Source: Myxococcus hansupus (GTDB lineage Bacteria; Myxococcota; Myxococcia; Myxococcales; Myxococcaceae). From it: DNA of 64,000 nt. Location of the stretch: contig NZ_CP012109.1 of assembly GCF_000280925.3 (NCBI RefSeq), forward strand, positions 3,678,501 to 3,742,500. The letters run 5' to 3'. Of the stretch, positions 1 to 64,000 are shown piece by piece. The first letter of the stretch is position 1. Each line of letters begins with the position of its first letter. A program made the position numbers and the translations under genes. The notes below the pieces were generated by a model. That model did no database searches, was not told where the DNA came from, and was given only the letters and a program-made list of their open reading frames with translations.

Positions 1-1080
1 GCGCGTGAAGCTGAAGGCGCCCACCTCGCGCAGGCCATGGGCCTTGGGCTCGTCGCCGCGCACCGCCGTGGCGTGGGCGCCCGGCGGCGGCGTGTCGCGC
101 AGGTCCACCACCGCGACCACCTTCACGCCGCGCTCGTGGAGCAGGTTCGCCAGCGCGTGCAGCTCCGCGCCCCAGCCCACCAGGGCCGCGGACTGGGGCG
201 CCACGTCGTAGCGGCGCAGCAGCAGGCTGGCCGCGCGGCCCGCGTAGACGCCGGGCAAATCGTTGTTCTCGAAGGGCACGGTGGGCGGGTGGCCGCCGGG
301 CGTCAGCAGGAAGCGCTCCGCGTACACCTTCAACAGGCGCGGCTGTTCGCCCTCCCAGCTTCCCACCGCGAGGAAGCGCCCCTCCGCATCATCGTAGAGG
401 CCCAGGGCGGTGGCCCGCGTCAGCACGCTGCCTTCGGGGAAGCTGCCCGCGTCGTCGATTGCGGGCGCGCCCGTCTCCGGAGCGCCGTGCGACAACCGGC
501 CGCCGAGCGAGGCATCCCGTTCCATCAGGAGGAAGTCCACGCCGCGTCCAGCGAGCACGCGCGCCGCGGCCAGTCCCGCCGCGCCGCCGCCCACCACCGC
601 GACGCGGGTGCGCACGGTGCGCGCGGGCGCCAGCGCTTGCGCGGGCTCACGGGGCAGCAGGCCCAGGCCGGCGAGCTGCCGCGCCACCTTGGCCATCACC
701 TGCTCGGCCACGGGCACGCCCGCGAACATCTCGTGGTGGTCCATGCCCTTGGGGAAGAACCAGTCGATGCTTTCGAAGATGTCGACCTTCGCGGACGGGT
801 AGGCGTTCTGCCGCTCCAGCTTCATGCCGTCGCGCGCGGGGGTGCGGCACGCGTAGACATTGGGCACGCCATCCACGCGCATCAGGCAATGCGAACAGGC
901 GCCGGCGAAGCAGTAGGGGCCTCGCGGCCGGTGGTACTTGATGGAACGGGCCAGCAGGGGCTCGCCCGCGGCAACGAGGGAGCACGCCACGGGCTCGCCT
1001 TCGATGGCGGGAAGGCTTTCGCCTTCGAGGTCCACGGTGATGGCCCGGCCGCGCGGAGGTACGTCGGGGAGGCGTCGCAT
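1..1080 (-). CDS. [2Fe-2S]/FAD-dependent oxidoreductase, sarcosine oxidase alpha-like (partial)
   Basis: The frame is open from ATG 1080 to the window edge (360 codons, C-terminus missing). An N-terminal ferredoxin-like [2Fe-2S] domain carries Cys57, Cys62, Cys65 and Cys78 (C-x4-C-x2-C-x12-C, in PYCFAGACSHCLMRVDG). It is followed by a Rossmann FAD/NAD site with GGGAAG at about 164-169. This order is typical of the alpha subunit of heterotetrameric sarcosine oxidase and of related amino-acid or proline/opine dehydrogenases that pass electrons through a small ferredoxin domain. The substrate cannot be assigned from this part. No clear Shine-Dalgarno precedes ATG 1080; an in-frame GTG lies eight codons upstream. 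A long opposite-strand frame over the gene is a GC shadow. Confidence 0.8.
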   Translation of the reverse strand, partial: MRRLPDVPPRGRAITVDLEGESLPAIEGEPVACSLVAAGEPLLARSIKYHRPRGPYCFAGACSHCLMRVDGVPNVYACRTPARDGMKLERQNAYPSAKVDIFESIDWFFPKGMDHHEMFAGVPVAEQVMAKVARQLAGLGLLPREPAQALAPARTVRTRVAVVGGGAAGLAAARVLAGRGVDFLLMERDASLGGRLSHGAPETGAPAIDDAGSFPEGSVLTRATALGLYDDAEGRFLAVGSWEGEQPRLLKVYAERFLLTPGGHPPTVPFENNDLPGVYAGRAASLLLRRYDVAPQSAALVGWGAELHALANLLHERGVKVVAVVDLRDTPPPGAHATAVRGDEPKAHGLREVGAFSFTR

Positions 1081-1220
1081 AGGGGTGCGCGCAAAATGGC
1101 GCACGCGGACCGGGCGGTCAAAGCCTCTGAAGCCATGACGCGGCATGGCCAACATGCCTGGCTGACAGGCGCGGTGATGGCGCTCGCGAGCTTGGCTAAG
1201 GCGCACACGGGAAAACGCGA

Positions 1221-1262
1221 AGGGGACCGTCCCGGGCCGTGTGGCGCCCGTGACGATCCCCT
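1221..1262 (-). terminator. Hairpin terminator after the STN/bactofilin-like gene
   Basis: AGGGGA (1221-1226) plus GTC (1229-1231) pair with GAC (1252-1254) plus TCCCCT (1257-1262), and an inner CGGGC/GCCCG stem lies at 1233-1237/1246-1250. Read on the minus strand the stem is followed by CGCGTTTTCCC, a short T tract. It sits about 30 bases past the stop of the gene at 1290, so it probably ends the sigma-factor operon. Confidence 0.45.
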
Positions 1263-1289
1263 GGAGGACAAATCAACTGGCAATCCCTG

Positions 1290-2747
1290 TCAGAGGGCCT
1301 GCTCGTTGGAGGGGATGATGGGCTCGGGCATGCCCTGCGGACGCTGCCCGAAGCGGGTGCGGATGACCGCACCCAGCGCCATGAACCCGACGAGGAGGGT
1401 GACCAGGGTGCCGAGGATGGGGATGGCGCCCACCACCATCAACACCAGCAGGCCGAGCGCCAGCACCACCGCCTGCGTCTTCCGGCCTCGGAGGACCGGC
1501 ACCTTCGTGCCCAGCTCGCTCGCCACCGCCGCGTAGCCCAGCGCCGCCGCCACGGGGGCGGCCAGCCACAGCACCAGGGCCACCGGGATTCCGATGATGG
1601 TGATGCAGAGCACCACCGTGAGCGGGACCATGGCCAGCAGGCCCAGGAAGCCGGTGAGCCCCGTCTGCACCGGGCTGCGGCGGACCTCTTCACCCAACTG
1701 CTTCATCCTCGCCGGGAAGAACATCTGCCCCAGGAAGCCGAGCCCGAAGAGCACCGCGAAGGTGAGGATGAAGCCCGCCAGGCCCGCGCCGTCGTCGTCC
1801 CGGTCGCCGCGGTTCCCGGACGGATGCTTGGCCTCCTTCACGCCCTTCTTGATTTCACCCGCGACCATCCGGCCGATGCCGGCGCCGCCGAAGGACTCGA
1901 TGCTGCCTTCCACCTGCGCGTCGTCGTCGCGCTCCACGGTGCCGCCAAAGGCAGACACGTCTCCGTCCACCTTCGCGTCCGGCCCCAGGATGACGTTGCC
2001 ACCGAAGGCGTGGGCGTCACCCTCCACGCGGCCGTGGACCTCCAGGTTGCCGCCGAAGGCCACCGCGTCATCCTTGACGTGGCCATTCACCACCAGGTTG
2101 CCGCCGTACACGACGGCGCTCTCCACCGTCTGGCCTTCCTTCACCTCGAGGTTCTGCCCGCGTGCCACCACGTTGCGGCTGCCGTTGCGGCGCATGTTGC
2201 GCCGGACCTCGTCCCGGGCCCGCTTCATCTCGTCGCGGGCGCGCTTCATCTCCTCGCGGACCTCCTCGGAGAAGTGCTCCGGCATGGGAGGCATCGGCGG
2301 GATGGGGGGAATCGGGGGGATGGGCGGCACCGTCACGGTGGAGGGCGCGTTGGCGACCGGCGCGGGCGCGTCGTTGGCGGAGGGCTCGCTCTCACCCGAG
2401 GCGGCGGCGTGCTTCTCCTTCTCCGTCATGGGGCGCAGCGTGAAGATGGTGCCGTCCTGGTCCAGCCGCAGCGAGTAGGCGCGGGCGACGGTGCGCAGGG
2501 CCTGGTTCGCGGTGACGCCGCGCAGGTGCACCTCGGCGGGCGAGTCCAGGTCGCCGGTGACGACTAGGTTGAGGCCGCCCTTGTCGGCGATCGTCTTGAG
2601 GGCGTCGCGCAGGCTGCCGCGGAAGCTGATGTCGATGGTGCTGGCGGCGGGAGCGCTCACCCCGGCCTGGGGCGCGGTGTTCTGCGCGAGCGCCATGGGG
2701 GCGCCGAGGAGCAGAGCGGGGAAGAGGATTCGAGAGAGGATCTTCAT
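1290..2747 (-). CDS. STN domain / bactofilin-like beta-solenoid membrane protein
   Basis: 485 residues from ATG 2747; the frame opens earlier but the signal peptide starts here (MKILSRILFPALLLG, cleavage near MALA-QN). Domains in order: a secretin/TonB short N-terminal (STN)-like domain at about 35-105; a proline linker (VPPIPPIPPIPPMPPMP); a charged helix with EEMKRARDEMKRARDEVRR; a polymer-forming bactofilin-like solenoid of about 17-residue repeats (each with FGGNLEV/VYGGNLV-type turns) at about 195-295; then about four hydrophobic membrane segments. It begins 7 bases after the anti-sigma stop, so it is the third gene of an ECF operon and may be its output or its sensor. No enzyme motif is visible. 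The export plus C-terminal membrane anchoring would place the solenoid outside the cytoplasm, unlike classic cytoplasmic bactofilins. Confidence 0.75.
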   Translation of the reverse strand: MKILSRILFPALLLGAPMALAQNTAPQAGVSAPAASTIDISFRGSLRDALKTIADKGGLNLVVTGDLDSPAEVHLRGVTANQALRTVARAYSLRLDQDGTIFTLRPMTEKEKHAAASGESEPSANDAPAPVANAPSTVTVPPIPPIPPIPPMPPMPEHFSEEVREEMKRARDEMKRARDEVRRNMRRNGSRNVVARGQNLEVKEGQTVESAVVYGGNLVVNGHVKDDAVAFGGNLEVHGRVEGDAHAFGGNVILGPDAKVDGDVSAFGGTVERDDDAQVEGSIESFGGAGIGRMVAGEIKKGVKEAKHPSGNRGDRDDDGAGLAGFILTFAVLFGLGFLGQMFFPARMKQLGEEVRRSPVQTGLTGFLGLLAMVPLTVVLCITIIGIPVALVLWLAAPVAAALGYAAVASELGTKVPVLRGRKTQAVVLALGLLVLMVVGAIPILGTLVTLLVGFMALGAVIRTRFGQRPQGMPEPIIPSNEQAL

Positions 2748-2754
2748 GGTTCGC

Positions 2755-3258
2755 TCACGCTCCGGAAGGGGTAGGCCCGGTTCCGACGAGCCGCTTGAGG
2801 CCATACAGCGAAGTCAGGAGGAGGAAGGCGAGGGAGCAGGCCACCGTCAGTCCCGCGGTGGACCACAACGCGTTGACGCCGCTGAGAACGCCCTCCACGA
2901 AGGGCCTCCCCTGAACCAGCACGGAGGCGAGCCCGGTGCCCAGCCGGCCGAGTGCCTGGTCGCTCATCACCAGGTAGCCCAGTCCGCCCAGCATGGACGT
3001 CAGCAGGATGGCCAGCCCAGACCAGACCTCGCGGCGTCGGGGGACGGGCTCGGCGGTGACGCGGGCCATGACGCTGGCCACCAGGGTGGGCGGGGGCAGC
3101 GGGTCCGCGAGCCGGTACAGGTCCTGCTCCATCAGCCGGTGCTCTTCCAGCACCGCGGAGCAGGCTTCGCATTCCGCGGCATGGTCGAGCGCCGGACCTT
3201 CTCCCTCATCCAGCTCCGTGAAGAGGACCTCGAGGTCGGGGCACAGGTCGGGATTCAT
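2755..3258 (-). CDS. Anti-sigma factor, zinc-finger type, two membrane segments
   Basis: 167 residues. The N-terminus holds H26-x3-C30-x2-C33 (HAAECEACS), the signature of ZAS-type anti-sigma domains that bind ECF sigma factors and release them on a signal. Two hydrophobic segments follow: one near 78-99 (VWSGLAILLTSMLGGLGYLV) and one near 132-153 (AGLTVACSLAFLLLTSLYGL). The segment between them would lie in the periplasm. The ATG overlaps the stop of the sigma gene by 4 bases (ATGA), so the two are translationally coupled and should be made in matched amounts. The inducing signal cannot be read from the sequence. Confidence 0.82.
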   Translation of the reverse strand: MNPDLCPDLEVLFTELDEGEGPALDHAAECEACSAVLEEHRLMEQDLYRLADPLPPPTLVASVMARVTAEPVPRRREVWSGLAILLTSMLGGLGYLVMSDQALGRLGTGLASVLVQGRPFVEGVLSGVNALWSTAGLTVACSLAFLLLTSLYGLKRLVGTGPTPSGA

Positions 3259-3884
3259 CGCGGAGCCTCCTCGGTCGTCATCTTCTTGCGAAGCTTCTCA
3301 CGGGCCCGGAAGAGACGGGCCATGATGGTCCCAGGCGCACAGCCCATGATCTGGGCGATCTCCTTCGTCGTGCGCTTCTGGACGTAATAGAGGGCGAGCA
3401 CCTCCCGGTCGTCGACCGACAAGGTGGCCATGGCCTCCTCCAGCGACTGGCGCTCCTCGCGGGCGATGGCGCCTTCCTCCTGCGACGCCTCGCCGCTGGG
3501 GAGGACCTCCTTCATGGGCTCCAGCTCCTCGGTGCGCACCTTGGTGCGGCGGCGGAGCAGGTCCAGGCAGAGGTTGCGGGTGATGGCGAGCACCCAGAGG
3601 TCGAACGGGCGCGAGTCATCGTACTTGTGCAGGTTCTGGTAGGCGCGGAGCAGGGCCTCCTGCGCCACCTCGGCGGCCTCGGCCTCACTCTGGAGCAGGC
3701 GCAGCGCCAGGCCGTAGACGGGGCGCTGCACGCTGCGAACCAGGGCCTCGAAAGCGGACGGGTCACCCCGGCGGGCGGCCAGCACGTCCGCTTTCCAGGG
3801 AAGCGGGGGGGCTTCCTCAGCCATCAGCATCCCGATGGCATGGGCGAGCGACCTGGGAGCGTCGTCGAGGGTAAGAGCGTTCAC
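3255..3884 (-). CDS. ECF RNA polymerase sigma factor
   Basis: Group IV sigma factor. Region 2 runs from AARRGDPSAFEALV to ITRNLCLDLLRRR. Region 4 begins LSVDDREVLALYYVQKRTTKEI and ends in a helix-turn-helix (MGCAPGTIMARLFRAREKLRK). I chose GTG 3884 because AGGACAAGG lies just upstream; this gives 209 residues. The frame opens at ATG 3920, and ATG 3830 is another option. First gene of a sigma / anti-sigma / STN-bactofilin-like operon. Such units usually activate their own promoter, but I saw no clear -35/-10 match upstream. Confidence 0.88.
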   Translation of the reverse strand: MNALTLDDAPRSLAHAIGMLMAEEAPPLPWKADVLAARRGDPSAFEALVRSVQRPVYGLALRLLQSEAEAAEVAQEALLRAYQNLHKYDDSRPFDLWVLAITRNLCLDLLRRRTKVRTEELEPMKEVLPSGEASQEEGAIAREERQSLEEAMATLSVDDREVLALYYVQKRTTKEIAQIMGCAPGTIMARLFRAREKLRKKMTTEEAPR

Positions 3885-3935
3885 GCCTTGTCCTACGGCG
3901 CGCCCGTCCCCCCATTGCATCGGGGGCCCGCATCT

Positions 3936-5723
3936 TTATTTCTTCCGTGATTTCGAAGGCTTGGCCTTCGAGGCTTTCTTGGCTTCGGTCTCCGCGCGGG
4001 CCACTTCACGGGCGGCCTTGCGCTTGCGCTGGCGCTCTCGGAAGCCCAGCGGCACGGCCGGCTCCACGGGCGTGGGGGCCTCGGGCGCCTTGCTGGCGAG
4101 CGTGCGCGCGCGGCCGGGCGCGGGCTCGGGGAGCTGCAGGTCGCGGGACGAACTCCGGCGGCCAGCACCCGGACGGCGGGCCGTGTCCGAACCGGCGGCA
4201 GTGCGGCCTCCGGACCCACGGCGAGGGGCGTCTGAATCCGAACCGGCGGCACCGCGGCTGCTGAACCCACGGCGCGGGCCGTCCGTCTCCGAACCCTCGG
4301 CACCACGGCTTCCGAACCCACGGCGCGGCGCCTCGGCGTCCGAACCCGCGGCACCACGGCTGCCGAACCCACGGCGCGGAGCGTCGGACTCCGAATCCGC
4401 GGCGTTGCGGCCTCCGGAAGCGCGGCGAGGCGCGTCGCCATCACGGCGCGGCGGACCCCGGCGGCTGGAGGGCTCCTGCGCGGCGGCGGCGGCCTCGGCC
4501 TCCACGAGCTTCGGGCGCTGCGAGGCGCGGATGGTCTCCGCGCTGTCCTCGGCGTACTCGAAGTGGAACAGCCGCTTGACGACCAGCGTGGCGTAGGCGC
4601 CGGGGGGCAGGGTGAAGGCGATGTTCACCTTGATGTCGCCGCGGTTGACCTCGTCCGGCATCGTCCGGCCCACGACGAGCTTGTGCGGGAACGACAGCAG
4701 GGGCCGCTCCTCGTGCTTGAAGTAGAGGCGGCGCTCGGCGCCCGGGACGCGCAGGTCCTCCAGGCGGAGCTTCTCGCGGCCCAGCACCCAGCGCACGGCC
4801 TCCTCGACCTTCGGGTCGCTGAAGGTGCTGTTGGGGGCGAGCAGGGGGAAGGAAGCGTCGCGCAGGGTGCGCAGCACGTCCGGGTTGGCGTCGCGGTGGA
4901 ACAGCAGCGTGCCGGCCTGGTAGCGCATGGGGAAGAGGTGCTCGCGCGGCAGCATCAACTGCAGGTAGCGCCGCACGCCCTCGTTCCAGAGGAAGCTCTG
5001 GTAGGTGAAGATCAGCATCGCGCGGTAGTCCGCGTCGATCTGCAGGAAGGCGCGGAGGTAGTCGCCCGGCTGGTCGCGCAGGGACTTGAGGACGCGGTGG
5101 TACTTGCGCGTGCCCTCATAGGGAACGCGGGCGTCCCAGCGGCCCCAGTTCTCCCTCCAGAAGGCCTTGATCTTGGAGTCCTCCGTCCGGTCCAGCTCGG
5201 ACGGCTTGGCCATGTAGTTGTGGAGCGCGGCCTCGAAGTCACCCCGGATGAGGTCCTTGGCGATGAAGCCCTGGCCGTGCTTCAGCGAGCCGAAGCGCTG
5301 GCTGTCGAAGTAGTTGATGACGCCCAGGCGGTTGACCTCGGCGGCGGCCACGTTGAGGGGCCCCAGCGTCGCGTCTTCCAGCGCGCGCACCGTCACCGAG
5401 AAGCGGTTGGACGTGATGTTGGCGGCGGACAGCGGCTTGTCCGTGCGGCCCAGGTACTTCAGGCGCAGGTCGGGCTCCTGCATGTCCACGTCGGCGCCGT
5501 CCACCGCGATGATCTGCTCGGTCCGGCCCTGCTTGTCCTTGAGTCCGCAATAGCTGATGGCACCCGGCTTGAGGCCGAAGGCATCGCGCAGACGCGTCAC
5601 GGCGTCGAACGTGGACAGCTTCTGCTTGTCCATCAGGTAGACGCGGTGACGTCCCGAGTCGACTTCGTCGAAACGGTATGACTCCTTGACGGAGAAGTCC
5701 TCGGGCTTTTGTTTGATTCGCAC
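3936..5723 (-). CDS. truD: tRNA pseudouridine(13) synthase TruD with long basic repeat tail
   Basis: 595 residues, against about 350 for typical TruD. The catalytic core fills roughly residues 1-410: GLKDKQGRTEQ holds the catalytic Asp63 (TruD motif II), and NYFDSQRFGS matches the conserved RNA-binding segment. The enzyme makes pseudouridine 13 in tRNA. From about residue 415 the protein is low-complexity: near-identical 17-residue units (APRRGFGSRGAAGSDAE type, 51 bp at DNA level, about five copies over 4180-4440) and then a Lys/Arg-rich end (RERQRKRKAAREV, KPSKSRKK). The RGF/RRG composition resembles RNA-binding tails of helicases and chaperones. The core reads as complete, so activity is expected; the role of the tail is inferred. 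Confidence 0.93.
   Translation of the reverse strand: MRIKQKPEDFSVKESYRFDEVDSGRHRVYLMDKQKLSTFDAVTRLRDAFGLKPGAISYCGLKDKQGRTEQIIAVDGADVDMQEPDLRLKYLGRTDKPLSAANITSNRFSVTVRALEDATLGPLNVAAAEVNRLGVINYFDSQRFGSLKHGQGFIAKDLIRGDFEAALHNYMAKPSELDRTEDSKIKAFWRENWGRWDARVPYEGTRKYHRVLKSLRDQPGDYLRAFLQIDADYRAMLIFTYQSFLWNEGVRRYLQLMLPREHLFPMRYQAGTLLFHRDANPDVLRTLRDASFPLLAPNSTFSDPKVEEAVRWVLGREKLRLEDLRVPGAERRLYFKHEERPLLSFPHKLVVGRTMPDEVNRGDIKVNIAFTLPPGAYATLVVKRLFHFEYAEDSAETIRASQRPKLVEAEAAAAAQEPSSRRGPPRRDGDAPRRASGGRNAADSESDAPRRGFGSRGAAGSDAEAPRRGFGSRGAEGSETDGPRRGFSSRGAAGSDSDAPRRGSGGRTAAGSDTARRPGAGRRSSSRDLQLPEPAPGRARTLASKAPEAPTPVEPAVPLGFRERQRKRKAAREVARAETEAKKASKAKPSKSRKK
4180..4440. repeat. 51-bp in-frame tandem repeat in truD
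   Basis: The block GAACCCACGGCGCG recurs at 4263, 4314 and 4365, exactly 51 bp apart, with weaker copies on both sides. Each copy encodes 17 residues of the form APRRGFGSRGAAGSD. The unit is a multiple of three, so copy number can change without breaking the frame. It is imperfect: sequence drift is concentrated at third codon positions and at the Asp/Glu pair ending each unit. Confidence 0.85.
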
Positions 5724-5793
5724 GGCGCCCCCTTACCAGCGCGGCGCCCCGGAATGAAGCGTCTGCGCCAGAAAGGGGATAACGTGACTTCCC

Positions 5794-6687
5794 ATGCGAA
5801 TTCTTCCCTGGCTGTTCCTGACGTTGCTGACGGGGTGTGCTTCCACGCTGTCCACGCAGCAGACGGCTCGAACGCTGGCGCCCGGCCAGGTCCAGGTGAC
5901 GGGCGGCGTGGGGGCCTTCGTCCCGGTCGGCACCATCGTCCGGGTGGTGGAGGAGGGGCGGGAGCAAAGCCGGGAGGCCTGGGACGCCATCGTGAATGAC
6001 CGGCCGTACGCGCTGGGCGAAGAGGCGCAGCAGCGGATTCTCACCGCGGGCGTGGCGCTGATGGCGTCCCCGCCGGGCGTCAACCCGGAGCTGATGCTCC
6101 GCGTGGGCGTGCTGGACGGGCTGGACGTGGGCGTGCGCTACAGCGGCATCTCCCTGCGCGGGGACCTCAAGGTGCGGCTCGCCCACGGCGGAGACACGGT
6201 GGGCCGGTACCTGGAGCCGGGCCAGCGCTCGTTCGACCTGGCGATGGGGGTCGGCGTGTCCCGGCACTTCTTCAGCAGCCCGGTCCTGGACGTGCTGGAG
6301 GTGGTGGAGATGAACGACTTCGGGCGCTACGACATCGAGGTGCCCGTCTACCTGAGCGCGGACTGGGGGGACATCTTCAAGCTCTACGCGGCGCCCAAGT
6401 ACATCTACAGCCGCACCCGGATGGACGCGCGGCTGGTGAACTACGCGGAGCAGGGCAAGCCGGTGACGGGCTTCGACGCATCGCTTCCCGCGACGGTGGG
6501 CAGCCACTTCGTCGGATCCACCCTGGGCATCGCGGTGGGTTACCGGTACGTCCACCTCTTCGCCGAGGTGACGGCCGGCTACTTCCGGACGCGGCCACGG
6601 CTCTTCGGAATGGAGCGGGACCTGGGGGGCGTTGCGGTGATGCCCAGCGTGGGGTTGGCCATCCGGGGCGGCGGCTCGGACCGGTAG
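5794..6687 (+). CDS. Outer-membrane lipoprotein, probable beta-barrel
   Basis: 297 residues with a lipoprotein signal (MRILPWLFLTLLTGC, Cys15). The mature part has many alternating-residue strands with aromatic girdles (VGVRYSGISLRGDLKVRL, IAVGYRYVHLFAEVTAGYF), which suggests a small outer-membrane barrel or a barrel-like lipoprotein. No family motif is recognised. It reads away from truD with about 70 bases between the two starts. A hairpin follows its stop at 6695-6729. Confidence 0.7.
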   Translation: MRILPWLFLTLLTGCASTLSTQQTARTLAPGQVQVTGGVGAFVPVGTIVRVVEEGREQSREAWDAIVNDRPYALGEEAQQRILTAGVALMASPPGVNPELMLRVGVLDGLDVGVRYSGISLRGDLKVRLAHGGDTVGRYLEPGQRSFDLAMGVGVSRHFFSSPVLDVLEVVEMNDFGRYDIEVPVYLSADWGDIFKLYAAPKYIYSRTRMDARLVNYAEQGKPVTGFDASLPATVGSHFVGSTLGIAVGYRYVHLFAEVTAGYFRTRPRLFGMERDLGGVAVMPSVGLAIRGGGSDR

Positions 6688-6694
6688 GTGCCAG

Positions 6695-6729
6695 CCAGGC
6701 AGGCGTCCAGCTTCCTGGATGCTGCCTGG
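6695..6729 (+). terminator. Hairpin after the outer-membrane lipoprotein gene
   Basis: CCAGGCAG (6695-6702) pairs with CTGCCTGG (6722-6729), and an inner TCCAG/CTGGA stem closes on a CTTC loop. The stop codon is 8 bases upstream. There is no long T run (GTGTTC follows), as is common in GC-rich genomes. Confidence 0.5.
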
Positions 6730-6805
6730 GTGTTCAGTGGTGATTTCCGAGCGTTCCCCGGTGACGATGCGCTCTGGTAGTGTCCGGGCCGGTGAGGATT
6801 TCCGC

Positions 6806-8470
6806 GTGAGCCAGTCCCCCGCCCCATTTGCACCCAAACCCGGGCAGATTCGCGGCCCCCGTCTGACAGGGCGCTTCGCGGACGGCACGCTCGGAGAGTT
6901 TCCATTGGGACCGGCGACGTCCCTGGGCCGGCATCCGTCCAACACGCTGCGGCTGGTGGACCGGGAGGTCTCCAAGGAACACGCCGTCATCGAGCGCGTG
7001 GGCAAGGAGTTCGTCCTCAAGGACCTGGGCTCGTCCAACGGCACCTTCGTGAATGGCCGCCGGGTGAAGGAGCTCAAGCTGCGCGACGGGGATGAAATCT
7101 CCCTGGGCGCCTCGCGGCTCATCTTCCACAGCGGCGAGCCGCCAGCGGCCTCCAACGCGCCCACCGCGCCGGGCGTGACGGTGGTGGCGCAGTCCATCTC
7201 CATGCCGGCCTTCCTGGCGCAGATGGATCAGGTGCCGCAGAACTTCCGGCCCGCCGAGCAGGTGTCCGACGTGGAGGCCCTGCGCCGCGACTACGAGAAG
7301 CTGCGCATCGCCCACGAGTTCCACCGGCAGGTGAGCCTGCAGGGCAGCCAGACGGACCTCTTCGAGCAGATCCTCAAGGTGGCCTTCCAGCTTTTGGCCG
7401 CCGACCACGGCGTCATCCTGAAGGTGGCCGCGGATGGGGAGTTCATCCCGTCGGCGGTGCACCACCGCTCCGACAAGGCCGTCAACGTCATGCTGTCCGA
7501 CACTGTGCTCAAGCGCGTGGTGGAGACGGGCAAGGCGGTGCTGACGGCGGACGCCATCATCGACGAGCGCTTCTCCGCCGCGGAGAGCATCGTCGCGCAG
7601 GGCATCCGGTCCGCCATGGCGGTGCCGCTGAAGGTGAACGGGAAGATCCAGGCGGTGCTCTTCCTGGACAGCCGTCAGCAGATCAACGCCTTCTCGGAGA
7701 AGGACCTGACCATCCTCTCCGGCATCGCCTCCCAGGCGAGCATCGCGCTGGAGAACGCCGCGCTGGCCGAGCAGATTCGCGCCGAGGCGGTGACGCGCGC
7801 GGAGCTGAGCCGCTTCCTGTCCAAGGCCGTCGCCGACGCGGTGATTGCCGGCGAGACGGAAGATCTGGCACAGAGCCGTCTGGCGGAGGTGAGCTGCCTG
7901 TTCGCCGACATCCGCGGGTTCACCACCATCTCGGAGAACGACTCTCCGCAAGAGGTGGTGGCCATGCTCAACGCTTTCTTCACCGCGATGGCCGGCGTGG
8001 TGTTCAGACACGAGGGGAATCTGGACAAGTTCATTGGGGACTGTGTCATGGCCGTCTGGGGGCCGCCGCTGTCACACCCGGACGACGCCGCCCGCGCGCT
8101 TCGCGCCGCCTTGGAGATGCAGGACGCCGTTCATGAGCTGAACCGCAAGCGCGTGGCCGAAGGGAAGGCGCCCATCGAGGTGGGCATCGGCGTGAACACC
8201 GGTCAGGCGGTTGTCGGCTACATGGGCAGCGCGGAGCGCCACGAGTTCACGGCCATTGGCGACACGGTGAACACCGCCTCGCGCCTGTGTGGCATGGCGA
8301 AGAGCGGCGAGGTGCTGGCCTCGGATACGACGGTGCGCCGGGCGGGCGCCGGCTTCGACGTGGAGGGGTTGCCGGCCCTCCAGGTGAAGGGCAAGGAGAA
8401 GGCCGTGCCCACCTACCGCGTCCATGGCCTGGAATACACCACGGCCGCTTCCTCCTCGCGCCGCGTATGA
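6806..8470 (+). CDS. FHA-GAF class III adenylate cyclase
   Basis: 554 residues from GTG 6806, chosen because GGTGAGGA lies 8 bases upstream; the open frame starts at 6719. An FHA phosphothreonine-binding domain has GRH at 41-43, SKEH at 56-59 and GSSNGTFVNG at 75-84. A GAF domain follows at about 185-335, then a class III nucleotide cyclase at about 365-540. The metal-binding aspartates are present (FADIRGFT and FIGDCVMAVWG). The Lys in NLDKFIGD and Thr in EFTAIGD match the adenine-selecting pair, so the product should be cAMP. No membrane segment is seen, so it is cytoplasmic. Its stop overlaps the start of the adjacent Ser/Thr kinase by 4 bases, and the FHA domain is an obvious candidate to bind a phosphothreonine made by that kinase. 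Confidence 0.9.
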   Translation: MSQSPAPFAPKPGQIRGPRLTGRFADGTLGEFPLGPATSLGRHPSNTLRLVDREVSKEHAVIERVGKEFVLKDLGSSNGTFVNGRRVKELKLRDGDEISLGASRLIFHSGEPPAASNAPTAPGVTVVAQSISMPAFLAQMDQVPQNFRPAEQVSDVEALRRDYEKLRIAHEFHRQVSLQGSQTDLFEQILKVAFQLLAADHGVILKVAADGEFIPSAVHHRSDKAVNVMLSDTVLKRVVETGKAVLTADAIIDERFSAAESIVAQGIRSAMAVPLKVNGKIQAVLFLDSRQQINAFSEKDLTILSGIASQASIALENAALAEQIRAEAVTRAELSRFLSKAVADAVIAGETEDLAQSRLAEVSCLFADIRGFTTISENDSPQEVVAMLNAFFTAMAGVVFRHEGNLDKFIGDCVMAVWGPPLSHPDDAARALRAALEMQDAVHELNRKRVAEGKAPIEVGIGVNTGQAVVGYMGSAERHEFTAIGDTVNTASRLCGMAKSGEVLASDTTVRRAGAGFDVEGLPALQVKGKEKAVPTYRVHGLEYTTAASSSRRV

Positions 8471-10628
8471 ATATGACGACGCAGGCGTGTCCCAACTGTG
8501 GCTTCGTCCACGACATCCGCGTGTACGTCAGCGGCCAGCGCGTCCAGTGCCGCTGCGGCATCCGCTTCGAGGCGCGCCGGGGTGAGGTGGTCGACACGGG
8601 CCGCCACTCGATGGTGTCCATGTCCAGCGCCGCCCCCGAGCGCCGCCTGGAGACGAACGGGACGTCCGGGGCGGTGACGGTGGTTCCGCACGCGGATCCT
8701 GACCCGGGCATCATGGTTTCCGTCTCCCGCGTCTCCACGCCCGTGAAGAATGGCGTGGGGAACGGGCTGCCGGGCGTGCCGGCCCCCATCAGCGGGGTGG
8801 CGCTGCCGTCCGGCGTGGATGACGGCGAGGCGCCCGTGGACGCGACGGTGGTGCGCTCGTCCGCGAACACGGGGCCGGGGAGCGCGCGCTCCGACCTGCA
8901 CGGCCACGACGAGGAGCCGACCTTCGTGGGCGGCGGCAAGGTGGACCTGCCCGGCTTCGAGCTGAAGGAGATGCTCGGACGCGGCGGCATGGGCGAGGTG
9001 TGGCTGGCGCGGCAGCAGTCGCTGGGGCGCACCGTGGCGGTGAAGCTGCTGCCGCCGCGGCTGGCGAAGGACCCTGAGTTCGTCACGCGCTTCGAGAAGG
9101 AAGCCACGGCGCTGGCGGCCCTGAACCACCCGAACATCATCCAGATCATCGACCGTGGCGTGGCGGGCGAGCACTACTACTTCGTCATGGAGTACGTGGA
9201 GGGCCGCTCGCTGCGCGAGGCGATGTCCGCCGGGCTCACGCCGGACACGGGCCTGAAGCTCATCCTGGCGGTGGCGCGCGCCATCGAGTGCGCGCACGAG
9301 AAGGGCATCATCCACCGCGACCTGAAGCCGGAGAACATCCTGCTGGACGGGCGCGGGAACGTGAAGGTGGCGGACTTCGGGCTCGCGGGCATCCGCGCGC
9401 CGGATTCGCGGCTGCAACTCACGGCGACGTCCGTGGCCATGGGCACGCTGAACTACATGGCCCCGAGCAGCGCCGCGACGCGAAGAGCGTGGACGGCCGC
9501 GCGGACCTCTTCTCGCTGGGCGTCATCCTCTACGAGCTGCTCACCGGCGAGCTGCCCCTGGGCCGCTTCAAGCTGCCCTCCGCGAAGAAGCCGGGCCTGG
9601 ATCCGCGCGTGGATGGGGTGGTGGACCGGTTGCTGGAGCAGGACCCGGAGGCGCGCTACGCGCAGGCCGGCGAGCTGTGCGCGGCGCTGGAGGTGATGAT
9701 CTCCACCAGCTCCGCGCCGGGGCTGCCGCAGGGGGACATGGCCCTCGCGCACCTGGTGCCCGCGTCCGCGCGGCCGGTGAAGCCGAGTCCGATTTCGCGC
9801 CAGCTCCGCACGGGTTGGCGGCGCGTGCGCGGCGGGCTGTCCGTGGTGGGCGGTCTGGCGCTGCTGGGCTTCGCGGCCCGGTGGCTGGTGGGGCCGGTGA
9901 CGGTCGACATCAAGCGCGGGAAGGACCGGGTGGTGCGTACGGCCCCCGCGGCGCTGCCGCCGAACACCTACGGCGAGGTGTTCTCCTCGCTGAGCATCGC
10001 GGAGCCCGCGAAGCCCGGTGGCACATCGCGCCTGGAGCTGGGCTTCAACGAGGGCAGCGAGGAGGTCAACGTCCACAGCGGCCAATGGACCATGGTGGAC
10101 GGGGAGCTCCGCGCGCTGCAGGCCGGCAAGGAGACCAACGGGCGCCGGCTGATTCCGCGCGCGTACATCGCGACGCGCTACTTCTCGTCCAACGACTTCA
10201 CGGCCGAAGTGCTGATGGACGTGGATCGCCTGGGGCCGGAGTACCCGGAGGATCCCGACGCGCAGCACTACGGAGAGCTCGCGTTCCGCATCAAGGACAC
10301 GCAGGTCTCCGCGTTCGCCATCCCCAACGTGGGCATGCGGCTGGCCTGGCGGTACTTCACGCCGGACGGGCGCGAGGTGGTGGGCAACAGCGCGCAGGAC
10401 ACGGACGCGCTCGTCGAGGACGAGATGCCGCTGCCCGCCCACGGCCCCTACCAGGTGCGGCTGCAACTGCGCCGGAACAGCTCGGGCGTGCTGGTGGAGG
10501 CGTTCCTCAACAACGAGCGCTTCGCGCGCAAGCTGCTGGTGGGCCTGGAGGACCACGTGGCGAAGGTGGCCCTGGGCTGCCGGAACCTGTCCTGCTCGTT
10601 CGACGACTTGAAGGTCCGGGGCACCTGA
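8467..10628 (+). pseudogene. Membrane Ser/Thr protein kinase with a frameshift at the APE motif
   Basis: Starts at ATG 8467 inside the cyclase stop (ATGA). An N-terminal zinc-ribbon-like segment (Cys8, Cys11, Cys28, Cys30) precedes a Hanks-type kinase with GRGGMGEVWLA, the ATP lysine in VAVKLLP, HRDLKPENIL and DFGLAG. At 9461-9464 the run CCCC should be CCCCC: the reading goes MAPSSAAT instead of MAPEQRRD, and the frame ends at 9696 (409 residues). The other frame continues without a break to 10628 with GRADLFSLGVILYELLTG, a membrane segment (LSVVGGLALLGFAARWLVG) and a concanavalin/DUF1080-like C-terminal domain. The continuation has normal codon bias on both sides, so this is either a recent mutation or a sequencing error. 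As read, the kinase loses the C-lobe and its membrane anchor and would be dead. Confidence 0.85.
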
Positions 10629-10775
10629 TGCCCCGGCCGGTCCGCCGCGTGGCCAAGGGCATCGAGTAGCCCCCGCGCCGGGCGTGGGCTTGCGCGGACG
10701 CCCGGTCATCCCCACCTTGCACTCGGCACGGTGTCGCCTCCACGGTGGCCGTGCCGAGCCTACGCGGGGGTGGGG

Positions 10776-11747
10776 ATGGAGCTGTGGCGCATGGCACTGG
10801 CGCCCGTCTTGGCGGCGTGCCTCCTGGGATTGCTGGTGGTGGCCTTCGCCTTCGGGCGCAAGGACGTGTCGTCCCGGCCGTACCGCGTGCCCCTCCTGTG
10901 GTTCGCCCTGCTGGCGGTGGTGTCCCTGTTCGTCCTGGAGCGCGTCCAGCTCACGGGCACGGTGCTGTCCTCCGTGACGGCCGTGAAGGCACTGGGCTCC
11001 GTCCTGCTGGTGGTGGCCGCGGGGCTGGTGCTGCGGGGCGCCTGGGCACGCTCGCGCGCCCATGGGTTGCGGGGCTCGGCGCCCGTGCCGCTGGAGGAGG
11101 CGGTGGAGGCGCTGCGTGCGGGCAAGGCTCCGGGCTGGGGCGTGTACCACGGGGTGCTGGAGGCGGAGCCGGCGCTGACGTCTCCCGGCGGCGTACCGTG
11201 CGCGTTCTTCGACGCGGAGGTGCGCGAGGTGGCGGCGGATGGCCGCCGAGGTGCGCTGCTGTCGCGCGAGCGGGCCTACGCGCCGGTGCTGTCGCTGCGG
11301 GGTCGGCGCGTCCAGGCGACGGTGGTGTTCTCGCCCGCGTCGTTGATGGCGCCGGTGGAAGTGCGCCGCTGCAAGGCCCTGCCGGGGACGGTGCCCGCGT
11401 CGTGGTACCAGACCCCGCATCCGGAAGACGGCTCGGCCTTGGCCGGGAGCCCCTCCGGAGACAGTGCGCGGCGCGAAGAACCGGAGTCCCACCTGGAACC
11501 CGAGGCGCTGTCCTGGGAGCGCGTGGGCACGGTGGGAGAGTCCTGCCTCGTGGTGGGCGAGCTGCGCCGAGGCTCCACCGAGGGCAGCTATGTCTTGAGC
11601 GGCCGTGAAGGTGGCGCCGCGCTGGTGGTGCTGGGGCCCCAGGCGCCGGCCACGGGTGGGAGCCTGGCGCGCAGGGCCTGGGGGCACTTCGCCGCGGCCG
11701 GCGTGTTGTCCATGGCCGCGGCGGGGGTCCTGTCCTGGGCGCTCTGA
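10776..11747 (+). CDS. Membrane protein with GIDE-like middle domain
   Basis: 323 residues from ATG 10776 (GGGGGTGGGG just upstream). About three hydrophobic segments lie in the first 95 residues (LAPVLAACLLGLLVVAFAFG, LLWFALLAVVSLFVLE, ALGSVLLVVAAGLVL). A soluble middle part contains GVPCAFFDAEVREV and ends in one C-terminal membrane segment (FAAAGVLSMAAAGVLSW). The pattern of a short soluble domain between membrane segments, with a PCxFFxxEV core, resembles the GIDE/MUL1-type domain found in bacterial membrane proteins; this is a weak match made by eye. It is transcribed after the kinase gene with a 147-base gap. Its role is unknown. Confidence 0.6.
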   Translation: MELWRMALAPVLAACLLGLLVVAFAFGRKDVSSRPYRVPLLWFALLAVVSLFVLERVQLTGTVLSSVTAVKALGSVLLVVAAGLVLRGAWARSRAHGLRGSAPVPLEEAVEALRAGKAPGWGVYHGVLEAEPALTSPGGVPCAFFDAEVREVAADGRRGALLSRERAYAPVLSLRGRRVQATVVFSPASLMAPVEVRRCKALPGTVPASWYQTPHPEDGSALAGSPSGDSARREEPESHLEPEALSWERVGTVGESCLVVGELRRGSTEGSYVLSGREGGAALVVLGPQAPATGGSLARRAWGHFAAAGVLSMAAAGVLSWAL

Positions 11748-11757
11748 GCCGGCTCAG
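11744..11757. terminator. 14-bp palindrome spanning two convergent stop codons
   Basis: CTGAGCCGGCTCAG is a perfect palindrome. Its left arm contains the TGA of the plus-strand membrane protein (11745-11747) and its right arm the TGA of the minus-strand gene (11754-11756), leaving 6 bases between them. It may act as a small bidirectional terminator; no T tract flanks it. Confidence 0.4.
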
Positions 11758-14117
11758 GGCGTCCCGGGGTTTCCGGCGCCTCGCGTGGTGGAGAACACGA
11801 GCTGCTCCTCGCTGTCCGCCACGCGCACGGTGAGCGTCCGCTCGACGCCCGCGAGCCCCATGGGCGTGGACTGCGCCACCTCCGCCAGCAGCGCGGCGCC
11901 AGCGCGCAGGTGGAAGCCCGTGCTCCACATGCCTTCCAGCTCGCCGAACACGGTGCGCAGCTCGTCCGGGGCCTTGCGCTCGTCAATGGCGCGTCGCAGC
12001 CGGACCATGCCGCTCACGAACTCCCGGCAGCGCACGAGCGAGTTCGGGTTCTTGTGGATGATCTCCGCGAACGTGAAATTGCCGCCGCCGGGGCGCCACT
12101 CGCTCTCGATGAGTTGCAGGTCCTTGCCCAGCTCGCGCACGGTGGGATCTCGCTGGAAGAACGCCTTGGCGATCTCCGCGGCGCGGCTGGGTGACAGGTC
12201 GTTCAGCATCAGGCTGCCCCGGTTCTGGACCTCGCGGAGGTAGGCCTCCCAGATGGGCGCGTAGACGGTGCGGCGGAACTCGGGGGAGGCGCGGGCCGTC
12301 TGGTCGCTCCAGGGCATCGCGCGGGCCAGGGCGCGGGAGAAGCGCGGAAGGTCGAACTCCTGGATGCGCGGCACCAGGGCCCGGAACGTGTCGTCCGCCA
12401 TCTTCACTTCGAGCCGCGTCTCGATGGGGTGCTTGCCCATATCCTCCTGCATCCAGGAGACGACGGAGGACGCGTCCTTCGTGTCCAGCACACCCCAGAC
12501 GACGGCGTCATCCACCGCCTGCTGCAGCTCCTTGCGCGTCAGCTTCTTCTGCCGTCCCCATTGCAGCAGGTGCAGGCCGTAGCCGAAGTCGGTGGCCACG
12601 GGCGCCGGCGCGAAGCGGGACATGTCCGCCTTCAGGTCCACGGCCCACTGGCTCCGGTTGCCCAGCAGCTTGTCCTCGTAGCCGCGACGTCCCAGGAACG
12701 CCATGCGCCGGGCGCCCTGGAAGTTCTCCTGCGTCACCCAGGCCTGCCGCTTCACGTCTCGCGACTTGAGCAGCTCGAACGAGCCGAACCCCAGCGAGAA
12801 GCCCACGGCCTGTTGCCGCGTGATCGTGGTGGCGTGCAGGTAGTTGCGCAGCTCGAACTCGGCGGGCTGGGCAGAGGCCTTCATCCACTTGAGCAGCTCC
12901 ACGAGGTTGCCCTTGAGCAGGGATTCGTGGAAGCGCATCGCGGTGACGTCCTCGACGACGACCTCCAGCAGCGTGGAGGCTTCGTTGAGGCGCAGGTACT
13001 CGTATTGGAAGCCCTCGGCGATGTGCGAGCGGACGGCGTTCTCCAGCGCCTCGGCGACGCGGGCCTTGAAGTCCGCCCAGGCCTGCGGAAGGTTGGCCGG
13101 GTCCGCGAGCTGCGGGTCGATGCCGAGCCGCTCCAGCACCATGCCCAGGACCCGCTTCTGGTTCTCATCCAGCTTGGTCTTGCTGGCCTTCTCCACCAGC
13201 CCGTCCATGAGCTCCAGCGCCGTCTGGCCCTTCTTGAGGAGCTCGCGAAGCACCGGCCCCAAGAGGGCTTCCAGGAGCTGACCGAGCTGCGCCTTCACGG
13301 CCGCGGGGTCGAGCAGCTCCACCTGGATGCCGAGCCCGGCGGAGAGCGTCTGCTCGTGGGACTTCACCTTGCGCACGGCGACCTGGATGCGGCCGGTGCG
13401 GGGGCGCGTGAAGCTGAGCTGGTAGTCGTCGGTGAGGGACACCTTGGCGGACAGGCCGGCCTTCACGCTCGTCTTCACCGCGAGCAGCTCGCTGCCGCGC
13501 AGGAACCCCAGGCGGTTCAGATTGGAAGGGAAGACGTCCGCCCAGTTGAGCTCCAGGCGCGTCTGGAGCGAGCCCCGGGCCTGCCACGCCACGGCGTCTC
13601 CCAGCCCGAGCTTGGCCAGATCGGTGGCCTGCATGAGGCGCAGCTCGGACAGGTCCGTGCGCGCGGCCTCGCGCATGTTCCGGCCCAACGGATGGGCCCG
13701 GTAATCGCTGAGCACGACGCTCAGTTCCGTCTGCTGTTCGGAGGCGAGGAAGGACAGGCTGGCGCTCACGGCGGCCTTCACCCGCGCGGCCACCTGGTAG
13801 CGCATCCAACCCGTCTCGGTGCCCAGGAGAAGCTGCGGCCGTGGGCCTTGCTCGGATGCCTCGGGGGTCGTCTCACCGACGATGCCGTTCTCATCCACGT
13901 CGCCGGGTGAGTTGAAGTTGCGGACCGTCGCCTCGCCGCTGGCTTCGAAGGAGAGGGTGATGCCGTGCATGGCCAGCTTGGGGGGAAGGACCTTCTGCTC
14001 CGTGAGCGCCCCCTGGGCCACGGTCACCTTGATGTCCTGGTCCTGCAGCTTCACGTCGGGAATCTTCTCGGCCACGACTTCGGGAAGCTTCTCGAGCAGC
14101 TTGTTGACCACCTTCAT
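11754..14117 (-). CDS. Large protein of unknown function (787 aa)
   Basis: I do not recognise this family. The start MKVVNKLLEKLPEVVAEKIP has no signal peptide or membrane segment, and the protein looks soluble. The first 270 residues are rich in beta strands (VTVAQGALTEQKVLPPKL, AVKTSVKAGLSAKVSL). The middle and C-terminal parts are helical with many charged residues (LLEALLGPVLRELLKKGQTALELMDGL; a long region with EFDLPRFSRALARAMPW). Codon bias is that of a real gene throughout. It lies downstream of the sigma-54 activator on the same strand, separated by 156 bases containing hairpins, and it converges on the GIDE-like gene. A scaffold, surface-associated or contractile-machine component would fit the composition, but nothing in the sequence decides this. 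Confidence 0.7.
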   Translation of the reverse strand: MKVVNKLLEKLPEVVAEKIPDVKLQDQDIKVTVAQGALTEQKVLPPKLAMHGITLSFEASGEATVRNFNSPGDVDENGIVGETTPEASEQGPRPQLLLGTETGWMRYQVAARVKAAVSASLSFLASEQQTELSVVLSDYRAHPLGRNMREAARTDLSELRLMQATDLAKLGLGDAVAWQARGSLQTRLELNWADVFPSNLNRLGFLRGSELLAVKTSVKAGLSAKVSLTDDYQLSFTRPRTGRIQVAVRKVKSHEQTLSAGLGIQVELLDPAAVKAQLGQLLEALLGPVLRELLKKGQTALELMDGLVEKASKTKLDENQKRVLGMVLERLGIDPQLADPANLPQAWADFKARVAEALENAVRSHIAEGFQYEYLRLNEASTLLEVVVEDVTAMRFHESLLKGNLVELLKWMKASAQPAEFELRNYLHATTITRQQAVGFSLGFGSFELLKSRDVKRQAWVTQENFQGARRMAFLGRRGYEDKLLGNRSQWAVDLKADMSRFAPAPVATDFGYGLHLLQWGRQKKLTRKELQQAVDDAVVWGVLDTKDASSVVSWMQEDMGKHPIETRLEVKMADDTFRALVPRIQEFDLPRFSRALARAMPWSDQTARASPEFRRTVYAPIWEAYLREVQNRGSLMLNDLSPSRAAEIAKAFFQRDPTVRELGKDLQLIESEWRPGGGNFTFAEIIHKNPNSLVRCREFVSGMVRLRRAIDERKAPDELRTVFGELEGMWSTGFHLRAGAALLAEVAQSTPMGLAGVERTLTVRVADSEEQLVFSTTRGAGNPGTP

Positions 14118-14147
14118 GCGCGTCCCCCAGGGCTATGCCCCCGCCAC

Positions 14148-14184
14148 CTGACCGGAGGCCCCTCCGTCGTACGACGGCGGTCAG
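14148..14184. repeat. Inverted repeat upstream of the 787-aa gene
   Basis: CCGTCGTACGACGG (14164-14177) is a perfect 14-bp palindrome. It is enclosed by CTGACC (14148-14153) and GGTCAG (14179-14184). It lies 31-67 bases upstream of ATG 14117, where an operator or a leader structure could act. Confidence 0.5.
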
Positions 14185-14232
14185 CCTGGAACAAGGCGCA
14201 TACCCGAAAAGGCCTGTGGTCAGCGGACGCAT

Positions 14233-14254
14233 CACCCTCCAGGGAGGGGTGGTG
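14233..14254 (-). terminator. Hairpin after the sigma-54 activator gene
   Basis: ACCCTCC (14234-14240) pairs with GGAGGGGT (14243-14250) with one bulge. It lies 20 bases past the stop of the minus-strand activator gene. No T run follows directly, so this is a weak call. Confidence 0.35.
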
Positions 14255-14273
14255 TGCTGCGCCTCGCGGTGCG

Positions 14274-15851
<1,578 letters not shown>

Positions 15852-15864
15852 GGGGCGGCCCCTC

Positions 15865-16698
15865 TCAGGCCGCGCGGCCCAGCACCAGGCGCTGGCCTTC
15901 GCGAGCGGGCTCGCAGACGGGGAACAGCGACCGGGCCTGTTCGGCCATGTCCTCCAGCACGTCGTCGCCGTGCGCCGGGTCATGATGGAAGAGGCACAGC
16001 CGGCGGGCGCCCACGAGGCCGGCCACGCCCGCGGCATCCATCATCGTCGAGTGGCCCCAGCCCTTCTTGGGGATGCCCTTGCGGCCCTCGTATTCGTCCG
16101 GGGTGTATTGCGCGTCCAGGCACAGCACGTCCGCGCCCTCGAAGAGGCGGCCGACCTCTGGCGCGAGGTCCTCGACGCGGACCTCCACGTCGGTGGCGTA
16201 GATGAAGGAATGGCCATCCGCTTCCACGCGGTAGGCCAGACATCCCTGTGGGTGAGGCACGTCGATGGGCGTGACACGAAACGGGCCGACCTCCACGGGC
16301 TGGGCGTGCAGCGCCGAGCGGAAGTCCATGCGCGAGCGCATGGTGGACAGCGGCACCGGGAAGTGGGGCGGTTGCATCTGCGCGGCGAGTTCGGACTGGA
16401 GCGCCTGCGCGCCATTGGCGCCGGGGCCGTAGAGCGTCAGCTCCGAGGTGGGCAGGTAGGCCGGGGTGAAGAAGGGGAAGCCTTGCACGTGGTCCCAGTG
16501 CAGGTGCGAGAAGAAGAGGGTGGCCTTCTGGGGCGCGCCCTCGCGCATCATGATTTCGCCCAGCGAGCGCAAGCCGGTGCCCGCGTCCAGGATGAGCCGG
16601 TGGCCCTGGCTGGTGACCTCCACGCAGGCCGTGTTGCCGCCAATGCGTGAGCCCGACACCGCGATGCTTCCTCGAACGCCATGAAACCGGACTTCCAT
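15865..16698 (-). CDS. MBL-fold metal-dependent hydrolase
   Basis: 277 residues. Metallo-beta-lactamase fold: the first strand holds HGVRGSIAVSG, a motif common to cyclic-nucleotide-type and PhnP-like phosphodiesterase members. The metal site has SHLHWDHVQG (His65, His67, Asp69, His70), a further His in DVPHPQG, Asp in YATDVEV and His in FHHDPAHGDD. The whole metal set of the family is present, so the enzyme should be active; the substrate is not known. Adjacent and upstream of the GAF/sigma-54 activator with a 13-base gap, so the two are probably one transcript. Confidence 0.83.
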   Translation of the reverse strand: MEVRFHGVRGSIAVSGSRIGGNTACVEVTSQGHRLILDAGTGLRSLGEIMMREGAPQKATLFFSHLHWDHVQGFPFFTPAYLPTSELTLYGPGANGAQALQSELAAQMQPPHFPVPLSTMRSRMDFRSALHAQPVEVGPFRVTPIDVPHPQGCLAYRVEADGHSFIYATDVEVRVEDLAPEVGRLFEGADVLCLDAQYTPDEYEGRKGIPKKGWGHSTMMDAAGVAGLVGARRLCLFHHDPAHGDDVLEDMAEQARSLFPVCEPAREGQRLVLGRAA

Positions 16699-16867
16699 CG
16701 TGAGTCTCCTTGGTGGATGTGAGGAGGCTCAGAGCAGGGGATGTGCCAGTTGCAAGGGGTTGAATTCACGGGGGCATGTCTGGCCCATCCGCGAAGGTGC
16801 ACCAGAACGGATCGCCCTGCATCGTGCGGGTCGCTCCAGATTGGCGCATCACCTTCGTGAAGCGGAA

Positions 16868-17407
16868 CTAACCGCGCCCCAGCCGTTCGAGCACTTGTTT
16901 CACCCGCGCGTCCGCCGAGCCGTGGACGGTGAGCACCTCCACGCCCAACTCATACGGGTCGTCGAGCAGCACCCTGCACAGTGCTTCATCCACCGCGGTC
17001 CTCATGTGGATGTCTTCACGGGCCCGGAGCCGGATGCGATCCGGTGCATCGATGGGCACGAAGACGATGAGGTCGAGCGTCTGGACGGCGGAGCGGACCC
17101 GGGGAAGCCATTCCTCCAGGTCGAACGCCTCCGCGTCCTCGTGCGCCTGCAGATACCCCAGGAAGTCGACAGGGCAGCGGTCGAACAGGATGTCGCGTGC
17201 GTCTTTCTCGGCGTGAAGCAGCTCGGCCGAGAACCGGAGCTGTTCGACGAAGTCCTCCAGGGAGGGCGGGGTCGCGAACTCGTAACCCTCTTCCTCGAGG
17301 AGGAGGTACGGCTCTTCCGCGAGCCGGTACCCCTCGAGTTCTTCTCCGAGCAAGTCAATCAGAGTCGACTTGCCCACCCGGTGTGAGCCTGTCACCGCGA
17401 TGCGCAT
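16868..17407 (-). CDS. Small P-loop NTPase (AAA_28 / nucleotide-kinase-like)
   Basis: 179 residues. The Walker A motif GSHRVGKST sits at 7-15. FDRCPVDFLGYL is a thymidylate-kinase-like DRx segment, and the helical LRAREDIHMRTAVDE region is lid-like. The fold matches the AAA_28 group of predicted nucleotide or NadR-like kinases. No signal peptide or membrane segment. The substrate is unknown. Upstream of the MBL gene on the same strand, with a 169-base gap. Confidence 0.72.
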   Translation of the reverse strand: MRIAVTGSHRVGKSTLIDLLGEELEGYRLAEEPYLLLEEEGYEFATPPSLEDFVEQLRFSAELLHAEKDARDILFDRCPVDFLGYLQAHEDAEAFDLEEWLPRVRSAVQTLDLIVFVPIDAPDRIRLRAREDIHMRTAVDEALCRVLLDDPYELGVEVLTVHGSADARVKQVLERLGRG

Positions 17408-17471
17408 GCCCTCTCATACCGCAACCCCGAGGAGCACGTGCCTCGGGGCGCGGGCATGCGCATCTGGAACT

Positions 17472-18836
17472 TCAGCGCGGCGTGACCTTGAGCAGCTTGC
17501 CGTTGGTCGCGTCGGTCAGCAGGTAGAGGGCGCCGTCGGGGCCCTGGACCACTTCACGGATGCGCTCGTTGCGGTCCTTGAGGAGGTGCTCCTCACCCAC
17601 CGCGCGGTCGTTGTGCATCCGCAGCCGCACCAGCGCGCGGGCGGACAGGCCGCCGATGAAGACGTTGTTGCGCCACTCGGGGAACAGGTTCCCGGTGTAG
17701 ATGGTCATGCCGGAGGGCGAAATCACCGGGTCCCAGTAGTACACGGGCTGCTCCATGCCCTCGCGCCGCGGGCTCTCGTGGATGGGGGCTCCGGAGTACT
17801 CCTCGCCGTACCCGATGGTGGGCCAGCCGTAGTCCTTGCCGGCCTCGGGACGGTTGAGCTCGTCACCGCCCTGGGGGCCCATCTCCACGGTCCACAGCCG
17901 GTTCTGGCTGTCGAGCGCCGCGGAGAGGATGTTCCGGTGACCGATCGACCAGATTTCAGGCTTGGCATCGGGCGTGTTCAGGTACGGGTTGTCGTCAGGC
18001 ACGGAGCCATCCGGGTTGATGCGGACGACCTTGCCGAAGTGGCTCCTCACGTCCTGCGCCTGCACCCGGCCCGCGAGGATGGAGCGCTCACCGAGCGTGA
18101 CGAACAGCTTGCCATCCGGGGTGAACACCAGCCGGCCGCCCGAGTGCAGCGTCGACTCGAGCGTCGGCATCATCTGGAAGATGACCTGCACGTTCTCCAC
18201 GCGAGGCTGCGCCCCGTCCACGAGCCGCGCGCGCGCGACCGCCAGGCCGTTCCCGCCCGTGCGGGGCTCGGCATAGGTCCAGTAGATGAGCCCGCTCTCC
18301 GCGTAGTCGGGGCCGACCTCCACGTCGAGCAGGCCGCCCTGGCCACGTCCATCCACGGCGGGGAGCCCCGTGACGGCGGGGGACTTCGCGCCCTCCGGCG
18401 TGACGATGTAGAGCGAGCCCGTGGGCTTCTCCGTCACCAGCATGCGCTGGTCGGGCAGGAAGGCGATGGCCCAGGGGTTCCTGAAGCCCGACGCAATCTC
18501 GGTGACCGTGATCTCCGTCCGGGACTGGATGGCCGGGACGCGCGTCTGGCCCGGGAAGGCCGGGTCGAACTCGGGAACGTTGGCCGGGCCCTGCGGAACC
18601 GGCGGGCCCGTGGGCAGCGGCTCTTCCGGCGTGCCCGCGTCATCATCGGGGACGCCCGCGTCGTCATCAGGCACGCCCGCGTCATCATCGGGGACGCCCG
18701 AGTCTTCAGGCGGAACGCCGGAGTCCACTCCCGAGTCCCCTTGGGGGACACCCGAATCGGGAGGCTTGGGGCGAGGGTCTTCGCTGCAACCAACGAGGAG
18801 TGTGGCGACGATGAGGGGGATCGACAGGATTCGCAT
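17472..18836 (-). CDS. PQQ-dependent sugar dehydrogenase lipoprotein
   Basis: 454 residues from ATG 18836, where the lipoprotein signal starts (MRILSIPLIVATLLVGC, Cys17). Residues 20-75 are an Asp/Pro/Gly-rich spacer with repeats (DSGVPQGDSGVDSG, then DDDAGVP three times, a 21-bp DNA repeat). The rest is a six-bladed propeller of the soluble glucose/aldose dehydrogenase type: FRNPWAIAFLPDQRMLV, the catalytic His in STLHSGGRLVF, SIGHRNILSAAL, and DGALYLLTDATNG near the end. It would oxidise sugars at the outer surface or in the periplasm with bound PQQ and Ca2+. The flexible acidic stalk suggests display away from the membrane. Confidence 0.88.
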   Translation of the reverse strand: MRILSIPLIVATLLVGCSEDPRPKPPDSGVPQGDSGVDSGVPPEDSGVPDDDAGVPDDDAGVPDDDAGTPEEPLPTGPPVPQGPANVPEFDPAFPGQTRVPAIQSRTEITVTEIASGFRNPWAIAFLPDQRMLVTEKPTGSLYIVTPEGAKSPAVTGLPAVDGRGQGGLLDVEVGPDYAESGLIYWTYAEPRTGGNGLAVARARLVDGAQPRVENVQVIFQMMPTLESTLHSGGRLVFTPDGKLFVTLGERSILAGRVQAQDVRSHFGKVVRINPDGSVPDDNPYLNTPDAKPEIWSIGHRNILSAALDSQNRLWTVEMGPQGGDELNRPEAGKDYGWPTIGYGEEYSGAPIHESPRREGMEQPVYYWDPVISPSGMTIYTGNLFPEWRNNVFIGGLSARALVRLRMHNDRAVGEEHLLKDRNERIREVVQGPDGALYLLTDATNGKLLKVTPR

Positions 18837-19351
18837 GCGACTCGCTCCTGGGGGGGATGGGAATGACGCGACCATCGCGTCCCTGACGTTGCGAGGAAAG
18901 GACGCGTTTGGGTGGGTGGTGATTCCTTGCCGTGCATCGGACAGACATTCGCCTCGGGGATGGAGCCCCACGCGCCATCACCCATGTCTGTGCAGCAACG
19001 CACCAATTGTATGAAAGGGCCGTAGTCCCCGCCGCGCCAAAGCCTGCCCCCACGCAGGGTGGGCTGCCGGTCCTGAAGCACGGCGCGGAGTCCTTCATGT
19101 TCGGCACCGCGTTCATCTGGATGGAGAAGATTGCTGGCAGCAGCGTGCCCCAGTTCATCCTGCACGACGCACGCACGGCCATCACGGCGCGTGTCCCTCC
19201 TGCCTCCACCAAGCGTGAACCTGACGCGAAGGTGACGAAAATGTCAGGGACGGGCGGCCTTCAGAGGGGCGGGAGGCGGATTCCAAGTTTTTGGGAAATC
19301 GGACGCAACTTCGGCGGTCGCCTGCCGACAATGGGGGCAGGAGATACCTCA
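18837..19351. other. 515-bp divergent intergenic region
   Basis: This gap separates the PQQ dehydrogenase (minus) from the LysM gene (plus) and should hold both promoters. Frames over it exist on both strands (up to 168 residues) but lack the local third-position GC bias, and none is recognised. It has more A/T than its neighbours, for example GCACCAATTGTATGAAAGG (19003-19021) and CCAAGTTTTTGGGAAATC (19284-19301). I could not fit a confident -35/-10 pair. It could also contain a decayed gene. Confidence 0.5.
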
Positions 19352-20050
19352 ATGTCCACGTCCATCCGTTCGAACCGCTCCAACGGCTCCTCCTACAAGA
19401 TCCAGCGGGGCGACACGCTCTCCGCGCTCGCCGTCCGCTTCAAGACGTCGGTGAAGGAGCTGGCGCGCATCAACAACATCGCCAACCCGGACCTCATCTA
19501 CGCGGGCGCGAACCTGCGTCTGCCCGGCAGCAGCGGCAAGGCGGGCGGGTACAGCGGGAAAGACTCCTTCGATTCCGGCTCCAGCGGCGGTGGTGCGCGC
19601 CGCTCGGGTGGTGCGTCCGGTGGTGGGAACGTCCGCAGCACCGGTGGCGTGGCGCCGAACGGCGCGACCCCCGCGATGCAGCGGCTGGCCGACGCGGGCC
19701 GCCGGGCGGCGATGAGCATGGGCGGCTACAACAGCCAGGGCCTGTGCGCCACGGGCGTGAGCCGGGCCATCCAGAACGCCTTCGGCTTCAAGGTCTGGGG
19801 CAACGGCAACCAGATCGACGACAACCTGCCGCGCGACAAGTTCAAGCAGGTCAACATGTCCCTCGAGGAGGCGCTGAAGATTCCGGGTCTGGTCCTGACC
19901 TGGGAGAAGACCTCGTCGCGCCTGGGCAGCATCTACGGCCACACCGCCATCACCACCGGCGACGGCCGCTCGTCCGCCAGCGACTTCATCGAGCAGAACA
20001 CCACGAACAACGGCCGCAGCGGCTTCAAGGTCTTCATGCCCATCATCTAG
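19352..20050 (+). CDS. LysM protein with a candidate papain-like (CHAP/NlpC-type) domain
   Basis: 232 residues from ATG 19352, preceded by GGCAGGAG. A LysM peptidoglycan-binding domain lies at about 11-54 (YKIQRGDTLSALAVRF, NIANPDLIYAGANLRLP). A Gly/Ser-rich linker follows. The C-terminal part has LCATGVSRAIQNAFG and, about 60 residues later, GHTAITTGDG, the Cys-then-His order of NlpC/P60 and CHAP amidases. I call that domain tentative. No N-terminal signal peptide is visible, so export would need another route, or it acts in the cytoplasm or after lysis. Confidence 0.72.
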   Translation: MSTSIRSNRSNGSSYKIQRGDTLSALAVRFKTSVKELARINNIANPDLIYAGANLRLPGSSGKAGGYSGKDSFDSGSSGGGARRSGGASGGGNVRSTGGVAPNGATPAMQRLADAGRRAAMSMGGYNSQGLCATGVSRAIQNAFGFKVWGNGNQIDDNLPRDKFKQVNMSLEEALKIPGLVLTWEKTSSRLGSIYGHTAITTGDGRSSASDFIEQNTTNNGRSGFKVFMPII

Positions 20051-20165
20051 TTCCGCCGCGAGGTGGAGCCTGATGTCCCATCGCCTCCGGGGCTGCCTGC
20101 CCGGGGGCGATGTCGTTTTCGTGGCTTGTTGATGAAGGGGGGCTTGAACGCATTATCCTCGCGGG

Positions 20166-21464
20166 ATGGGCGCATTCATCTCCAGGGGCGGCGTTCATCC
20201 ATCGCGACTGACACGTTTGTGGGTCGGTGCCTTGCTTGTCGCCGTGCTGTCGGGATGCCGCGCCAGCTATGTGCGGCAGACCGCACAGATGCGCGTGCTC
20301 GCGGACGTCGGACAGTATGACGCGGCCTTGACGGAGCTGGATTCCGTCGCGGCGCGAGAGGAATTGGATCCATTGCTCGTCGCGGTCGACCGGGGCGGCC
20401 TGTTGCACCGCGCGGGTGCGTGGGACGCGAGCAGCCGGGTGTGGGTCCGGGCGGCGGAACTCGCGGACGACCACGAGCGGGTCCGGCTGTCGGAAGAGTT
20501 CACGGGGAACATCCCCTGGCGCATGGGCTCCTTGGAGCGCCAGACGCTGCACACACTCAATGCGCTCAACTACCTCCAGCTCGGCCGTCCCGAAGATGCG
20601 GCTGTCGAGGCGCGGCTGACGAATGCACTGACGCTTCAGCGTCACCTCGAGGAGCGCCACCAGATCCAGATGGAGCGGCATCTCCATGCCATTCATTTCG
20701 ACGAGGAGCTGCGCCCTTACCTCGTGCAGAGCGCCATCGGGCTCTACGTCAGCGGGTTGGCGCATGAGCTGGCGGGGAACGAGGCGTCAGCGTTCATCGA
20801 TTATCTGGCCGCCTGGAGCATCACCCGGAGCGCTCCGCCCGGAGCGCCTTCCCGTTTGACCCATCTGGAGCCTTGGCTGCTGTCGGAGGCACGCCGGCTC
20901 GGTCGACCTGAACTCGAGGCGTTGGAGCGGGCCATTCCTGTCCCTGCCGCGTCAGCTCGGGAGGGCGAGTCCGGAGCGCTGGTGGTGGTCGTGGAAGCCG
21001 GCAAGCTGCCCGAGCGCTGTGTGATTGAAGACGCGAAGGAGGCTCGGGTCTGGAACGTCTGTCCCCGTCCATGGCGTCGCGGGCAGGCCCGTGTCGAGAC
21101 CGCCTCCGGAAGCTGGGACACGGAGACCGTCACCTCCCTGGAGAACATCCTGCTGCGCCGAGGCTCCCTGGGCGTGAGCGTGGATACGACGCGAAAGCCC
21201 AACCTCTGGGCGAGGGCAGGGGCTTTGTCCCTCTTCGTGCTCATGCCTCCCTTGGGAGGCTATCTCCTGGCGCGCTCCGCCGTTGAACACGGGACGCAGA
21301 TGGAACAGGGCTGGCTCAGCTTGCCGGCGGAGTTCCAGGTGGCCCGTTTGTCGTTGCCTCCGGGGCGGCACACCGTGCGTGTTCGCAGGAGCGGTCAGGA
21401 GGAGACGCGCGAGGTCGACATCGTCTCCGGCCATCCACGCGTGCTCGTCGTACCAATGCACTGA
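20166..21464 (+). CDS. Lipoprotein with TPR-like helical region
   Basis: 432 residues with a lipoprotein signal (LWVGALLVAVLSGC, Cys31). Residues 35-250 are helical with repeat-like spacing (DVGQYDAALTELDSVAAREE; TLHTLNALNYLQLGRPEDAAVEARLTN), resembling a tetratricopeptide solenoid and COG3014-type lipoproteins. The C-terminal third is beta-rich with a hydrophobic stretch (WARAGALSLFVLMPPLGGYLLARSA) and a PEGA-like end (LSLPPGRHTVRVRRSGQ). Probably envelope-associated; function unknown. It ends 5 bases from the stop of the convergent small lipoprotein. Confidence 0.72.
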   Translation: MGAFISRGGVHPSRLTRLWVGALLVAVLSGCRASYVRQTAQMRVLADVGQYDAALTELDSVAAREELDPLLVAVDRGGLLHRAGAWDASSRVWVRAAELADDHERVRLSEEFTGNIPWRMGSLERQTLHTLNALNYLQLGRPEDAAVEARLTNALTLQRHLEERHQIQMERHLHAIHFDEELRPYLVQSAIGLYVSGLAHELAGNEASAFIDYLAAWSITRSAPPGAPSRLTHLEPWLLSEARRLGRPELEALERAIPVPAASAREGESGALVVVVEAGKLPERCVIEDAKEARVWNVCPRPWRRGQARVETASGSWDTETVTSLENILLRRGSLGVSVDTTRKPNLWARAGALSLFVLMPPLGGYLLARSAVEHGTQMEQGWLSLPAEFQVARLSLPPGRHTVRVRRSGQEETREVDIVSGHPRVLVVPMH

Positions 21465-21469
21465 GCGGG

Positions 21470-21934
21470 TTATCGGGCACGCTGGCCCGCGCGACTGGCG
21501 CCCTGTCGGACCTTCGCCGCGTCCGCTGGAACGATGCGGCCAAGCAGGTCCAGCTCCGTGTTCACCTCACGGGCGCTGATGTCGTGCGGCTGGAAGGACG
21601 CGCCGTGCTCCGCCTTGAAGAATTTCACGTAACTGCGTCCACCTTCTTCCCAGCCGCGCATGAGCAGGACCTCGAGCGTCGTCTCGTCTCCGATGCTCGC
21701 CCGGCGGATGGCGACGACCGCGGTCCGAACGCCGTCCTCACTTCGGGATTCGTCACGGGTGGACTCGGCCATCTGCTTCGCCGTTTCCCAGAGCGTGTCC
21801 AAGGCGATGTCGTAGCCGTAGTCGTAGAGCTGCTGTCGCAGGTACGCGTCCTCACCCAGGTCCTTGCGGATGCCACCACACGCCGCGGCGGCGATGGTGC
21901 AGACGATGATGAGGCCGCGCGGCAGAGCTGACAT
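21470..21934 (-). CDS. Small lipoprotein of unknown function
   Basis: 154 residues from ATG 21934. The signal reads MSALPRGLIIVCTIAAAAC (Cys19). An earlier in-frame ATG lies at 21949. The mature protein is charged and helical at first (EDAYLRQQLYDYGYDIALD, LWETAKQMAE), then beta-rich. No motif is recognised. It starts 22 bases after the stop of the DUF885 gene, so the two lipoproteins are likely co-transcribed. Confidence 0.65.
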   Translation of the reverse strand: MSALPRGLIIVCTIAAAACGGIRKDLGEDAYLRQQLYDYGYDIALDTLWETAKQMAESTRDESRSEDGVRTAVVAIRRASIGDETTLEVLLMRGWEEGGRSYVKFFKAEHGASFQPHDISAREVNTELDLLGRIVPADAAKVRQGASRAGQRAR

Positions 21935-21956
21935 GGATTGTGATCCCATCGACAGG

Positions 21957-23750
21957 TCAGGGCGATGCCGACGACACACCGTCCTCGCCCAGCATCAGCC
22001 TGCGGACGATGGGCACGGGCGGGTAGCCATAGGAGACCACCTGGTCGTGGAAGCGCTGCAGGGTGAAGTCCTTGCCCCACTGCGCCTTCGCGTCCTCGCG
22101 CAGCTCCATCAACAGCTTCTTGCCGAGCGCATAGACGAGGTACGTCGGGTCCGACGTGCCCCGGCGGGCCTCGCGCTCGGCGTTGATGCGCGTCATGTAC
22201 GCCTCCTCCTCGAAGAGGCGCACCGCCTGCTCATACGTCATCCCCCGCGTGTGCAGGGACAGGCCCGCCACGTAGCGCGCGAGCCGTTGAAGGTAGAGCG
22301 CCAATTGGTTCAGCCGCAGCCGGTCCGCCTGGACACCCGTTCCGCCATAGCCCTCGTCCAGCATCATCTGCTCGGTGTACAGGCCCCAGCCCTCGCTGAA
22401 GGAGCCCGAGCCCATCAGCTTGCGCACCTTCGACTCCACCCGGTTCGTCCACAGAAACTGCACATAGTGGCCCGGGTAGGCCTCGTGAATGGAGACCAGG
22501 GGCAGGGCGTAGCGGTTGTAGAAGCTCATGTGCTGCGTGGTCTGATCCGCGTTCCAGGCGGAGTCCGGCGGCGTCACGTAGTAGTACGCCTCCGTGGCCT
22601 TCGTTTCGAACGGGCCTGGCGTGCTCATGCTCGCGAAGGACAGTGCCCGGTTGAAGGACGGTGTCTCCGCCACCTGCGCCCGGACCTCGCTGGGCACGGT
22701 GATGATGCGCTGGTCGATGAGGAACTGGCGGATCTCCTCCAGCGTCGCGGTCGTCGTCGCCACCAGCTCCGCTGGGGCGGGGTGGTCCTTGCCCAGCTCG
22801 CGGTACACGTCCATGGGCGCCTTGCCCGGCGCCAGCCTCGCCGCCACCTCGTGAAACTGCTCTTGCGAGCGCTTCATCTCCGCGCGGCCCCAGGCCAGCA
22901 GCGAGTCGATGCTCTCCGTCACGCCCTCGTCGTACTGGAGCTTCTTCCGGTACGTCTCCTCGCCAATCGCGAACTCGCCCTTGGAGCGCGGCAGCAGGTC
23001 CTCCTTCAAGAAGCGCGCGTAGGTGTCGATGGCCTCCAGGCCGCGGGCCTGCTCCTTCTTGAAGGCTTCCTGCAACGCCGCGTCCTTCACCTTCGCGAAG
23101 GCCTGGGGCAGCGTCTGCGCGTACAGCGCGCGCGTTCCCCGCACCTGCTCCAGCGCGATCTCCGTCCAGAGCCTCGGCGGATTCTGGAGATTCGCCTGGG
23201 CCGCGGCGAAGACCTCCGGCACCACCCCCATGCGTTTCACCGCCGAGCCCATCCGCTCCTCCAGCGGAGCGTAGTCGCGGTTGATGAGCTGGAACACGGC
23301 GCTCGAGGCGAAGCCCAGGTACGCATTGGGATTGCGCTCCCACGTGCGCACCACCTCCAGCTCCAGGATGCGTGAGCGGAGGTGATTCTCCAGGATGTCG
23401 TAGTCCGCCTTGTCCAGCGGCGGCAGCGCGGCCCGGTCCACCGCCTTCGGCAGCGCTGCGAGCCGGTCCTTCAGGTACGCGAGGTGCTCTGCGCGCTCCT
23501 CGGGCCGGAAGTTGCGCAGTTCGCCGTCGTAGGTGTGCACACCCGCCGACGTTGCTGCGAGGGGTGAGCGGCGGAAGTGCTCCTCCAGATGCGCGTCCAC
23601 GAAGGCTCGCAATGCGACCTGGGCCGGTGCCATGGCCCGCGCCGAGGGGATGTCCCGAGGTTCCGATGGAGGCGGCGGGCGCGAGGCCGTGCAGCCGGGG
23701 GAGAGCAGCAGCCATGCGGCGAGGACGCTCGTGGAACGCAGCACGATCAT
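21957..23750 (-). CDS. DUF885-family metallopeptidase-like lipoprotein
   Basis: 597 residues from ATG 23750, preceded by TTGGAGGC; the open frame begins at 23939. Lipoprotein signal with Cys20 (LAAWLLLSPGC). DUF885 proteins are helical, distantly thermolysin-like proteins. The zinc-binding-like signature HEAYPGHYVQF is intact, and the downstream helix SEGWGLYTEQMM carries the usual third-ligand Glu. FHTYDGELRNF-type and RTRG segments near the ends match the family. A secreted or envelope peptidase role is inferred from the family. Upstream of the small lipoprotein gene. Confidence 0.88.
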   Translation of the reverse strand: MIVLRSTSVLAAWLLLSPGCTASRPPPPSEPRDIPSARAMAPAQVALRAFVDAHLEEHFRRSPLAATSAGVHTYDGELRNFRPEERAEHLAYLKDRLAALPKAVDRAALPPLDKADYDILENHLRSRILELEVVRTWERNPNAYLGFASSAVFQLINRDYAPLEERMGSAVKRMGVVPEVFAAAQANLQNPPRLWTEIALEQVRGTRALYAQTLPQAFAKVKDAALQEAFKKEQARGLEAIDTYARFLKEDLLPRSKGEFAIGEETYRKKLQYDEGVTESIDSLLAWGRAEMKRSQEQFHEVAARLAPGKAPMDVYRELGKDHPAPAELVATTTATLEEIRQFLIDQRIITVPSEVRAQVAETPSFNRALSFASMSTPGPFETKATEAYYYVTPPDSAWNADQTTQHMSFYNRYALPLVSIHEAYPGHYVQFLWTNRVESKVRKLMGSGSFSEGWGLYTEQMMLDEGYGGTGVQADRLRLNQLALYLQRLARYVAGLSLHTRGMTYEQAVRLFEEEAYMTRINAEREARRGTSDPTYLVYALGKKLLMELREDAKAQWGKDFTLQRFHDQVVSYGYPPVPIVRRLMLGEDGVSSASP

Positions 23751-24045
23751 GAAGCCTCCAAGGAGAGAGATGGATGGGGGCGCGAGCCTCGCGCATGCTT
23801 CCGGGGCCGACAAGTGTCCCTTCGCGACCGTCGACCTCCAGGGAGGCGTGCAGTCGCATTGCCGCTTCCTGACGGGGAAGTCGCGTCTGGCGCCTCGCGA
23901 CACACGAACCATTCCGCTGCGCGTTGGCATGGCTGACACACTCCGTCAAGTCACCGCGCCTCCTCGCTGGGCCTTGGGGCGGCGGCGCTGGCGTGGGGGA
24001 AGGAGTGCTTCTGTTCCATCTCCCGCCGGACCAGAATGTCGGCAG

Positions 24046-24618
24046 ATGTCTTCCCGTCTCGCCAGCCGCCCGCGGTGCTTGCGCTGCAACCTGTCGCTTC
24101 ACCTGTGCCTCTGTGACGCGATTCCCCAGGTGCGGACGCGGACGCGCATCCTCCTCCTTCAGCACGTGATGGAGATCGCGAAGAAGAGCAACACGGGCAG
24201 GGTGGCCGCGCTGGCGTTGACGAACTCGAAGCTCATCATCCACGGCTCGCCCAGCGGGGACTTCGACCTGGAGTTGCTCTCGGAGCCGGGGACCTGGCTG
24301 CTCTATCCCGATGGCCCCAAGGCGCCGCCGGATGCCCCTCCGCCGCGCCAACTGGTGGTCCTGGACGCGAGCTGGTCTCAGGCCCGGAGGATGACGCAAC
24401 GGGTCCCAGAACTGCGGACCCTCCCTCGCCTGGCCCTGCCAGCGCCCGAGCCGGGACTGCTCCGGCTTCGTGAGACGTCGCATCCTTCAGGGATGTCCAC
24501 CCTGGACGCCGTCGCTCGCGCCGTGGCCGCGCTCGAAGGGCCCGACGTGGCGGAGCCGTTGGAGCAGCTCGCCGCGCTTCGGGTTCAGCGGATCGCCGCC
24601 TGCGGAACGTTGTTCTGA
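24046..24618 (+). CDS. tapT: DTW-domain tRNA-uridine aminocarboxypropyltransferase
   Basis: 190 residues from ATG 24046. The N-terminal zinc knuckle CLRCNLSLHLCLC (Cys11, Cys14, Cys21, Cys23) is the DTW/TapT signature. LLLQHVMEIAKKSNTGRVA and the DxSW variant of the DTW motif (VVLDASWSQARRM) follow. TapT (YfiP) transfers the aminocarboxypropyl group of SAM to a uridine in tRNA (acp3U). The open frame extends upstream to 23533, but that part has no DTW features and overlaps the promoter region of the DUF885 gene. DTW family: high confidence; TapT orthology: moderate. Confidence 0.85.
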   Translation: MSSRLASRPRCLRCNLSLHLCLCDAIPQVRTRTRILLLQHVMEIAKKSNTGRVAALALTNSKLIIHGSPSGDFDLELLSEPGTWLLYPDGPKAPPDAPPPRQLVVLDASWSQARRMTQRVPELRTLPRLALPAPEPGLLRLRETSHPSGMSTLDAVARAVAALEGPDVAEPLEQLAALRVQRIAACGTLF

Positions 24619-24904
24619 GGCGGGCCAGGGTGATGCCGACCTGATTGTCCCTGTCCACCGTGCTGGGGCTCGTGGGGTTGCCGGCAGCGTATGTGCTGGT
24701 GCGTCGTTCATCCTCGGTTTCAAGCTGAACGTCTGACGCGGCTTCACCGCCGCGGGCCTGGAGGCGTGGATGAGAGCCGGATGAGATTCTTCTCATCTGG
24801 CTTTGGGTTCGCGGACACGCCCCGCCCGCATCGTGCATGACATCACCGACTCCTTCGCGCCACGGTGCATGGGTGCCCGCGTGCGTCAGGGGCAGAGGTG
24901 TCGG

Positions 24905-26455
24905 ATGGCGCGTGCGTCCGTGGAGATTTCCCGGGTGGCGGGATGGCGCTGGGTCCTGTGGTCGTCATTGGGGCTGGTGCTCCTCCGCCTTGTCTACGCT
25001 CGGCAGGTGGAGTTGGCCCCCCAGGAGGCATATTACTGGCAATACGCTCGTCACCTTGACTGGTCGTATCTGGACCATCCTCCGATGTGCGCCTGGTTGA
25101 TGGCGTTGTCCTCCTTCTTGCTGGGGGACTCGGAGATGGCGCTCCGATTGCCCGCCATCCTGTCTTCGGCCGCGCTCAGTTGCATCCTGTACTCCCTGGG
25201 CACTCGGCTGTACTCACCGGCAGTGGGGCTGTTGACGGCCATCGCCGCGAACACCACGGTCCTTTTCGGGCTGGGCGCGGTGGTGATGACGCCGGATGTT
25301 CCCCTGGTGCTTGCATGGGCTTCGGTGTTGCGGGTGCTCTGTGAGTTGGTGTTGCCGGATGGGCGAGGGCCAGGCCGGTTCGGCTGGCGCTGGTCTCTGG
25401 TGGGGCTGCTGTGTGGGCTGGGCCTGCTGTCGAAGTACACCGCGGCGCTGCTGCCGATGCAGGTGTTGCTGACGGCGCTGGTGACTCGTCGAGGTCGCGA
25501 GGCCTTGTGCACGGCGCATCCGTATGTCGGCTTTGCCCTCACGGTCCTGGTCTTCTCGCCGGTGTTTTTCTGGAACCACGCGCACGGTTGGGCCTCGTTC
25601 GCTTTCCAGACGATGGGACGTGCCCAGACGATGGATGGCTTCCACGGCTACCTCGTGGGCCGATATGTGGGGCTTCAGTCCGTGGCCGTGGGGCCGTTGC
25701 TCTATCTTGCGCTGTTGCTGACGGCGGGCCTTCTCGCACGCCAGGCGTGGAGGGGGGACGCGCGAACGCGTCTTCTGGCGCTCGCGAGCGTGCCGGGCGT
25801 GCTCCTCTTCACCCTGGTGAGCCCGTTCCACTGGGTGAAGATGAACTGGGTGGCGCCCGCCTATCTCGGGTTGCTGGTCGCCGCCGCTGGTGGCGCGTGG
25901 AAGCTGCGCCACCAGCACCTCCTGCGTGCGTATGCGGGACTCAGCACGGGGATGGGAGCGGTCTTGATGGTGGCCATGTACCTGATGCCCCTCTGTTCAT
26001 GGATTCCGTTCCGCGAGCGCGACAATCTGGTGAGCGGCTGGAGGGAGTTGGCCACGGCCGTGCAACGCCATCTCGACTCCTCGGGAAAGCCGGCACCCTT
26101 GGTGGTGGGGTGGGGCTACAAGACCGCCAGTGAGCTGGCCTACTACCTGGAGGGGCGACCGGAGACGCAGTCTGACTCCGCGTTGGGCGGCGACGGGCTC
26201 GCCTATTCCTACTGGCTGGAGCAGGTGCCTCCGGCGAGGGACGCCATCATCGTCGCGGACATGCGTCAGCCGCTGCGGGATGCCGGCTCGCGCCTCGACA
26301 TGCATTGCGCTTCAGTCCGGGAGCTGCCGCCGGTGACGGTGCATCGAGGCGCTCGGGTGGTGACGACCTTCAGGTTGTGGTCTTGCCAGGGATGGCGGGC
26401 AAAGAGCGAACTGGCTCGCCGGCAGGCCCACTCGACAAGGGCAGACGAAAGGTGA
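24905..26455 (+). CDS. GT39-type membrane glycosyltransferase
   Basis: 516 residues from ATG 24905 (CAGAGG just upstream). Polytopic, with roughly ten hydrophobic segments. The first periplasmic loop holds APQEAYYWQYARHLDWSYL followed by DHPPMCAWLMALSS, the acidic/DHPP motif of ArnT/PMT-type enzymes. These transfer sugar from a polyprenyl-phosphate donor on the outer face of the inner membrane. A soluble C-terminal part begins near residue 370. The acceptor (lipid A, glycoprotein or glycan) is unknown. The last 86 bases overlap the opposite-strand histidine kinase gene tail to tail. Confidence 0.87.
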   Translation: MARASVEISRVAGWRWVLWSSLGLVLLRLVYARQVELAPQEAYYWQYARHLDWSYLDHPPMCAWLMALSSFLLGDSEMALRLPAILSSAALSCILYSLGTRLYSPAVGLLTAIAANTTVLFGLGAVVMTPDVPLVLAWASVLRVLCELVLPDGRGPGRFGWRWSLVGLLCGLGLLSKYTAALLPMQVLLTALVTRRGREALCTAHPYVGFALTVLVFSPVFFWNHAHGWASFAFQTMGRAQTMDGFHGYLVGRYVGLQSVAVGPLLYLALLLTAGLLARQAWRGDARTRLLALASVPGVLLFTLVSPFHWVKMNWVAPAYLGLLVAAAGGAWKLRHQHLLRAYAGLSTGMGAVLMVAMYLMPLCSWIPFRERDNLVSGWRELATAVQRHLDSSGKPAPLVVGWGYKTASELAYYLEGRPETQSDSALGGDGLAYSYWLEQVPPARDAIIVADMRQPLRDAGSRLDMHCASVRELPPVTVHRGARVVTTFRLWSCQGWRAKSELARRQAHSTRADER

Positions 26456-27524
26456 AGTGGCTCTCCTCTCCGCGGCGCTGGTAGGCGAGTGCTCCTCCGT
26501 GGGCCTCGGCGATGGTGCGAGAAAGCGCGAGTCCCAGCCCCGTCCCCTCCGTGCTTCGTGACACATCCGCGCGGGCGAATCGCTCGAAGAGGCGCGGCAG
26601 AAAGGCCGCGTCCACTCCCACGCCGTCGTCGCTCACTGTCGTGAGCACTTCGCTGCCGGTGGTGATGATTTCCACGCGGATATGGGACCGTGCATGGCGG
26701 CGCGCGTTGTCGAGCAGGTTTTCGAGCAGTCTGGTCAGGAGGATGGGGTTCCCGTGGATGGGTGTGGTGGCGCCCACGAGCTCCAACGTCAGGCTGCGCG
26801 CCTGCGCCGCCACGTGCCGGCGCGTCTGCTCCAGGGCCTCGCGTGCCAGTGCATACAGGTCGAGCGGCTCCGTGTTCATGACGCGTGCTCCGGCATCCGA
26901 GCGTGCCAGTTGAAGCAGCTCATCCACGAGCCGCGCGAGGCGCTGCGTCTCCTCGAACACGATCTCGAGCGAACGACGGTACTCCTCGGGTGTTCGTTCC
27001 CGCCTCAAGCTGACCTCGGTCTCACCCAGAATCACCGTGAGGGGCGTGCGGAATTCGTGCGCGGCATCCGAGGTGAAGGCGCGAATGCGCTCGAAGGAGG
27101 CGCGAGCATCCGCGAGGAGCTCGTTCAGGGTCGAGGCCAATTGGTCCCACTCGTCTCCATTCCCTCGAACCGGGAGGCTCAAATCCAGCTTGGAGGCACG
27201 GGCCGCGCGGGCGCGCTCGCTGGCATCTCGGAGGGGCGCCATCGCGCGACGGGCCAGTGCGCTGCCCAGCACCGCCGCTCCCAGCGCGGCGAGGGGCGCC
27301 GTGAGGGCCATGGCGCCCAGCGCCTGGAGTGCCTCATCGAAGAGGCCCTCTTCGTCCGCCTGCTTCGTGGCTTCGGCTGGAGCGGAGTGCCGCTCGAGGC
27401 GCTCACGCCACTCGCCCCAGACGAGTATCGCCGTCACCGCGCCGCCGTAGAGCAGGAGCGTTCCCAGCACCGCGCTGGCGAAGAAGAGCGTCAGATGGGC
27501 GCGCAGGGTGAGCGGCCGCCTCAT
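26370..27524 (-). CDS. Sensor histidine kinase
   Basis: 384 residues from ATG 27524, overlapping the regulator stop by 4 bases (ATGA). Two membrane segments (LFFASAVLGTLLLYGGAVTA; MALTAPLAALGAAVLGSALA) flank a periplasmic loop of only about 40 residues. A HAMP region, HisKA (H-box FTSDAAHEFRTPLTVILGE) and HATPase (LLENLLDNARRHARS, DDGVGVD, STEGTGLGLALS) follow. It autophosphorylates the H-box His and passes phosphate to the adjacent OmpR-type regulator. The small sensor loop suggests it senses membrane state, a partner protein or an ion rather than a large ligand. It overlaps the GT39 gene by 86 bases on the opposite strand. Confidence 0.93.
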   Translation of the reverse strand: MRRPLTLRAHLTLFFASAVLGTLLLYGGAVTAILVWGEWRERLERHSAPAEATKQADEEGLFDEALQALGAMALTAPLAALGAAVLGSALARRAMAPLRDASERARAARASKLDLSLPVRGNGDEWDQLASTLNELLADARASFERIRAFTSDAAHEFRTPLTVILGETEVSLRRERTPEEYRRSLEIVFEETQRLARLVDELLQLARSDAGARVMNTEPLDLYALAREALEQTRRHVAAQARSLTLELVGATTPIHGNPILLTRLLENLLDNARRHARSHIRVEIITTGSEVLTTVSDDGVGVDAAFLPRLFERFARADVSRSTEGTGLGLALSRTIAEAHGGALAYQRRGEESHFTFRLPLSSGPAGEPVRSLPAIPGKTTT

Positions 27525-28195
27525 TTCTGACTCCGAAGGACGTACCCGACGCCCCTCACGGTGTGAATGAGCTTGAGCTTGAAGGGGGCGTCCACCTTGG
27601 TCCGGAGATAACGGATGTAGACCTCGACGACGTTGGAGAAGGTCTCGAAGTCGTGTTCCCACACCGCCTGGACGATGCGTGTTCGCGACACCACCTCGCC
27701 CGCATGCTCGAGCAAGAACTGCAGCAGGGCGAACTCCCGTACCGTCAGGATGATGGTCTCTCCCGCGCGGGTCACCCTTCGCGTGGAAGGGTCCAGGGTC
27801 AGGTCCGCGTGGCTCAACAGCGGGCCCGCACGCTGAACGACGCGACGGAGGATGGCTCGGATGCGCGCGAGCATCTCCTCGAAGGAGAATGGCTTGACCA
27901 GGTAGTCGTCGGCGCCGGCATTCAGCACGAGAATGCGGTCGGTGACGGCGTCCTTCGCGGTGAGCATGAGGACGGGGGTGTTGTCGCCTTGGGCCCGCAT
28001 GGCCCGCAGCAGCTCCAACCCCGGGAGTCCGGGAAGCATCCAGTCCAGGACGATGAGGTCGAAGCGTTCGGTGTGAAGGAGTTCTTGTGCCTGGAGCCCG
28101 TCAGCGCTCTCCCGAACGCGAAAGCCTTCTTCCTGCAGTCCGCGCGCGATGAATGCCCGGACCCTCGACTCGTCTTCGACAATGAGGATGGACAC
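27521..28195 (-). CDS. OmpR/PhoB-family response regulator
   Basis: 224 residues from GTG 28195, preceded by CCAGGAGACC. The receiver domain has the acidic pocket VEDES (8-11), phospho-acceptor Asp51 in LIVLDWMLPG and the Lys of DDYLVKPFSFEE. A winged-helix DNA-binding domain (REFALLQFLLEHAGEVVSR, FSNVVEVYIRYLRTKVD, HTVRGVGYVL) follows. The open frame reaches 28429, but the upstream part is not conserved and has no start signal. First gene of a two-gene operon with the histidine kinase. Targets unknown. Confidence 0.94.
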   Translation of the reverse strand: MSILIVEDESRVRAFIARGLQEEGFRVRESADGLQAQELLHTERFDLIVLDWMLPGLPGLELLRAMRAQGDNTPVLMLTAKDAVTDRILVLNAGADDYLVKPFSFEEMLARIRAILRRVVQRAGPLLSHADLTLDPSTRRVTRAGETIILTVREFALLQFLLEHAGEVVSRTRIVQAVWEHDFETFSNVVEVYIRYLRTKVDAPFKLKLIHTVRGVGYVLRSQK

Positions 28196-28455
28196 AGCCC
28201 GGTCTCCTGGGTTTTTCAGAAGTGCCTGGTCGCTTCCAAGCCGGGCCCTTCGCGGCGCAAGCCGCGAGCGATAGTATCCACGACAGTGCCCTGCGGTGCC
28301 CCGCGCCCGGCCGTTTTGTTGCCGTTCAGCTTCGGCTGACATGGTCGCGGCATGTTCTCCTGGAGCAGGCTTCGGAACGCAGGTGGTTGGTGGCCCGTGG
28401 CGCTCTGGAACCGCGCTGCGGACCGACATGGCACGGGGTTCAATCCAGAGGGAAC

Positions 28456-29253
28456 CTATGGGTCACGAAGATAGATGACGCGCCCATTGATTGGCTGAAG
28501 AGGCCGGTTGTTGGGGTTGATGTAGGGTAGGCGCTGAAAGGCGGCAATCTGTGCGTCAGCCAGTTCGACTGGATGACGCATCACGTACCACTCGACTCCC
28601 TCCGTGCAGGGCGGCGTTGTCAGTGAGCCTCGATACTGAAAGTAGCTCGTTTTTCGAGGCAATAAGTTGCTGACATTGATGAGCGCGCCACGCGGTGCGT
28701 GTTCATCATTCACGGTCCAGGGTAGATTCTGGAACGCTTGAAACAGCGCGGCGTTGGTCATGCCCACCTTCATGAACACACCCACGACCAGGTGCTCGCC
28801 GTCAGGACTCTCGTGGACGATATGCAGTTCCATGGGATGGCGCATACCATCCACGACATGCTCGCTTGGCGTGTGGAAATGGAACGACTTCAGCATGTAA
28901 TGCTTGGTGCCAACGCGAACTTCGCTTCCGGTGTCATAGGCGAATTCGACAGTGTGCCCAGTGTGCCTCATTTTTACGCGGCTGGTGCGATAGTAGAATG
29001 ATGGAGCGGGGCCGTTTTGCGGTTCGGCCAATGCACTCACCAAGGGAATGGGCGTTTCATGCTGTCCCATGGAGCAGGCGTCCGCCCCAGGCAATTCTCC
29101 CCAGTGTGAGGGGCCGACGCTGTCGATGTATCCCCAGCTCGGCCCCGGACTGGCACTTTTGGCGCGCACGCCTGTCTGTGCGGACACGGATGCGGGGAAG
29201 ACGATTGCAAGCGCAAGTATACCTAAACCCATAAGGTCATTTCTGGTTTTCAT
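28456..29253 (-). CDS. Alpha-carbonic anhydrase, divergent, exported
   Basis: 265 residues from ATG 29253, with a signal peptide (GILALAIVFPASVSA-QT). The alpha-class core is present: three zinc His (His125 and His127 in SFHFHTPSEH; His144 in ELHIVHES), the Thr of SLTTPPCTEGV, and two Cys (DACSM and PPC) that usually form the periplasmic disulfide. The Gln that normally precedes the first zinc His pair (QFHFH) is Ser here, and the QSPI motif reads QHETPIP. It hydrates CO2 in the periplasm if active. DNA of the gene is poorer in GC (33/60 and 36/60 in two sampled lines) and uses rare codons near its start (AGA, TTA, ATA), which suggests horizontal transfer. Confidence 0.9.
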   Translation of the reverse strand: MKTRNDLMGLGILALAIVFPASVSAQTGVRAKSASPGPSWGYIDSVGPSHWGELPGADACSMGQHETPIPLVSALAEPQNGPAPSFYYRTSRVKMRHTGHTVEFAYDTGSEVRVGTKHYMLKSFHFHTPSEHVVDGMRHPMELHIVHESPDGEHLVVGVFMKVGMTNAALFQAFQNLPWTVNDEHAPRGALINVSNLLPRKTSYFQYRGSLTTPPCTEGVEWYVMRHPVELADAQIAAFQRLPYINPNNRPLQPINGRVIYLRDP

Positions 29254-29603
29254 GTCGGAGGCACCGGCTGCGCTGCCAGCCAAGACGGCAGCAAACTCAA
29301 TTTAGCGGCCGGTCGGCATGCCTCCAATCACGATGAACGCGCCATGTCACTCACCGGGCATGGGGGTTTCAAAGCCATAAACAACCAACACTCTGCTCGC
29401 GCTTGGGAGCCACCTGGAGCGTTGCTCGTGATCCCGTGCCCGTCCCCCCAAGCAGCACGCGTTGCTTGTGATTCGGGGCTTCATGCACGAAGGCCCCGCG
29501 ATACTCATCGCGAGGCCCGTGTTAAACGAAAAGGCCCTGCCGGTTGGCAGGGCCTCTCAATCAGCTCCGAGGGACGTCTTCAATCCCGCGATGTGTCTCG
29601 GGA
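29254..29603. other. 350-bp intergenic region with two hairpins
   Basis: No gene is seen. It contains the promoter side of the carbonic anhydrase gene and the 3' side of the Pro/Gly/Met repeat gene, both on the minus strand. A GGCCCCGCGAT/ATCGCGAGGCC hairpin (29492-29517) and a strong terminator (29532-29555) stand in tandem. AT content is higher than average (for example AAGCCATAAACAACCAACAC, 29373-29392). Confidence 0.55.
29532..29555 (-). terminator. Intrinsic terminator of the Pro/Gly/Met repeat gene
   Basis: AGGCCCTGCC (29532-29541), loop GGTT, GGCAGGGCCT (29546-29555): a perfect 10-bp stem. On the minus strand it is followed by TTTTCGTTT. It lies about 50 bases past the stop of the minus-strand gene at 29604. 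This is the most canonical terminator in the window. Confidence 0.8.
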
Positions 29604-31403
29604 TTACAGCATGCTGGCGATGTCCTTCACCGGCTGCGGCGCGGCCTCGGTGTTCGCCAGCGCGCCCGTGGCGGCGCCGAAGATCAGGGAGGCGGGGTTG
29701 ATGCGGCCCTTGGTGAAGGCCCCGGCGACACCCTCCGCGGCGCCCTTGATGGTGTTGAGGTAGCCCTTCGCGGCGCCCTCGAACACGCCCTTGACGCCAC
29801 CCTCCGAGTTGCCGATGCCCGTCAGGACATTGCTGACCCCCGGCAGGAACCACAGGTGCTTGCCCGCCTCACCCGCGAACCACTGGAAGTTGTCCTTGTT
29901 GCTGCCGTCCGCCTTCACGTGGGTGTCCTTCGTGGTCGGCAGTTGGTGCTCACCCAGGAAGGAGTAACCCTTCTCGGCGAAGTCCTTCACCATGCCGGCC
30001 TCGGTGCCGTGGCGCGCATCGCCGTCCTTGGTGATGCCCTCGATGTTGCCGTCGCCCTTGCCGTTCTTGACCTTGTTGGAGCGGTCATCGCCCGTGGAGG
30101 CCTTCGCGCTGTCGATGAACTCCAGCACCTTGGCCAGGCGGTAGACGGCGTCCGGGTTCTGCTTCGCGTCCTTCAGGTCGAGCTTGGGGTCGATGCCCGT
30201 CTGCTTGCAGAGCTGCTCGAACTTGATGTCCTTCTGACGGCCCAGGCTCTTCAGCACGGGGGTGTCGTCGACGATCTGCGCGGCCGTCCGCTTGTCGCCG
30301 GCCGGGCGCTTGTCCTTGGCGCTCGGGACGCCGTTCCCGGAGGACTCCGGCTCGGGCGCCGGCTTGAGGTTCTTCGCGTCCTCGAGCTTGGGCGCGCCGC
30401 GGGGCGCGAAGCTGGCCGGCACGGAGTGCGGCGTCATCTGGCCACCGACCCGGAACGCCGTCTCGGGCGGCCGCGTCAGGACCGGAGACTCGAACTCACC
30501 CATGGGGGCGAGCGCGCCCATGGGCATGTTCCCGGACGGGAGCGCCGACGACGGAGGAGCAAAGCCGCCCATCGGAGGGAGGCCGGCGCCCGGACCGAAG
30601 GCGCCCGGCGGCGGGAGGCCCGGCGGACCGAAGGCATCCATGCCCATGGGGGGCAGACCGGCGCCCGGACCGAAGGCGCCCATCGGCGGCGGGGGCATAC
30701 CCGCCGGGCCGAAGCCCATCGGCGGGAGACCGGCCGGCGGACCGAAGGCATCCATGCCCATGGGGGGCAGACCGGCGCCCGGGCCGAAGGCGCCCATCGG
30801 AGGCGGGGGCATACCCGCCGGGCCAAAGCCCATCGGCGGGAGGCCCGCCGGCGGACCGAAGGCATCCATGCCCATGGGGGGCAGACCGGCGCCCGGACCA
30901 AAGGCACCCATGGGCGGGGCCGCCGGACCGAAGGCCTCCATGGGCGGCGGCATGGCCGCCGGACCAAATCCGCCCATCGGGGGTGCCATGGCCGCCGGAC
31001 CGAAGGTGTTCAAGGTCTGGAGCGCCATGGGGCCAATCTCGGCCGCCGTCTGGAGCGCCATGGGGCCCAGGTCGGCCACCGTCTGGAACATCATCTCGCG
31101 GCCGGAGGGCCGGTTCGGCGCACCCGGACCCTGGGGCCCCTGAGGACCCGCCGACGGGCCGGAGGGCCGGTTCGGCGCACCCGGACCCTGGGGACCCTGA
31201 GGACCCGCCGACGGGCCGTTGGGCCGATTCGGCGCACCCGAGGTCTGGAACGAATCCGAGGGCCGGGAGGGCTTGGTCTCGGACGCGGGCGGGCGGCGGA
31301 TGCGGGTGTCCTGATCAAGCCCCGTCGGCTTCGAGGAGGGCGGCTTGGCGGAGGGCTGCGCGGCACCGGGACGCTTGGAGACGGAAGGGGGCTTGATGCG
31401 CAT
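29604..31403 (-). CDS. Pro/Gly/Met-rich repeat protein
   Basis: 599 residues from ATG 31403 (MRIKPPSVSKRPG). Four parts: a basic, Pro-rich N-terminus; a GAPNRPSGPSAGPQGPQGP-type repeat of 19 residues (57 bp, three copies); a long Phe/Gly/Pro/Met repeat whose 38-residue unit (114 bp) reads GAFGPGAGLPPMGMDAFGPP and onward, in nearly three copies; then a 230-residue globular C-terminus of mixed charge with YSFLGEHQLPTTKDTHV and a weakly hydrophobic end. No signal peptide, membrane helix or known domain. The composition suggests a disordered, elastic or phase-separating spacer joined to a folded tail. In its GC-rich context an opposite-strand His/Arg-rich frame of 657 codons is an artefact of the repeats. 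Confidence 0.75.
   Translation of the reverse strand: MRIKPPSVSKRPGAAQPSAKPPSSKPTGLDQDTRIRRPPASETKPSRPSDSFQTSGAPNRPNGPSAGPQGPQGPGAPNRPSGPSAGPQGPQGPGAPNRPSGREMMFQTVADLGPMALQTAAEIGPMALQTLNTFGPAAMAPPMGGFGPAAMPPPMEAFGPAAPPMGAFGPGAGLPPMGMDAFGPPAGLPPMGFGPAGMPPPPMGAFGPGAGLPPMGMDAFGPPAGLPPMGFGPAGMPPPPMGAFGPGAGLPPMGMDAFGPPGLPPPGAFGPGAGLPPMGGFAPPSSALPSGNMPMGALAPMGEFESPVLTRPPETAFRVGGQMTPHSVPASFAPRGAPKLEDAKNLKPAPEPESSGNGVPSAKDKRPAGDKRTAAQIVDDTPVLKSLGRQKDIKFEQLCKQTGIDPKLDLKDAKQNPDAVYRLAKVLEFIDSAKASTGDDRSNKVKNGKGDGNIEGITKDGDARHGTEAGMVKDFAEKGYSFLGEHQLPTTKDTHVKADGSNKDNFQWFAGEAGKHLWFLPGVSNVLTGIGNSEGGVKGVFEGAAKGYLNTIKGAAEGVAGAFTKGRINPASLIFGAATGALANTEAAPQPVKDIASML
30590..31225. repeat. 114-bp and 57-bp in-frame tandem repeats
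   Basis: The marker AAGGCATCCATGCCCATGG recurs at 30631, 30745 and 30859, exactly 114 bp apart. A separate 57-bp unit carrying CGGTTCGGCGCACCCGGACC recurs at 31111, 31168 and 31225 (the last copy with one change). Both are multiples of three and encode the repeat protein on the minus strand. Copies are nearly identical, so expansion is recent or kept by gene conversion. Confidence 0.9.
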
Positions 31404-31714
31404 GGGGATCACCAGGGTTTTGACAGCGAGGAGTGCTGCTTTGGCGAGTGTGTCCCGCCCATGCGCTGTCTCATTGCAGCGCCCATGCCACCTTGTGTGC
31501 ATGCAGTAACTTGCTGATTTCACATGAGGCCGGTGGCTGCGAGGCCCCCCTGTGAGGCGTTGGGCCGGTGACCGCAGTCACCAGGCAGATGGCGTCAGTC
31601 ACCACCGAAGGGCCAGCACCCGAAGCGCCGCCACTCCGCCGTCAGCAGGGGCCGCCCGCCGCGCTCCGCGTGCCTTCCTCGAGAAGGGGGGATGCGGGTA
31701 GGAGTCACCGGGAC
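31404..31714. other. 311-bp divergent intergenic region
   Basis: Lies between the repeat-protein gene (minus) and the leucine-rich-repeat gene (plus). It holds GGTGAC-CGCA-GTCACC (31567-31582, inverted repeat) and two direct copies of CAGTCACCA at 31575-31583 and 31596-31604, 21 bp apart, about two helical turns. These look like protein-binding sites. No ORF with coding bias was found. Confidence 0.5.
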
Positions 31715-32803
31715 ATGTCGAAGAAGACCGTATCGTTGGCGACGCTGTGGAAGCGGGTGGAGAAGAAGGCCGTCCAGGTGCTGGGGAAGGGCGCCGCCGG
31801 CAAGTATCCGGAGGCGCTGGAGCCTCGGGTGATGCCGTTCTCCACCGGATTCGACCCGGCGCCGCTGCTGCCGGCGGAGTACGTGGAGCTGGTCCAGGCG
31901 CTGGGGTACCGGTGGCTGACGGGCACGTCTTCGACGCTGGCGTTGCTCCCTCCGCGCTGGCAGGTGGGCCTCTCCCAGCAGACCGGGGTTCCCGACCGCC
32001 AGTGGGATGAGGTCCGAACGGAGCGCGAGGCGGGGACTCACGTTCATGCGTTCGTGATGTTCGCCGCCCACGACATCGAGGACATCAACGGCTTCGCCTT
32101 CGGCAAGAGCGCCGACAGTGACGCGCTCGCCGTGTGGAACGTGGAGGACAGCCTCCCGGTGGAGGAGCTGGGGCCGTTCTCCACGTGGCTCGCGGAGGCG
32201 TTGGAGGCGATGTCCGAGTCCCTGGATGAAGCGGAGGAGGGCGCGACGTCCGAGGAACCTCCAGACCTCGCGGGGGCCTCGCTCCCCATCAAGGCGAAGG
32301 CCAAGGCGTCCGCCGCGTCGAAGAGCCCGGCGGCCCTGTTCGACACGTTTCCTCGGGACTCCAAGGAGTTGCTGTTCAACGGCCGCAAGCTGGGGGCGCT
32401 GCCCGCGGTGATTGGCGAGTTCACCGAACTGGAATCCCTCTGGATGCGCACCACGGGCATCCAGCAGGTGCCCCCAGAGGTGGGCCGCCTCTCCAAGCTC
32501 AAGAAGCTGGACCTGTCGTTCAACCCCGAGTTGACCGAGCTGCCGGCGGAAATCGGGGACCTCGAATCACTCGAGTCCATCAACCTGAACCGCACCGGCC
32601 TGAAGACGTTGCCGGACTCCCTGGAGCGTCTGCGCCGCCTGACGTTCGTGGACCTGCAATCCACGCCCCTGACGGCGCTGCCGCCGGTCCTCTTCCGGAT
32701 GCCGTGGTTGCGGACGTTGGACCTCTACTGGACGACGCTGCCGCCCGAGGAAATCGAGCGGTTCCGGCGCGCCGTTCCGGGGTGCAAGGTGGGCGTGAAC
32801 TGA
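31715..32803 (+). CDS. Leucine-rich-repeat protein with SMI1-like N-terminal region
   Basis: 362 residues from ATG 31715 (preceded by TAGGAGTCACC). The N-terminal 170 residues (PAEYVELVQALGYRWLTG, then FVMFAAHDIEDINGFAFG) loosely resemble SMI1/KNR4 immunity-type domains. An acidic linker with an alanine/lysine tract follows. The last 140 residues are about five leucine-rich repeats (LPAVIGEFTELESLWMRTTG, LPAEIGDLESLESINLNRTG, LPDSLERLRRLTFVDLQ). Such proteins mediate protein binding in the cytoplasm; no catalytic motif is seen. It could act in toxin immunity or signalling, but nothing nearby decides. Confidence 0.7.
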   Translation: MSKKTVSLATLWKRVEKKAVQVLGKGAAGKYPEALEPRVMPFSTGFDPAPLLPAEYVELVQALGYRWLTGTSSTLALLPPRWQVGLSQQTGVPDRQWDEVRTEREAGTHVHAFVMFAAHDIEDINGFAFGKSADSDALAVWNVEDSLPVEELGPFSTWLAEALEAMSESLDEAEEGATSEEPPDLAGASLPIKAKAKASAASKSPAALFDTFPRDSKELLFNGRKLGALPAVIGEFTELESLWMRTTGIQQVPPEVGRLSKLKKLDLSFNPELTELPAEIGDLESLESINLNRTGLKTLPDSLERLRRLTFVDLQSTPLTALPPVLFRMPWLRTLDLYWTTLPPEEIERFRRAVPGCKVGVN

Positions 32804-32868
32804 CCGCCCGAGCGCCATGGCGCCCCGTGGCTTCTCTCCCCGTGGGACGTCCGGTATAGACCGGGGCC

Positions 32869-33630
32869 ATGGCGTTCATTGCGTTCTCCACCATCAAGGG
32901 CGGCGTCGGGAAGACGACGCTGTGCTCGCATGTGGCGGCGGCCCTCGCGGATGCCGGGCGCCAGGTGTTGCTCCTGGACCTGGACCCGCAGGCCCACGCG
33001 TCGCTGGTGCTGGGCTTGGAGAGCCGCGAAGGACCGTGCGTGGGCGACGCGCTCGGGCCCCGGCCCAAGCACACGCTGGCGCAGGTCGTGGTGGCCTCGC
33101 CCAAGCGGCCGGGCCTCTTCATCGCGCCCGCCGCGCCGCGCATGGCCACCCAGGAGCGCGAGCTGTTCCAATGGGGTCACCGCCTCCAGGCCATTCCCCG
33201 CGCTTTGAAGACCCTGGGCTGGACGCCCGACGTCATCCTCGCCGACACACCGCCGAGCATCGGCGCGTACACCGAGGCCGTGCTCGCCTCGGCGGACCTC
33301 GTCGTGGCCCCCGTGCCCACCGGGGCCTTCGCGCTGCAGGGCCTGGGCGAAATCGAGACCGCGTGGCGCGAGGTGCGGGAGCAGGGCGGCGAGCTGGTCG
33401 CCGTCGTCAACCTGTGGGACCGGCGCACCACCGCCACCAACGAGGCCATGGAGGGAGCGCTCAGCGAATCCTCCGTGCCCGTGCTGCGCTCGCGGATTCC
33501 GCGCTCCGAGTCCATCAACCAGGCGGGGCTGGGCTACGAAGTGGTGTTCGACACGAGCCCCCAGGCGGCGGGCGTGGAGGAACTCCGCGCGCTGGCGCAC
33601 GAGCTGGGCAAGCGCGTGGGCCTGCGCTGA
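32869..33630 (+). CDS. ParA/MinD-family ATPase
   Basis: 253 residues. The deviant Walker A KGGVGKTT (10-17), the LLLDLDPQAHASLV switch and ILADTPPSIG mark the ParA/Soj group. These ATPases form ATP dimers that position DNA, protein clusters or machines on the nucoid or membrane. No parB gene or parS-like site is adjacent, so this is an orphan ParA, possibly for chemoreceptor, motility or carbon-machine placement rather than chromosome segregation. It starts 65 bases after the leucine-rich-repeat gene. Confidence 0.88.
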   Translation: MAFIAFSTIKGGVGKTTLCSHVAAALADAGRQVLLLDLDPQAHASLVLGLESREGPCVGDALGPRPKHTLAQVVVASPKRPGLFIAPAAPRMATQERELFQWGHRLQAIPRALKTLGWTPDVILADTPPSIGAYTEAVLASADLVVAPVPTGAFALQGLGEIETAWREVREQGGELVAVVNLWDRRTTATNEAMEGALSESSVPVLRSRIPRSESINQAGLGYEVVFDTSPQAAGVEELRALAHELGKRVGLR

Positions 33631-33650
33631 GCGAAGCGCCGAAAACACGA

Positions 33651-33686
33651 ACGGCACCGCGCGCCGCGAGGGACGCACGGTGCCGT
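33651..33686. terminator. Bidirectional hairpin between parA-like gene and rnk
   Basis: ACGGCACCG (33651-33659) pairs with CGGTGCCGT (33678-33686), a perfect 9-bp stem with an 18-base GC-rich loop. On the minus strand it is followed by TTCGTGTTTTCG. The genes on both sides converge here, so it probably serves both. Confidence 0.6.
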
Positions 33687-33700
33687 CCAGGGACTTCCAC

Positions 33701-34117
33701 TCAGAGGTGGTAGTGGCCCGCGGCTTCGGGCTGGTAGGGAACCGCGACGATGCGCAGGCGCTTGCTGCGCCCGCCCGGCAGGGGCCAGGTGATGGACTGG
33801 CCCACGGACAGGCCGATGAGGGCGCTGCCAATGGGGGCCAGGACGGAGATGCGCCCGTTGTCGCTGCTGGCGTCGCGCGGATAGACGAGGGTGACCTCGC
33901 GGCGCTCACCCGACTGCTCGTCTTCAAAGACGACCTTGCTGTTCATCGTCACGACGTCGGGGGGCACGGCTGCCGAGGCGACGACGCGAGCCCTCGTCAG
34001 CTCCGCGTCCAGCATCTCCGCGAACTCGGCCGTACGGCCGCCTCCGTTGTGGTCCACCACCTGGCGCAGGCGCTCCAGGTCGGTCTCGGTCACGATGAGG
34101 GGCTGTTCGCTGGTCAT
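33701..34117 (-). CDS. rnk: Rnk-type nucleoside diphosphate kinase regulator (GreA/GreB C-terminal fold)
   Basis: 138 residues, the family length. The C-terminal GreA/GreB-like domain shows VTMNSKVVFEDEQSG, VTLVYPRDASSDNGRISVLAP, GSALIGLSVGQSI and YQPEAAGHYHL; these segments follow Escherichia coli Rnk closely. Rnk binds RNA polymerase near the secondary channel and was first noted for its effect on nucleoside diphosphate kinase levels. A strong AAGGAGG ribosome binding site lies ahead of ATG 34117. Downstream of gltD on the same strand but separated by a strong hairpin. Confidence 0.88.
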   Translation of the reverse strand: MTSEQPLIVTETDLERLRQVVDHNGGGRTAEFAEMLDAELTRARVVASAAVPPDVVTMNSKVVFEDEQSGERREVTLVYPRDASSDNGRISVLAPIGSALIGLSVGQSITWPLPGGRSKRLRIVAVPYQPEAAGHYHL

Positions 34118-34185
34118 GTCACGGGCCTCCTTGTGAAAGGAGTTTCGGGTTGAACCCGTTCCAACCCCTGGGCCCTCGGCTTATT

Positions 34186-34213
34186 CCCGAGTCGTCCTCG
34201 TGGACGACTCGGG
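34186..34213 (-). terminator. 12-bp perfect hairpin between gltD and rnk
   Basis: CCCGAGTCGTCC (34186-34197), loop TCGT, GGACGACTCGGG (34202-34213). The longest perfect stem in the window; it starts 13 bases after the gltD stop. No T tract follows on the minus strand (AATAAGCC), so it could end transcription, protect the gltBD 3' end, or both. Confidence 0.6.
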
Positions 34214-34226
34214 TGTTCCCCGTCGC

Positions 34227-35690
34227 TCAGAAGGCGCAGTCCGCGCCCCGGGTGGGCAGCACGGACCGGCCGCCGGACAGGTACGCGTCGCAGGCCTTCG
34301 CGGCCTCGCGGCCGTCCGAGAGCGCCCAGACGATGAGGCTCGCGCCCCGGCTCGCGTCGCCCGCGCAGAACACGCCCTCCGCCGACGTGGCGAAGCGCGC
34401 GTCCACCTGCACGGTGCCCCGGGGGGACAGCTTCACGCCCAGTTCTTCGGACAGGGGGCCCGTCTCCGGTCCGGTGAAGCCCATGGCCAGCACGAGCATG
34501 TCCACCTCGAACGTCACGTCGGAGCTGGGCCGCTCGATGATGCGGGGCAGGGCGCCGGCCGTGGGTTGCAGTTCGACCTCCACGGCGTGCAGCGCCTGGA
34601 GCCGCCCATCCTCGGTGCCCGTCAGCCGCTTCGTCATCAGCGCGAACCTGCGTTCGCCGCCTTCCTCCTGGCTCGTGGAGGTGCGGAAGATGAGCGGCCA
34701 CCTCGGCCACGGGTTGCCTTCGGCCCGCACGGCGGGCGGCGCGGGGAGCAGCTCCACCTGCCGCACGCTCTTGGCGCCCTGGCGCAGCGCGGTGCCCAGG
34801 CAGTCCGAGCCCGTGTCGCCGCCGCCCAGCACCACCACGTGCCGGCCGGCCGCGTCCAGCGCCGGGTCCTTCTCTCCGTGGGCCGAGACGAGCCGGTTCT
34901 GGTGTTCCAGGTACGTCATGGCCTGGATGACGCCGGTGAGCTCGCGGCCGGGGACCTCCAGCTCGCGAGGCCGGCGCGCGCCCAGGGCCAGCACCAGCGC
35001 GTCATGCTTCGCGCGCATCTCGCGGTAGCTGACGGCGCCGCCCACGTCCACGCCGGTGACGAAGGTGATGCCCTCCGCCTCCATGAGCGCGAGGCGCCGG
35101 TCCACCACCGACTTCTCCAGCTTGAAGTCGGGGATGCCGTAGCGCAGCAGGCCTCCGGCCCGAGCGTCCCGCTCATACACGGTGACGGTGTGTCCCGCCG
35201 CGTTGAGCTGCGCGGCCGCCGCCAGTCCCGCGGGGCCCGAGCCCACCACGCCCACCGTCTTCCCGGTGCGCCGCGCCGGAGGCCGGGCCTTCACCCAGCC
35301 CTCCGCGAAGGCGCGCTCGGAGATCTCCTTCTCCATCTGCTCGATGGTGACCGGGTCCCGGTCGATGGCGAGCACGCACGCGGCCTCGCACGGCGCCGGG
35401 CACAGCCGCCCCGTCATTTCCGGGAAGCCGTTGGTGCGGCTGAGCAAGTCATACGCCTCGCGCCAGCGCCCGCGATACACGGCCTCGTTGAAGTCGGGGA
35501 TGAGGTTCCCCAGGGGACAGCCCTGGTGACAGAAGGGGACGCCACAGTCCATGCAGCGCCCGGCCTGCCGCTTCGCCTCGTCGGCGGACAACGGCAGGGC
35601 GAATTCGCGCCAGTCGTTGAGCCGCTCCGTCGTGTCCCGCTTGTCGGCGTGGACGCGCTCCCACTCGATGAATCCCGTTGGCTTGCCCAT
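34227..35690 (-). CDS. gltD: Glutamate synthase small subunit
   Basis: 487 residues. The N-terminal 4Fe-4S region has CMDCGVPFCHQGCPLGN and, further on, RLCPAPCEAAC. It is followed by the FAD site (GSGPAGLAAAAQLNAAG) and an NAD(P)-binding site (VVVLGGGDTGSDCLGTAL). It supplies electrons from NAD(P)H to GltB for the reductive synthesis of glutamate from glutamine and 2-oxoglutarate. It starts 3 bases after gltB stops, the standard gltBD arrangement. Confidence 0.96.
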   Translation of the reverse strand: MGKPTGFIEWERVHADKRDTTERLNDWREFALPLSADEAKRQAGRCMDCGVPFCHQGCPLGNLIPDFNEAVYRGRWREAYDLLSRTNGFPEMTGRLCPAPCEAACVLAIDRDPVTIEQMEKEISERAFAEGWVKARPPARRTGKTVGVVGSGPAGLAAAAQLNAAGHTVTVYERDARAGGLLRYGIPDFKLEKSVVDRRLALMEAEGITFVTGVDVGGAVSYREMRAKHDALVLALGARRPRELEVPGRELTGVIQAMTYLEHQNRLVSAHGEKDPALDAAGRHVVVLGGGDTGSDCLGTALRQGAKSVRQVELLPAPPAVRAEGNPWPRWPLIFRTSTSQEEGGERRFALMTKRLTGTEDGRLQALHAVEVELQPTAGALPRIIERPSSDVTFEVDMLVLAMGFTGPETGPLSEELGVKLSPRGTVQVDARFATSAEGVFCAGDASRGASLIVWALSDGREAAKACDAYLSGGRSVLPTRGADCAF

Positions 35691-35693
35691 GGC

Positions 35694-40265
<4,572 letters not shown>

Positions 40266-40496
40266 CAAGGGTCCCCTTACCCGACGACGCGGGTAGTCAT
40301 TAATGCTGTGTCGCAACACGCTAACGCGCTGCGTTGGCTGGCGTAAAGGGAAGTCCCCACCCGATGTTTCACGGAGGGCGGGGCGAGGAGGGGCCTGGCG
40401 GGCCCGGGGATGAACTACAGTGCCGCGCTTTGTCGCATTCCAGCGGTGCCCTGGGGGCGCTGGCGCTTGGATGCCGCACCGCGGAAGGCCGCTCCC

Positions 40497-40985
40497 ATGC
40501 CCTACACCCCGATCATCGGCACGCTCGGTTACGTCATGTCTCCGGACGGGCAGCGCGTGCTGCTCATCCACCGCAACGCCCGCCCCGACGACGCCCACTT
40601 CGGGAAGTGGAACGGCCTGGGCGGGAAGATGGACCGCGACGAGGACGTGGCCGCCTGCATGCGCCGGGAGATTCGCGAGGAGGCGGGCATCGAGTGCACG
40701 CAGATGGTGCTCCGCGGCACCCTGTCCTGGCCCGGCTTCGGGAAGCACGGCGAGGACTGGCTGGGCTTCGTGTTTCGCATCGACCGCTTCGAGGGCACGC
40801 CGCTGGAGAGCAACCCGGAGGGTTCGCTGTCCTGGGTGCCAGTGGCGGACATCTCGAAGCTGAACCTCTGGGATGGGGACCGGCACTTCCTGCCGCTGGT
40901 GTTCGACGCGGACCCGCGGCCGTTCCATGGCGTGATGCCGTACGCTGGGGGCAAGGCCTTGCGCTGGAGCTACAGCCGCTTCTAA
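40497..40985 (+). CDS. NUDIX hydrolase, 8-oxo-dGTP diphosphatase-like
   Basis: 162 residues from ATG 40497 (GGAAGG 8 bases ahead); the longer ATG at 40410 lacks a ribosome site. The NUDIX box GGKMDRDEDVAACMRREIRE continuing EAGI is intact (Gx5Ex7REUxEExGU), so it should hydrolyse a nucleoside diphosphate-X compound with Mg2+. Family resemblance is to MutT/8-oxo-dGTP diphosphatases (LGYVMSPDGQRVLLIHRNARPDD; KWNGLGGKM). Transcribed away from gltB across a 231-base gap. Confidence 0.9.
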   Translation: MPYTPIIGTLGYVMSPDGQRVLLIHRNARPDDAHFGKWNGLGGKMDRDEDVAACMRREIREEAGIECTQMVLRGTLSWPGFGKHGEDWLGFVFRIDRFEGTPLESNPEGSLSWVPVADISKLNLWDGDRHFLPLVFDADPRPFHGVMPYAGGKALRWSYSRF

Positions 40986-41076
40986 GCGCCTGTCATCACT
41001 GCGGGTTGGGCCTCCGTCTCCTGTGGACGGGCGGACGGACGTGTTTCCACATGCGCGAAAATTTACTCGGCGCGCG

Positions 41077-41105
41077 TTGACGCACGTAGGCGAGGGGGGT
41101 ATCCA
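41077..41105 (+). promoter_or_regulatory. Predicted sigma-70-type promoter of the tonB-PepSY operon
   Basis: TTGACG (41077-41082), a 17-base spacer and TATCCA (41100-41105). A start of transcription near 41112 would fall right at the Fur-box-like operator. By eye only; myxobacterial promoters often differ from this consensus. Confidence 0.45.
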
Positions 41106-41115
41106 CAGCGAAAGT

Positions 41116-41140
41116 GAAAGTGAGAACGATTCTCAATTTC
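41116..41140 (+). promoter_or_regulatory. Fur-box-like operator
   Basis: The core TGAGAAC-G-ATTCTCA (41121-41135) has the 7-1-7 form of Fur sites and is an almost perfect inverted repeat. With GAAAG and ATTTC on the flanks the arms match in 10 of 12 positions. It overlaps or just follows the predicted transcription start, so Fur with iron would block initiation. Downstream genes are tonB and a PepSY membrane protein, both typical iron-uptake functions. Confidence 0.7.
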
Positions 41141-41209
41141 GACCCCGCGTCTCCGACCCCTGCTGTGACGGGGCTGACGGCGGTGGCGTCCTCCGGCGCG
41201 CTGTTCCGC

Positions 41210-42010
41210 ATGGGGGAGTCCTCGGCGACGGAGGGGTTCTTCCGCCGCTGGAGCGGAGCGAGCGCCGTGGCGGTGGTCCTCCACGCGGGCGTCCTCGTGG
41301 CCGCGATGTCGGTGTCGTCGGAGGCGCCGAAGCGGGTGGTGGTCGAGGAGCCGGAGCTGGTGCTGCTGGCCCTCGCCGCGCCGCCGCCCCCGCCTCCCGC
41401 GGGAGGTGGAGCGCTCCGGCAGGCGCCGGCGAAGGCCGACGTCCCGCGGCAGGCGCGCCCCCGGCCCACGCCTCGCGTGGTGCCCGCACCGGTGACCCGG
41501 CCGGAGCCGGAGCCCGTGGCGGAGGTGAAGCCGGAAACGCCTCCCGAGCCCGTCGTGGAGCCTGTCTCCGAGCCCGAGCCCGAAGTCGCGCAGGCGCCCG
41601 CTGACACGGCCGCCGCGTCCGCGATGGGTGGGGTGGTGGGGGGCGTGGTCGGCGGGGTCGTGGGTGGCACGAAGGGCGGCATCGTCGGTTCCATGGCGGT
41701 GGGTGGCACCGGTGATGCGCTGAGCCTGAAGCAGGTCATGCGTCCTCCCACGGTGGTCAGCGCGGTGACGCCGGAGTACCCGCGGCTGGCGAAGCAGCGG
41801 AACATCGAGGGCGTGGTGGTGGTGCGCGTCATCGTTGGAACGGATGGCCGCGTGGAGCCGGAGCACACGAAGGTGATGCGCTCGGTGCCCGCGTTGGATG
41901 CGGCGGCGATCGCCGCGGTGAATCAGTGGCGCTTCACGCCGGCGCTCGGCCGTTCGGGGCGGCTGGCGCGCGTCATCATCGATGTGCCCGTCAATTTCTC
42001 GCTGAAGTGA
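41210..42010 (+). CDS. tonB: TonB-like energy transducer
   Basis: 266 residues from ATG 41210. The frame is open from GTG 41114, but that start would lie inside the operator, so I use the later ATG; no good ribosome site marks either. Membrane anchor GASAVAVVLHAGVLVAAMS near the N-terminus, Pro/Glu-rich periplasmic spacer (APPPPPPAGGG, EPVAEVKPETPPEPVVEPVSE), a Gly/Val-rich stretch (GGVVGGVVGGVVGGTKGG), then the TonB C-terminal domain (TPEYPRLAKQRNIEGVVVV, NQWRFTPA). It couples inner-membrane proton force to outer-membrane receptors. No exbB/exbD gene is adjacent. Confidence 0.87.
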   Translation: MGESSATEGFFRRWSGASAVAVVLHAGVLVAAMSVSSEAPKRVVVEEPELVLLALAAPPPPPPAGGGALRQAPAKADVPRQARPRPTPRVVPAPVTRPEPEPVAEVKPETPPEPVVEPVSEPEPEVAQAPADTAAASAMGGVVGGVVGGVVGGTKGGIVGSMAVGGTGDALSLKQVMRPPTVVSAVTPEYPRLAKQRNIEGVVVVRVIVGTDGRVEPEHTKVMRSVPALDAAAIAAVNQWRFTPALGRSGRLARVIIDVPVNFSLK

Positions 42011-42082
42011 GTGCCGGCGCGGGGTCGCGCCGGGTCCGCTCCAGTGTCGTCGCGCGCGGTTTGGCCGCGCACAGGCCGTCTC

Positions 42083-43426
42083 ATGCGCACTTTCCGAAAC
42101 ATCCTCTTCTGGATTCACCTCATCACGGGCATCGCCGCGGGCATCGTGATTGGCATCATGTCCTTCACGGGCGTGGTCATCGCCTTCGAGAAGCAGATCA
42201 TCGAGTGGGCGGAGCGCGACATCCGGACGGTGCAGGTGCCGTCTCCCGGCGCGGCCCGGCTCCCGGTGGAGGACCTGGTCGAGCGCGTCCGCGCCGTGCG
42301 GACCGATGGACAGCCGACGGCGGTGACGGTGTTTCCGGATCCCGCGTCGTCGGTGATCGTGAACATCGGCCGGGGCTCGGTGACCTTCATCCACCCGTAC
42401 ACGGGCGAGGTGCTGGGCAACGGGGCGGAGGGCGTGCGGGGCTTCTTCAGGTGGAACGTGGAGCTGCACCGGTGGCTCGTGGCCAGCGGTGACAACCGCC
42501 CCGTGGGCAAGGCCATCACTGGGGCGAGCAACGCGGTGTTCCTCTTCCTGGCCATCTCCGGCCTGTACCTGTGGTGGCCGCGCAAGTGGACGCTGCGCGC
42601 GATGCGGCCGTCGCTGTGGTTCCGGCGCGGGTTGAAGGGCAAGGCGCGGGATTGGAACTGGCACAACGTCATCGGGTTCTGGACGCTGCCGGTGATCATC
42701 GTGCTCGCGGGGTCGGGCATGGTCATCTCGTACAAGTGGGCGTCCAACCTGGTGTTCACGGTGATGGGCAGCCCGGCGCCCACGACGCAGGGGCCTCCGG
42801 GTTCGGGGTCGGTGAAGGTGCCGGCACCCACGGAGCCCACGCCGCGCAAGCCCTTGGACGAGCTCATGGCCGAGGCGCGGAAGACGTCGCCCAACTGGGA
42901 GTACGTCGTGCTGCGCCTGGGCGGTGGCAACGCGCGTCCGGCGGGTGCGCAGGCGCCGGGGGGCAAGGGGCAAGGGGGCCGCGAGGGCGCGCCGGAGGCA
43001 CAGGTGAAGGCCGAGGGGGCTCCGGCCGACGTAGTGCCGGACGCTCAGGGCAAGCGGGGCCGGGGCAAGGGCGACGCGGACGGTGTGGACGCGGTGTCGT
43101 TCTCCGTGCGTGAGAAGGACGCCTGGCCCCTGTTCTCGTCTCAGCAGGTGTCGCTGAACCCCTTCACGGGCGAAGTGGCGAAGCTGGAGGGCTATGCCGA
43201 CTACAACAGTGGCCGCAAGGCACGGAGCTGGCTCCGCTTCCTCCACACGGGCGAGGCGCTGGGGCTGATCGGTCAGCTCGTGGCCGCCATCGCCTCGCTG
43301 GGCGGCGTGTTCCTGACCTACACCGGCTTCGCCCTGGCGTGGCGCCGGTTCTTCCCCCGTCGCCGGCGCGCGACGACGGAGGCCAAGGCGGAGCCCGTCA
43401 CCGCGGAGTCCGAGCGCGCGGCCTGA
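42083..43426 (+). CDS. PepSY-domain membrane protein
   Basis: 447 residues from ATG 42083. Membrane segments: ILFWIHLITGIAAGIVIGIMS at the N-terminus, AVFLFLAISGLYLWWP, FWTLPVIIVLAGSGMVISY, and LIGQLVAAIASLGGVFLTYTG near the end. PepSY-like periplasmic segments have VTFIHPYTGEVLGNG and VSLNPFTGEVAKLEG. A Gly/Ala/Lys/Glu-rich insert (about 295-350) interrupts the second loop. PepSY_TM proteins are found in siderophore and iron-regulated operons, where some reduce or process ferric complexes. It lies 72 bases after tonB and is probably Fur-controlled with it. Confidence 0.85.
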   Translation: MRTFRNILFWIHLITGIAAGIVIGIMSFTGVVIAFEKQIIEWAERDIRTVQVPSPGAARLPVEDLVERVRAVRTDGQPTAVTVFPDPASSVIVNIGRGSVTFIHPYTGEVLGNGAEGVRGFFRWNVELHRWLVASGDNRPVGKAITGASNAVFLFLAISGLYLWWPRKWTLRAMRPSLWFRRGLKGKARDWNWHNVIGFWTLPVIIVLAGSGMVISYKWASNLVFTVMGSPAPTTQGPPGSGSVKVPAPTEPTPRKPLDELMAEARKTSPNWEYVVLRLGGGNARPAGAQAPGGKGQGGREGAPEAQVKAEGAPADVVPDAQGKRGRGKGDADGVDAVSFSVREKDAWPLFSSQQVSLNPFTGEVAKLEGYADYNSGRKARSWLRFLHTGEALGLIGQLVAAIASLGGVFLTYTGFALAWRRFFPRRRRATTEAKAEPVTAESERAA

Positions 43427-43445
43427 GCCCAGGGATAACAGCCCC

Positions 43446-43491
43446 CCTCGTGAGCGTGACGGGTTCGCTCGTCATCCTCCCACTCACGAGG
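43446..43491. terminator. Nested hairpin between convergent PepSY and helicase genes
   Basis: CCTCGTGAG (43446-43454) pairs with CTCACGAGG (43483-43491), and an inner TGACG/CGTCA stem closes the loop. The two genes converge here. Flanking sequence on the minus side is GC-rich without a T tract. Confidence 0.55.
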
Positions 43492-43521
43492 TGGGCACTT
43501 TCGAAGCGACGCCGAAAGGGC

Positions 43522-45261
43522 TCAGTTTCGGTCCTTCCGGACCAGCACCTTCTTGCCCCGCAGCGTGGCGTTCTTCAGCGCGGCGATGATGCGGTTGGCG
43601 TCGGACTCGGGGACCTCCACCAACGAGAAGGTGTCGCCAATCTGGATGGCGCCAATCTTCGAGGACTCGACGCCCGCCTCGCCCGCGATGGCACCCACGA
43701 GGTCGGCGGGGCGCATGCCCGCGTGACGGCCCGCTCCAATCCACAGCCGGGTGACATCCCACGTCGGGGGCGCCCCACGGGACTTCGGGCCCCGCTCCGA
43801 CGGTCCTGACCGCCCCGACGGACCACCGAACTTGCCGCCCGGACGGTCCTTCCGCTCCTGCGGCGGCGCGACGACGGGAATCTCCGTCTCCTCGGCGTCA
43901 CGGCCCTCGTCCTGGGCGTCATGGAGGAGCTTCACCGCGGCGGCGGCGATGTCCATGGGGTCGAACTCGCTGGCCAGTCCCTCCACCACGCTGCGGAGAG
44001 AGTCGAACTCACCGGCCACCAGCGTCTCGCGCAGGGACTCGCGGAGCAGCTCCTGTCGCTTCTCGCGCATGTCCGCGACGGTGGGGACGGTGGCCACTTC
44101 GATGCGCTGGCCCGTGACGCGCTCGATGTTGCGCAGCAGCCGGTGCTCGCGCGGCTCCACCAGGGTGATGGCCACGCCCTCACGGCCGGCGCGACCCGTG
44201 CGGCCGATGCGGTGCACGTAGGCTTCGGGCGCGTTGGGCACGTCGAAGTTCACCACGTGCGACAGGCGGGGGATGTCCAGGCCGCGCGCGGCGACGTCGG
44301 TGGCCACCAGCAGGTCGGTGCCCTGGGACTTGAGCTGCTTGATGACGCGGTCGCGCTGCTCCTGCGTCATGCCGCCGTGCAGGGCGTGGGCGCGCCAGCC
44401 GCGGCCATTCAGCGACACCGTGAGGTCATCCACCTCCGTGCGCGTGCGGCAGAAGATGATGGCGGCGGTGGGGGACTCCACGTCGAGCAGGCGGCCCAGC
44501 GTGGCGATCTTGAACGCGCGCGGGACGACGTAGGCCGTCTGGCGGACGCGGGGCATCTCGCCCTGTTCCACCTTCTCGCGGGCGATCTTCACGCGCACGG
44601 GCTCGTGCAGGTGGCGCTCGGCGATGCTGGCGATGCGCGGGGGCAGGGTGGCCGAGAAGAGGGCCGTCTGCCGGTCCTCGGGCGTGCCGGAGAGGATGGC
44701 CTCCAGGTCGTCGGCGAAGCCCATGTCGAGCATCTCGTCGGCCTCGTCGAGCACCACCATCCGCACGTCGTCGAGCTGGAGCGTGCCCCGGCGCAGGTGG
44801 TCCAGCGCACGGCCCGGCGTCGCGACCACGACATCCACGCCGCGCTTCAGGACGCGGAGCTGCTGGCCGATGACCTGCCCGCCGTACAGGGGCAGCACGG
44901 AGACGCCGAGCTTCTGGCCGTAGCGGTGGATGGCCTCGGACACCTGCATGGCCAGCTCGCGGGTGGGGACCAGGACCAGGGCGGACGTGGTGTGGGGCTT
45001 ACACGCACCTGGCGTGACATGGTTGAGCAGGGGCAGCGCGAAGGCGGCCGTCTTGCCGGTGCCGGTGGCGGCGATGCCGAGCAGGTCCTTCCCGCCCAGG
45101 AGCGGCGGGAGGGCCGCGGCCTGGATGGGGGTGGGCTCCTCGTAGCCAAGCGCACTGAGGGCCTCGACGAGCGCGGGCTTGAGGCCCAGGGATTCGAACG
45201 TGGCGTCGGACGGGGCGGGGGTCGGGGGGGCTTTCACGGCCGGGGCTTGTACCACCGGCAC
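43522..45261 (-). CDS. DEAD-box RNA helicase with DbpA-type RNA-binding domain
   Basis: 579 residues from GTG 45261 (AGGGGCG about 10 bases ahead). Motifs in order: ATGTGKT, PTRELAMQV, VLDEADEMLDMGF, SATLPPR, IFCRTRTEVDDL and HRIGRTGRAGR. The last 80 residues (PTWDVTRLWIGAGRHAGMRP, GDTFSLVEVPESDANRII) form the DbpA C-terminal RRM-like domain that directs helicases to rRNA or structured RNA. An acidic/Gly-rich linker lies between. Likely roles are ribosome assembly, RNA decay and cold adaptation. Related to CsdA/DeaD and DbpA; which of these I cannot decide. Confidence 0.93.
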   Translation of the reverse strand: MPVVQAPAVKAPPTPAPSDATFESLGLKPALVEALSALGYEEPTPIQAAALPPLLGGKDLLGIAATGTGKTAAFALPLLNHVTPGACKPHTTSALVLVPTRELAMQVSEAIHRYGQKLGVSVLPLYGGQVIGQQLRVLKRGVDVVVATPGRALDHLRRGTLQLDDVRMVVLDEADEMLDMGFADDLEAILSGTPEDRQTALFSATLPPRIASIAERHLHEPVRVKIAREKVEQGEMPRVRQTAYVVPRAFKIATLGRLLDVESPTAAIIFCRTRTEVDDLTVSLNGRGWRAHALHGGMTQEQRDRVIKQLKSQGTDLLVATDVAARGLDIPRLSHVVNFDVPNAPEAYVHRIGRTGRAGREGVAITLVEPREHRLLRNIERVTGQRIEVATVPTVADMREKRQELLRESLRETLVAGEFDSLRSVVEGLASEFDPMDIAAAAVKLLHDAQDEGRDAEETEIPVVAPPQERKDRPGGKFGGPSGRSGPSERGPKSRGAPPTWDVTRLWIGAGRHAGMRPADLVGAIAGEAGVESSKIGAIQIGDTFSLVEVPESDANRIIAALKNATLRGKKVLVRKDRN

Positions 45262-45461
45262 TGGCCGCGTGCGCCCCTAGAATGGCGGGAGGGGCCGCAC
45301 CCTGAACAGTTTCGGGGTCGGGGGGGGACACTGTGCGACGCCGCACGAACGGCCTGTCCGAGTGCCCAACCCGGGCCTGGCGCCTGGCTTCGCCGCATGC
45401 GTGGCGGGGGTCATCTCTGGCTCACTGGTCGGTGTGCTCCGGCCGGAAGTAAGACGCGCGC

Positions 45462-46931
45462 ATGCGCCCGCTTTGCATGTTCTTGCTTCTGGTGTGGGGT
45501 CTCCTCATTCCGCTGGCCGCGGGTGCCCAGGTGGTGGTCATCAGCGGCCGTCCCGTGGCGCCCCTGCCCGGGACGCCGGGGGTGGGCCTTTGCTCCGCGG
45601 CGAGAGTCTCTCGGAGTCCCGCGGCGGACTTCCCTCAAAGCCAGTGGGCCTACATTCCTGGCATCAATGCTTTCCTGGATGCGGACCCCGGCAGCCGCAT
45701 TGACTCCGTGGTGCAGACGCCCCTGGACCTGTCCAACAACCTCAATGATGGAAGGACGCTGAGCTACGGCGATTTCCAGGGGGCTGTCGCCGGTTGTCCC
45801 GCTGGCGGGTGTGGCTTCATCTACAACGATGACCTCACGTCCTTCGCGACGCGCCTGCGTGGCTACCTCGCGGTGACGAGCGACATGGCCGGCAGGTCCC
45901 TGCAGTTCGGGTTCTATGCGGATGAGTCCGTGAGCCTGACGATCATCGACGGCAATCAGGCGCACCATCCGCTCATCAACCGGCCGCCGACGATTGGTTT
46001 TCCGACGTGGCGTGCCGCCAAGACGGTCCGGTTCGAGCAGCCCGGGCTCTACGGCGTGGAGGTGCTCTACACGAACATCGGTCAGCACGCCGCCCTCGAG
46101 CTGTCACTCCGGGACGGAGACGGGGACCTCGCTGACTTCGAGCGACAAGCGACCACACCGCCCATCATCCGACTGGATGCCGCGGGTTTCGTGCTCATGA
46201 CGCCCGAGCTGTTCCACCAGACGGAGTCGGGGTGGCCTTCCTTCCCGGTCTCCACCGAGTGTGCCCAATGCAATCGCCAGTCCGCCAATGCGCCTGGGAA
46301 TGGCGGCTGCGAAGCGGGCTTCCGTTGCAATGCCGCGGCGCTGTGCGCGCGATGTGATTCCTTGAATGCTTGTGGGGAGTCCTGCTCGCCTTGCGGAGCA
46401 TCGGCGCCCTATTGCGTGAGTCAGGCCGAAGGCTTCGCCTGTGCGGAGTGCCGGGGTGACAACGACTGCTGGGTGACGGAGGAATGCCGCGTGCCCACCT
46501 GCTCGGAGACGGGGAGGTGCGCCTCGAACCTCGCGGAAGACGGAACTGCGTGCCGTGGAGGCACCTGCCAGCAAGGTGAGTGCATGCGCGTGGACGCGGG
46601 GACTCCCGACGCGGGCGAGGTGGATGGGGGCGCCCACCCGGACGAGGACGGAGGTTCCGCGAACGAGGACGGTGGAACCTCGGACGATGATGGCGGCTCC
46701 GCGGATGAGGACGGTGGCTCCAGCGCTGAAGAGGATGGCGGCTCCGCGAATGCGGATGGCGGCTCCACGGTGGACTCAGGTGTGCCGGGAGGGGACGCGG
46801 GCGCTGTGGATGGCGGCGCGGAGGCGCCCCCGGCGTCCGAGGCTGGCTGCGGGTGCCAGGGCGGTCCGTCCGCGTTGTTCCCCACGTCCCTGCTCGTGCT
46901 GGCGCGTGTCGTCAGGCGTGGACGGCGATAG
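45462..46931 (+). CDS. TraA-like Cys-rich surface protein with MYXO-CTERM-type tail
   Basis: 489 residues. Signal peptide (MFLLLVWGLLIPLAAGA-QV). A PA14/lectin-like domain covers about 50-270 (SLQFGFYADESVSLTI, PGLYGVEVLYTNIGQHAALEL). A Cys-rich segment of short EGF-like repeats follows (280-360; CNRQSANAPGNGGCEAGFRC, CDSLNACGESCSPCG). An acidic Asp/Gly/Ser stalk of DEDGGS/ADEDGG units comes next, then a C-terminal GCGCQ motif, a hydrophobic stretch and basic VVRRGRR. The tail matches the MYXO-CTERM sorting signal that anchors myxobacterial surface proteins after processing. The whole domain order resembles TraA, the outer-membrane-exchange receptor, though it is shorter. Whether it is a TraA paralogue or another lectin is open. 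Confidence 0.75.
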   Translation: MRPLCMFLLLVWGLLIPLAAGAQVVVISGRPVAPLPGTPGVGLCSAARVSRSPAADFPQSQWAYIPGINAFLDADPGSRIDSVVQTPLDLSNNLNDGRTLSYGDFQGAVAGCPAGGCGFIYNDDLTSFATRLRGYLAVTSDMAGRSLQFGFYADESVSLTIIDGNQAHHPLINRPPTIGFPTWRAAKTVRFEQPGLYGVEVLYTNIGQHAALELSLRDGDGDLADFERQATTPPIIRLDAAGFVLMTPELFHQTESGWPSFPVSTECAQCNRQSANAPGNGGCEAGFRCNAAALCARCDSLNACGESCSPCGASAPYCVSQAEGFACAECRGDNDCWVTEECRVPTCSETGRCASNLAEDGTACRGGTCQQGECMRVDAGTPDAGEVDGGAHPDEDGGSANEDGGTSDDDGGSADEDGGSSAEEDGGSANADGGSTVDSGVPGGDAGAVDGGAEAPPASEAGCGCQGGPSALFPTSLLVLARVVRRGRR

Positions 46932-47102
46932 GGCACGCCGCACTTCCTGAGGCGGGAAGCGTGCCTTCAGTGTTGCGAGGGCGCGCTGACGTAAGCCTCA
47001 CGGATCGATGGGGCAGGCACTTGTCTGGAATTCAATTCCTCTCATGCTGCCCATCCAGCACGGCCGTGGCTTCCGTCAGCCTGCACGGTATCGTGACCTC
47101 AA

Positions 47103-48032
47103 ATGACACTTGGCTATTTGATTGTCGGTCATGCCCTGGCCCTCCTGTCTGGGCCTCCCCATGCGTTCGAAGCCAACGGCTGTGCCGCTCCGGAGCCCGC
47201 GCCTTCCTGGGTGGCGAAGTTCGCGCCCACAACCTCCGACTGCTCCATGGACTCGACGGTCCCCGGCCCGCAGTGGCTTCCCACGGCGGTGCTGCGCATT
47301 CCCGTGGTGGTCCATGTCGTCGCGGACAATGCCTGCGTGAATGGCAACGTCTCGGACGCGTTGGTCCACAGCCAGATGGCGGTCCTCAACGAGGACTTCC
47401 GCGCGCTGGCCGGCACGCCGGGCGCGGGTGGGGTGGATAGCAAGATTGAGTTCTTCCTCGCCACCGTGGACCCCTCGGGCAACCCGACCACGGGCATTCA
47501 GCGTTACTGCAACACGACGTGGTACCAGGACTCGGGCAGCTACTGGCTCAGCAGCGCCTGGGACCCGGCGCGCTATGTGAACATCTACACCCACAGCGCC
47601 GGTGGTTCGCGAGGGTATGTGCCCTTCCTCCCCGCGGATCCCTCGGCCGCCGTGGGGCAGCCGCAGGACCGGATGGTCATCAACTGGCTGGCCGTCGGAC
47701 GGGTGGGGCCTTTCCCGCCGTACCACACCGGTCGCACCGTCACGCACGAGATGGGCCACTACCTGGGCCTCTTCCACACGTACTACGCGGGATGCGGCAC
47801 GGCGTCCGCGCCGGCCTGCTACACCACCGGAGACCGCATCTGCGACACCCCTCCCAACGCCACCTCCCACAAGGGGTGCACCGCGGGGATCACGAGCTGC
47901 GGCGGCGTGCCGGTGCCCATCCAGAACTACATGGAGCTGACGGACGACACCTGCATGACGGGCTTCACCGCGGAGCAGGTACAGCGCATGCGGTGCACCC
48001 TGGCCACCTACCGCCCGGACCTGGCGCAGTAG
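47103..48032 (+). CDS. M43 (pappalysin-like) zinc metalloprotease
   Basis: 309 residues with a weak signal peptide (MTLGYLIVGHALALLSGPPHA). The active site TVTHEMGHYLGLFH is the extended HExxHxxGxxH motif of metzincins. The Met-turn region is YMELTDDTCMTGF. Cysteine pairs (CGTASAPAC, CDTPPN, CTAGITSC) match M43 family members such as ulilysin. A secreted protease is expected. A possible prodomain lies at residues 25-70. It follows the MYXO-CTERM gene by 171 bases and may be co-expressed with it. Confidence 0.88.
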   Translation: MTLGYLIVGHALALLSGPPHAFEANGCAAPEPAPSWVAKFAPTTSDCSMDSTVPGPQWLPTAVLRIPVVVHVVADNACVNGNVSDALVHSQMAVLNEDFRALAGTPGAGGVDSKIEFFLATVDPSGNPTTGIQRYCNTTWYQDSGSYWLSSAWDPARYVNIYTHSAGGSRGYVPFLPADPSAAVGQPQDRMVINWLAVGRVGPFPPYHTGRTVTHEMGHYLGLFHTYYAGCGTASAPACYTTGDRICDTPPNATSHKGCTAGITSCGGVPVPIQNYMELTDDTCMTGFTAEQVQRMRCTLATYRPDLAQ

Positions 48033-48058
48033 CCTCGGGCCTTCGTTGCTGCAAGTGA

Positions 48059-48865
48059 TCACCAAGCCCTGCGTCTGTGCTTGGTGAGCACTTCGCGCCG
48101 CCCCACGCCATCCAGCCAGATGCAGCGGCATTCCGAGTCGCTGCCCCCTGGGATGTTGATGACCTGTTCCAGGTGTTCGCTGTGTGCGCAGAACGGCTGT
48201 CGGTACAGGCGCGCGAGCCTTGCCGTGACGTGCTCCCAGTCCTCGGCCTCCTGTTGGAGCGAGCGCCATGGTCGCGCCTCCCAGGCGATGGAGACCGAGT
48301 AGGTGAATCTGTAGTGCACGCCATCCACGATGGGGTGCGAGTGCTCATAGGGGGACGCAGGCTCCCGTGGCGGTCGGATGCTCTCCGTCATGCGCGCCTG
48401 GGAACCTGGAACACCCAGGAGCGGGGAGAGTCTCTCCGTGAGCAGGGCAGGCTCCAGACGGGTCGCGCTGGAGATGCGGCCCACGGGATGCGAGGCGGGC
48501 CCGGCGATGATGAGCGTGCCGGACTCATCGAGCGCTGATGTCTCGACGTCGACGTGCAGCATGTCTCCCGTCGGTGTCAGGAGGACAAACGTATAGGGGC
48601 TGATGCGCTCGTCCGAGGCGAGCACGTGGCAGCGCGTGTCCTGGGCACATGCCGAGGCGTGCCTCAGCTCCTCTTCAAGGGACGTCGCGGGCAGGTACAC
48701 CTCCACCCGCCATGGGAAGTCGCCGCCGCCTCGAGGATGCGATTCGACCCACACCTCGTCAGCGACCGGTTCGCGGTTGATGGCGAAGACGCGCGCCGCA
48801 AAGCGCTGCTCGAGCCAGGTGCGAAGTTCCAAGTCGGAGATGTGTCGTGAGCCGTACCACTCCAT
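48059..48865 (-). CDS. Hypothetical protein
   Basis: 268 residues from ATG 48865; the frame opens at 48940, inside the MCE gene. I do not recognise the family. No signal peptide or membrane segment. The sequence is mixed alpha/beta with clusters of Trp, Arg and His (ARPWRSLQQEAEDWEHV, HSEHLEQVINIPGGSDS). DNA is slightly richer in A/T than neighbours. It ends 26 bases from the stop of the convergent protease gene and follows the MCE operon on the same strand. Confidence 0.55.
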   Translation of the reverse strand: MEWYGSRHISDLELRTWLEQRFAARVFAINREPVADEVWVESHPRGGGDFPWRVEVYLPATSLEEELRHASACAQDTRCHVLASDERISPYTFVLLTPTGDMLHVDVETSALDESGTLIIAGPASHPVGRISSATRLEPALLTERLSPLLGVPGSQARMTESIRPPREPASPYEHSHPIVDGVHYRFTYSVSIAWEARPWRSLQQEAEDWEHVTARLARLYRQPFCAHSEHLEQVINIPGGSDSECRCIWLDGVGRREVLTKHRRRAW

Positions 48866-48915
48866 GGCGAAGGGTATAGCTCGGTTCACCGCAGCCTTTT
48901 CGAGACGGCCTTGGC

Positions 48916-49926
48916 TCAGTCCTTCCAGAGCACCTTCCACGGGTGTTTGCGGAGGTCCGTCACCAGCGAACGCAGCTCATCGTAGAGCGTGCCATCCTGA
49001 AGGGCCGCGCCCACGCTGCCCTCGCCGGCTTCAATCTTCGCCAGCACCCGGTCCGCCCGGGAGGCGATGCTCTCCAACTGCCCCGAAGCCGCCGTGAGGC
49101 GCTCCAGGGCGACCTTCACGCGCTCGCCGTCTTCCGGCCCCAGCGGGCCCGTGATGGCCGCCAGACCGTCCAGCGTCGTCCCCGCGGACTTCGTCAGCCC
49201 CGGCAAATCCCGCCGCACCACCGAGGCCACCGCCGACGCGTCGTCGAGCATCCGCGCGCCCTTGCCGCCGGGTTGGAAGGCTTCCCGCGCGAGCCCCGAG
49301 AGCTGCCGCAGGTCCTTCGACGCGGCCGCCAGCTCCGTGGCCAGCACCTTCAGGTCGCCCTGGTTCTCCTGAAGCAACTGGTCCAGGGTCCGCGCCAGCC
49401 GCGACACATTCGCGGCGAGGCCACGGATGGCCTCGGGGTCCTCCTCGAGCATCTGCGACAGCAGGTCCACGAAGCGCGTGAGCTGCTCCGCGAGCACGTC
49501 CAGCCGGGGCGCGTCCGTCCCCCGCACGGAGGTCCCGGCGGGCAGCCGCTCCTGCGCCGAGCCCGGGTTCAGCTCCAGGTACGGCTCGCCCAGGATGCCC
49601 ACCGTGGCCACGGTGACGCGCGCGTCCTTGCGCAGCGAACCCACGGCCTCGGGTGACACCGCGAGCTCCATCCGGACGGGCAGGGGACGGCCCTGTGCAT
49701 CCCGCCGTTCGGGCTGGAGCTGGATGTCCTTCACGCGCCCCACCTGCACGCCGCCCAGCTTCACCGGGGCGCCCTCCACCACGTTGCCCGTGTGGCCGAA
49801 GTCCACCGCGAGCCCCGTCTCCGAGCCCAGGTTCAATTCGCCCATCAGGAACAACAGCACCAGCACGCTCACGATGGCGGCCAGCACCAGCGCGCCCACC
49901 TTCAGCTCCAGCCGTCGCTCATCCAT
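48916..49926 (-). CDS. MlaD/MCE-family substrate-binding protein
   Basis: 336 residues. One N-terminal membrane anchor (VGALVLAAIVSVLVLLFLMG), then an MCE domain at about 35-115 (VDFGHTGNVVEGAPVKLGGV, VGRVKDIQL, VATVGILGEPYLELNPG), then a long helical tail to the end (many Leu heptads, for example LARTLDQLLQENQGDLKVLA). MCE proteins form hexameric rings or tunnels that carry lipids across the periplasm; the long helices could form a needle. Last of five overlapping genes; its start overlaps the preceding ATPase by 8 bases. Confidence 0.92.
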   Translation of the reverse strand: MDERRLELKVGALVLAAIVSVLVLLFLMGELNLGSETGLAVDFGHTGNVVEGAPVKLGGVQVGRVKDIQLQPERRDAQGRPLPVRMELAVSPEAVGSLRKDARVTVATVGILGEPYLELNPGSAQERLPAGTSVRGTDAPRLDVLAEQLTRFVDLLSQMLEEDPEAIRGLAANVSRLARTLDQLLQENQGDLKVLATELAAASKDLRQLSGLAREAFQPGGKGARMLDDASAVASVVRRDLPGLTKSAGTTLDGLAAITGPLGPEDGERVKVALERLTAASGQLESIASRADRVLAKIEAGEGSVGAALQDGTLYDELRSLVTDLRKHPWKVLWKD

Positions 49927-50695
49927 CCGTCGCGCCCTCCATGAATGGCGCCGTCAGCACCCGCAGCTCGGGCGCGGAGGACTCCAGGAAGCCTTCCGGA
50001 GTCCCCAGATAGGCACATCGCTTGTTCGCCACCACCAACACCCGATCCGCCAACGCCTTCAACTGCCGGTAGTCGTGGGACACCACCATGCCCCCCAGGC
50101 CCCGTGCCTTCAACGACGCGAGGACCTCCTCCACCTGGCTGGCGCCCCGGCGGTCCAACCCCGTGGTCGGCTCGTCGAACAGGAGATAGCGCGGGTTGAG
50201 CACCAGCGCTCGCGCGATGGCGGTCCGCTTCTTCGCTCCGGGCCCCAGCTCAGGTGGCAGCCGGTCCGCCCAGTCCAACAGGCCGACCTGCTCCAGCGCG
50301 GCGTCCACCGCGTCCTGGGGCGCGTTCGGATCCGCCAGCCGCACGTTCTCCCTCAGCGTGCGCCAGTCCAGCAGCGCGGGGCCCTGGACCAGATAGGGGG
50401 CCTGTCGGCGCAGCCGCACCAGCTCCCGTTCGGGCCGTGAGTCCACGCGTTCACCCCACAGCTCGATTTCACCCGCGTCGGGATGCAGCAGGCCCACGGC
50501 CAGGCGGCACAGCACGCTCTTCCCGGTGCCGCTGGCGCCCGCGATGAACGTCAGCTCCTTCGTGGACACGTCCGCCGTCAGTCCCTCCAGCACGCGCCGC
50601 CGGCCCTGTTCGAACGCGACGTGGACGTCCCTGAATCGCAGGGCCTCGCTGTCGGGCAGGGGCAGGGGAGATGGCATGCGCGGCGTCCCGTTCAC
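49919..50695 (-). CDS. MCE transporter ATPase 2 (canonical Walker B, degenerate signature)
   Basis: 258 residues from GTG 50695, overlapping the permease stop (GTGA); ATG 50677 is an alternative. Walker A GASGTGKS, Walker B YLLFDEPTTGLD with the catalytic Glu, and the switch His (VVSHDYRQL) are all normal. The signature motif, LSGGx in most ABC proteins, reads LGPGAKK (checked in DNA at 50230-50260): Ser is Gly and Gly is Pro. It should therefore bind ATP in its own site but offer a poor signature to its partner. MlaF-type ATPases energise lipid transport. Confidence 0.9.
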   Translation of the reverse strand: MNGTPRMPSPLPLPDSEALRFRDVHVAFEQGRRRVLEGLTADVSTKELTFIAGASGTGKSVLCRLAVGLLHPDAGEIELWGERVDSRPERELVRLRRQAPYLVQGPALLDWRTLRENVRLADPNAPQDAVDAALEQVGLLDWADRLPPELGPGAKKRTAIARALVLNPRYLLFDEPTTGLDRRGASQVEEVLASLKARGLGGMVVSHDYRQLKALADRVLVVANKRCAYLGTPEGFLESSAPELRVLTAPFMEGATDG

Positions 50696-51435
50696 AAGCG
50701 CAGGAGCTGGAAGGCGAGGGACACGGCGAGGTCGATGAGCAGGCACCCCAGGCTCGCGGCCACCACGCCGTCGGTGGTCGCTTCACCCACGGCCTCGGCG
50801 CCGCCGCGTGCCTTGAGTCCCGCCACCGCCGCGGCCAGGGGAATGTAGATGCCGCAGGCCGCGGCCTTCAGGAAGGCGCCCAGCACGTCCCAGCCGTCGA
50901 CATAGCGCGGGTCCATGAACGCTCGCCCATCCACGCCGAAGGCGAACTGCGCCACCGCCGCTGCGGACAGCGTCGCCGCGACGGTGCCCAGCGTGCACAG
51001 CAACGGGACGCCCACTGCGCCCGCGATGACCCGCGGCGCCACCAGGTCCGCATACGGGTCGCCCGCGGACATCTCCAGGGCCTCCACCTGTTCGTTGACG
51101 CTCATGGTGGACAGCTCCGCCGCGTGCGCCGCGCCCGCGCGCGAGGCGGTGAGCAGCGCCGAGACGGCCGGGCCCAGCTCGCGGATGAGCAGCTCGAAGT
51201 ACGCGGGGCCCAGCACCGCCACATTGCCCACGAAGCGCCGCGCCTGGCTGTTGGCGATGGTGACCAGCACCGCGCCGAAGAAGGCCATGCCCGACATGAC
51301 CAGCCACACGCTGCGCCCGCCCAGCTCGTGGACCTGCGCCAGGGACTCGCGCCAGGGCACGCCGTCCCGCGCCGACGCCCGCACCGTGCGGGCCAGCAGC
51401 ACCACGGGCGCGCCGAAGAAGCCGAGCACGCTCAT
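50692..51435 (-). CDS. MlaE-type permease 2
   Basis: 247 residues from ATG 51435, which overlaps the stop of permease 1 by 4 bases. Five to six hydrophobic segments, with the MlaE core AYFELLIRELGPAVSALLTAS and RAGAAHAAELSTMSVNEQVEAL (the coupling-helix region that contacts the ATPase). It shares the family pattern with permease 1 but differs clearly in sequence, so the two probably form a heterodimer in the inner membrane. Confidence 0.92.
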   Translation of the reverse strand: MSVLGFFGAPVVLLARTVRASARDGVPWRESLAQVHELGGRSVWLVMSGMAFFGAVLVTIANSQARRFVGNVAVLGPAYFELLIRELGPAVSALLTASRAGAAHAAELSTMSVNEQVEALEMSAGDPYADLVAPRVIAGAVGVPLLCTLGTVAATLSAAAVAQFAFGVDGRAFMDPRYVDGWDVLGAFLKAAACGIYIPLAAAVAGLKARGGAEAVGEATTDGVVAASLGCLLIDLAVSLAFQLLRL

Positions 51436-52205
51436 CCCATCCACCCCGCGAGCACCGCCGTGAGCACGAAGTCGAGGATGAAGATGGCCGCGCAGCCCTG
51501 CACCACCGCGCTCGCCGCCGCCTGTCCCACGGCCTGCGCGCCGCCCCGGGCGGAGAGCCCCACCGTGGTGGACAGCAGCGAGATGGCCAGCCCGAAGGTG
51601 CCCGTCTTCACCACGCCGCCCAGGACATCCCACGGGCCCAGCAGTTGGGAGAACGTGCCGAAGAACACACGGAGGGGCAGGCCCAGCGTGAGGAGGGCGG
51701 CCACGGACTCGAAGAGGATGGCCACCAGGAAGGTGAAGGTGCTCAGCGCCAGCATGCTCACCTCCATGGCCACCACGCGGGGGGCGACGAGGATGGCGAA
51801 GGGGTCGAGCCCGATGCCGCGCAAGCCCTCGATTTGACCGCCCACCTGCATCAGCGCCAGCTCCGCCGCGTTCCGCGCGCCAATGCGGGCCGACATGATG
51901 AGCCCGAGCAGCAGCGGGCCGAACTCCCACAGGACGCCGTAACCCGCGGCCCAGCCGAGGAACGCCCGCGCGCCGAGACGCTGGACATAGATGCCCGACT
52001 GCAACACCACGATGATGCCCGCCAGCGCGGCCGTGGCCAGCGCCAGGGGCAGCGAGCCATAGCCGAACTGAACCAGCGCGCGGCCCAGCTCGCGGCGCTC
52101 CAGCTTCGGCAGCGCCAGGAATGTGCGGCCCACGACGAGCGCCAGCGCGCCCGTTCCTCGCACAGCGCCCAGGCCCTTGCGGCCCAGTGCCGTCAGCAGC
52201 GTCAT
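51432..52205 (-). CDS. MlaE-type permease 1
   Basis: 257 residues. MlaE core: GVLWEFGPLLLGLIMSARIG, RNAAELALMQVGGQIEGLRG and VVAMEVSMLALSTFTFLVAILF. About six membrane segments. It forms the inner-membrane part of the lipid transporter with permease 2. Its ATG overlaps the stop of ATPase 1 by 4 bases. Confidence 0.93.
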   Translation of the reverse strand: MTLLTALGRKGLGAVRGTGALALVVGRTFLALPKLERRELGRALVQFGYGSLPLALATAALAGIIVVLQSGIYVQRLGARAFLGWAAGYGVLWEFGPLLLGLIMSARIGARNAAELALMQVGGQIEGLRGIGLDPFAILVAPRVVAMEVSMLALSTFTFLVAILFESVAALLTLGLPLRVFFGTFSQLLGPWDVLGGVVKTGTFGLAISLLSTTVGLSARGGAQAVGQAAASAVVQGCAAIFILDFVLTAVLAGWMG

Positions 52206-52900
52206 GCGGGCACCTCGTCCGGTGCGTCCTCCAGCTCGGGGGCGGGTGGGCCGTCATGCACCAGGCGTCCGCCGCGAAAGAACAGCCACCGGGGCAGGGG
52301 CAGGTCGGCGGGGGCCTCCGTCGCCACGACGAGCAGCGTGCCGCCCTTGGAGACGTCCAGCAGCACCCGCGCCACCTGCCGCGCGGTGCCCGGGTCCAAC
52401 CCCGCGAAAGGGTCATCCGCGAGCACCACGGACGGCCGCGCCGCCAGGGCCCGTGCGATGCCCGCGCGCTTCTTCATGCCGCCCGACAGCCGCTCGGGCA
52501 GCGTGCCCGCCGCGTCCGCCAGTCCCACCGCGCGCAGCACCTCCACGGCGCGGGCCCGGGCTTCATCCTCGGCGACGTGCCGGCGGGTGAGGGGAAGCAT
52601 CACGTTCTCCAGCACCGTCATCGAGTCGAACAGGGCGTCCGTCTGGAACACCATGCCAAACGCGGCCTGACGCTCCCGGCGTTGCGCGGGGGAGAGCGCC
52701 GCCGCGTCCTGCGCATCCCACCGCACCGCGCCCGCCGTGGGCCGCACGAGCCCGGCCAGGGCCTTCACCCACGTCGTCTTCCCCGCGCCCGAGCGGCCTA
52801 GCACCAGCGCCTGGGTGCCCTCGGGCAGCGCGCACGTCACCTCGGACAGCACCTGCCGCGCTCCGTACCGCACCGTGAGGCCGTCCGTGCGCAGGTTCAT
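52202..52900 (-). CDS. MCE transporter ATPase 1 (canonical signature, degenerate catalytic site)
   Basis: 232 residues. Walker A GRSGAGKT and signature LSGGMKK are intact. Walker B reads VVLADDPFAGLD: the catalytic Glu is Asp (codons GAT GAC). The segment that normally carries the switch His reads LLVVATEAPADLP, without His. So its own ATP site looks hydrolysis-poor while its signature would complete the site of ATPase 2. First gene of the operon; the next four follow with 4-8-base overlaps. Confidence 0.92.
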   Translation of the reverse strand: MNLRTDGLTVRYGARQVLSEVTCALPEGTQALVLGRSGAGKTTWVKALAGLVRPTAGAVRWDAQDAAALSPAQRRERQAAFGMVFQTDALFDSMTVLENVMLPLTRRHVAEDEARARAVEVLRAVGLADAAGTLPERLSGGMKKRAGIARALAARPSVVLADDPFAGLDPGTARQVARVLLDVSKGGTLLVVATEAPADLPLPRWLFFRGGRLVHDGPPAPELEDAPDEVPA

Positions 52901-52927
52901 GGTGTCTGTCCGAGGCCTCGTTTCGCC

Positions 52928-54892
52928 TCAGGGCTGCCAGCGCAAGAGCACGCCGGTGGAACCCGCGGCCCAGATGTCCGTCGGGCCGGTGGCGCCCAGC
53001 GTGTGCGTCGTGTGGCTCGGGGGGGCGCTCGAGCTCCACGTCTCTCCGTTGAAGAAGTGGATGGCGTTGCTGCCCGAGCTCACGGCGTAGATCGCCTTGC
53101 TGCCGAAGGCCACCATCGCGCGGATGTCCGCGGTGGCCATGGATTCCAAGGTGAGTCGCGGCTTCACGGTCCAGGTCGTCCCGTTCAACTCCATCAGCAG
53201 GCCGGTGTCGCCCGCGGCGACGACGCGCGTCGCGGAGAGCGCCCGGATGCTACGCAGGAAGCCCCCCGAGGGGAGGGTCCCCAGGTTTTCATGGGTCCAC
53301 GTGCTCCCCCCATCCGCGGGGCCGCGCCAGACCACCGGACGGCTGGAGCCACCCACCACCTCGGTCCCCGCGGCGAACAGCGTCCCCGGCGTCGTGCCGT
53401 CAATGGCGCGCAGGTTGCTGACGACCTGCTGAAGGAGCACGGGGGCCGCCTGCGTCGGCGCACCCTCCACGTGGGTCCACCGGATGATGCGGCCCTCGCT
53501 GTCCACCGCGTAGAGCGTCACGGTGTTGCCGTTCTCGAAGCCCACGATGCCGTTGATCTGCGCGGCTCCCGGGCCGGCGACGTCGACGCACGGTGCGGTG
53601 TCGGTGGCCCGGCGGGTGGTGAAGGTGCCCGCGCTCGAGCCCAGGAACACGCGGCCGTCGTTCGTGGTCCACGCGGACCTCCAAATGCCAGGGCAACCCG
53701 TCACCAGCGTCACGGTGTTCCCGTCGACGTGGGCGAGCCGACTGGCGTCACCCGCGAGCCAACCCCTGTTCCCACTGTACGGCGCCACCGCGCGCCACTG
53801 CGTGTCGTTGGGAGAGTCGCTGTTGGACGTCCAGGCCGCCGGATCGCAGGACGCGATGTGCTCATCCACCTGGCCATCACAGTCGTTGTCCATCCGGTCG
53901 CACACCTCGGTGGCGCCGTTGAACACGTAGCGCGAGCTCTCGTCGCAATCCGTCCGCTCCGTCACCGCGTTCTCGCCCGGCGGATTCGCGCACCACAGGC
54001 CCACGGAGGTGCCGGCCCGTCCGTCACCGTCCTCGTCGATGAACCACTCCACGGGCTGCTCGGCGCTGCTGCACACCGCCGCCAACTGGTCCGGGGTGCA
54101 CTGCCTGGTGCCGCCGCAGTTCTGCGCCGTCATGCACGCGGTGCCCACGTCGAACGGCGCGTTGTCCACCTGGCCGTCGCAGTTGTCATCCCTGTTATCG
54201 CACCGGAGCTCGAGGGGCTGGGGGAACACGTTCGGGTCCCGGTCGTTGCAGTCTCCGGACTCCAGGACGTAACCCTCGGGCGGGATGCAGGAGAGGCTGG
54301 GCAGGGCGAACGGGTCGCCAAAGCCGTCTCCGTCCACGTCGCGGTAGTACGTCGCGCCGCCCGGGGCGTCCGCCTCGCCATTGACGCAGTTGTTGTCCAC
54401 GCCGTCGCAGAGCTCCGTCGCGCCAGGATGGATGTCGGGGTTGGTGTCGTCGCAGTCCGAGCCCGGGTACTGCCCCTCGGCGGAGACGTAGCCGTCATCG
54501 TCCAGGTCGTCGGCGCGCAGGGCCAGCATGACGTCCGTGGTGCCCACCTCCGGCACCTGGGCCGTCACTTCTTGCAGCGCGACCAGCGGGCCATTGCAGG
54601 AGCGCTCATGAGCGGAGGCGACCAACCGGAGGTTCCGGCTCCAGCCCTCGCGGCCGATGATGGCCACCGTCCGGATGTCGCTGCGGGCGTTGGGATCCAC
54701 CCGGACGTCGGTGGATTCGGTGCGGGTCGGGTCGGCCACGTCGGTGATGGACAGCGTGAGGCAGGCCGGACGAAACGTCGCATACGAGACGAGTGCGCGG
54801 ATCGCACCCGCTTGAGGTGGAGTCTCCTCCTTCTTGCAGCCGGAAACGGAGGCCATCACCACAAGAACCCACGCCATCAGGAATAAACGCAT
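52928..54892 (-). CDS. MopE-like metal-binding lipoprotein with propeller-like C-terminus
   Basis: 654 residues with a lipoprotein signal (LMAWVLVVMASVSGC, Cys19). Three MopE/Stig-type metal-binding repeats occupy about 140-340: DCDDTNPDIHPGATELCDGV, DCNDRDPNVFPQPLELRCDN and DCDESSRYVFNGATEVCDRM, each with a DGDGD/DGxD-type acidic loop. The C-terminal 300 residues show about six repeats with WRSAWTTNDGRVFLGSS, LFAAGTEVVGG and DIWAAGSTGVLLRW, typical of a beta-propeller. Displayed on the envelope; Ca2+ or Cu binding is inferred from the repeats. Divergent from the RND efflux operon. Confidence 0.85.
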   Translation of the reverse strand: MRLFLMAWVLVVMASVSGCKKEETPPQAGAIRALVSYATFRPACLTLSITDVADPTRTESTDVRVDPNARSDIRTVAIIGREGWSRNLRLVASAHERSCNGPLVALQEVTAQVPEVGTTDVMLALRADDLDDDGYVSAEGQYPGSDCDDTNPDIHPGATELCDGVDNNCVNGEADAPGGATYYRDVDGDGFGDPFALPSLSCIPPEGYVLESGDCNDRDPNVFPQPLELRCDNRDDNCDGQVDNAPFDVGTACMTAQNCGGTRQCTPDQLAAVCSSAEQPVEWFIDEDGDGRAGTSVGLWCANPPGENAVTERTDCDESSRYVFNGATEVCDRMDNDCDGQVDEHIASCDPAAWTSNSDSPNDTQWRAVAPYSGNRGWLAGDASRLAHVDGNTVTLVTGCPGIWRSAWTTNDGRVFLGSSAGTFTTRRATDTAPCVDVAGPGAAQINGIVGFENGNTVTLYAVDSEGRIIRWTHVEGAPTQAAPVLLQQVVSNLRAIDGTTPGTLFAAGTEVVGGSSRPVVWRGPADGGSTWTHENLGTLPSGGFLRSIRALSATRVVAAGDTGLLMELNGTTWTVKPRLTLESMATADIRAMVAFGSKAIYAVSSGSNAIHFFNGETWSSSAPPSHTTHTLGATGPTDIWAAGSTGVLLRWQP

Positions 54893-55092
54893 CGGCCGAG
54901 CATTCCCGGGCGCTTGGTGGCGCCCGCAATCTTTCTACAGTGAGCTACGGAACCCAGGAGAATCCGACGCCACCCATAGTCCGTCGCGGCGGCCAGCGTC
55001 CAGACGCCGAATCGTCATAGCCCCTTCTCTCCACCTCCGTTTATATGGCGCGCCGAACCGCCCCCCGAGGCCGAAGCCACCCTCGCCCGTAC

Positions 55093-56502
55093 ATGCCCAG
55101 ACCCTGTTGTCACGCCCTCACCGTGCCCCTCTGCGCCTGGCTCGCGCTGTCCGCGTCCGAGGCCCGGAGCCAGCAGCCCGAGGTCCCCGGCGCCACCTCC
55201 GAGGCCACCCCCGCCGGCCCGCAACCCCCGCCTCCTTTGCCTGGAGGCGCCCAGCCCGGGACGGGCGGTCCGCTGACGCTGGAACAAGCGGTCTCCCTTG
55301 CCGCGAAGCGCAACGAGGTGGCCCTGGCCGCCGAGCAGCAATCCGAGGCCGCCAAGGCCCGGGTGGCTCGGGCCCGGGCCTTCTTCTTTCCTGAGCTGAC
55401 GGGCACGGGGACCTACACGCGGCGCCTCAACGAGGTGACGCGCGTTGTTGGCGGCCAGACAGTGGTCATCCAGCGCAACAACGCGTTCAACGCCAACTTC
55501 GTCGCCAGCATGCCGCTGTTCGACGCCCGGGGCATCTTCCTCTATCGCGCGGCGCGTCGCGACGAAGACGCGGCGAAGTGGGAGGCCGTGGAGGCCCGCC
55601 GGCAGATCGGCTTCGAGGCCGCCAACGCCTTCCTCTCCACCCTGGCCCAGGAGCAGGTCTACCGCGCCGCCGAGCAGCGGTTGGCCTTCGCCCGGCAGTC
55701 GCTCGCGGATGCGTCCGCTCGCGCCAAGGCCGGCCTGGCGAGCAGCAATGACGTGACGCGCGCGGAGCTGGAAGCGGCCAGCGCCGAGGTGCAGATGTCG
55801 AACGCGCGCAACGCCGCGCAGACGACCCGCCTGGAGCTGGGCTTCCTGCTCGTCTCCCCGGTGGAGAACGCCCTGGCGCCGCCGGACACGCTGCTGACGG
55901 ATGCCAGCCGGACGGCGGACTCGCATGACGCGCTGGCGGCGGGCGCGGTGGACCGGCGGCCGGACATCCTAGCGGCCCGGCTGCGCGTGGACGCGCTGGA
56001 CGAGAGCGCACAGGAGCCCCTGGCCCGCCTGCTGCCCACCTTGGGAGCGAACGCGAACTACCGGCTCACCAACGAAGCGGGCCTCGCGGGCCGCACGGGC
56101 GACGGCTTCCTGGGCGTCAACCTCATCTGGAACTTCTTCGACGGCGGCGAGCGCTACGCCGAGCGCCGTGAGCGCGTGGCGCTGCGGAAGGCCGCCGAGC
56201 TCCAGGTCCAGGCCACCACGCGCCGCGTGGACGTGGACATCGAGCAGGCGAGGGTGGCACTGGAGAACGCGCAGGCCGCCCTGGCGCAGAGCGACCTGGC
56301 GGTCCGCACCGCGCGGCAGAACGCGGAGGAGCAGGGGATTCTGTACCGTCAGGGTTTGTCCACGGCACTGACGGTGGCGGATGCCTCGCTGCGGCAGTTC
56401 GAGGCGGAGGTGGCGTATGCCCAGAGCCGATTCGCGCTGGGCGTGGCGCTGCTGGGACTGCGTGCGGCTGTCGGACTCGACCCATTGGGGAATGAACCGT
56501 GA
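55093..56502 (+). CDS. TolC-family outer-membrane efflux protein
   Basis: 469 residues from ATG 55093; an in-frame ATG at 55045 would add 16 residues, and neither has a clear ribosome site. Signal peptide (LTVPLCAWLALSASEARS-QQ). A Pro-rich segment then the OEP fold: two long coiled helical repeats (NEVALAAEQQSEAAKARVAR, LAFARQSLADASARAKAGL; second copy ALRKAAELQVQATTRRVDVD) and barrel strands (NANFVASMPLFDARG, LGVNLIWNFFDGGERY). It forms the trimeric outer-membrane duct. Its stop overlaps the adaptor start by 4 bases. Confidence 0.92.
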   Translation: MPRPCCHALTVPLCAWLALSASEARSQQPEVPGATSEATPAGPQPPPPLPGGAQPGTGGPLTLEQAVSLAAKRNEVALAAEQQSEAAKARVARARAFFFPELTGTGTYTRRLNEVTRVVGGQTVVIQRNNAFNANFVASMPLFDARGIFLYRAARRDEDAAKWEAVEARRQIGFEAANAFLSTLAQEQVYRAAEQRLAFARQSLADASARAKAGLASSNDVTRAELEAASAEVQMSNARNAAQTTRLELGFLLVSPVENALAPPDTLLTDASRTADSHDALAAGAVDRRPDILAARLRVDALDESAQEPLARLLPTLGANANYRLTNEAGLAGRTGDGFLGVNLIWNFFDGGERYAERRERVALRKAAELQVQATTRRVDVDIEQARVALENAQAALAQSDLAVRTARQNAEEQGILYRQGLSTALTVADASLRQFEAEVAYAQSRFALGVALLGLRAAVGLDPLGNEP

Positions 56503-57692
56503 AGGCAATGCGACGTGCAGGGACGTTGGGACTGGCCGTGGCCGCGCTGGCCTTGGGGGCCGGCTGCAAGAAGGACTCGCAGAGCGCTCCGGCCGGCGCG
56601 GCGAAGGGCGGTCCCGCGCGGGGCCCCACCCAGTTCCCCGTCGAGGTGTCGCCCGTCGAGGCCCAGGACGTGGAGTACGTCGTTGACGCGGTGGGCTCCG
56701 TGGAGGCCTTCGAGCGGGTGCAGATCACCGCGCGCGTCCCCGGCGCCGTGGAGCGTGTGCTGTTCACGGAAGGCCAGTCGGTGAAGAAGGGGGACGTGCT
56801 CGCGGAGATCGAGCCGGCCCGGTACGCCATCGCCGTGCGCTCCGCCGAGGCCACCCTGGCGCGCGCCCGGGCCACGTTGGTGGAGGCGGAAGCCGGCTCC
56901 AAGCGCCGCACCGCCGTCAACGAGGCCAGCCCGGGCTTGCTGCCCGCCGAGCAACTGGAGACCTTCGAGGCCCGCGCGCGCACCGCGCAGGCGGACGTGG
57001 CCTCCGCGAAGGCGCTGCTCGACCAGGCGCAGCTCAACCAGCGGGATGCCTACGTGCGCGCGCCCATGGACGGCGTGCTCCAGACGCGCACGGTGCAGAC
57101 GGGGCAGTACGTGCAGCCGGGCATCGTGCTGGCCACGCTGCTGCGGCGCGAGCCGTTGCTCCTGCGCTTCACCGTCCCCGCGTCGGACGTGGGGCGCATC
57201 CAGCCGGGGATGCCGGCGCGCTTCTCCGTGCGCGCGGTGGGCGGCGCGTTCACCGCGAAGATCACCCACGTCGCCGCCGCCGCGGACGACGCCAGCCGCA
57301 TGGTGCCGGTGACGGCCGAGGTGACGGGCGAGGCCGCCGAGAAGCTGCGCCCCGGCGCGTTCGCCACGGTGGCGGTGCCGGTGGAGACGCGCGGCGGCAG
57401 CCCCGTGATTCCGCAGACGGCGGTGCGCGCCAGCGAGCGAGGCTTCCTGGCCTACGTGGTGGAGGGCGACAAGGCCCGCGAGCGCGTGTTGGAGCTGGGC
57501 CTTCGCACGGGAGACGGCCGGGTGGAGGTCCGCGAAGGCTTGAAGCCCGGCGAGACGCTGGTGGTGCGCGGCGGCGAGGCCCTGCGCGATGGCGTGAGCG
57601 TGCGCGTGGCCCAGGGTCCCAAGCCCACCGTCACGGGTGAGCCCCGCGCGGCTCCGGAGACGGCCAACGGCGGTGGAGGCGCTGGCAGATGA
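56499..57692 (+). CDS. RND efflux periplasmic adaptor (membrane fusion lipoprotein)
   Basis: 397 residues from GTG 56499 (GTGA overlap). Lipoprotein signal with Cys23 (LAVAALALGAGC). Barrel-sandwich half-motifs flank a coiled hairpin (VQITARVPGAVERVLFTEGQ; YVRAPMDGVLQTRTVQTGQ). A beta-barrel and membrane-proximal domain follow. It joins the TolC duct to the RND pump. The last 20 residues are Gly/Ala-rich. Confidence 0.94.
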   Translation: MKAMRRAGTLGLAVAALALGAGCKKDSQSAPAGAAKGGPARGPTQFPVEVSPVEAQDVEYVVDAVGSVEAFERVQITARVPGAVERVLFTEGQSVKKGDVLAEIEPARYAIAVRSAEATLARARATLVEAEAGSKRRTAVNEASPGLLPAEQLETFEARARTAQADVASAKALLDQAQLNQRDAYVRAPMDGVLQTRTVQTGQYVQPGIVLATLLRREPLLLRFTVPASDVGRIQPGMPARFSVRAVGGAFTAKITHVAAAADDASRMVPVTAEVTGEAAEKLRPGAFATVAVPVETRGGSPVIPQTAVRASERGFLAYVVEGDKARERVLELGLRTGDGRVEVREGLKPGETLVVRGGEALRDGVSVRVAQGPKPTVTGEPRAAPETANGGGGAGR

Positions 57693-60600
57693 ACATCACC
57701 GAGGCGTGCATCAAGAAGCCGGTGCTGGCGTGGATGATCATGGCGGCCACCATCGTCTTCGGACTGGTGGCGGCGCAGCGCATTGGCATCAGCCAGTTCC
57801 CGGACGTCGACTTCCCCACCATCAACATCTCCGTGACATGGGAAGGCGCCAACCCGGAGGCGGTGGAGAGCGACGTCCTCGAGTTCATCGAGGAGGCGGT
57901 GACGCAGGTGGAGGGCGTCACGGCCATCAACTCCACCGCGCGCCAGGGTGGCGGCAACATCACCGTCGAGCTCGACCTGTCGCGCAACGTGGACCTGGCG
58001 CTCCAGGACGTGCAGACCAAGGTGAGCCAGGTGCAGCGCCGGCTCCCGCTGGACATCGATCCGCCCATCATCTCCAAGTCGAACCCGGAGGACCAACCCA
58101 TCCTCTGGGTGGGCGTGTCCGGGCCCTTCAGCCAGCAGGTGGTGAGTGACTACGCCCGCTACCGCGTGAAGGAGAAGCTGCAGACGATTCCCGGCGTGGG
58201 CGAGGTGCAGCTCGGCGGCCTCCTGGAGCGCAACGTCCGCATCTGGGTGGACGCTCAGAAGCTGGACGCGCTGGGGCTCACCGTCGCGGATGTGTCCGCC
58301 GCGCTCCAGCGCGAGCACGTGGAGCTGCCCGCGGGCCGCATCGAGACGCAGGGCCGCGAGGTCAACGTCCGCGTCATGGGCGAGGCGCTGGACCTGGAGA
58401 CGCTGCGGCGCATCATCATCCGCGAGCAGAACGGCTTCCCCATCTACCTGAACGACGTGGCCCTGGTGGAGGACGGCTTCGAGGACGTGCGACGCATGGC
58501 GCGCATCAACGGCGAGCCGGCGCAGGGCCTGGGCATCAAGAAGCAGCGCGGCGCCAACGCCGTGGCCGTGGCGCAGGGCATCCGCGCCGAACTCGACAAG
58601 ATGCAGAAGGACCTGCCGGAGGGGATGCAGCTTGGCATCAACTTCGACTCGACGCAGTTCATCGAGGAGAGCGTCCACGAGATTGAGTTCGAGCTGATGC
58701 TCGCGTGCATCCTCACCGCCTTCGTGTGCTGGGTGTTCCTGGGCTCGCTGTCCAGCACCATGAACGTGGTGCTCGCCATCCCCATGTCGCTGCTGGGCAC
58801 GGTGGCGGTCATCTACTTCCTGGGCTTCACGCTCAACACCTTCACGCTGCTGGGGCTGGCGCTGGCGGTGGGCATCGTCGTGGACGACGCCATCATGGTG
58901 CTGGAGAACATCTTCCGGCACTCGGAGGAAGGGAAGGACCGCGTGCGCGCCGCGCGCGAGGGCACCGCGGAGATCACCTTCGCCGCGCTGGCGGCCACCT
59001 TCGCCGTGGTGGCCATCTTCCTGCCCGTCGTCTTCATGAGTGGCGTCATCGGCAAGTACTTCCTCCAGTTCGGCGTGACGCTGTGCGTGGCGGTGCTGCT
59101 GTCCTACGTGGAGGCCATCACCCTGGCGCCCGCGCGGTGCGCACAGTTGTTGAAGACGTCGCGCGAGGGCCGCAGCCGCATTGGCGTGTGGGTGGACCGG
59201 GCGTTCGAGAAGCTGGAGCGCGTCTACGCGCGCACCCTGGCCTGGGGCCTGAAGCGGCCCTGGTGGGTCTTGGCCGTGTCGGTGGCGCTGACGGCCTCCA
59301 GCGTGTTCGTCTTCCGGGCGTTGCCGGGGGAGTTCGTGCCATCGCAGGACCAGAGCCGCCTGCTGGTGCGGATGCAGACGGCGGTGGGCAGCAACATCGA
59401 CGAGACGAACCGGCTGTTCCTGCGCGCCGAGGAGTTCGCCAGCAGCCGGCCGGAGGTGACGCGCGTCTTCTCCGTCGTCGGTGGTTTCGGCAGCGGCGCG
59501 GTCAACACCGGCATCATGTTCGTCAGCTTGAAGCCGCCCGACGAGCGCATGCCGCAAGCGGAGTTCCAGCAGATCCTCCGCAAGGAGTTCAACAGCTACC
59601 CGGGCCTGCGCGCGGTGGTGCAGGACCAGTCGCAAAGCGGCTTCACGGCGCAGCGCGGCTTCCCGGTGGAGTTCAGCGTGCGCGGCTCCGACTGGGAGCA
59701 GTTGGTGGAAGCCAGTCAGGACATGCGCGAGCGGCTCCAGGCCAGCGGCAAGGTGGTGGACGTGGACACGGACTACCAGCTCGGCATGCCGGAGCTGCGC
59801 ATCACCCCGGACCGGGGCCGCGCGGCGGACCTGGGCGTGCCCATCCAGGCCGTGGCCACCACCATCAACGCGCTGGTGGGCGGCGTGCGCGTGGGCAAGT
59901 ACAGCACCGGGGGGCGGCGCATCGACGTGCGCATGCGCCTCTTGAAGGACCAGCGCTCGCGGCCCGAGGACCTGTCGACGTTGAAGGTCCGCACGGCCAG
60001 CGGCGCCCTGGTGCCCCTGTCGTCGCTGGTGACGCAGGAGGAGCGGCCCGCGCTCCAGGCCATCACCCGCAGGGACCGGGAGCGCGCCATCAGCGTGTTC
60101 GCGAACGTGGCGCCGAGCTCGAATCAGGAAGAGGCGCTGGCCACGGTGGAGCGTCTGGCGAAGGAGCTGCCCGGCGGCGTGCGCGTGGTGGCGGGCGGCG
60201 CCAGCGTGGCCTTCCGTGACTCGATGAGTAGCCTGTTCTTCGCGCTCTTCCTCGGGATTGGCGTGGCGTACATGGTGCTGGGCGCGCAGTTCAATTCGTT
60301 CCTGCACCCGGTGACGGTGCTCACGATTCTGCCGCTGTCGGTGGCGGGGGCCGCGTTCGCGCTCTTCGCCACGGGCACCACGCTGAACATCTTCAGCATG
60401 ATTGGTCTGCTGCTGCTGATGGGCATCGTGAAGAAGAACTCCATCATCCTGGTGGACTACGCGTTGCAAGAACGGGAGCGCGGCGCGGACGCGATGCAGG
60501 CCATGCTGCGCGCGGGGCCGGTGCGGTTGCGGCCCATCCTCATGACGTCCACGGCGACGATGATGGCGGCGGTGCCGGCGGCGCTGGCGCTGGGCGCGGG

Positions 60601-60814
60601 CTCGGAGACGCGCGCGCCCATGTCCATCGCGGTGCTCGGTGGGCTGTCGGTGTCCACGGTGCTCAGCTTGCTCGTGGTGCCCGCGTTCTACGTGGTCGCG
60701 GACCGCATCAAGGAGCGGCTGGGGGCGCGCTTCGGGAAGAAGGACGACCCGACCCAAGAGCCGCCGCAGCACCCGGGACACGGGGATGCGCCCCGGCCCG
60801 CGGCGCACGGGTGA
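57689..60814 (+). CDS. RND-type multidrug efflux pump (HAE1 family)
   Basis: 1041 residues, the normal length. The ATG overlaps the adaptor stop (ATGA). Twelve membrane segments in two halves. The proton-relay aspartates sit in LALAVGIVVDDAIMVLENIF, and the matching Lys lies in GLLLLMGIVKKNSIILVDY. Docking and porter domains fill the two long periplasmic loops. An AcrB/MexB-like trimer that exports amphiphilic compounds, dyes or metabolites; the substrate is not predictable. No TetR- or MarR-type repressor is next to the operon. Confidence 0.96.
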   Translation: MNITEACIKKPVLAWMIMAATIVFGLVAAQRIGISQFPDVDFPTINISVTWEGANPEAVESDVLEFIEEAVTQVEGVTAINSTARQGGGNITVELDLSRNVDLALQDVQTKVSQVQRRLPLDIDPPIISKSNPEDQPILWVGVSGPFSQQVVSDYARYRVKEKLQTIPGVGEVQLGGLLERNVRIWVDAQKLDALGLTVADVSAALQREHVELPAGRIETQGREVNVRVMGEALDLETLRRIIIREQNGFPIYLNDVALVEDGFEDVRRMARINGEPAQGLGIKKQRGANAVAVAQGIRAELDKMQKDLPEGMQLGINFDSTQFIEESVHEIEFELMLACILTAFVCWVFLGSLSSTMNVVLAIPMSLLGTVAVIYFLGFTLNTFTLLGLALAVGIVVDDAIMVLENIFRHSEEGKDRVRAAREGTAEITFAALAATFAVVAIFLPVVFMSGVIGKYFLQFGVTLCVAVLLSYVEAITLAPARCAQLLKTSREGRSRIGVWVDRAFEKLERVYARTLAWGLKRPWWVLAVSVALTASSVFVFRALPGEFVPSQDQSRLLVRMQTAVGSNIDETNRLFLRAEEFASSRPEVTRVFSVVGGFGSGAVNTGIMFVSLKPPDERMPQAEFQQILRKEFNSYPGLRAVVQDQSQSGFTAQRGFPVEFSVRGSDWEQLVEASQDMRERLQASGKVVDVDTDYQLGMPELRITPDRGRAADLGVPIQAVATTINALVGGVRVGKYSTGGRRIDVRMRLLKDQRSRPEDLSTLKVRTASGALVPLSSLVTQEERPALQAITRRDRERAISVFANVAPSSNQEEALATVERLAKELPGGVRVVAGGASVAFRDSMSSLFFALFLGIGVAYMVLGAQFNSFLHPVTVLTILPLSVAGAAFALFATGTTLNIFSMIGLLLLMGIVKKNSIILVDYALQERERGADAMQAMLRAGPVRLRPILMTSTATMMAAVPAALALGAGSETRAPMSIAVLGGLSVSTVLSLLVVPAFYVVADRIKERLGARFGKKDDPTQEPPQHPGHGDAPRPAAHG

Positions 60815-60827
60815 GCGGGGCGGGGGC

Positions 60828-60849
60828 TCCTCCTGCCCACGCAGGAGGA
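60828..60849 (+). terminator. Hairpin after the RND pump gene
   Basis: TCCTCCTGC (60828-60836), loop CCAC, GCAGGAGGA (60841-60849): a perfect 9-bp stem 14 bases after the stop. No T run follows; a second GCGGCG/CGCCGC hairpin comes just after. Confidence 0.45.
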
Positions 60850-60893
60850 CGCCCGCGGCGACGACGCCGCGCTGGAGTTTGGCGCCGCGCTCC

Positions 60894-61376
60894 TTATTGC
60901 TCCGGCAGCCAGAACCAGCGCCCATTGGAGCGCAGCGCGCCAGTCAGAAATTCAGAGAAGGAGCGCGCGATTTGGCGGCAGTAGTCCGGGTCCGGGAACC
61001 CCTCGCGGTATCCATCGCGAATGGGGTACCGGCCAGCCTCTTGGTGGCTTACATCGAGGAGGATGTAATTGCTGTCCCTCACTTCACACGCCACGTACCA
61101 GGACGCGGGACCGGTCTTATCGGTGTCGTCCTGGCTCATGACCACCCGCGCGCGCTGAATCCGCGACAGGGGGAGAAACGAGAATGCCGGGTCCCTGAAC
61201 ACGGGGGTTCGGGAGTCGAAGAGGTTGGCGCCATCGCAATGGAGGTAGAAAGCGCGAAGGTCCGAATCCAGCGTCCATCCGACCCGCTTCTCGAACGCTT
61301 CGATTTGCGCGGGCGTCGCAGGAGGGTTCGGATGGTGAAGGCGCGAAACCTCGGCAAGTAGTTCGGCCATCAGCAT
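60894..61376 (-). CDS. SMI1/KNR4-type immunity protein (candidate SitI-like)
   Basis: 160 residues. The SMI1/KNR4 pattern is visible: ATPAQIEAFEKRVGWTLDSD, LRAFYLHCDGANLF, the FRDPAFSFLPLSRIQRA strand region and SFSEFLTGAL near the end. The family is a common immunity fold next to polymorphic toxins. No signal peptide, so it acts in the cytoplasm. It starts 9 bases after the stop of the lipoprotein toxin gene on the same strand. Local DNA is poorer in GC than the window average (33/60 and 37/60 in two sampled lines). Confidence 0.82.
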   Translation of the reverse strand: MLMAELLAEVSRLHHPNPPATPAQIEAFEKRVGWTLDSDLRAFYLHCDGANLFDSRTPVFRDPAFSFLPLSRIQRARVVMSQDDTDKTGPASWYVACEVRDSNYILLDVSHQEAGRYPIRDGYREGFPDPDYCRQIARSFSEFLTGALRSNGRWFWLPEQ

Positions 61377-61385
61377 GGGCTGCGC

Positions 61386-62030
61386 TCACTCTCCATAGGG
61401 GTAGTCAGGTCCTATCTGAGTCCATGGAGGGTTGTTCGCATAGCATTGGTTGTAGAGCCCGTTCAGCGTGTCGTGAATGTCCTTGGGGAAGGGAATGATG
61501 TTCTCCCAGTCTGTTGGGTTGCCACCGTGCTTCAGGTCGCGGATATGGTGGCCCGGATAGGCCGTTCCGTTCCTGTCGGTCGGCCACGCTCCGAATCGTG
61601 CCGCCCACTGTTGGCGGAACCCGTCACGGATGTTGTCCCATTGGCTGCGCGCCGACTGATTCGCACTGACGCTGAGGGTTGCGTAGTTGCAGCAACAGTG
61701 GGTCATCCCATAGCGGCTGCCCGTGTCGATAACGGCCCCCTGGTAATCCATTTTCACGTCCGCGAGCCACATGCAGCCCTGCAAAGCATGGCCGGTCCCT
61801 GCGCACTTCTCGCGGCAGTAGTTCATGAGTTGGCGGCTGCACTGCCACGGCCCATAGAAGATGACCGTTCGGAACTGCCCGCCACCGGGCACATTGACGA
61901 CGGGGCCCATCCACTTCCGGGTGGGTACGTCAGGTCGCGTGATGAGGCCCTCGGCACAGGCGGTGAAGAGGAGTGCGCCCACGGCTGCGGGGACGCGAAC
62001 CAGGAGTGTTTTGGATTTCAGGCTGGGCAT
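61386..62030 (-). CDS. Lipoprotein toxin with HNH/GHH-like nuclease segment (candidate SitA-like)
   Basis: 214 residues from ATG 62030 (AAGGA just upstream). Lipoprotein signal with lipobox LFTAC and Cys25. The middle part is Cys-rich (Cys64, 72, 76, 86 and 112-114). The C-terminus has PGHHIRDLKHGGNPTDWENI followed by IPFPKDIHDTLN: His161, His162, His168, Asn177 and His186 in HNH/GHH-nuclease spacing. This fits the SitA group of myxobacterial lipoprotein toxins that carry polymorphic C-terminal toxin domains and pass between cells by outer-membrane exchange. An SMI1-type gene follows at once. GC is low in places (30/60 at 61441-61500). SitA membership is inferred from layout and remembered family traits. 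Confidence 0.78.
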   Translation of the reverse strand: MPSLKSKTLLVRVPAAVGALLFTACAEGLITRPDVPTRKWMGPVVNVPGGGQFRTVIFYGPWQCSRQLMNYCREKCAGTGHALQGCMWLADVKMDYQGAVIDTGSRYGMTHCCCNYATLSVSANQSARSQWDNIRDGFRQQWAARFGAWPTDRNGTAYPGHHIRDLKHGGNPTDWENIIPFPKDIHDTLNGLYNQCYANNPPWTQIGPDYPYGE

Positions 62031-62163
62031 GGGTCCTTGGAGGGGCCGGGCGGTAGTGACGCGCGGTTGGAGGAAGTGGACGGGCAGAAGTACCCCCACG
62101 AGCGTGCCCATGGAGGTGCTTCGCGACGCGCCCTGGCAATCAGTGCCACGCCTGGACGTACGT

Positions 62164-62180
62164 CACCCGAAACTCGGGTG
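62164..62180. repeat. Inverted repeat between the toxin and hydrolase genes
   Basis: CACCCGA-AAC-TCGGGTG, a perfect 7-bp stem with a 3-base loop. It lies 82 bases upstream of the hydrolase start and 134 bases upstream of the toxin start, where an operator or a small hairpin could act. Confidence 0.4.
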
Positions 62181-62261
62181 GTTCGCGCTGCGAGCACCTG
62201 TTCCGAGGTACATCACATTCTTCGCGCCGGGCTCGCCTCCCGGTCCTTGGGGTTGAGCGCC

Positions 62262-63398
62262 ATGTTCCAACGTTCCCCGCGTCGCCGTAGCACGCAGACC
62301 CACAACTCCTTTTTCGGAGCCCTGGGGGCGTGTGTCCTCGGAGCCTCGCTCCTGACAGGTGGCTGTGCCACGTCGAAGCAAGTTCCCACGGAGGTTCCTG
62401 CCTCCTCCGCTCCGGCTCCCTACGGCGTGGACGCCACACACTCGGTGGGATTCACGCGGCTGACCTTCGAGGACCCGGCGCGTCAGCGCACGTTGAAGAC
62501 GGTGCTCTGGTATCCCAGCGCGCAGGGCACGCCGATGGTGGAGCACGTGGCCTCTCCCATCTTCGTCCCGTTCCATGCCGCGAAGGACGCACCCGCTGCC
62601 AGCACTCAGGCGCGCTGGCCCTTGGTCGTGCTGTCACACGGCAACGGTGGCGAGGCCATCAACATGTCGTGGTTCGGCGCGCACCTGGCGGCCCATGGCT
62701 TCATGGTCGTGTCGGTGAACCACCCGGGGAACTCGTACGGCGACACGAGCCCGGAGGGCTACGTGCGGGGCTGGGAGCGGCCTCGGGACTTCACGGCGCT
62801 CCTGGACGGCTTGCTGGCGCACCCGAGTTGGGGGCCTCGCGTGGATGTGGAGCGCATCGGTTCCGCGGGCCATTCCATGGGCGGCTACACGGCGCTGGCC
62901 CTCGTCGGAGCGCGGTTGAACCTGAAGTTCCTCGCGGACGTCTGCACGTCGCCGGCCACCCGGGCGCACCTGGGATGCGAGGAGCTGCGCGACGTGGACT
63001 ACAGCCGCATCGACTTCGCGGAGGCGCGCGCGTCGTACCAGGACTCGCGAGTCCGCGCGGCCTTCGCCATGGCGCCGGGGATGGCCGGCACCTATGAGGC
63101 CCGCGACGTGGCGGACATCACCGCGCCGGTCGCCCTGGTGCTCGCGAAAGGGGACGAGCTGATGCCTCACGAGGAGAACGGCGTCCACCTCGCGAAGCTG
63201 CTGCCCGCCGCGAAGACGGTGGTCCTGGAGGACGCGGCTCACTTCACGTTCCTGCCCCAGTGCGCGGAGCTGGGGTTCAAGGTGGCGCCCATGCTGTGCC
63301 GGGACGCGAAGCCTGGAACGAGGGCGGACTCGCAGACGCGGACGAACGCCGAGGCCGTGGCGTTCTTCCGGCGGGCCTTGGACGTTCAGGCCCGGTGA
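62262..63398 (+). CDS. Alpha/beta-hydrolase lipoprotein (dienelactone hydrolase / PAF-acetylhydrolase-like)
   Basis: 378 residues from ATG 62262; the open frame reaches 61446 across the toxin gene and is discarded. Lipoprotein signal with lipobox LTGGC. The catalytic Ser is in GSAGHSMGGY. The oxyanion region is VVLSHGNGG, with likely acid Asp in AKGDEL and catalytic His in DAAHFTFLP. An esterase or lipase acting in the envelope is expected; the substrate is unknown. It reads away from the toxin gene. Confidence 0.87.
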   Translation: MFQRSPRRRSTQTHNSFFGALGACVLGASLLTGGCATSKQVPTEVPASSAPAPYGVDATHSVGFTRLTFEDPARQRTLKTVLWYPSAQGTPMVEHVASPIFVPFHAAKDAPAASTQARWPLVVLSHGNGGEAINMSWFGAHLAAHGFMVVSVNHPGNSYGDTSPEGYVRGWERPRDFTALLDGLLAHPSWGPRVDVERIGSAGHSMGGYTALALVGARLNLKFLADVCTSPATRAHLGCEELRDVDYSRIDFAEARASYQDSRVRAAFAMAPGMAGTYEARDVADITAPVALVLAKGDELMPHEENGVHLAKLLPAAKTVVLEDAAHFTFLPQCAELGFKVAPMLCRDAKPGTRADSQTRTNAEAVAFFRRALDVQAR

Positions 63399-63563
63399 CG
63401 TCTTCCCGGTGCGGCACGGCGCCGACGAGGGCGGCGCCAGGAGCGCGGTCTCGCGTGCTGGGCTTCATGCGTTGGTGAACGTCCTCCGGGCGTGGTTCCA
63501 TGCGCGCCGCGTCCCGGGTCCACTTGAGCGGCACCGAGACACGGGGCGCGGAAACCAGAGTCC

Positions 63564-63938
63564 ATGCCCGTCACCTTCAACCACACCATCATCGCGGCGA
63601 AGAACCGCCAGGCGTCCGCACAGTTCTACCTGGACCTCCTCGAAGCCAACGAAGCGCCCTCCTGGGGCCCTTTCACCAACATCCAGCTCGACGCAGGCGT
63701 CCTGCTCCAATTCGCAGAGCCGCCCTTCGACATCCAGATGCAGCACTACGCCTTCCTCGTCGACGACGAGCGCTTCGACCGGGCGCTCGCTCGACTTCAG
63801 GAGCGCGGCATCACGTACTGGGCCGACCCGCATCGGCAGCGCCCTGGGGATATCAACCATGACCATGGAGGCCGGGGCCTCTATGTGATGGACCCCGCGG
63901 GGCACGGCCTCGAGCTGATCACGCGACCGTATCTGTGA
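63564..63938 (+). CDS. VOC-family (glyoxalase/bleomycin-resistance fold) protein
   Basis: 124 residues. The paired beta-alpha-beta-beta-beta modules are visible: FNHTIIAAKNRQASAQFYLD opens the first and MQHYAFLVDDERFDRALARL the second; GRGLYVMDPAGHGLELITRP ends it. Candidate metal ligands are His7, His61-equivalent in QMQHYAF and Glu in GLELI. Family members include glyoxalases, dioxygenases and resistance proteins; the substrate is not known. Last gene before the window edge. Confidence 0.85.
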   Translation: MPVTFNHTIIAAKNRQASAQFYLDLLEANEAPSWGPFTNIQLDAGVLLQFAEPPFDIQMQHYAFLVDDERFDRALARLQERGITYWADPHRQRPGDINHDHGGRGLYVMDPAGHGLELITRPYL

Positions 63939-64000
63939 CAGGCGGAGGCCACCCTCCGTTGCCCCGTCCCAGGACCCTCCGGGCCGCTTCCACGTGGCCC

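Follow-up and report, generated by a model that had tools for sequence, protein, structure and literature searches.

A myxobacterial MCE operon with two divergent ATPases carrying complementary motif defects: a predicted asymmetric ABC transporter

The window analysed here, a stretch of 64,000 nucleotides from Myxococcus hansupus, contains an operon of five minus-strand genes in the order A1, P1, P2, A2 and D (Table 1), for which the Pfam calls are ABC_tran, MlaE, MlaE, ABC_tran and MlaD, respectively. The A1/P1 junction and again the P1/P2 junction show a 4-base overlap, and A2 and D overlap by 8 bases. At the P2/A2 junction, the GTG start of A2 gives a 4-base overlap, whereas the alternative ATG would leave a 14-base gap. 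The positions and overlaps given in an earlier note on this DNA, which described five genes overlapping by 4-8 bases, are thus confirmed, with the GTG start being required at P2/A2.

Table 1. Genes of the five-gene MCE operon (positions are those of the window)
Gene	Family	Position	Strand	Basis
A1	ABC_tran ATPase	52202..52900	-	ORF, motifs, Pfam
P1	MlaE-family permease	51432..52205	-	ORF, Pfam, coupling-helix alignment
P2	MlaE-family permease	50692..51435	-	ORF, Pfam, coupling-helix alignment
A2	ABC_tran ATPase	49919..50695 (GTG start 50695; alternative ATG 50677)	-	ORF, motifs, Pfam
D	MlaD-type protein	48916..49926	-	ORF, Pfam MlaD

P1 and P2 match PF02405 with 171 and 158 bits (cut-off 22.5), and the solved chains that they match are MlaE-type permeases and the YrbE1 pair only. 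D matches PF02470 with 56.8 bits (cut-off 25.1) through one MCE domain (Pfam match at residues 40-122) and has a C-terminal part of about 200 residues with a conserved PWK at its end. P1, P2 and D have the features that define the permease and the MCE-domain protein of an MCE (MlaE-type) ABC transporter; the operon includes a single MCE gene alongside two genes for ATPases, and no MlaB is found among its genes. The aligned coupling-helix region reads GGQIEGL in P1 and NEQVEAL in P2, compared with TEQIDAL-like sequences in MlaE relatives; the conserved Glu is replaced by Gly in 64 of 83 P1 rows and retained in 79 of 87 P2 rows. All five genes are under purifying selection (dN/dS 0.06-0.43, 10 comparisons each; 0.07-0.34 for A1 and 0.09-0.34 for A2).

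The two ATPases carry different defects. A1 combines an intact Walker A motif (GRSGAGKTT) and signature (LSGGM) with a Walker B motif (LADDP) in which Asp replaces the catalytic Glu and a switch region (VVATEAP) without the switch His. A2 retains Walker A (GASGTGKSV), the Walker B Glu (LFDEP) and the switch His (VVSHDY), and its signature is broken (LGPGA). These are the same residues that the earlier note had assigned to its ATPase 1 (LSGGM, DD, no switch His) and ATPase 2 (normal Walker B and switch His, LGPGA). Structures were predicted for A2 and A1, each as a monomer; a helix is absent after the switch region in the A1 model. Alignment with E. coli MlaF indicates that the MlaF-type C-terminal extension is absent from both proteins, and the NCBIfam MlaF model gives the two ATPases 117.6 and 103.9 bits against a cut-off of 441 bits. 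On the tree, A2 falls with canonical MlaF; A1 has the LSGGM signature but an unsure position.

Both the gene order and the paired substitutions recur in other Myxococcota. A P2-type gene is present in at least 95 of the 195 genomes searched, and 14 of these 95 were left out of the analysis. Under a position-only assignment, in which the ATPase upstream of P1 is taken as A1 and that downstream of P2 as A2 (71 genomes each), the upstream ATPase keeps the SGG of the signature and the GK[ST] of Walker A in 71/71 genomes; Glu and/or His are missing from it in 70/71. The downstream ATPase has a broken signature and a retained Glu in 71/71, with His present in 70 of the 70 readable sequences (one further sequence is cut). 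Where both ATPases are linked, the signature is intact upstream and broken downstream in 62/62 genomes, and Glu and/or His are lost upstream in 61/62; this complementary pattern exceeds chance, with the reservation that the counts are not independent because the genomes are related. The motif-sorted pairing count (76 paired genomes) is partly circular because the ATPases had been sorted by motif, and the position-only recount is therefore given beside the motif-sorted figures. Sorted by motif, only the A1 kind is seen in G098, G102 and G148, all close to a contig end, and in G123 (orphan), and only the A2 kind in G096 (short stretch), G101 (later completed), G137 (contig start near), G159 (fragment) and G191.

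The expectation that the substitutions occur together holds for the A2 signature, which is broken throughout, but not uniformly for A1, which may retain Glu alone, His alone, both residues or none. Thus, A1 keeps Glu and has lost His in 9 of the 76 paired genomes, has DD yet a His at the switch position in G093 and G051, keeps His with Gly in place of Glu in G168 and G170, and in the exceptional G164 keeps both residues.

The fetched loci yielded 254 complete ATPase rows (3 of 257, L057_3361, L048_5 and L234_2, were incomplete and dropped; L207-L214 and L282-L300 lie outside this table). The signature, Glu and His are all intact in 87 rows, the signature is broken with Glu and His kept in 86, and the signature is kept with Glu and/or His lost in 81; no row (0/254) combines both kinds of defect. 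These classes comprise 79, 81 and 79 distinct sequences, respectively, and some genomes give two rows. The intact rows serve as an internal control; they consist of canonical MlaF together with the A1 of G164 (L126) and a number of further ABC ATPases. One signature-broken row, L062 (LSHGM), is not an A2: this ATPase and a canonical permease are on opposite strands, separated by about 1 kb. The catalytic-broken row L253 (G123) is an orphan.

In a quick ATPase tree built after masking the motif columns, a branch with SH-aLRT 97 separates A2 from all other sequences, and the fewest changes required are one for the signature, seven for Glu and five for His. A1 requires three label changes on this tree, in which support is weak for 49 of 114 inner branches, and one origin for A1 is accordingly not established. 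In the permease tree, P1 and P2 each form one side of a branch (SH-aLRT 96 and 100).

The operon is not always contiguous. A1-P1 and P2-A2-D are apart as blocks in genus g17 and lie on two contigs in G197. An ATPase missing from the stretch was found elsewhere in the genome for the A1 type in G187, G189, G190, G193, G194 and G050, for the A2 type in G031 and G051, and for both in G033, G038 and G162; these unlinked ATPases weigh less than the position-only counts because their assignment relied on profile scores and similarity together with the motifs. In G191, which has P1-P2-A2-D, no A1-type ATPase is present among the 6 read of 13 other A1-profile matches. Conversely, 15 same-family genomes without a P2-level match also have no A2 match at E<=1e-38 among the matches listed, and their listed A1-query matches consist of canonical MlaF and the orphan L253. 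The A2 profile score alone fails to split A2 from canonical MlaF, and therefore position, motif and tree were used.

Outside the Myxococcota sample, a contig profile scan returned eight loci, too few to bound the distribution. Six (L207-L212) come from Myxococcota or Deltaproteobacteria records, with an A2-type ATPase in all five read; the sixth, L208, is as long as the contig of L127. L213 is canonical. In L214, from a record named Desulfobacterales, an MCE-operon ATPase lacks the Walker A Lys, the signature and the His, which shows that elsewhere both faces can decay in one protein. Of 297 genomes from the phylum of L214, 187 score above threshold. In the 20 best-scoring loci, which were the ones read (L225-L244), the neighbouring ATPase is complete in 18 and retains the signature, Glu and His in each of them; the ATPase of L234 is cut, and L235 has none.

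The sequence evidence and the comparison across genomes support the earlier inference of an asymmetric MCE transporter, and we consider it very probable that the operon encodes a single such system, with A1:A2 on P1:P2 and a working ATP site beside a degenerate one. By analogy with ABC and MlaFEDB structures, an A1:A2 heterodimer would sit on a P1:P2 permease dimer, A1 probably on P1 and A2 probably on P2, and D would form a hexameric ring. Under standard ABC pairing, site I (Walker A, Walker B and switch of A1 with the signature of A2) would be degenerate; it may still hold ATP, because the Walker A of A1 is intact, with little or no hydrolysis expected, and could serve as a hinge or regulator. 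Site II (the same elements of A2 with the signature of A1) would be complete and perform hydrolysis. The residues thus favour the earlier proposal that the defects come together in a single composite site, the other being complete, and A1:A2 would fit the description of a degenerate-site heterodimeric ABC transporter. The putative substrate, lipid, would move between the inner and outer membrane.

Alternatively, the A2 signature could be unusual yet functional, with ATP hydrolysed at both sites. In the 76 paired genomes (motif-sorted) its final Gly is kept in 75, Glu-to-Asp is a conservative change, and A1 of G164 keeps Glu and His. Nevertheless, the signature Ser is replaced by Gly in 68/76 and the following Gly is replaced in 76/76, MlaF S146 contributes to ATP coordination (PMC7784689), and the same site has repeatedly lost Glu and/or His in A1, which makes two active sites unlikely. 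A1 might instead be a non-catalytic stabiliser or regulator, with A2 pairing with canonical MlaF from another operon; intact canonical MlaF genes are present in these genomes, and G191 has an A2 with no A1-type ATPase among the matches read. We regard this as very unlikely, given that Walker A and SGG, kept in every upstream ATPase, are exactly what a partner of A2 must supply, that A1-type genes are present even when unlinked, and that genomes with canonical MlaF but without P2 have no A2 or A1 orthologues among the matches listed.

The separation of A1-P1 and P2-A2-D in genus g17 and G197 would suit two separate homodimeric transporters, A1+P1 and A2+P2, that are neighbours by chance. However, homodimers would be defective in both of their sites, with a broken signature in each for A2 and, in 70/71 genomes, Glu and/or His missing from each for A1; the blocks are retained or lost jointly in the 15 genomes tested, and the single D gene goes with both; such independence is highly improbable. 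That the substitutions merely signal decaying genes is scarcely credible: A1 has lost catalytic residues and a fully degenerate ATPase exists in L214, but the dN/dS of both ATPases is low and A1 keeps Walker A and the signature throughout the genomes read.

If the asymmetric A1:A2 transporter is accepted, a further scheme can be put forward tentatively, as possible but somewhat doubtful. A widespread myxobacterial MCE transporter might be powered by one half, with A2/P2 hydrolysing and moving while A1/P1, with its degenerate site and a coupling helix minus the conserved Glu, acts as an ATP-bound hinge, giving one-sided lipid handling under the MCE ring; it could have arisen through one signature loss followed by repeated decay of the partner's catalytic residues. 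The A1 lineages, which differ in whether they keep Glu, His, both or neither, offer a natural series for the order of degeneration. Moreover, a conserved degenerate ATP site in the MCE fold would mean that asymmetric ATP use can power MCE transport, and would provide a bacterial system for asking what degenerate sites are for, beyond the exporters treated in PMC7756269. The solved MCE transporters described in PMC9882608, PMC7790496 and PMC7784689 have ATPase homodimers, even with differing permeases. In our reading the new element is the two different ATPases, and the pattern extends much wider than the window.

MlaFEDB of E. coli and P. aeruginosa has the ABC_tran, MlaE and MlaD families in common with the operon, and MlaF chains are the best fold matches of the A2 model. 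As the earlier note stated, the known Mla complex is built on homodimers of MlaF and MlaE (MlaF2E2D6B2, as described in PMC7790496 and PMC7784689), whereas the operon has two divergent genes for each. A1 retains the LSGGM signature, which according to PMC7367683 is well conserved among MCE ATPases of the Mla- and TGD-like kinds. With its paired ATPase and permease genes, its longer D, and neither an MlaB gene nor an MlaF extension on A1 or A2, the operon is not an Mla system sensu stricto.

The Mce1 system of mycobacteria likewise has MCE proteins and two different MlaE-family permeases, YrbE1A/YrbE1B, together with a MceG homodimer (PMC9882608). Hence, of the earlier emphasis on two ATPases and two permeases, the heteromeric permeases have a precedent and the two ATPases are new; the literature searches listed no MCE transporter that has two different ATPases. 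Mce1 has six different MCE proteins and a homodimeric ATPase, in contrast to the single MCE gene and two ATPase genes of the operon, which is not an actinobacterial Mce system.

TAP1/TAP2 and other degenerate-site exporters would share with the operon a way of working, not common membership, and the transmembrane domain and substrate of TAP1/TAP2 are of another kind than those of MCE transporters. Human degenerate ABC sites, as surveyed in PMC7756269, all have signature changes, and Glu-to-Asp is the second commonest change. In TAP, according to PMC5277011, one subunit shows Glu-to-Asp and loss of the switch His and the other a broken signature, all in the same site, which is the defect pattern of A1 and A2 and bears out the likeness drawn in the earlier note.

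The five overlapping genes proposed in the earlier note were recovered on the single contig of 9,490,432 bases that makes up the source genome, as minus-strand ORFs for an ATPase (A1), two permeases (P1 and P2), a second ATPase (A2) and an MlaD-type protein (D). Successive overlaps are 4, 4, 4 and 8 bases, the 4-base P2/A2 overlap holding only if A2 starts at GTG 50695. A1 is preceded, at a distance of 27 bases and in the same orientation, by a gene whose 654-residue product has metal-binding repeats of the MopE type; a Pfam search with the ORF downstream of the operon returned no match.

Features of the operon and of the loci discussed in the text
Feature	Position	Annotation
A1-P1-P2-A2-D	52900 to 48916, minus strand	five ORFs
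A1		Pfam ABC_tran
P1		Pfam MlaE
P2		Pfam MlaE
A2		Pfam ABC_tran
D		Pfam MlaD
Gene upstream of A1	52928-54892	MopE-type repeats
Canonical Mla locus, window genome	L057 3041-4483 (G000:C1 ~4.06 Mb)	MlaE, MlaF
Orphan ATPase of G123 (L253)	L292 5006-5821	MlaF-like
MCE-operon ATPase	L214 5821-8425 (CP070697.1)	

The motifs of the two ATPases were likewise as the earlier note had described them. A1 (GRSGAGKTT, LSGGM, LADDP, VVATEAP) has an intact ABC signature, DD at the Walker B catalytic Glu and no switch His; A2 (GASGTGKSV, LGPGA, LFDEP, VVSHDY) retains Glu and His and has a broken signature. LSGGM, DEP and SHD or THD are found in E. coli MlaF and in a canonical (ordinary Mla) MlaF of the window's genome. 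The monomer predictions for A1 and A2 are of high confidence (mean pLDDT 90.5); a helix past the switch region is present in the A2 model and absent from that of A1. Among solved structures, the A2 model fits MlaF chains best, followed closely by MceG and other ABC subunits. By the standard ABC geometry, as outlined in PMC7756269, the catalytic losses of A1 and the signature loss of A2 fall in one composite site, formed by the A1 Walker motifs and the A2 signature, in line with the pairing logic originally put forward.

A P2 profile search (E <= 1e-50) found matches in 95 of 195 Myxococcota genomes. Within the stretches read, and with small gaps allowed, the order A1-P1-P2-A2-D recurs in 48 genomes besides the window; they include G164, which shares only the class with the window's genome, and G168 and G170, which share only the phylum. 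The ATPase sequences come from 81 of the 95 P2-positive genomes, from three genomes with parts of the system (G051, G159, G197), and from G123, where nothing but an orphan A1-like gene is present. Among the 254 complete ATPase rows, 87 are intact at all three places; in 86 the signature is broken but Glu and His remain, in 81 Glu and/or His are missing while the signature is intact, and none combines both kinds of defect. Sorted by motif, both kinds occur in 76 genomes (77 counting G101), in which A2 reads GPG (62), SAG (6), GAG (3) or SSG, SPA, GKG, GHG or GQG (1 each) at SGG, and the Glu/His letters of A1 are D/P (43), D/T (9), E/A, D/A and E/N (4 each), D/S (3), D/H, G/H and D/N (2 each), and D/G, E/T and E/H (1 each).

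Assignment by position, limited to same-strand ATPases within 3 kb upstream of P1 or downstream of P2, gave 71 genomes for each place and 62 for both. The upstream ATPase keeps SGG and Walker A GK[ST] in 71/71 and has lost Glu and/or His in 70/71; the downstream one has a broken signature and an intact Glu in 71/71 and the His in 70, one sequence being cut. The split into an intact upstream and a broken downstream signature is found in 62/62 genomes with both linked ATPases and the upstream loss of Glu and/or His in 61/62, the exception being G164. A counter-case outside the 254-row table is the single MCE-operon ATPase of L214 (record named Desulfobacterales), which is broken on both faces, without Walker A lysine, signature or switch His; it is possibly a pseudo-ATPase needing a partner encoded elsewhere.

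Split operons bear on the same question. P1 has no adjoining ATPase in the 3 kb read in G187, G189 and G193, and the contig starts near P1 in G190, G194 and G050; all six encode an A1-type ATPase without the switch His elsewhere (L147, L149, L162, L148, L146 and L152). For G033, G038 and G162, the stretch read around the P1-P2 pair contains no ATPase, and both ATPase kinds lie elsewhere (L158, L160, L164; L176, L177, L175). A1-P1 and P2-A2-D lie on different contigs in G197 and ~9 kb apart in G091, and A2-D is placed ~11 kb (G099) or ~2 kb (G101) beyond P2. These breakpoints hint that A1 pairs with P1 and A2 with P2. In G191 (L134), rated 100% complete, P1-P2-A2-D has an A2 signature broken as LGPGQ, and no A1-type ATPase was found among the six other ATPases read.

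On a quick ATPase tree with motif columns blanked, a single branch sets A2 apart (SH-aLRT 97) and A1 requires three label changes; among the permeases, P1 and P2 are each set apart by one branch (96 and 100). On the ATPase tree the minimum changes are one for the signature, seven for Glu and five for His, counts that are approximate since 49 of 114 inner branches are weak. One Glu and one His change should belong to the orphan of G123 (LSGGM, DD, Pro replacing the switch His; genome without a P1/P2 system), which sits among canonical MlaF, so that its A1-like change would be independent. In 15 same-family genomes without a P2-level match, an A2 search at E <= 1e-38 found nothing, and P1 matches were at the canonical level or absent. 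The A1 query matched in 10 of 20 genomes searched; six of these matches (five of the 15 and G159), at 39-41% identity, are canonical MlaF adjoining MlaE and MlaD, or the orphan. We take the trees to mean that permeases and ATPases each diverged early into two kinds, that A2 lost its signature once, and that A1 then lost catalytic residues repeatedly.

Between the window genes and 10 relatives, dN/dS is 0.07-0.34 (A1), 0.08-0.36 (P1), 0.06-0.35 (P2), 0.09-0.34 (A2) and 0.11-0.43 (D). In a stretch that we take to be the coupling helix, from its alignment with E. coli MlaE and the presumed sequence position of the helix between TM2 and TM3, Gly replaces Glu in 64 of 83 P1 rows and Glu is retained in 79 of 87 P2 rows (some genomes give two rows); canonical permeases are mostly TEQIDAL-like. 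The coupling helix of MlaE is placed between TM2 and TM3 in the account of PMC7790496. The window's genome also has a canonical Mla locus, in which MlaE and MlaF are each broken across two frames; in the relative L058 both are intact. As the assembly is described as PacBio (PMC4765838), decay and an error in the assembly are equally likely.

Recurrence by position, split operons and the stepwise history together make a strong case, drawn from sequence, for the asymmetric A1:A2 MCE transporter suggested by the earlier note. The A1:A2 pair would be seated on a P1:P2 permease pair and hydrolyze ATP at the site of the A2 Walker motifs and A1 signature, the opposite, degenerate site presumably holding ATP. 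D should form a periplasmic ring, its ~200 residues past the MCE domain perhaps a tube, and a soluble carrier may take part, since two MlaC homologues are encoded elsewhere in the genome.

Among the papers listed by searches of mainly open-access journal literature, no title or abstract opening describes an MCE transporter with two different ATPases, though one may be described elsewhere. As presented in PMC7790496 and PMC7784689, MlaFEDB is F2E2D6B2, with MlaF and MlaE each homodimeric; Mce1, in the account of PMC9882608, has heterodimeric permeases and an MceG homodimer. The comparison of the A1/A2 pattern with TAP is based on what PMC5277011 relates.
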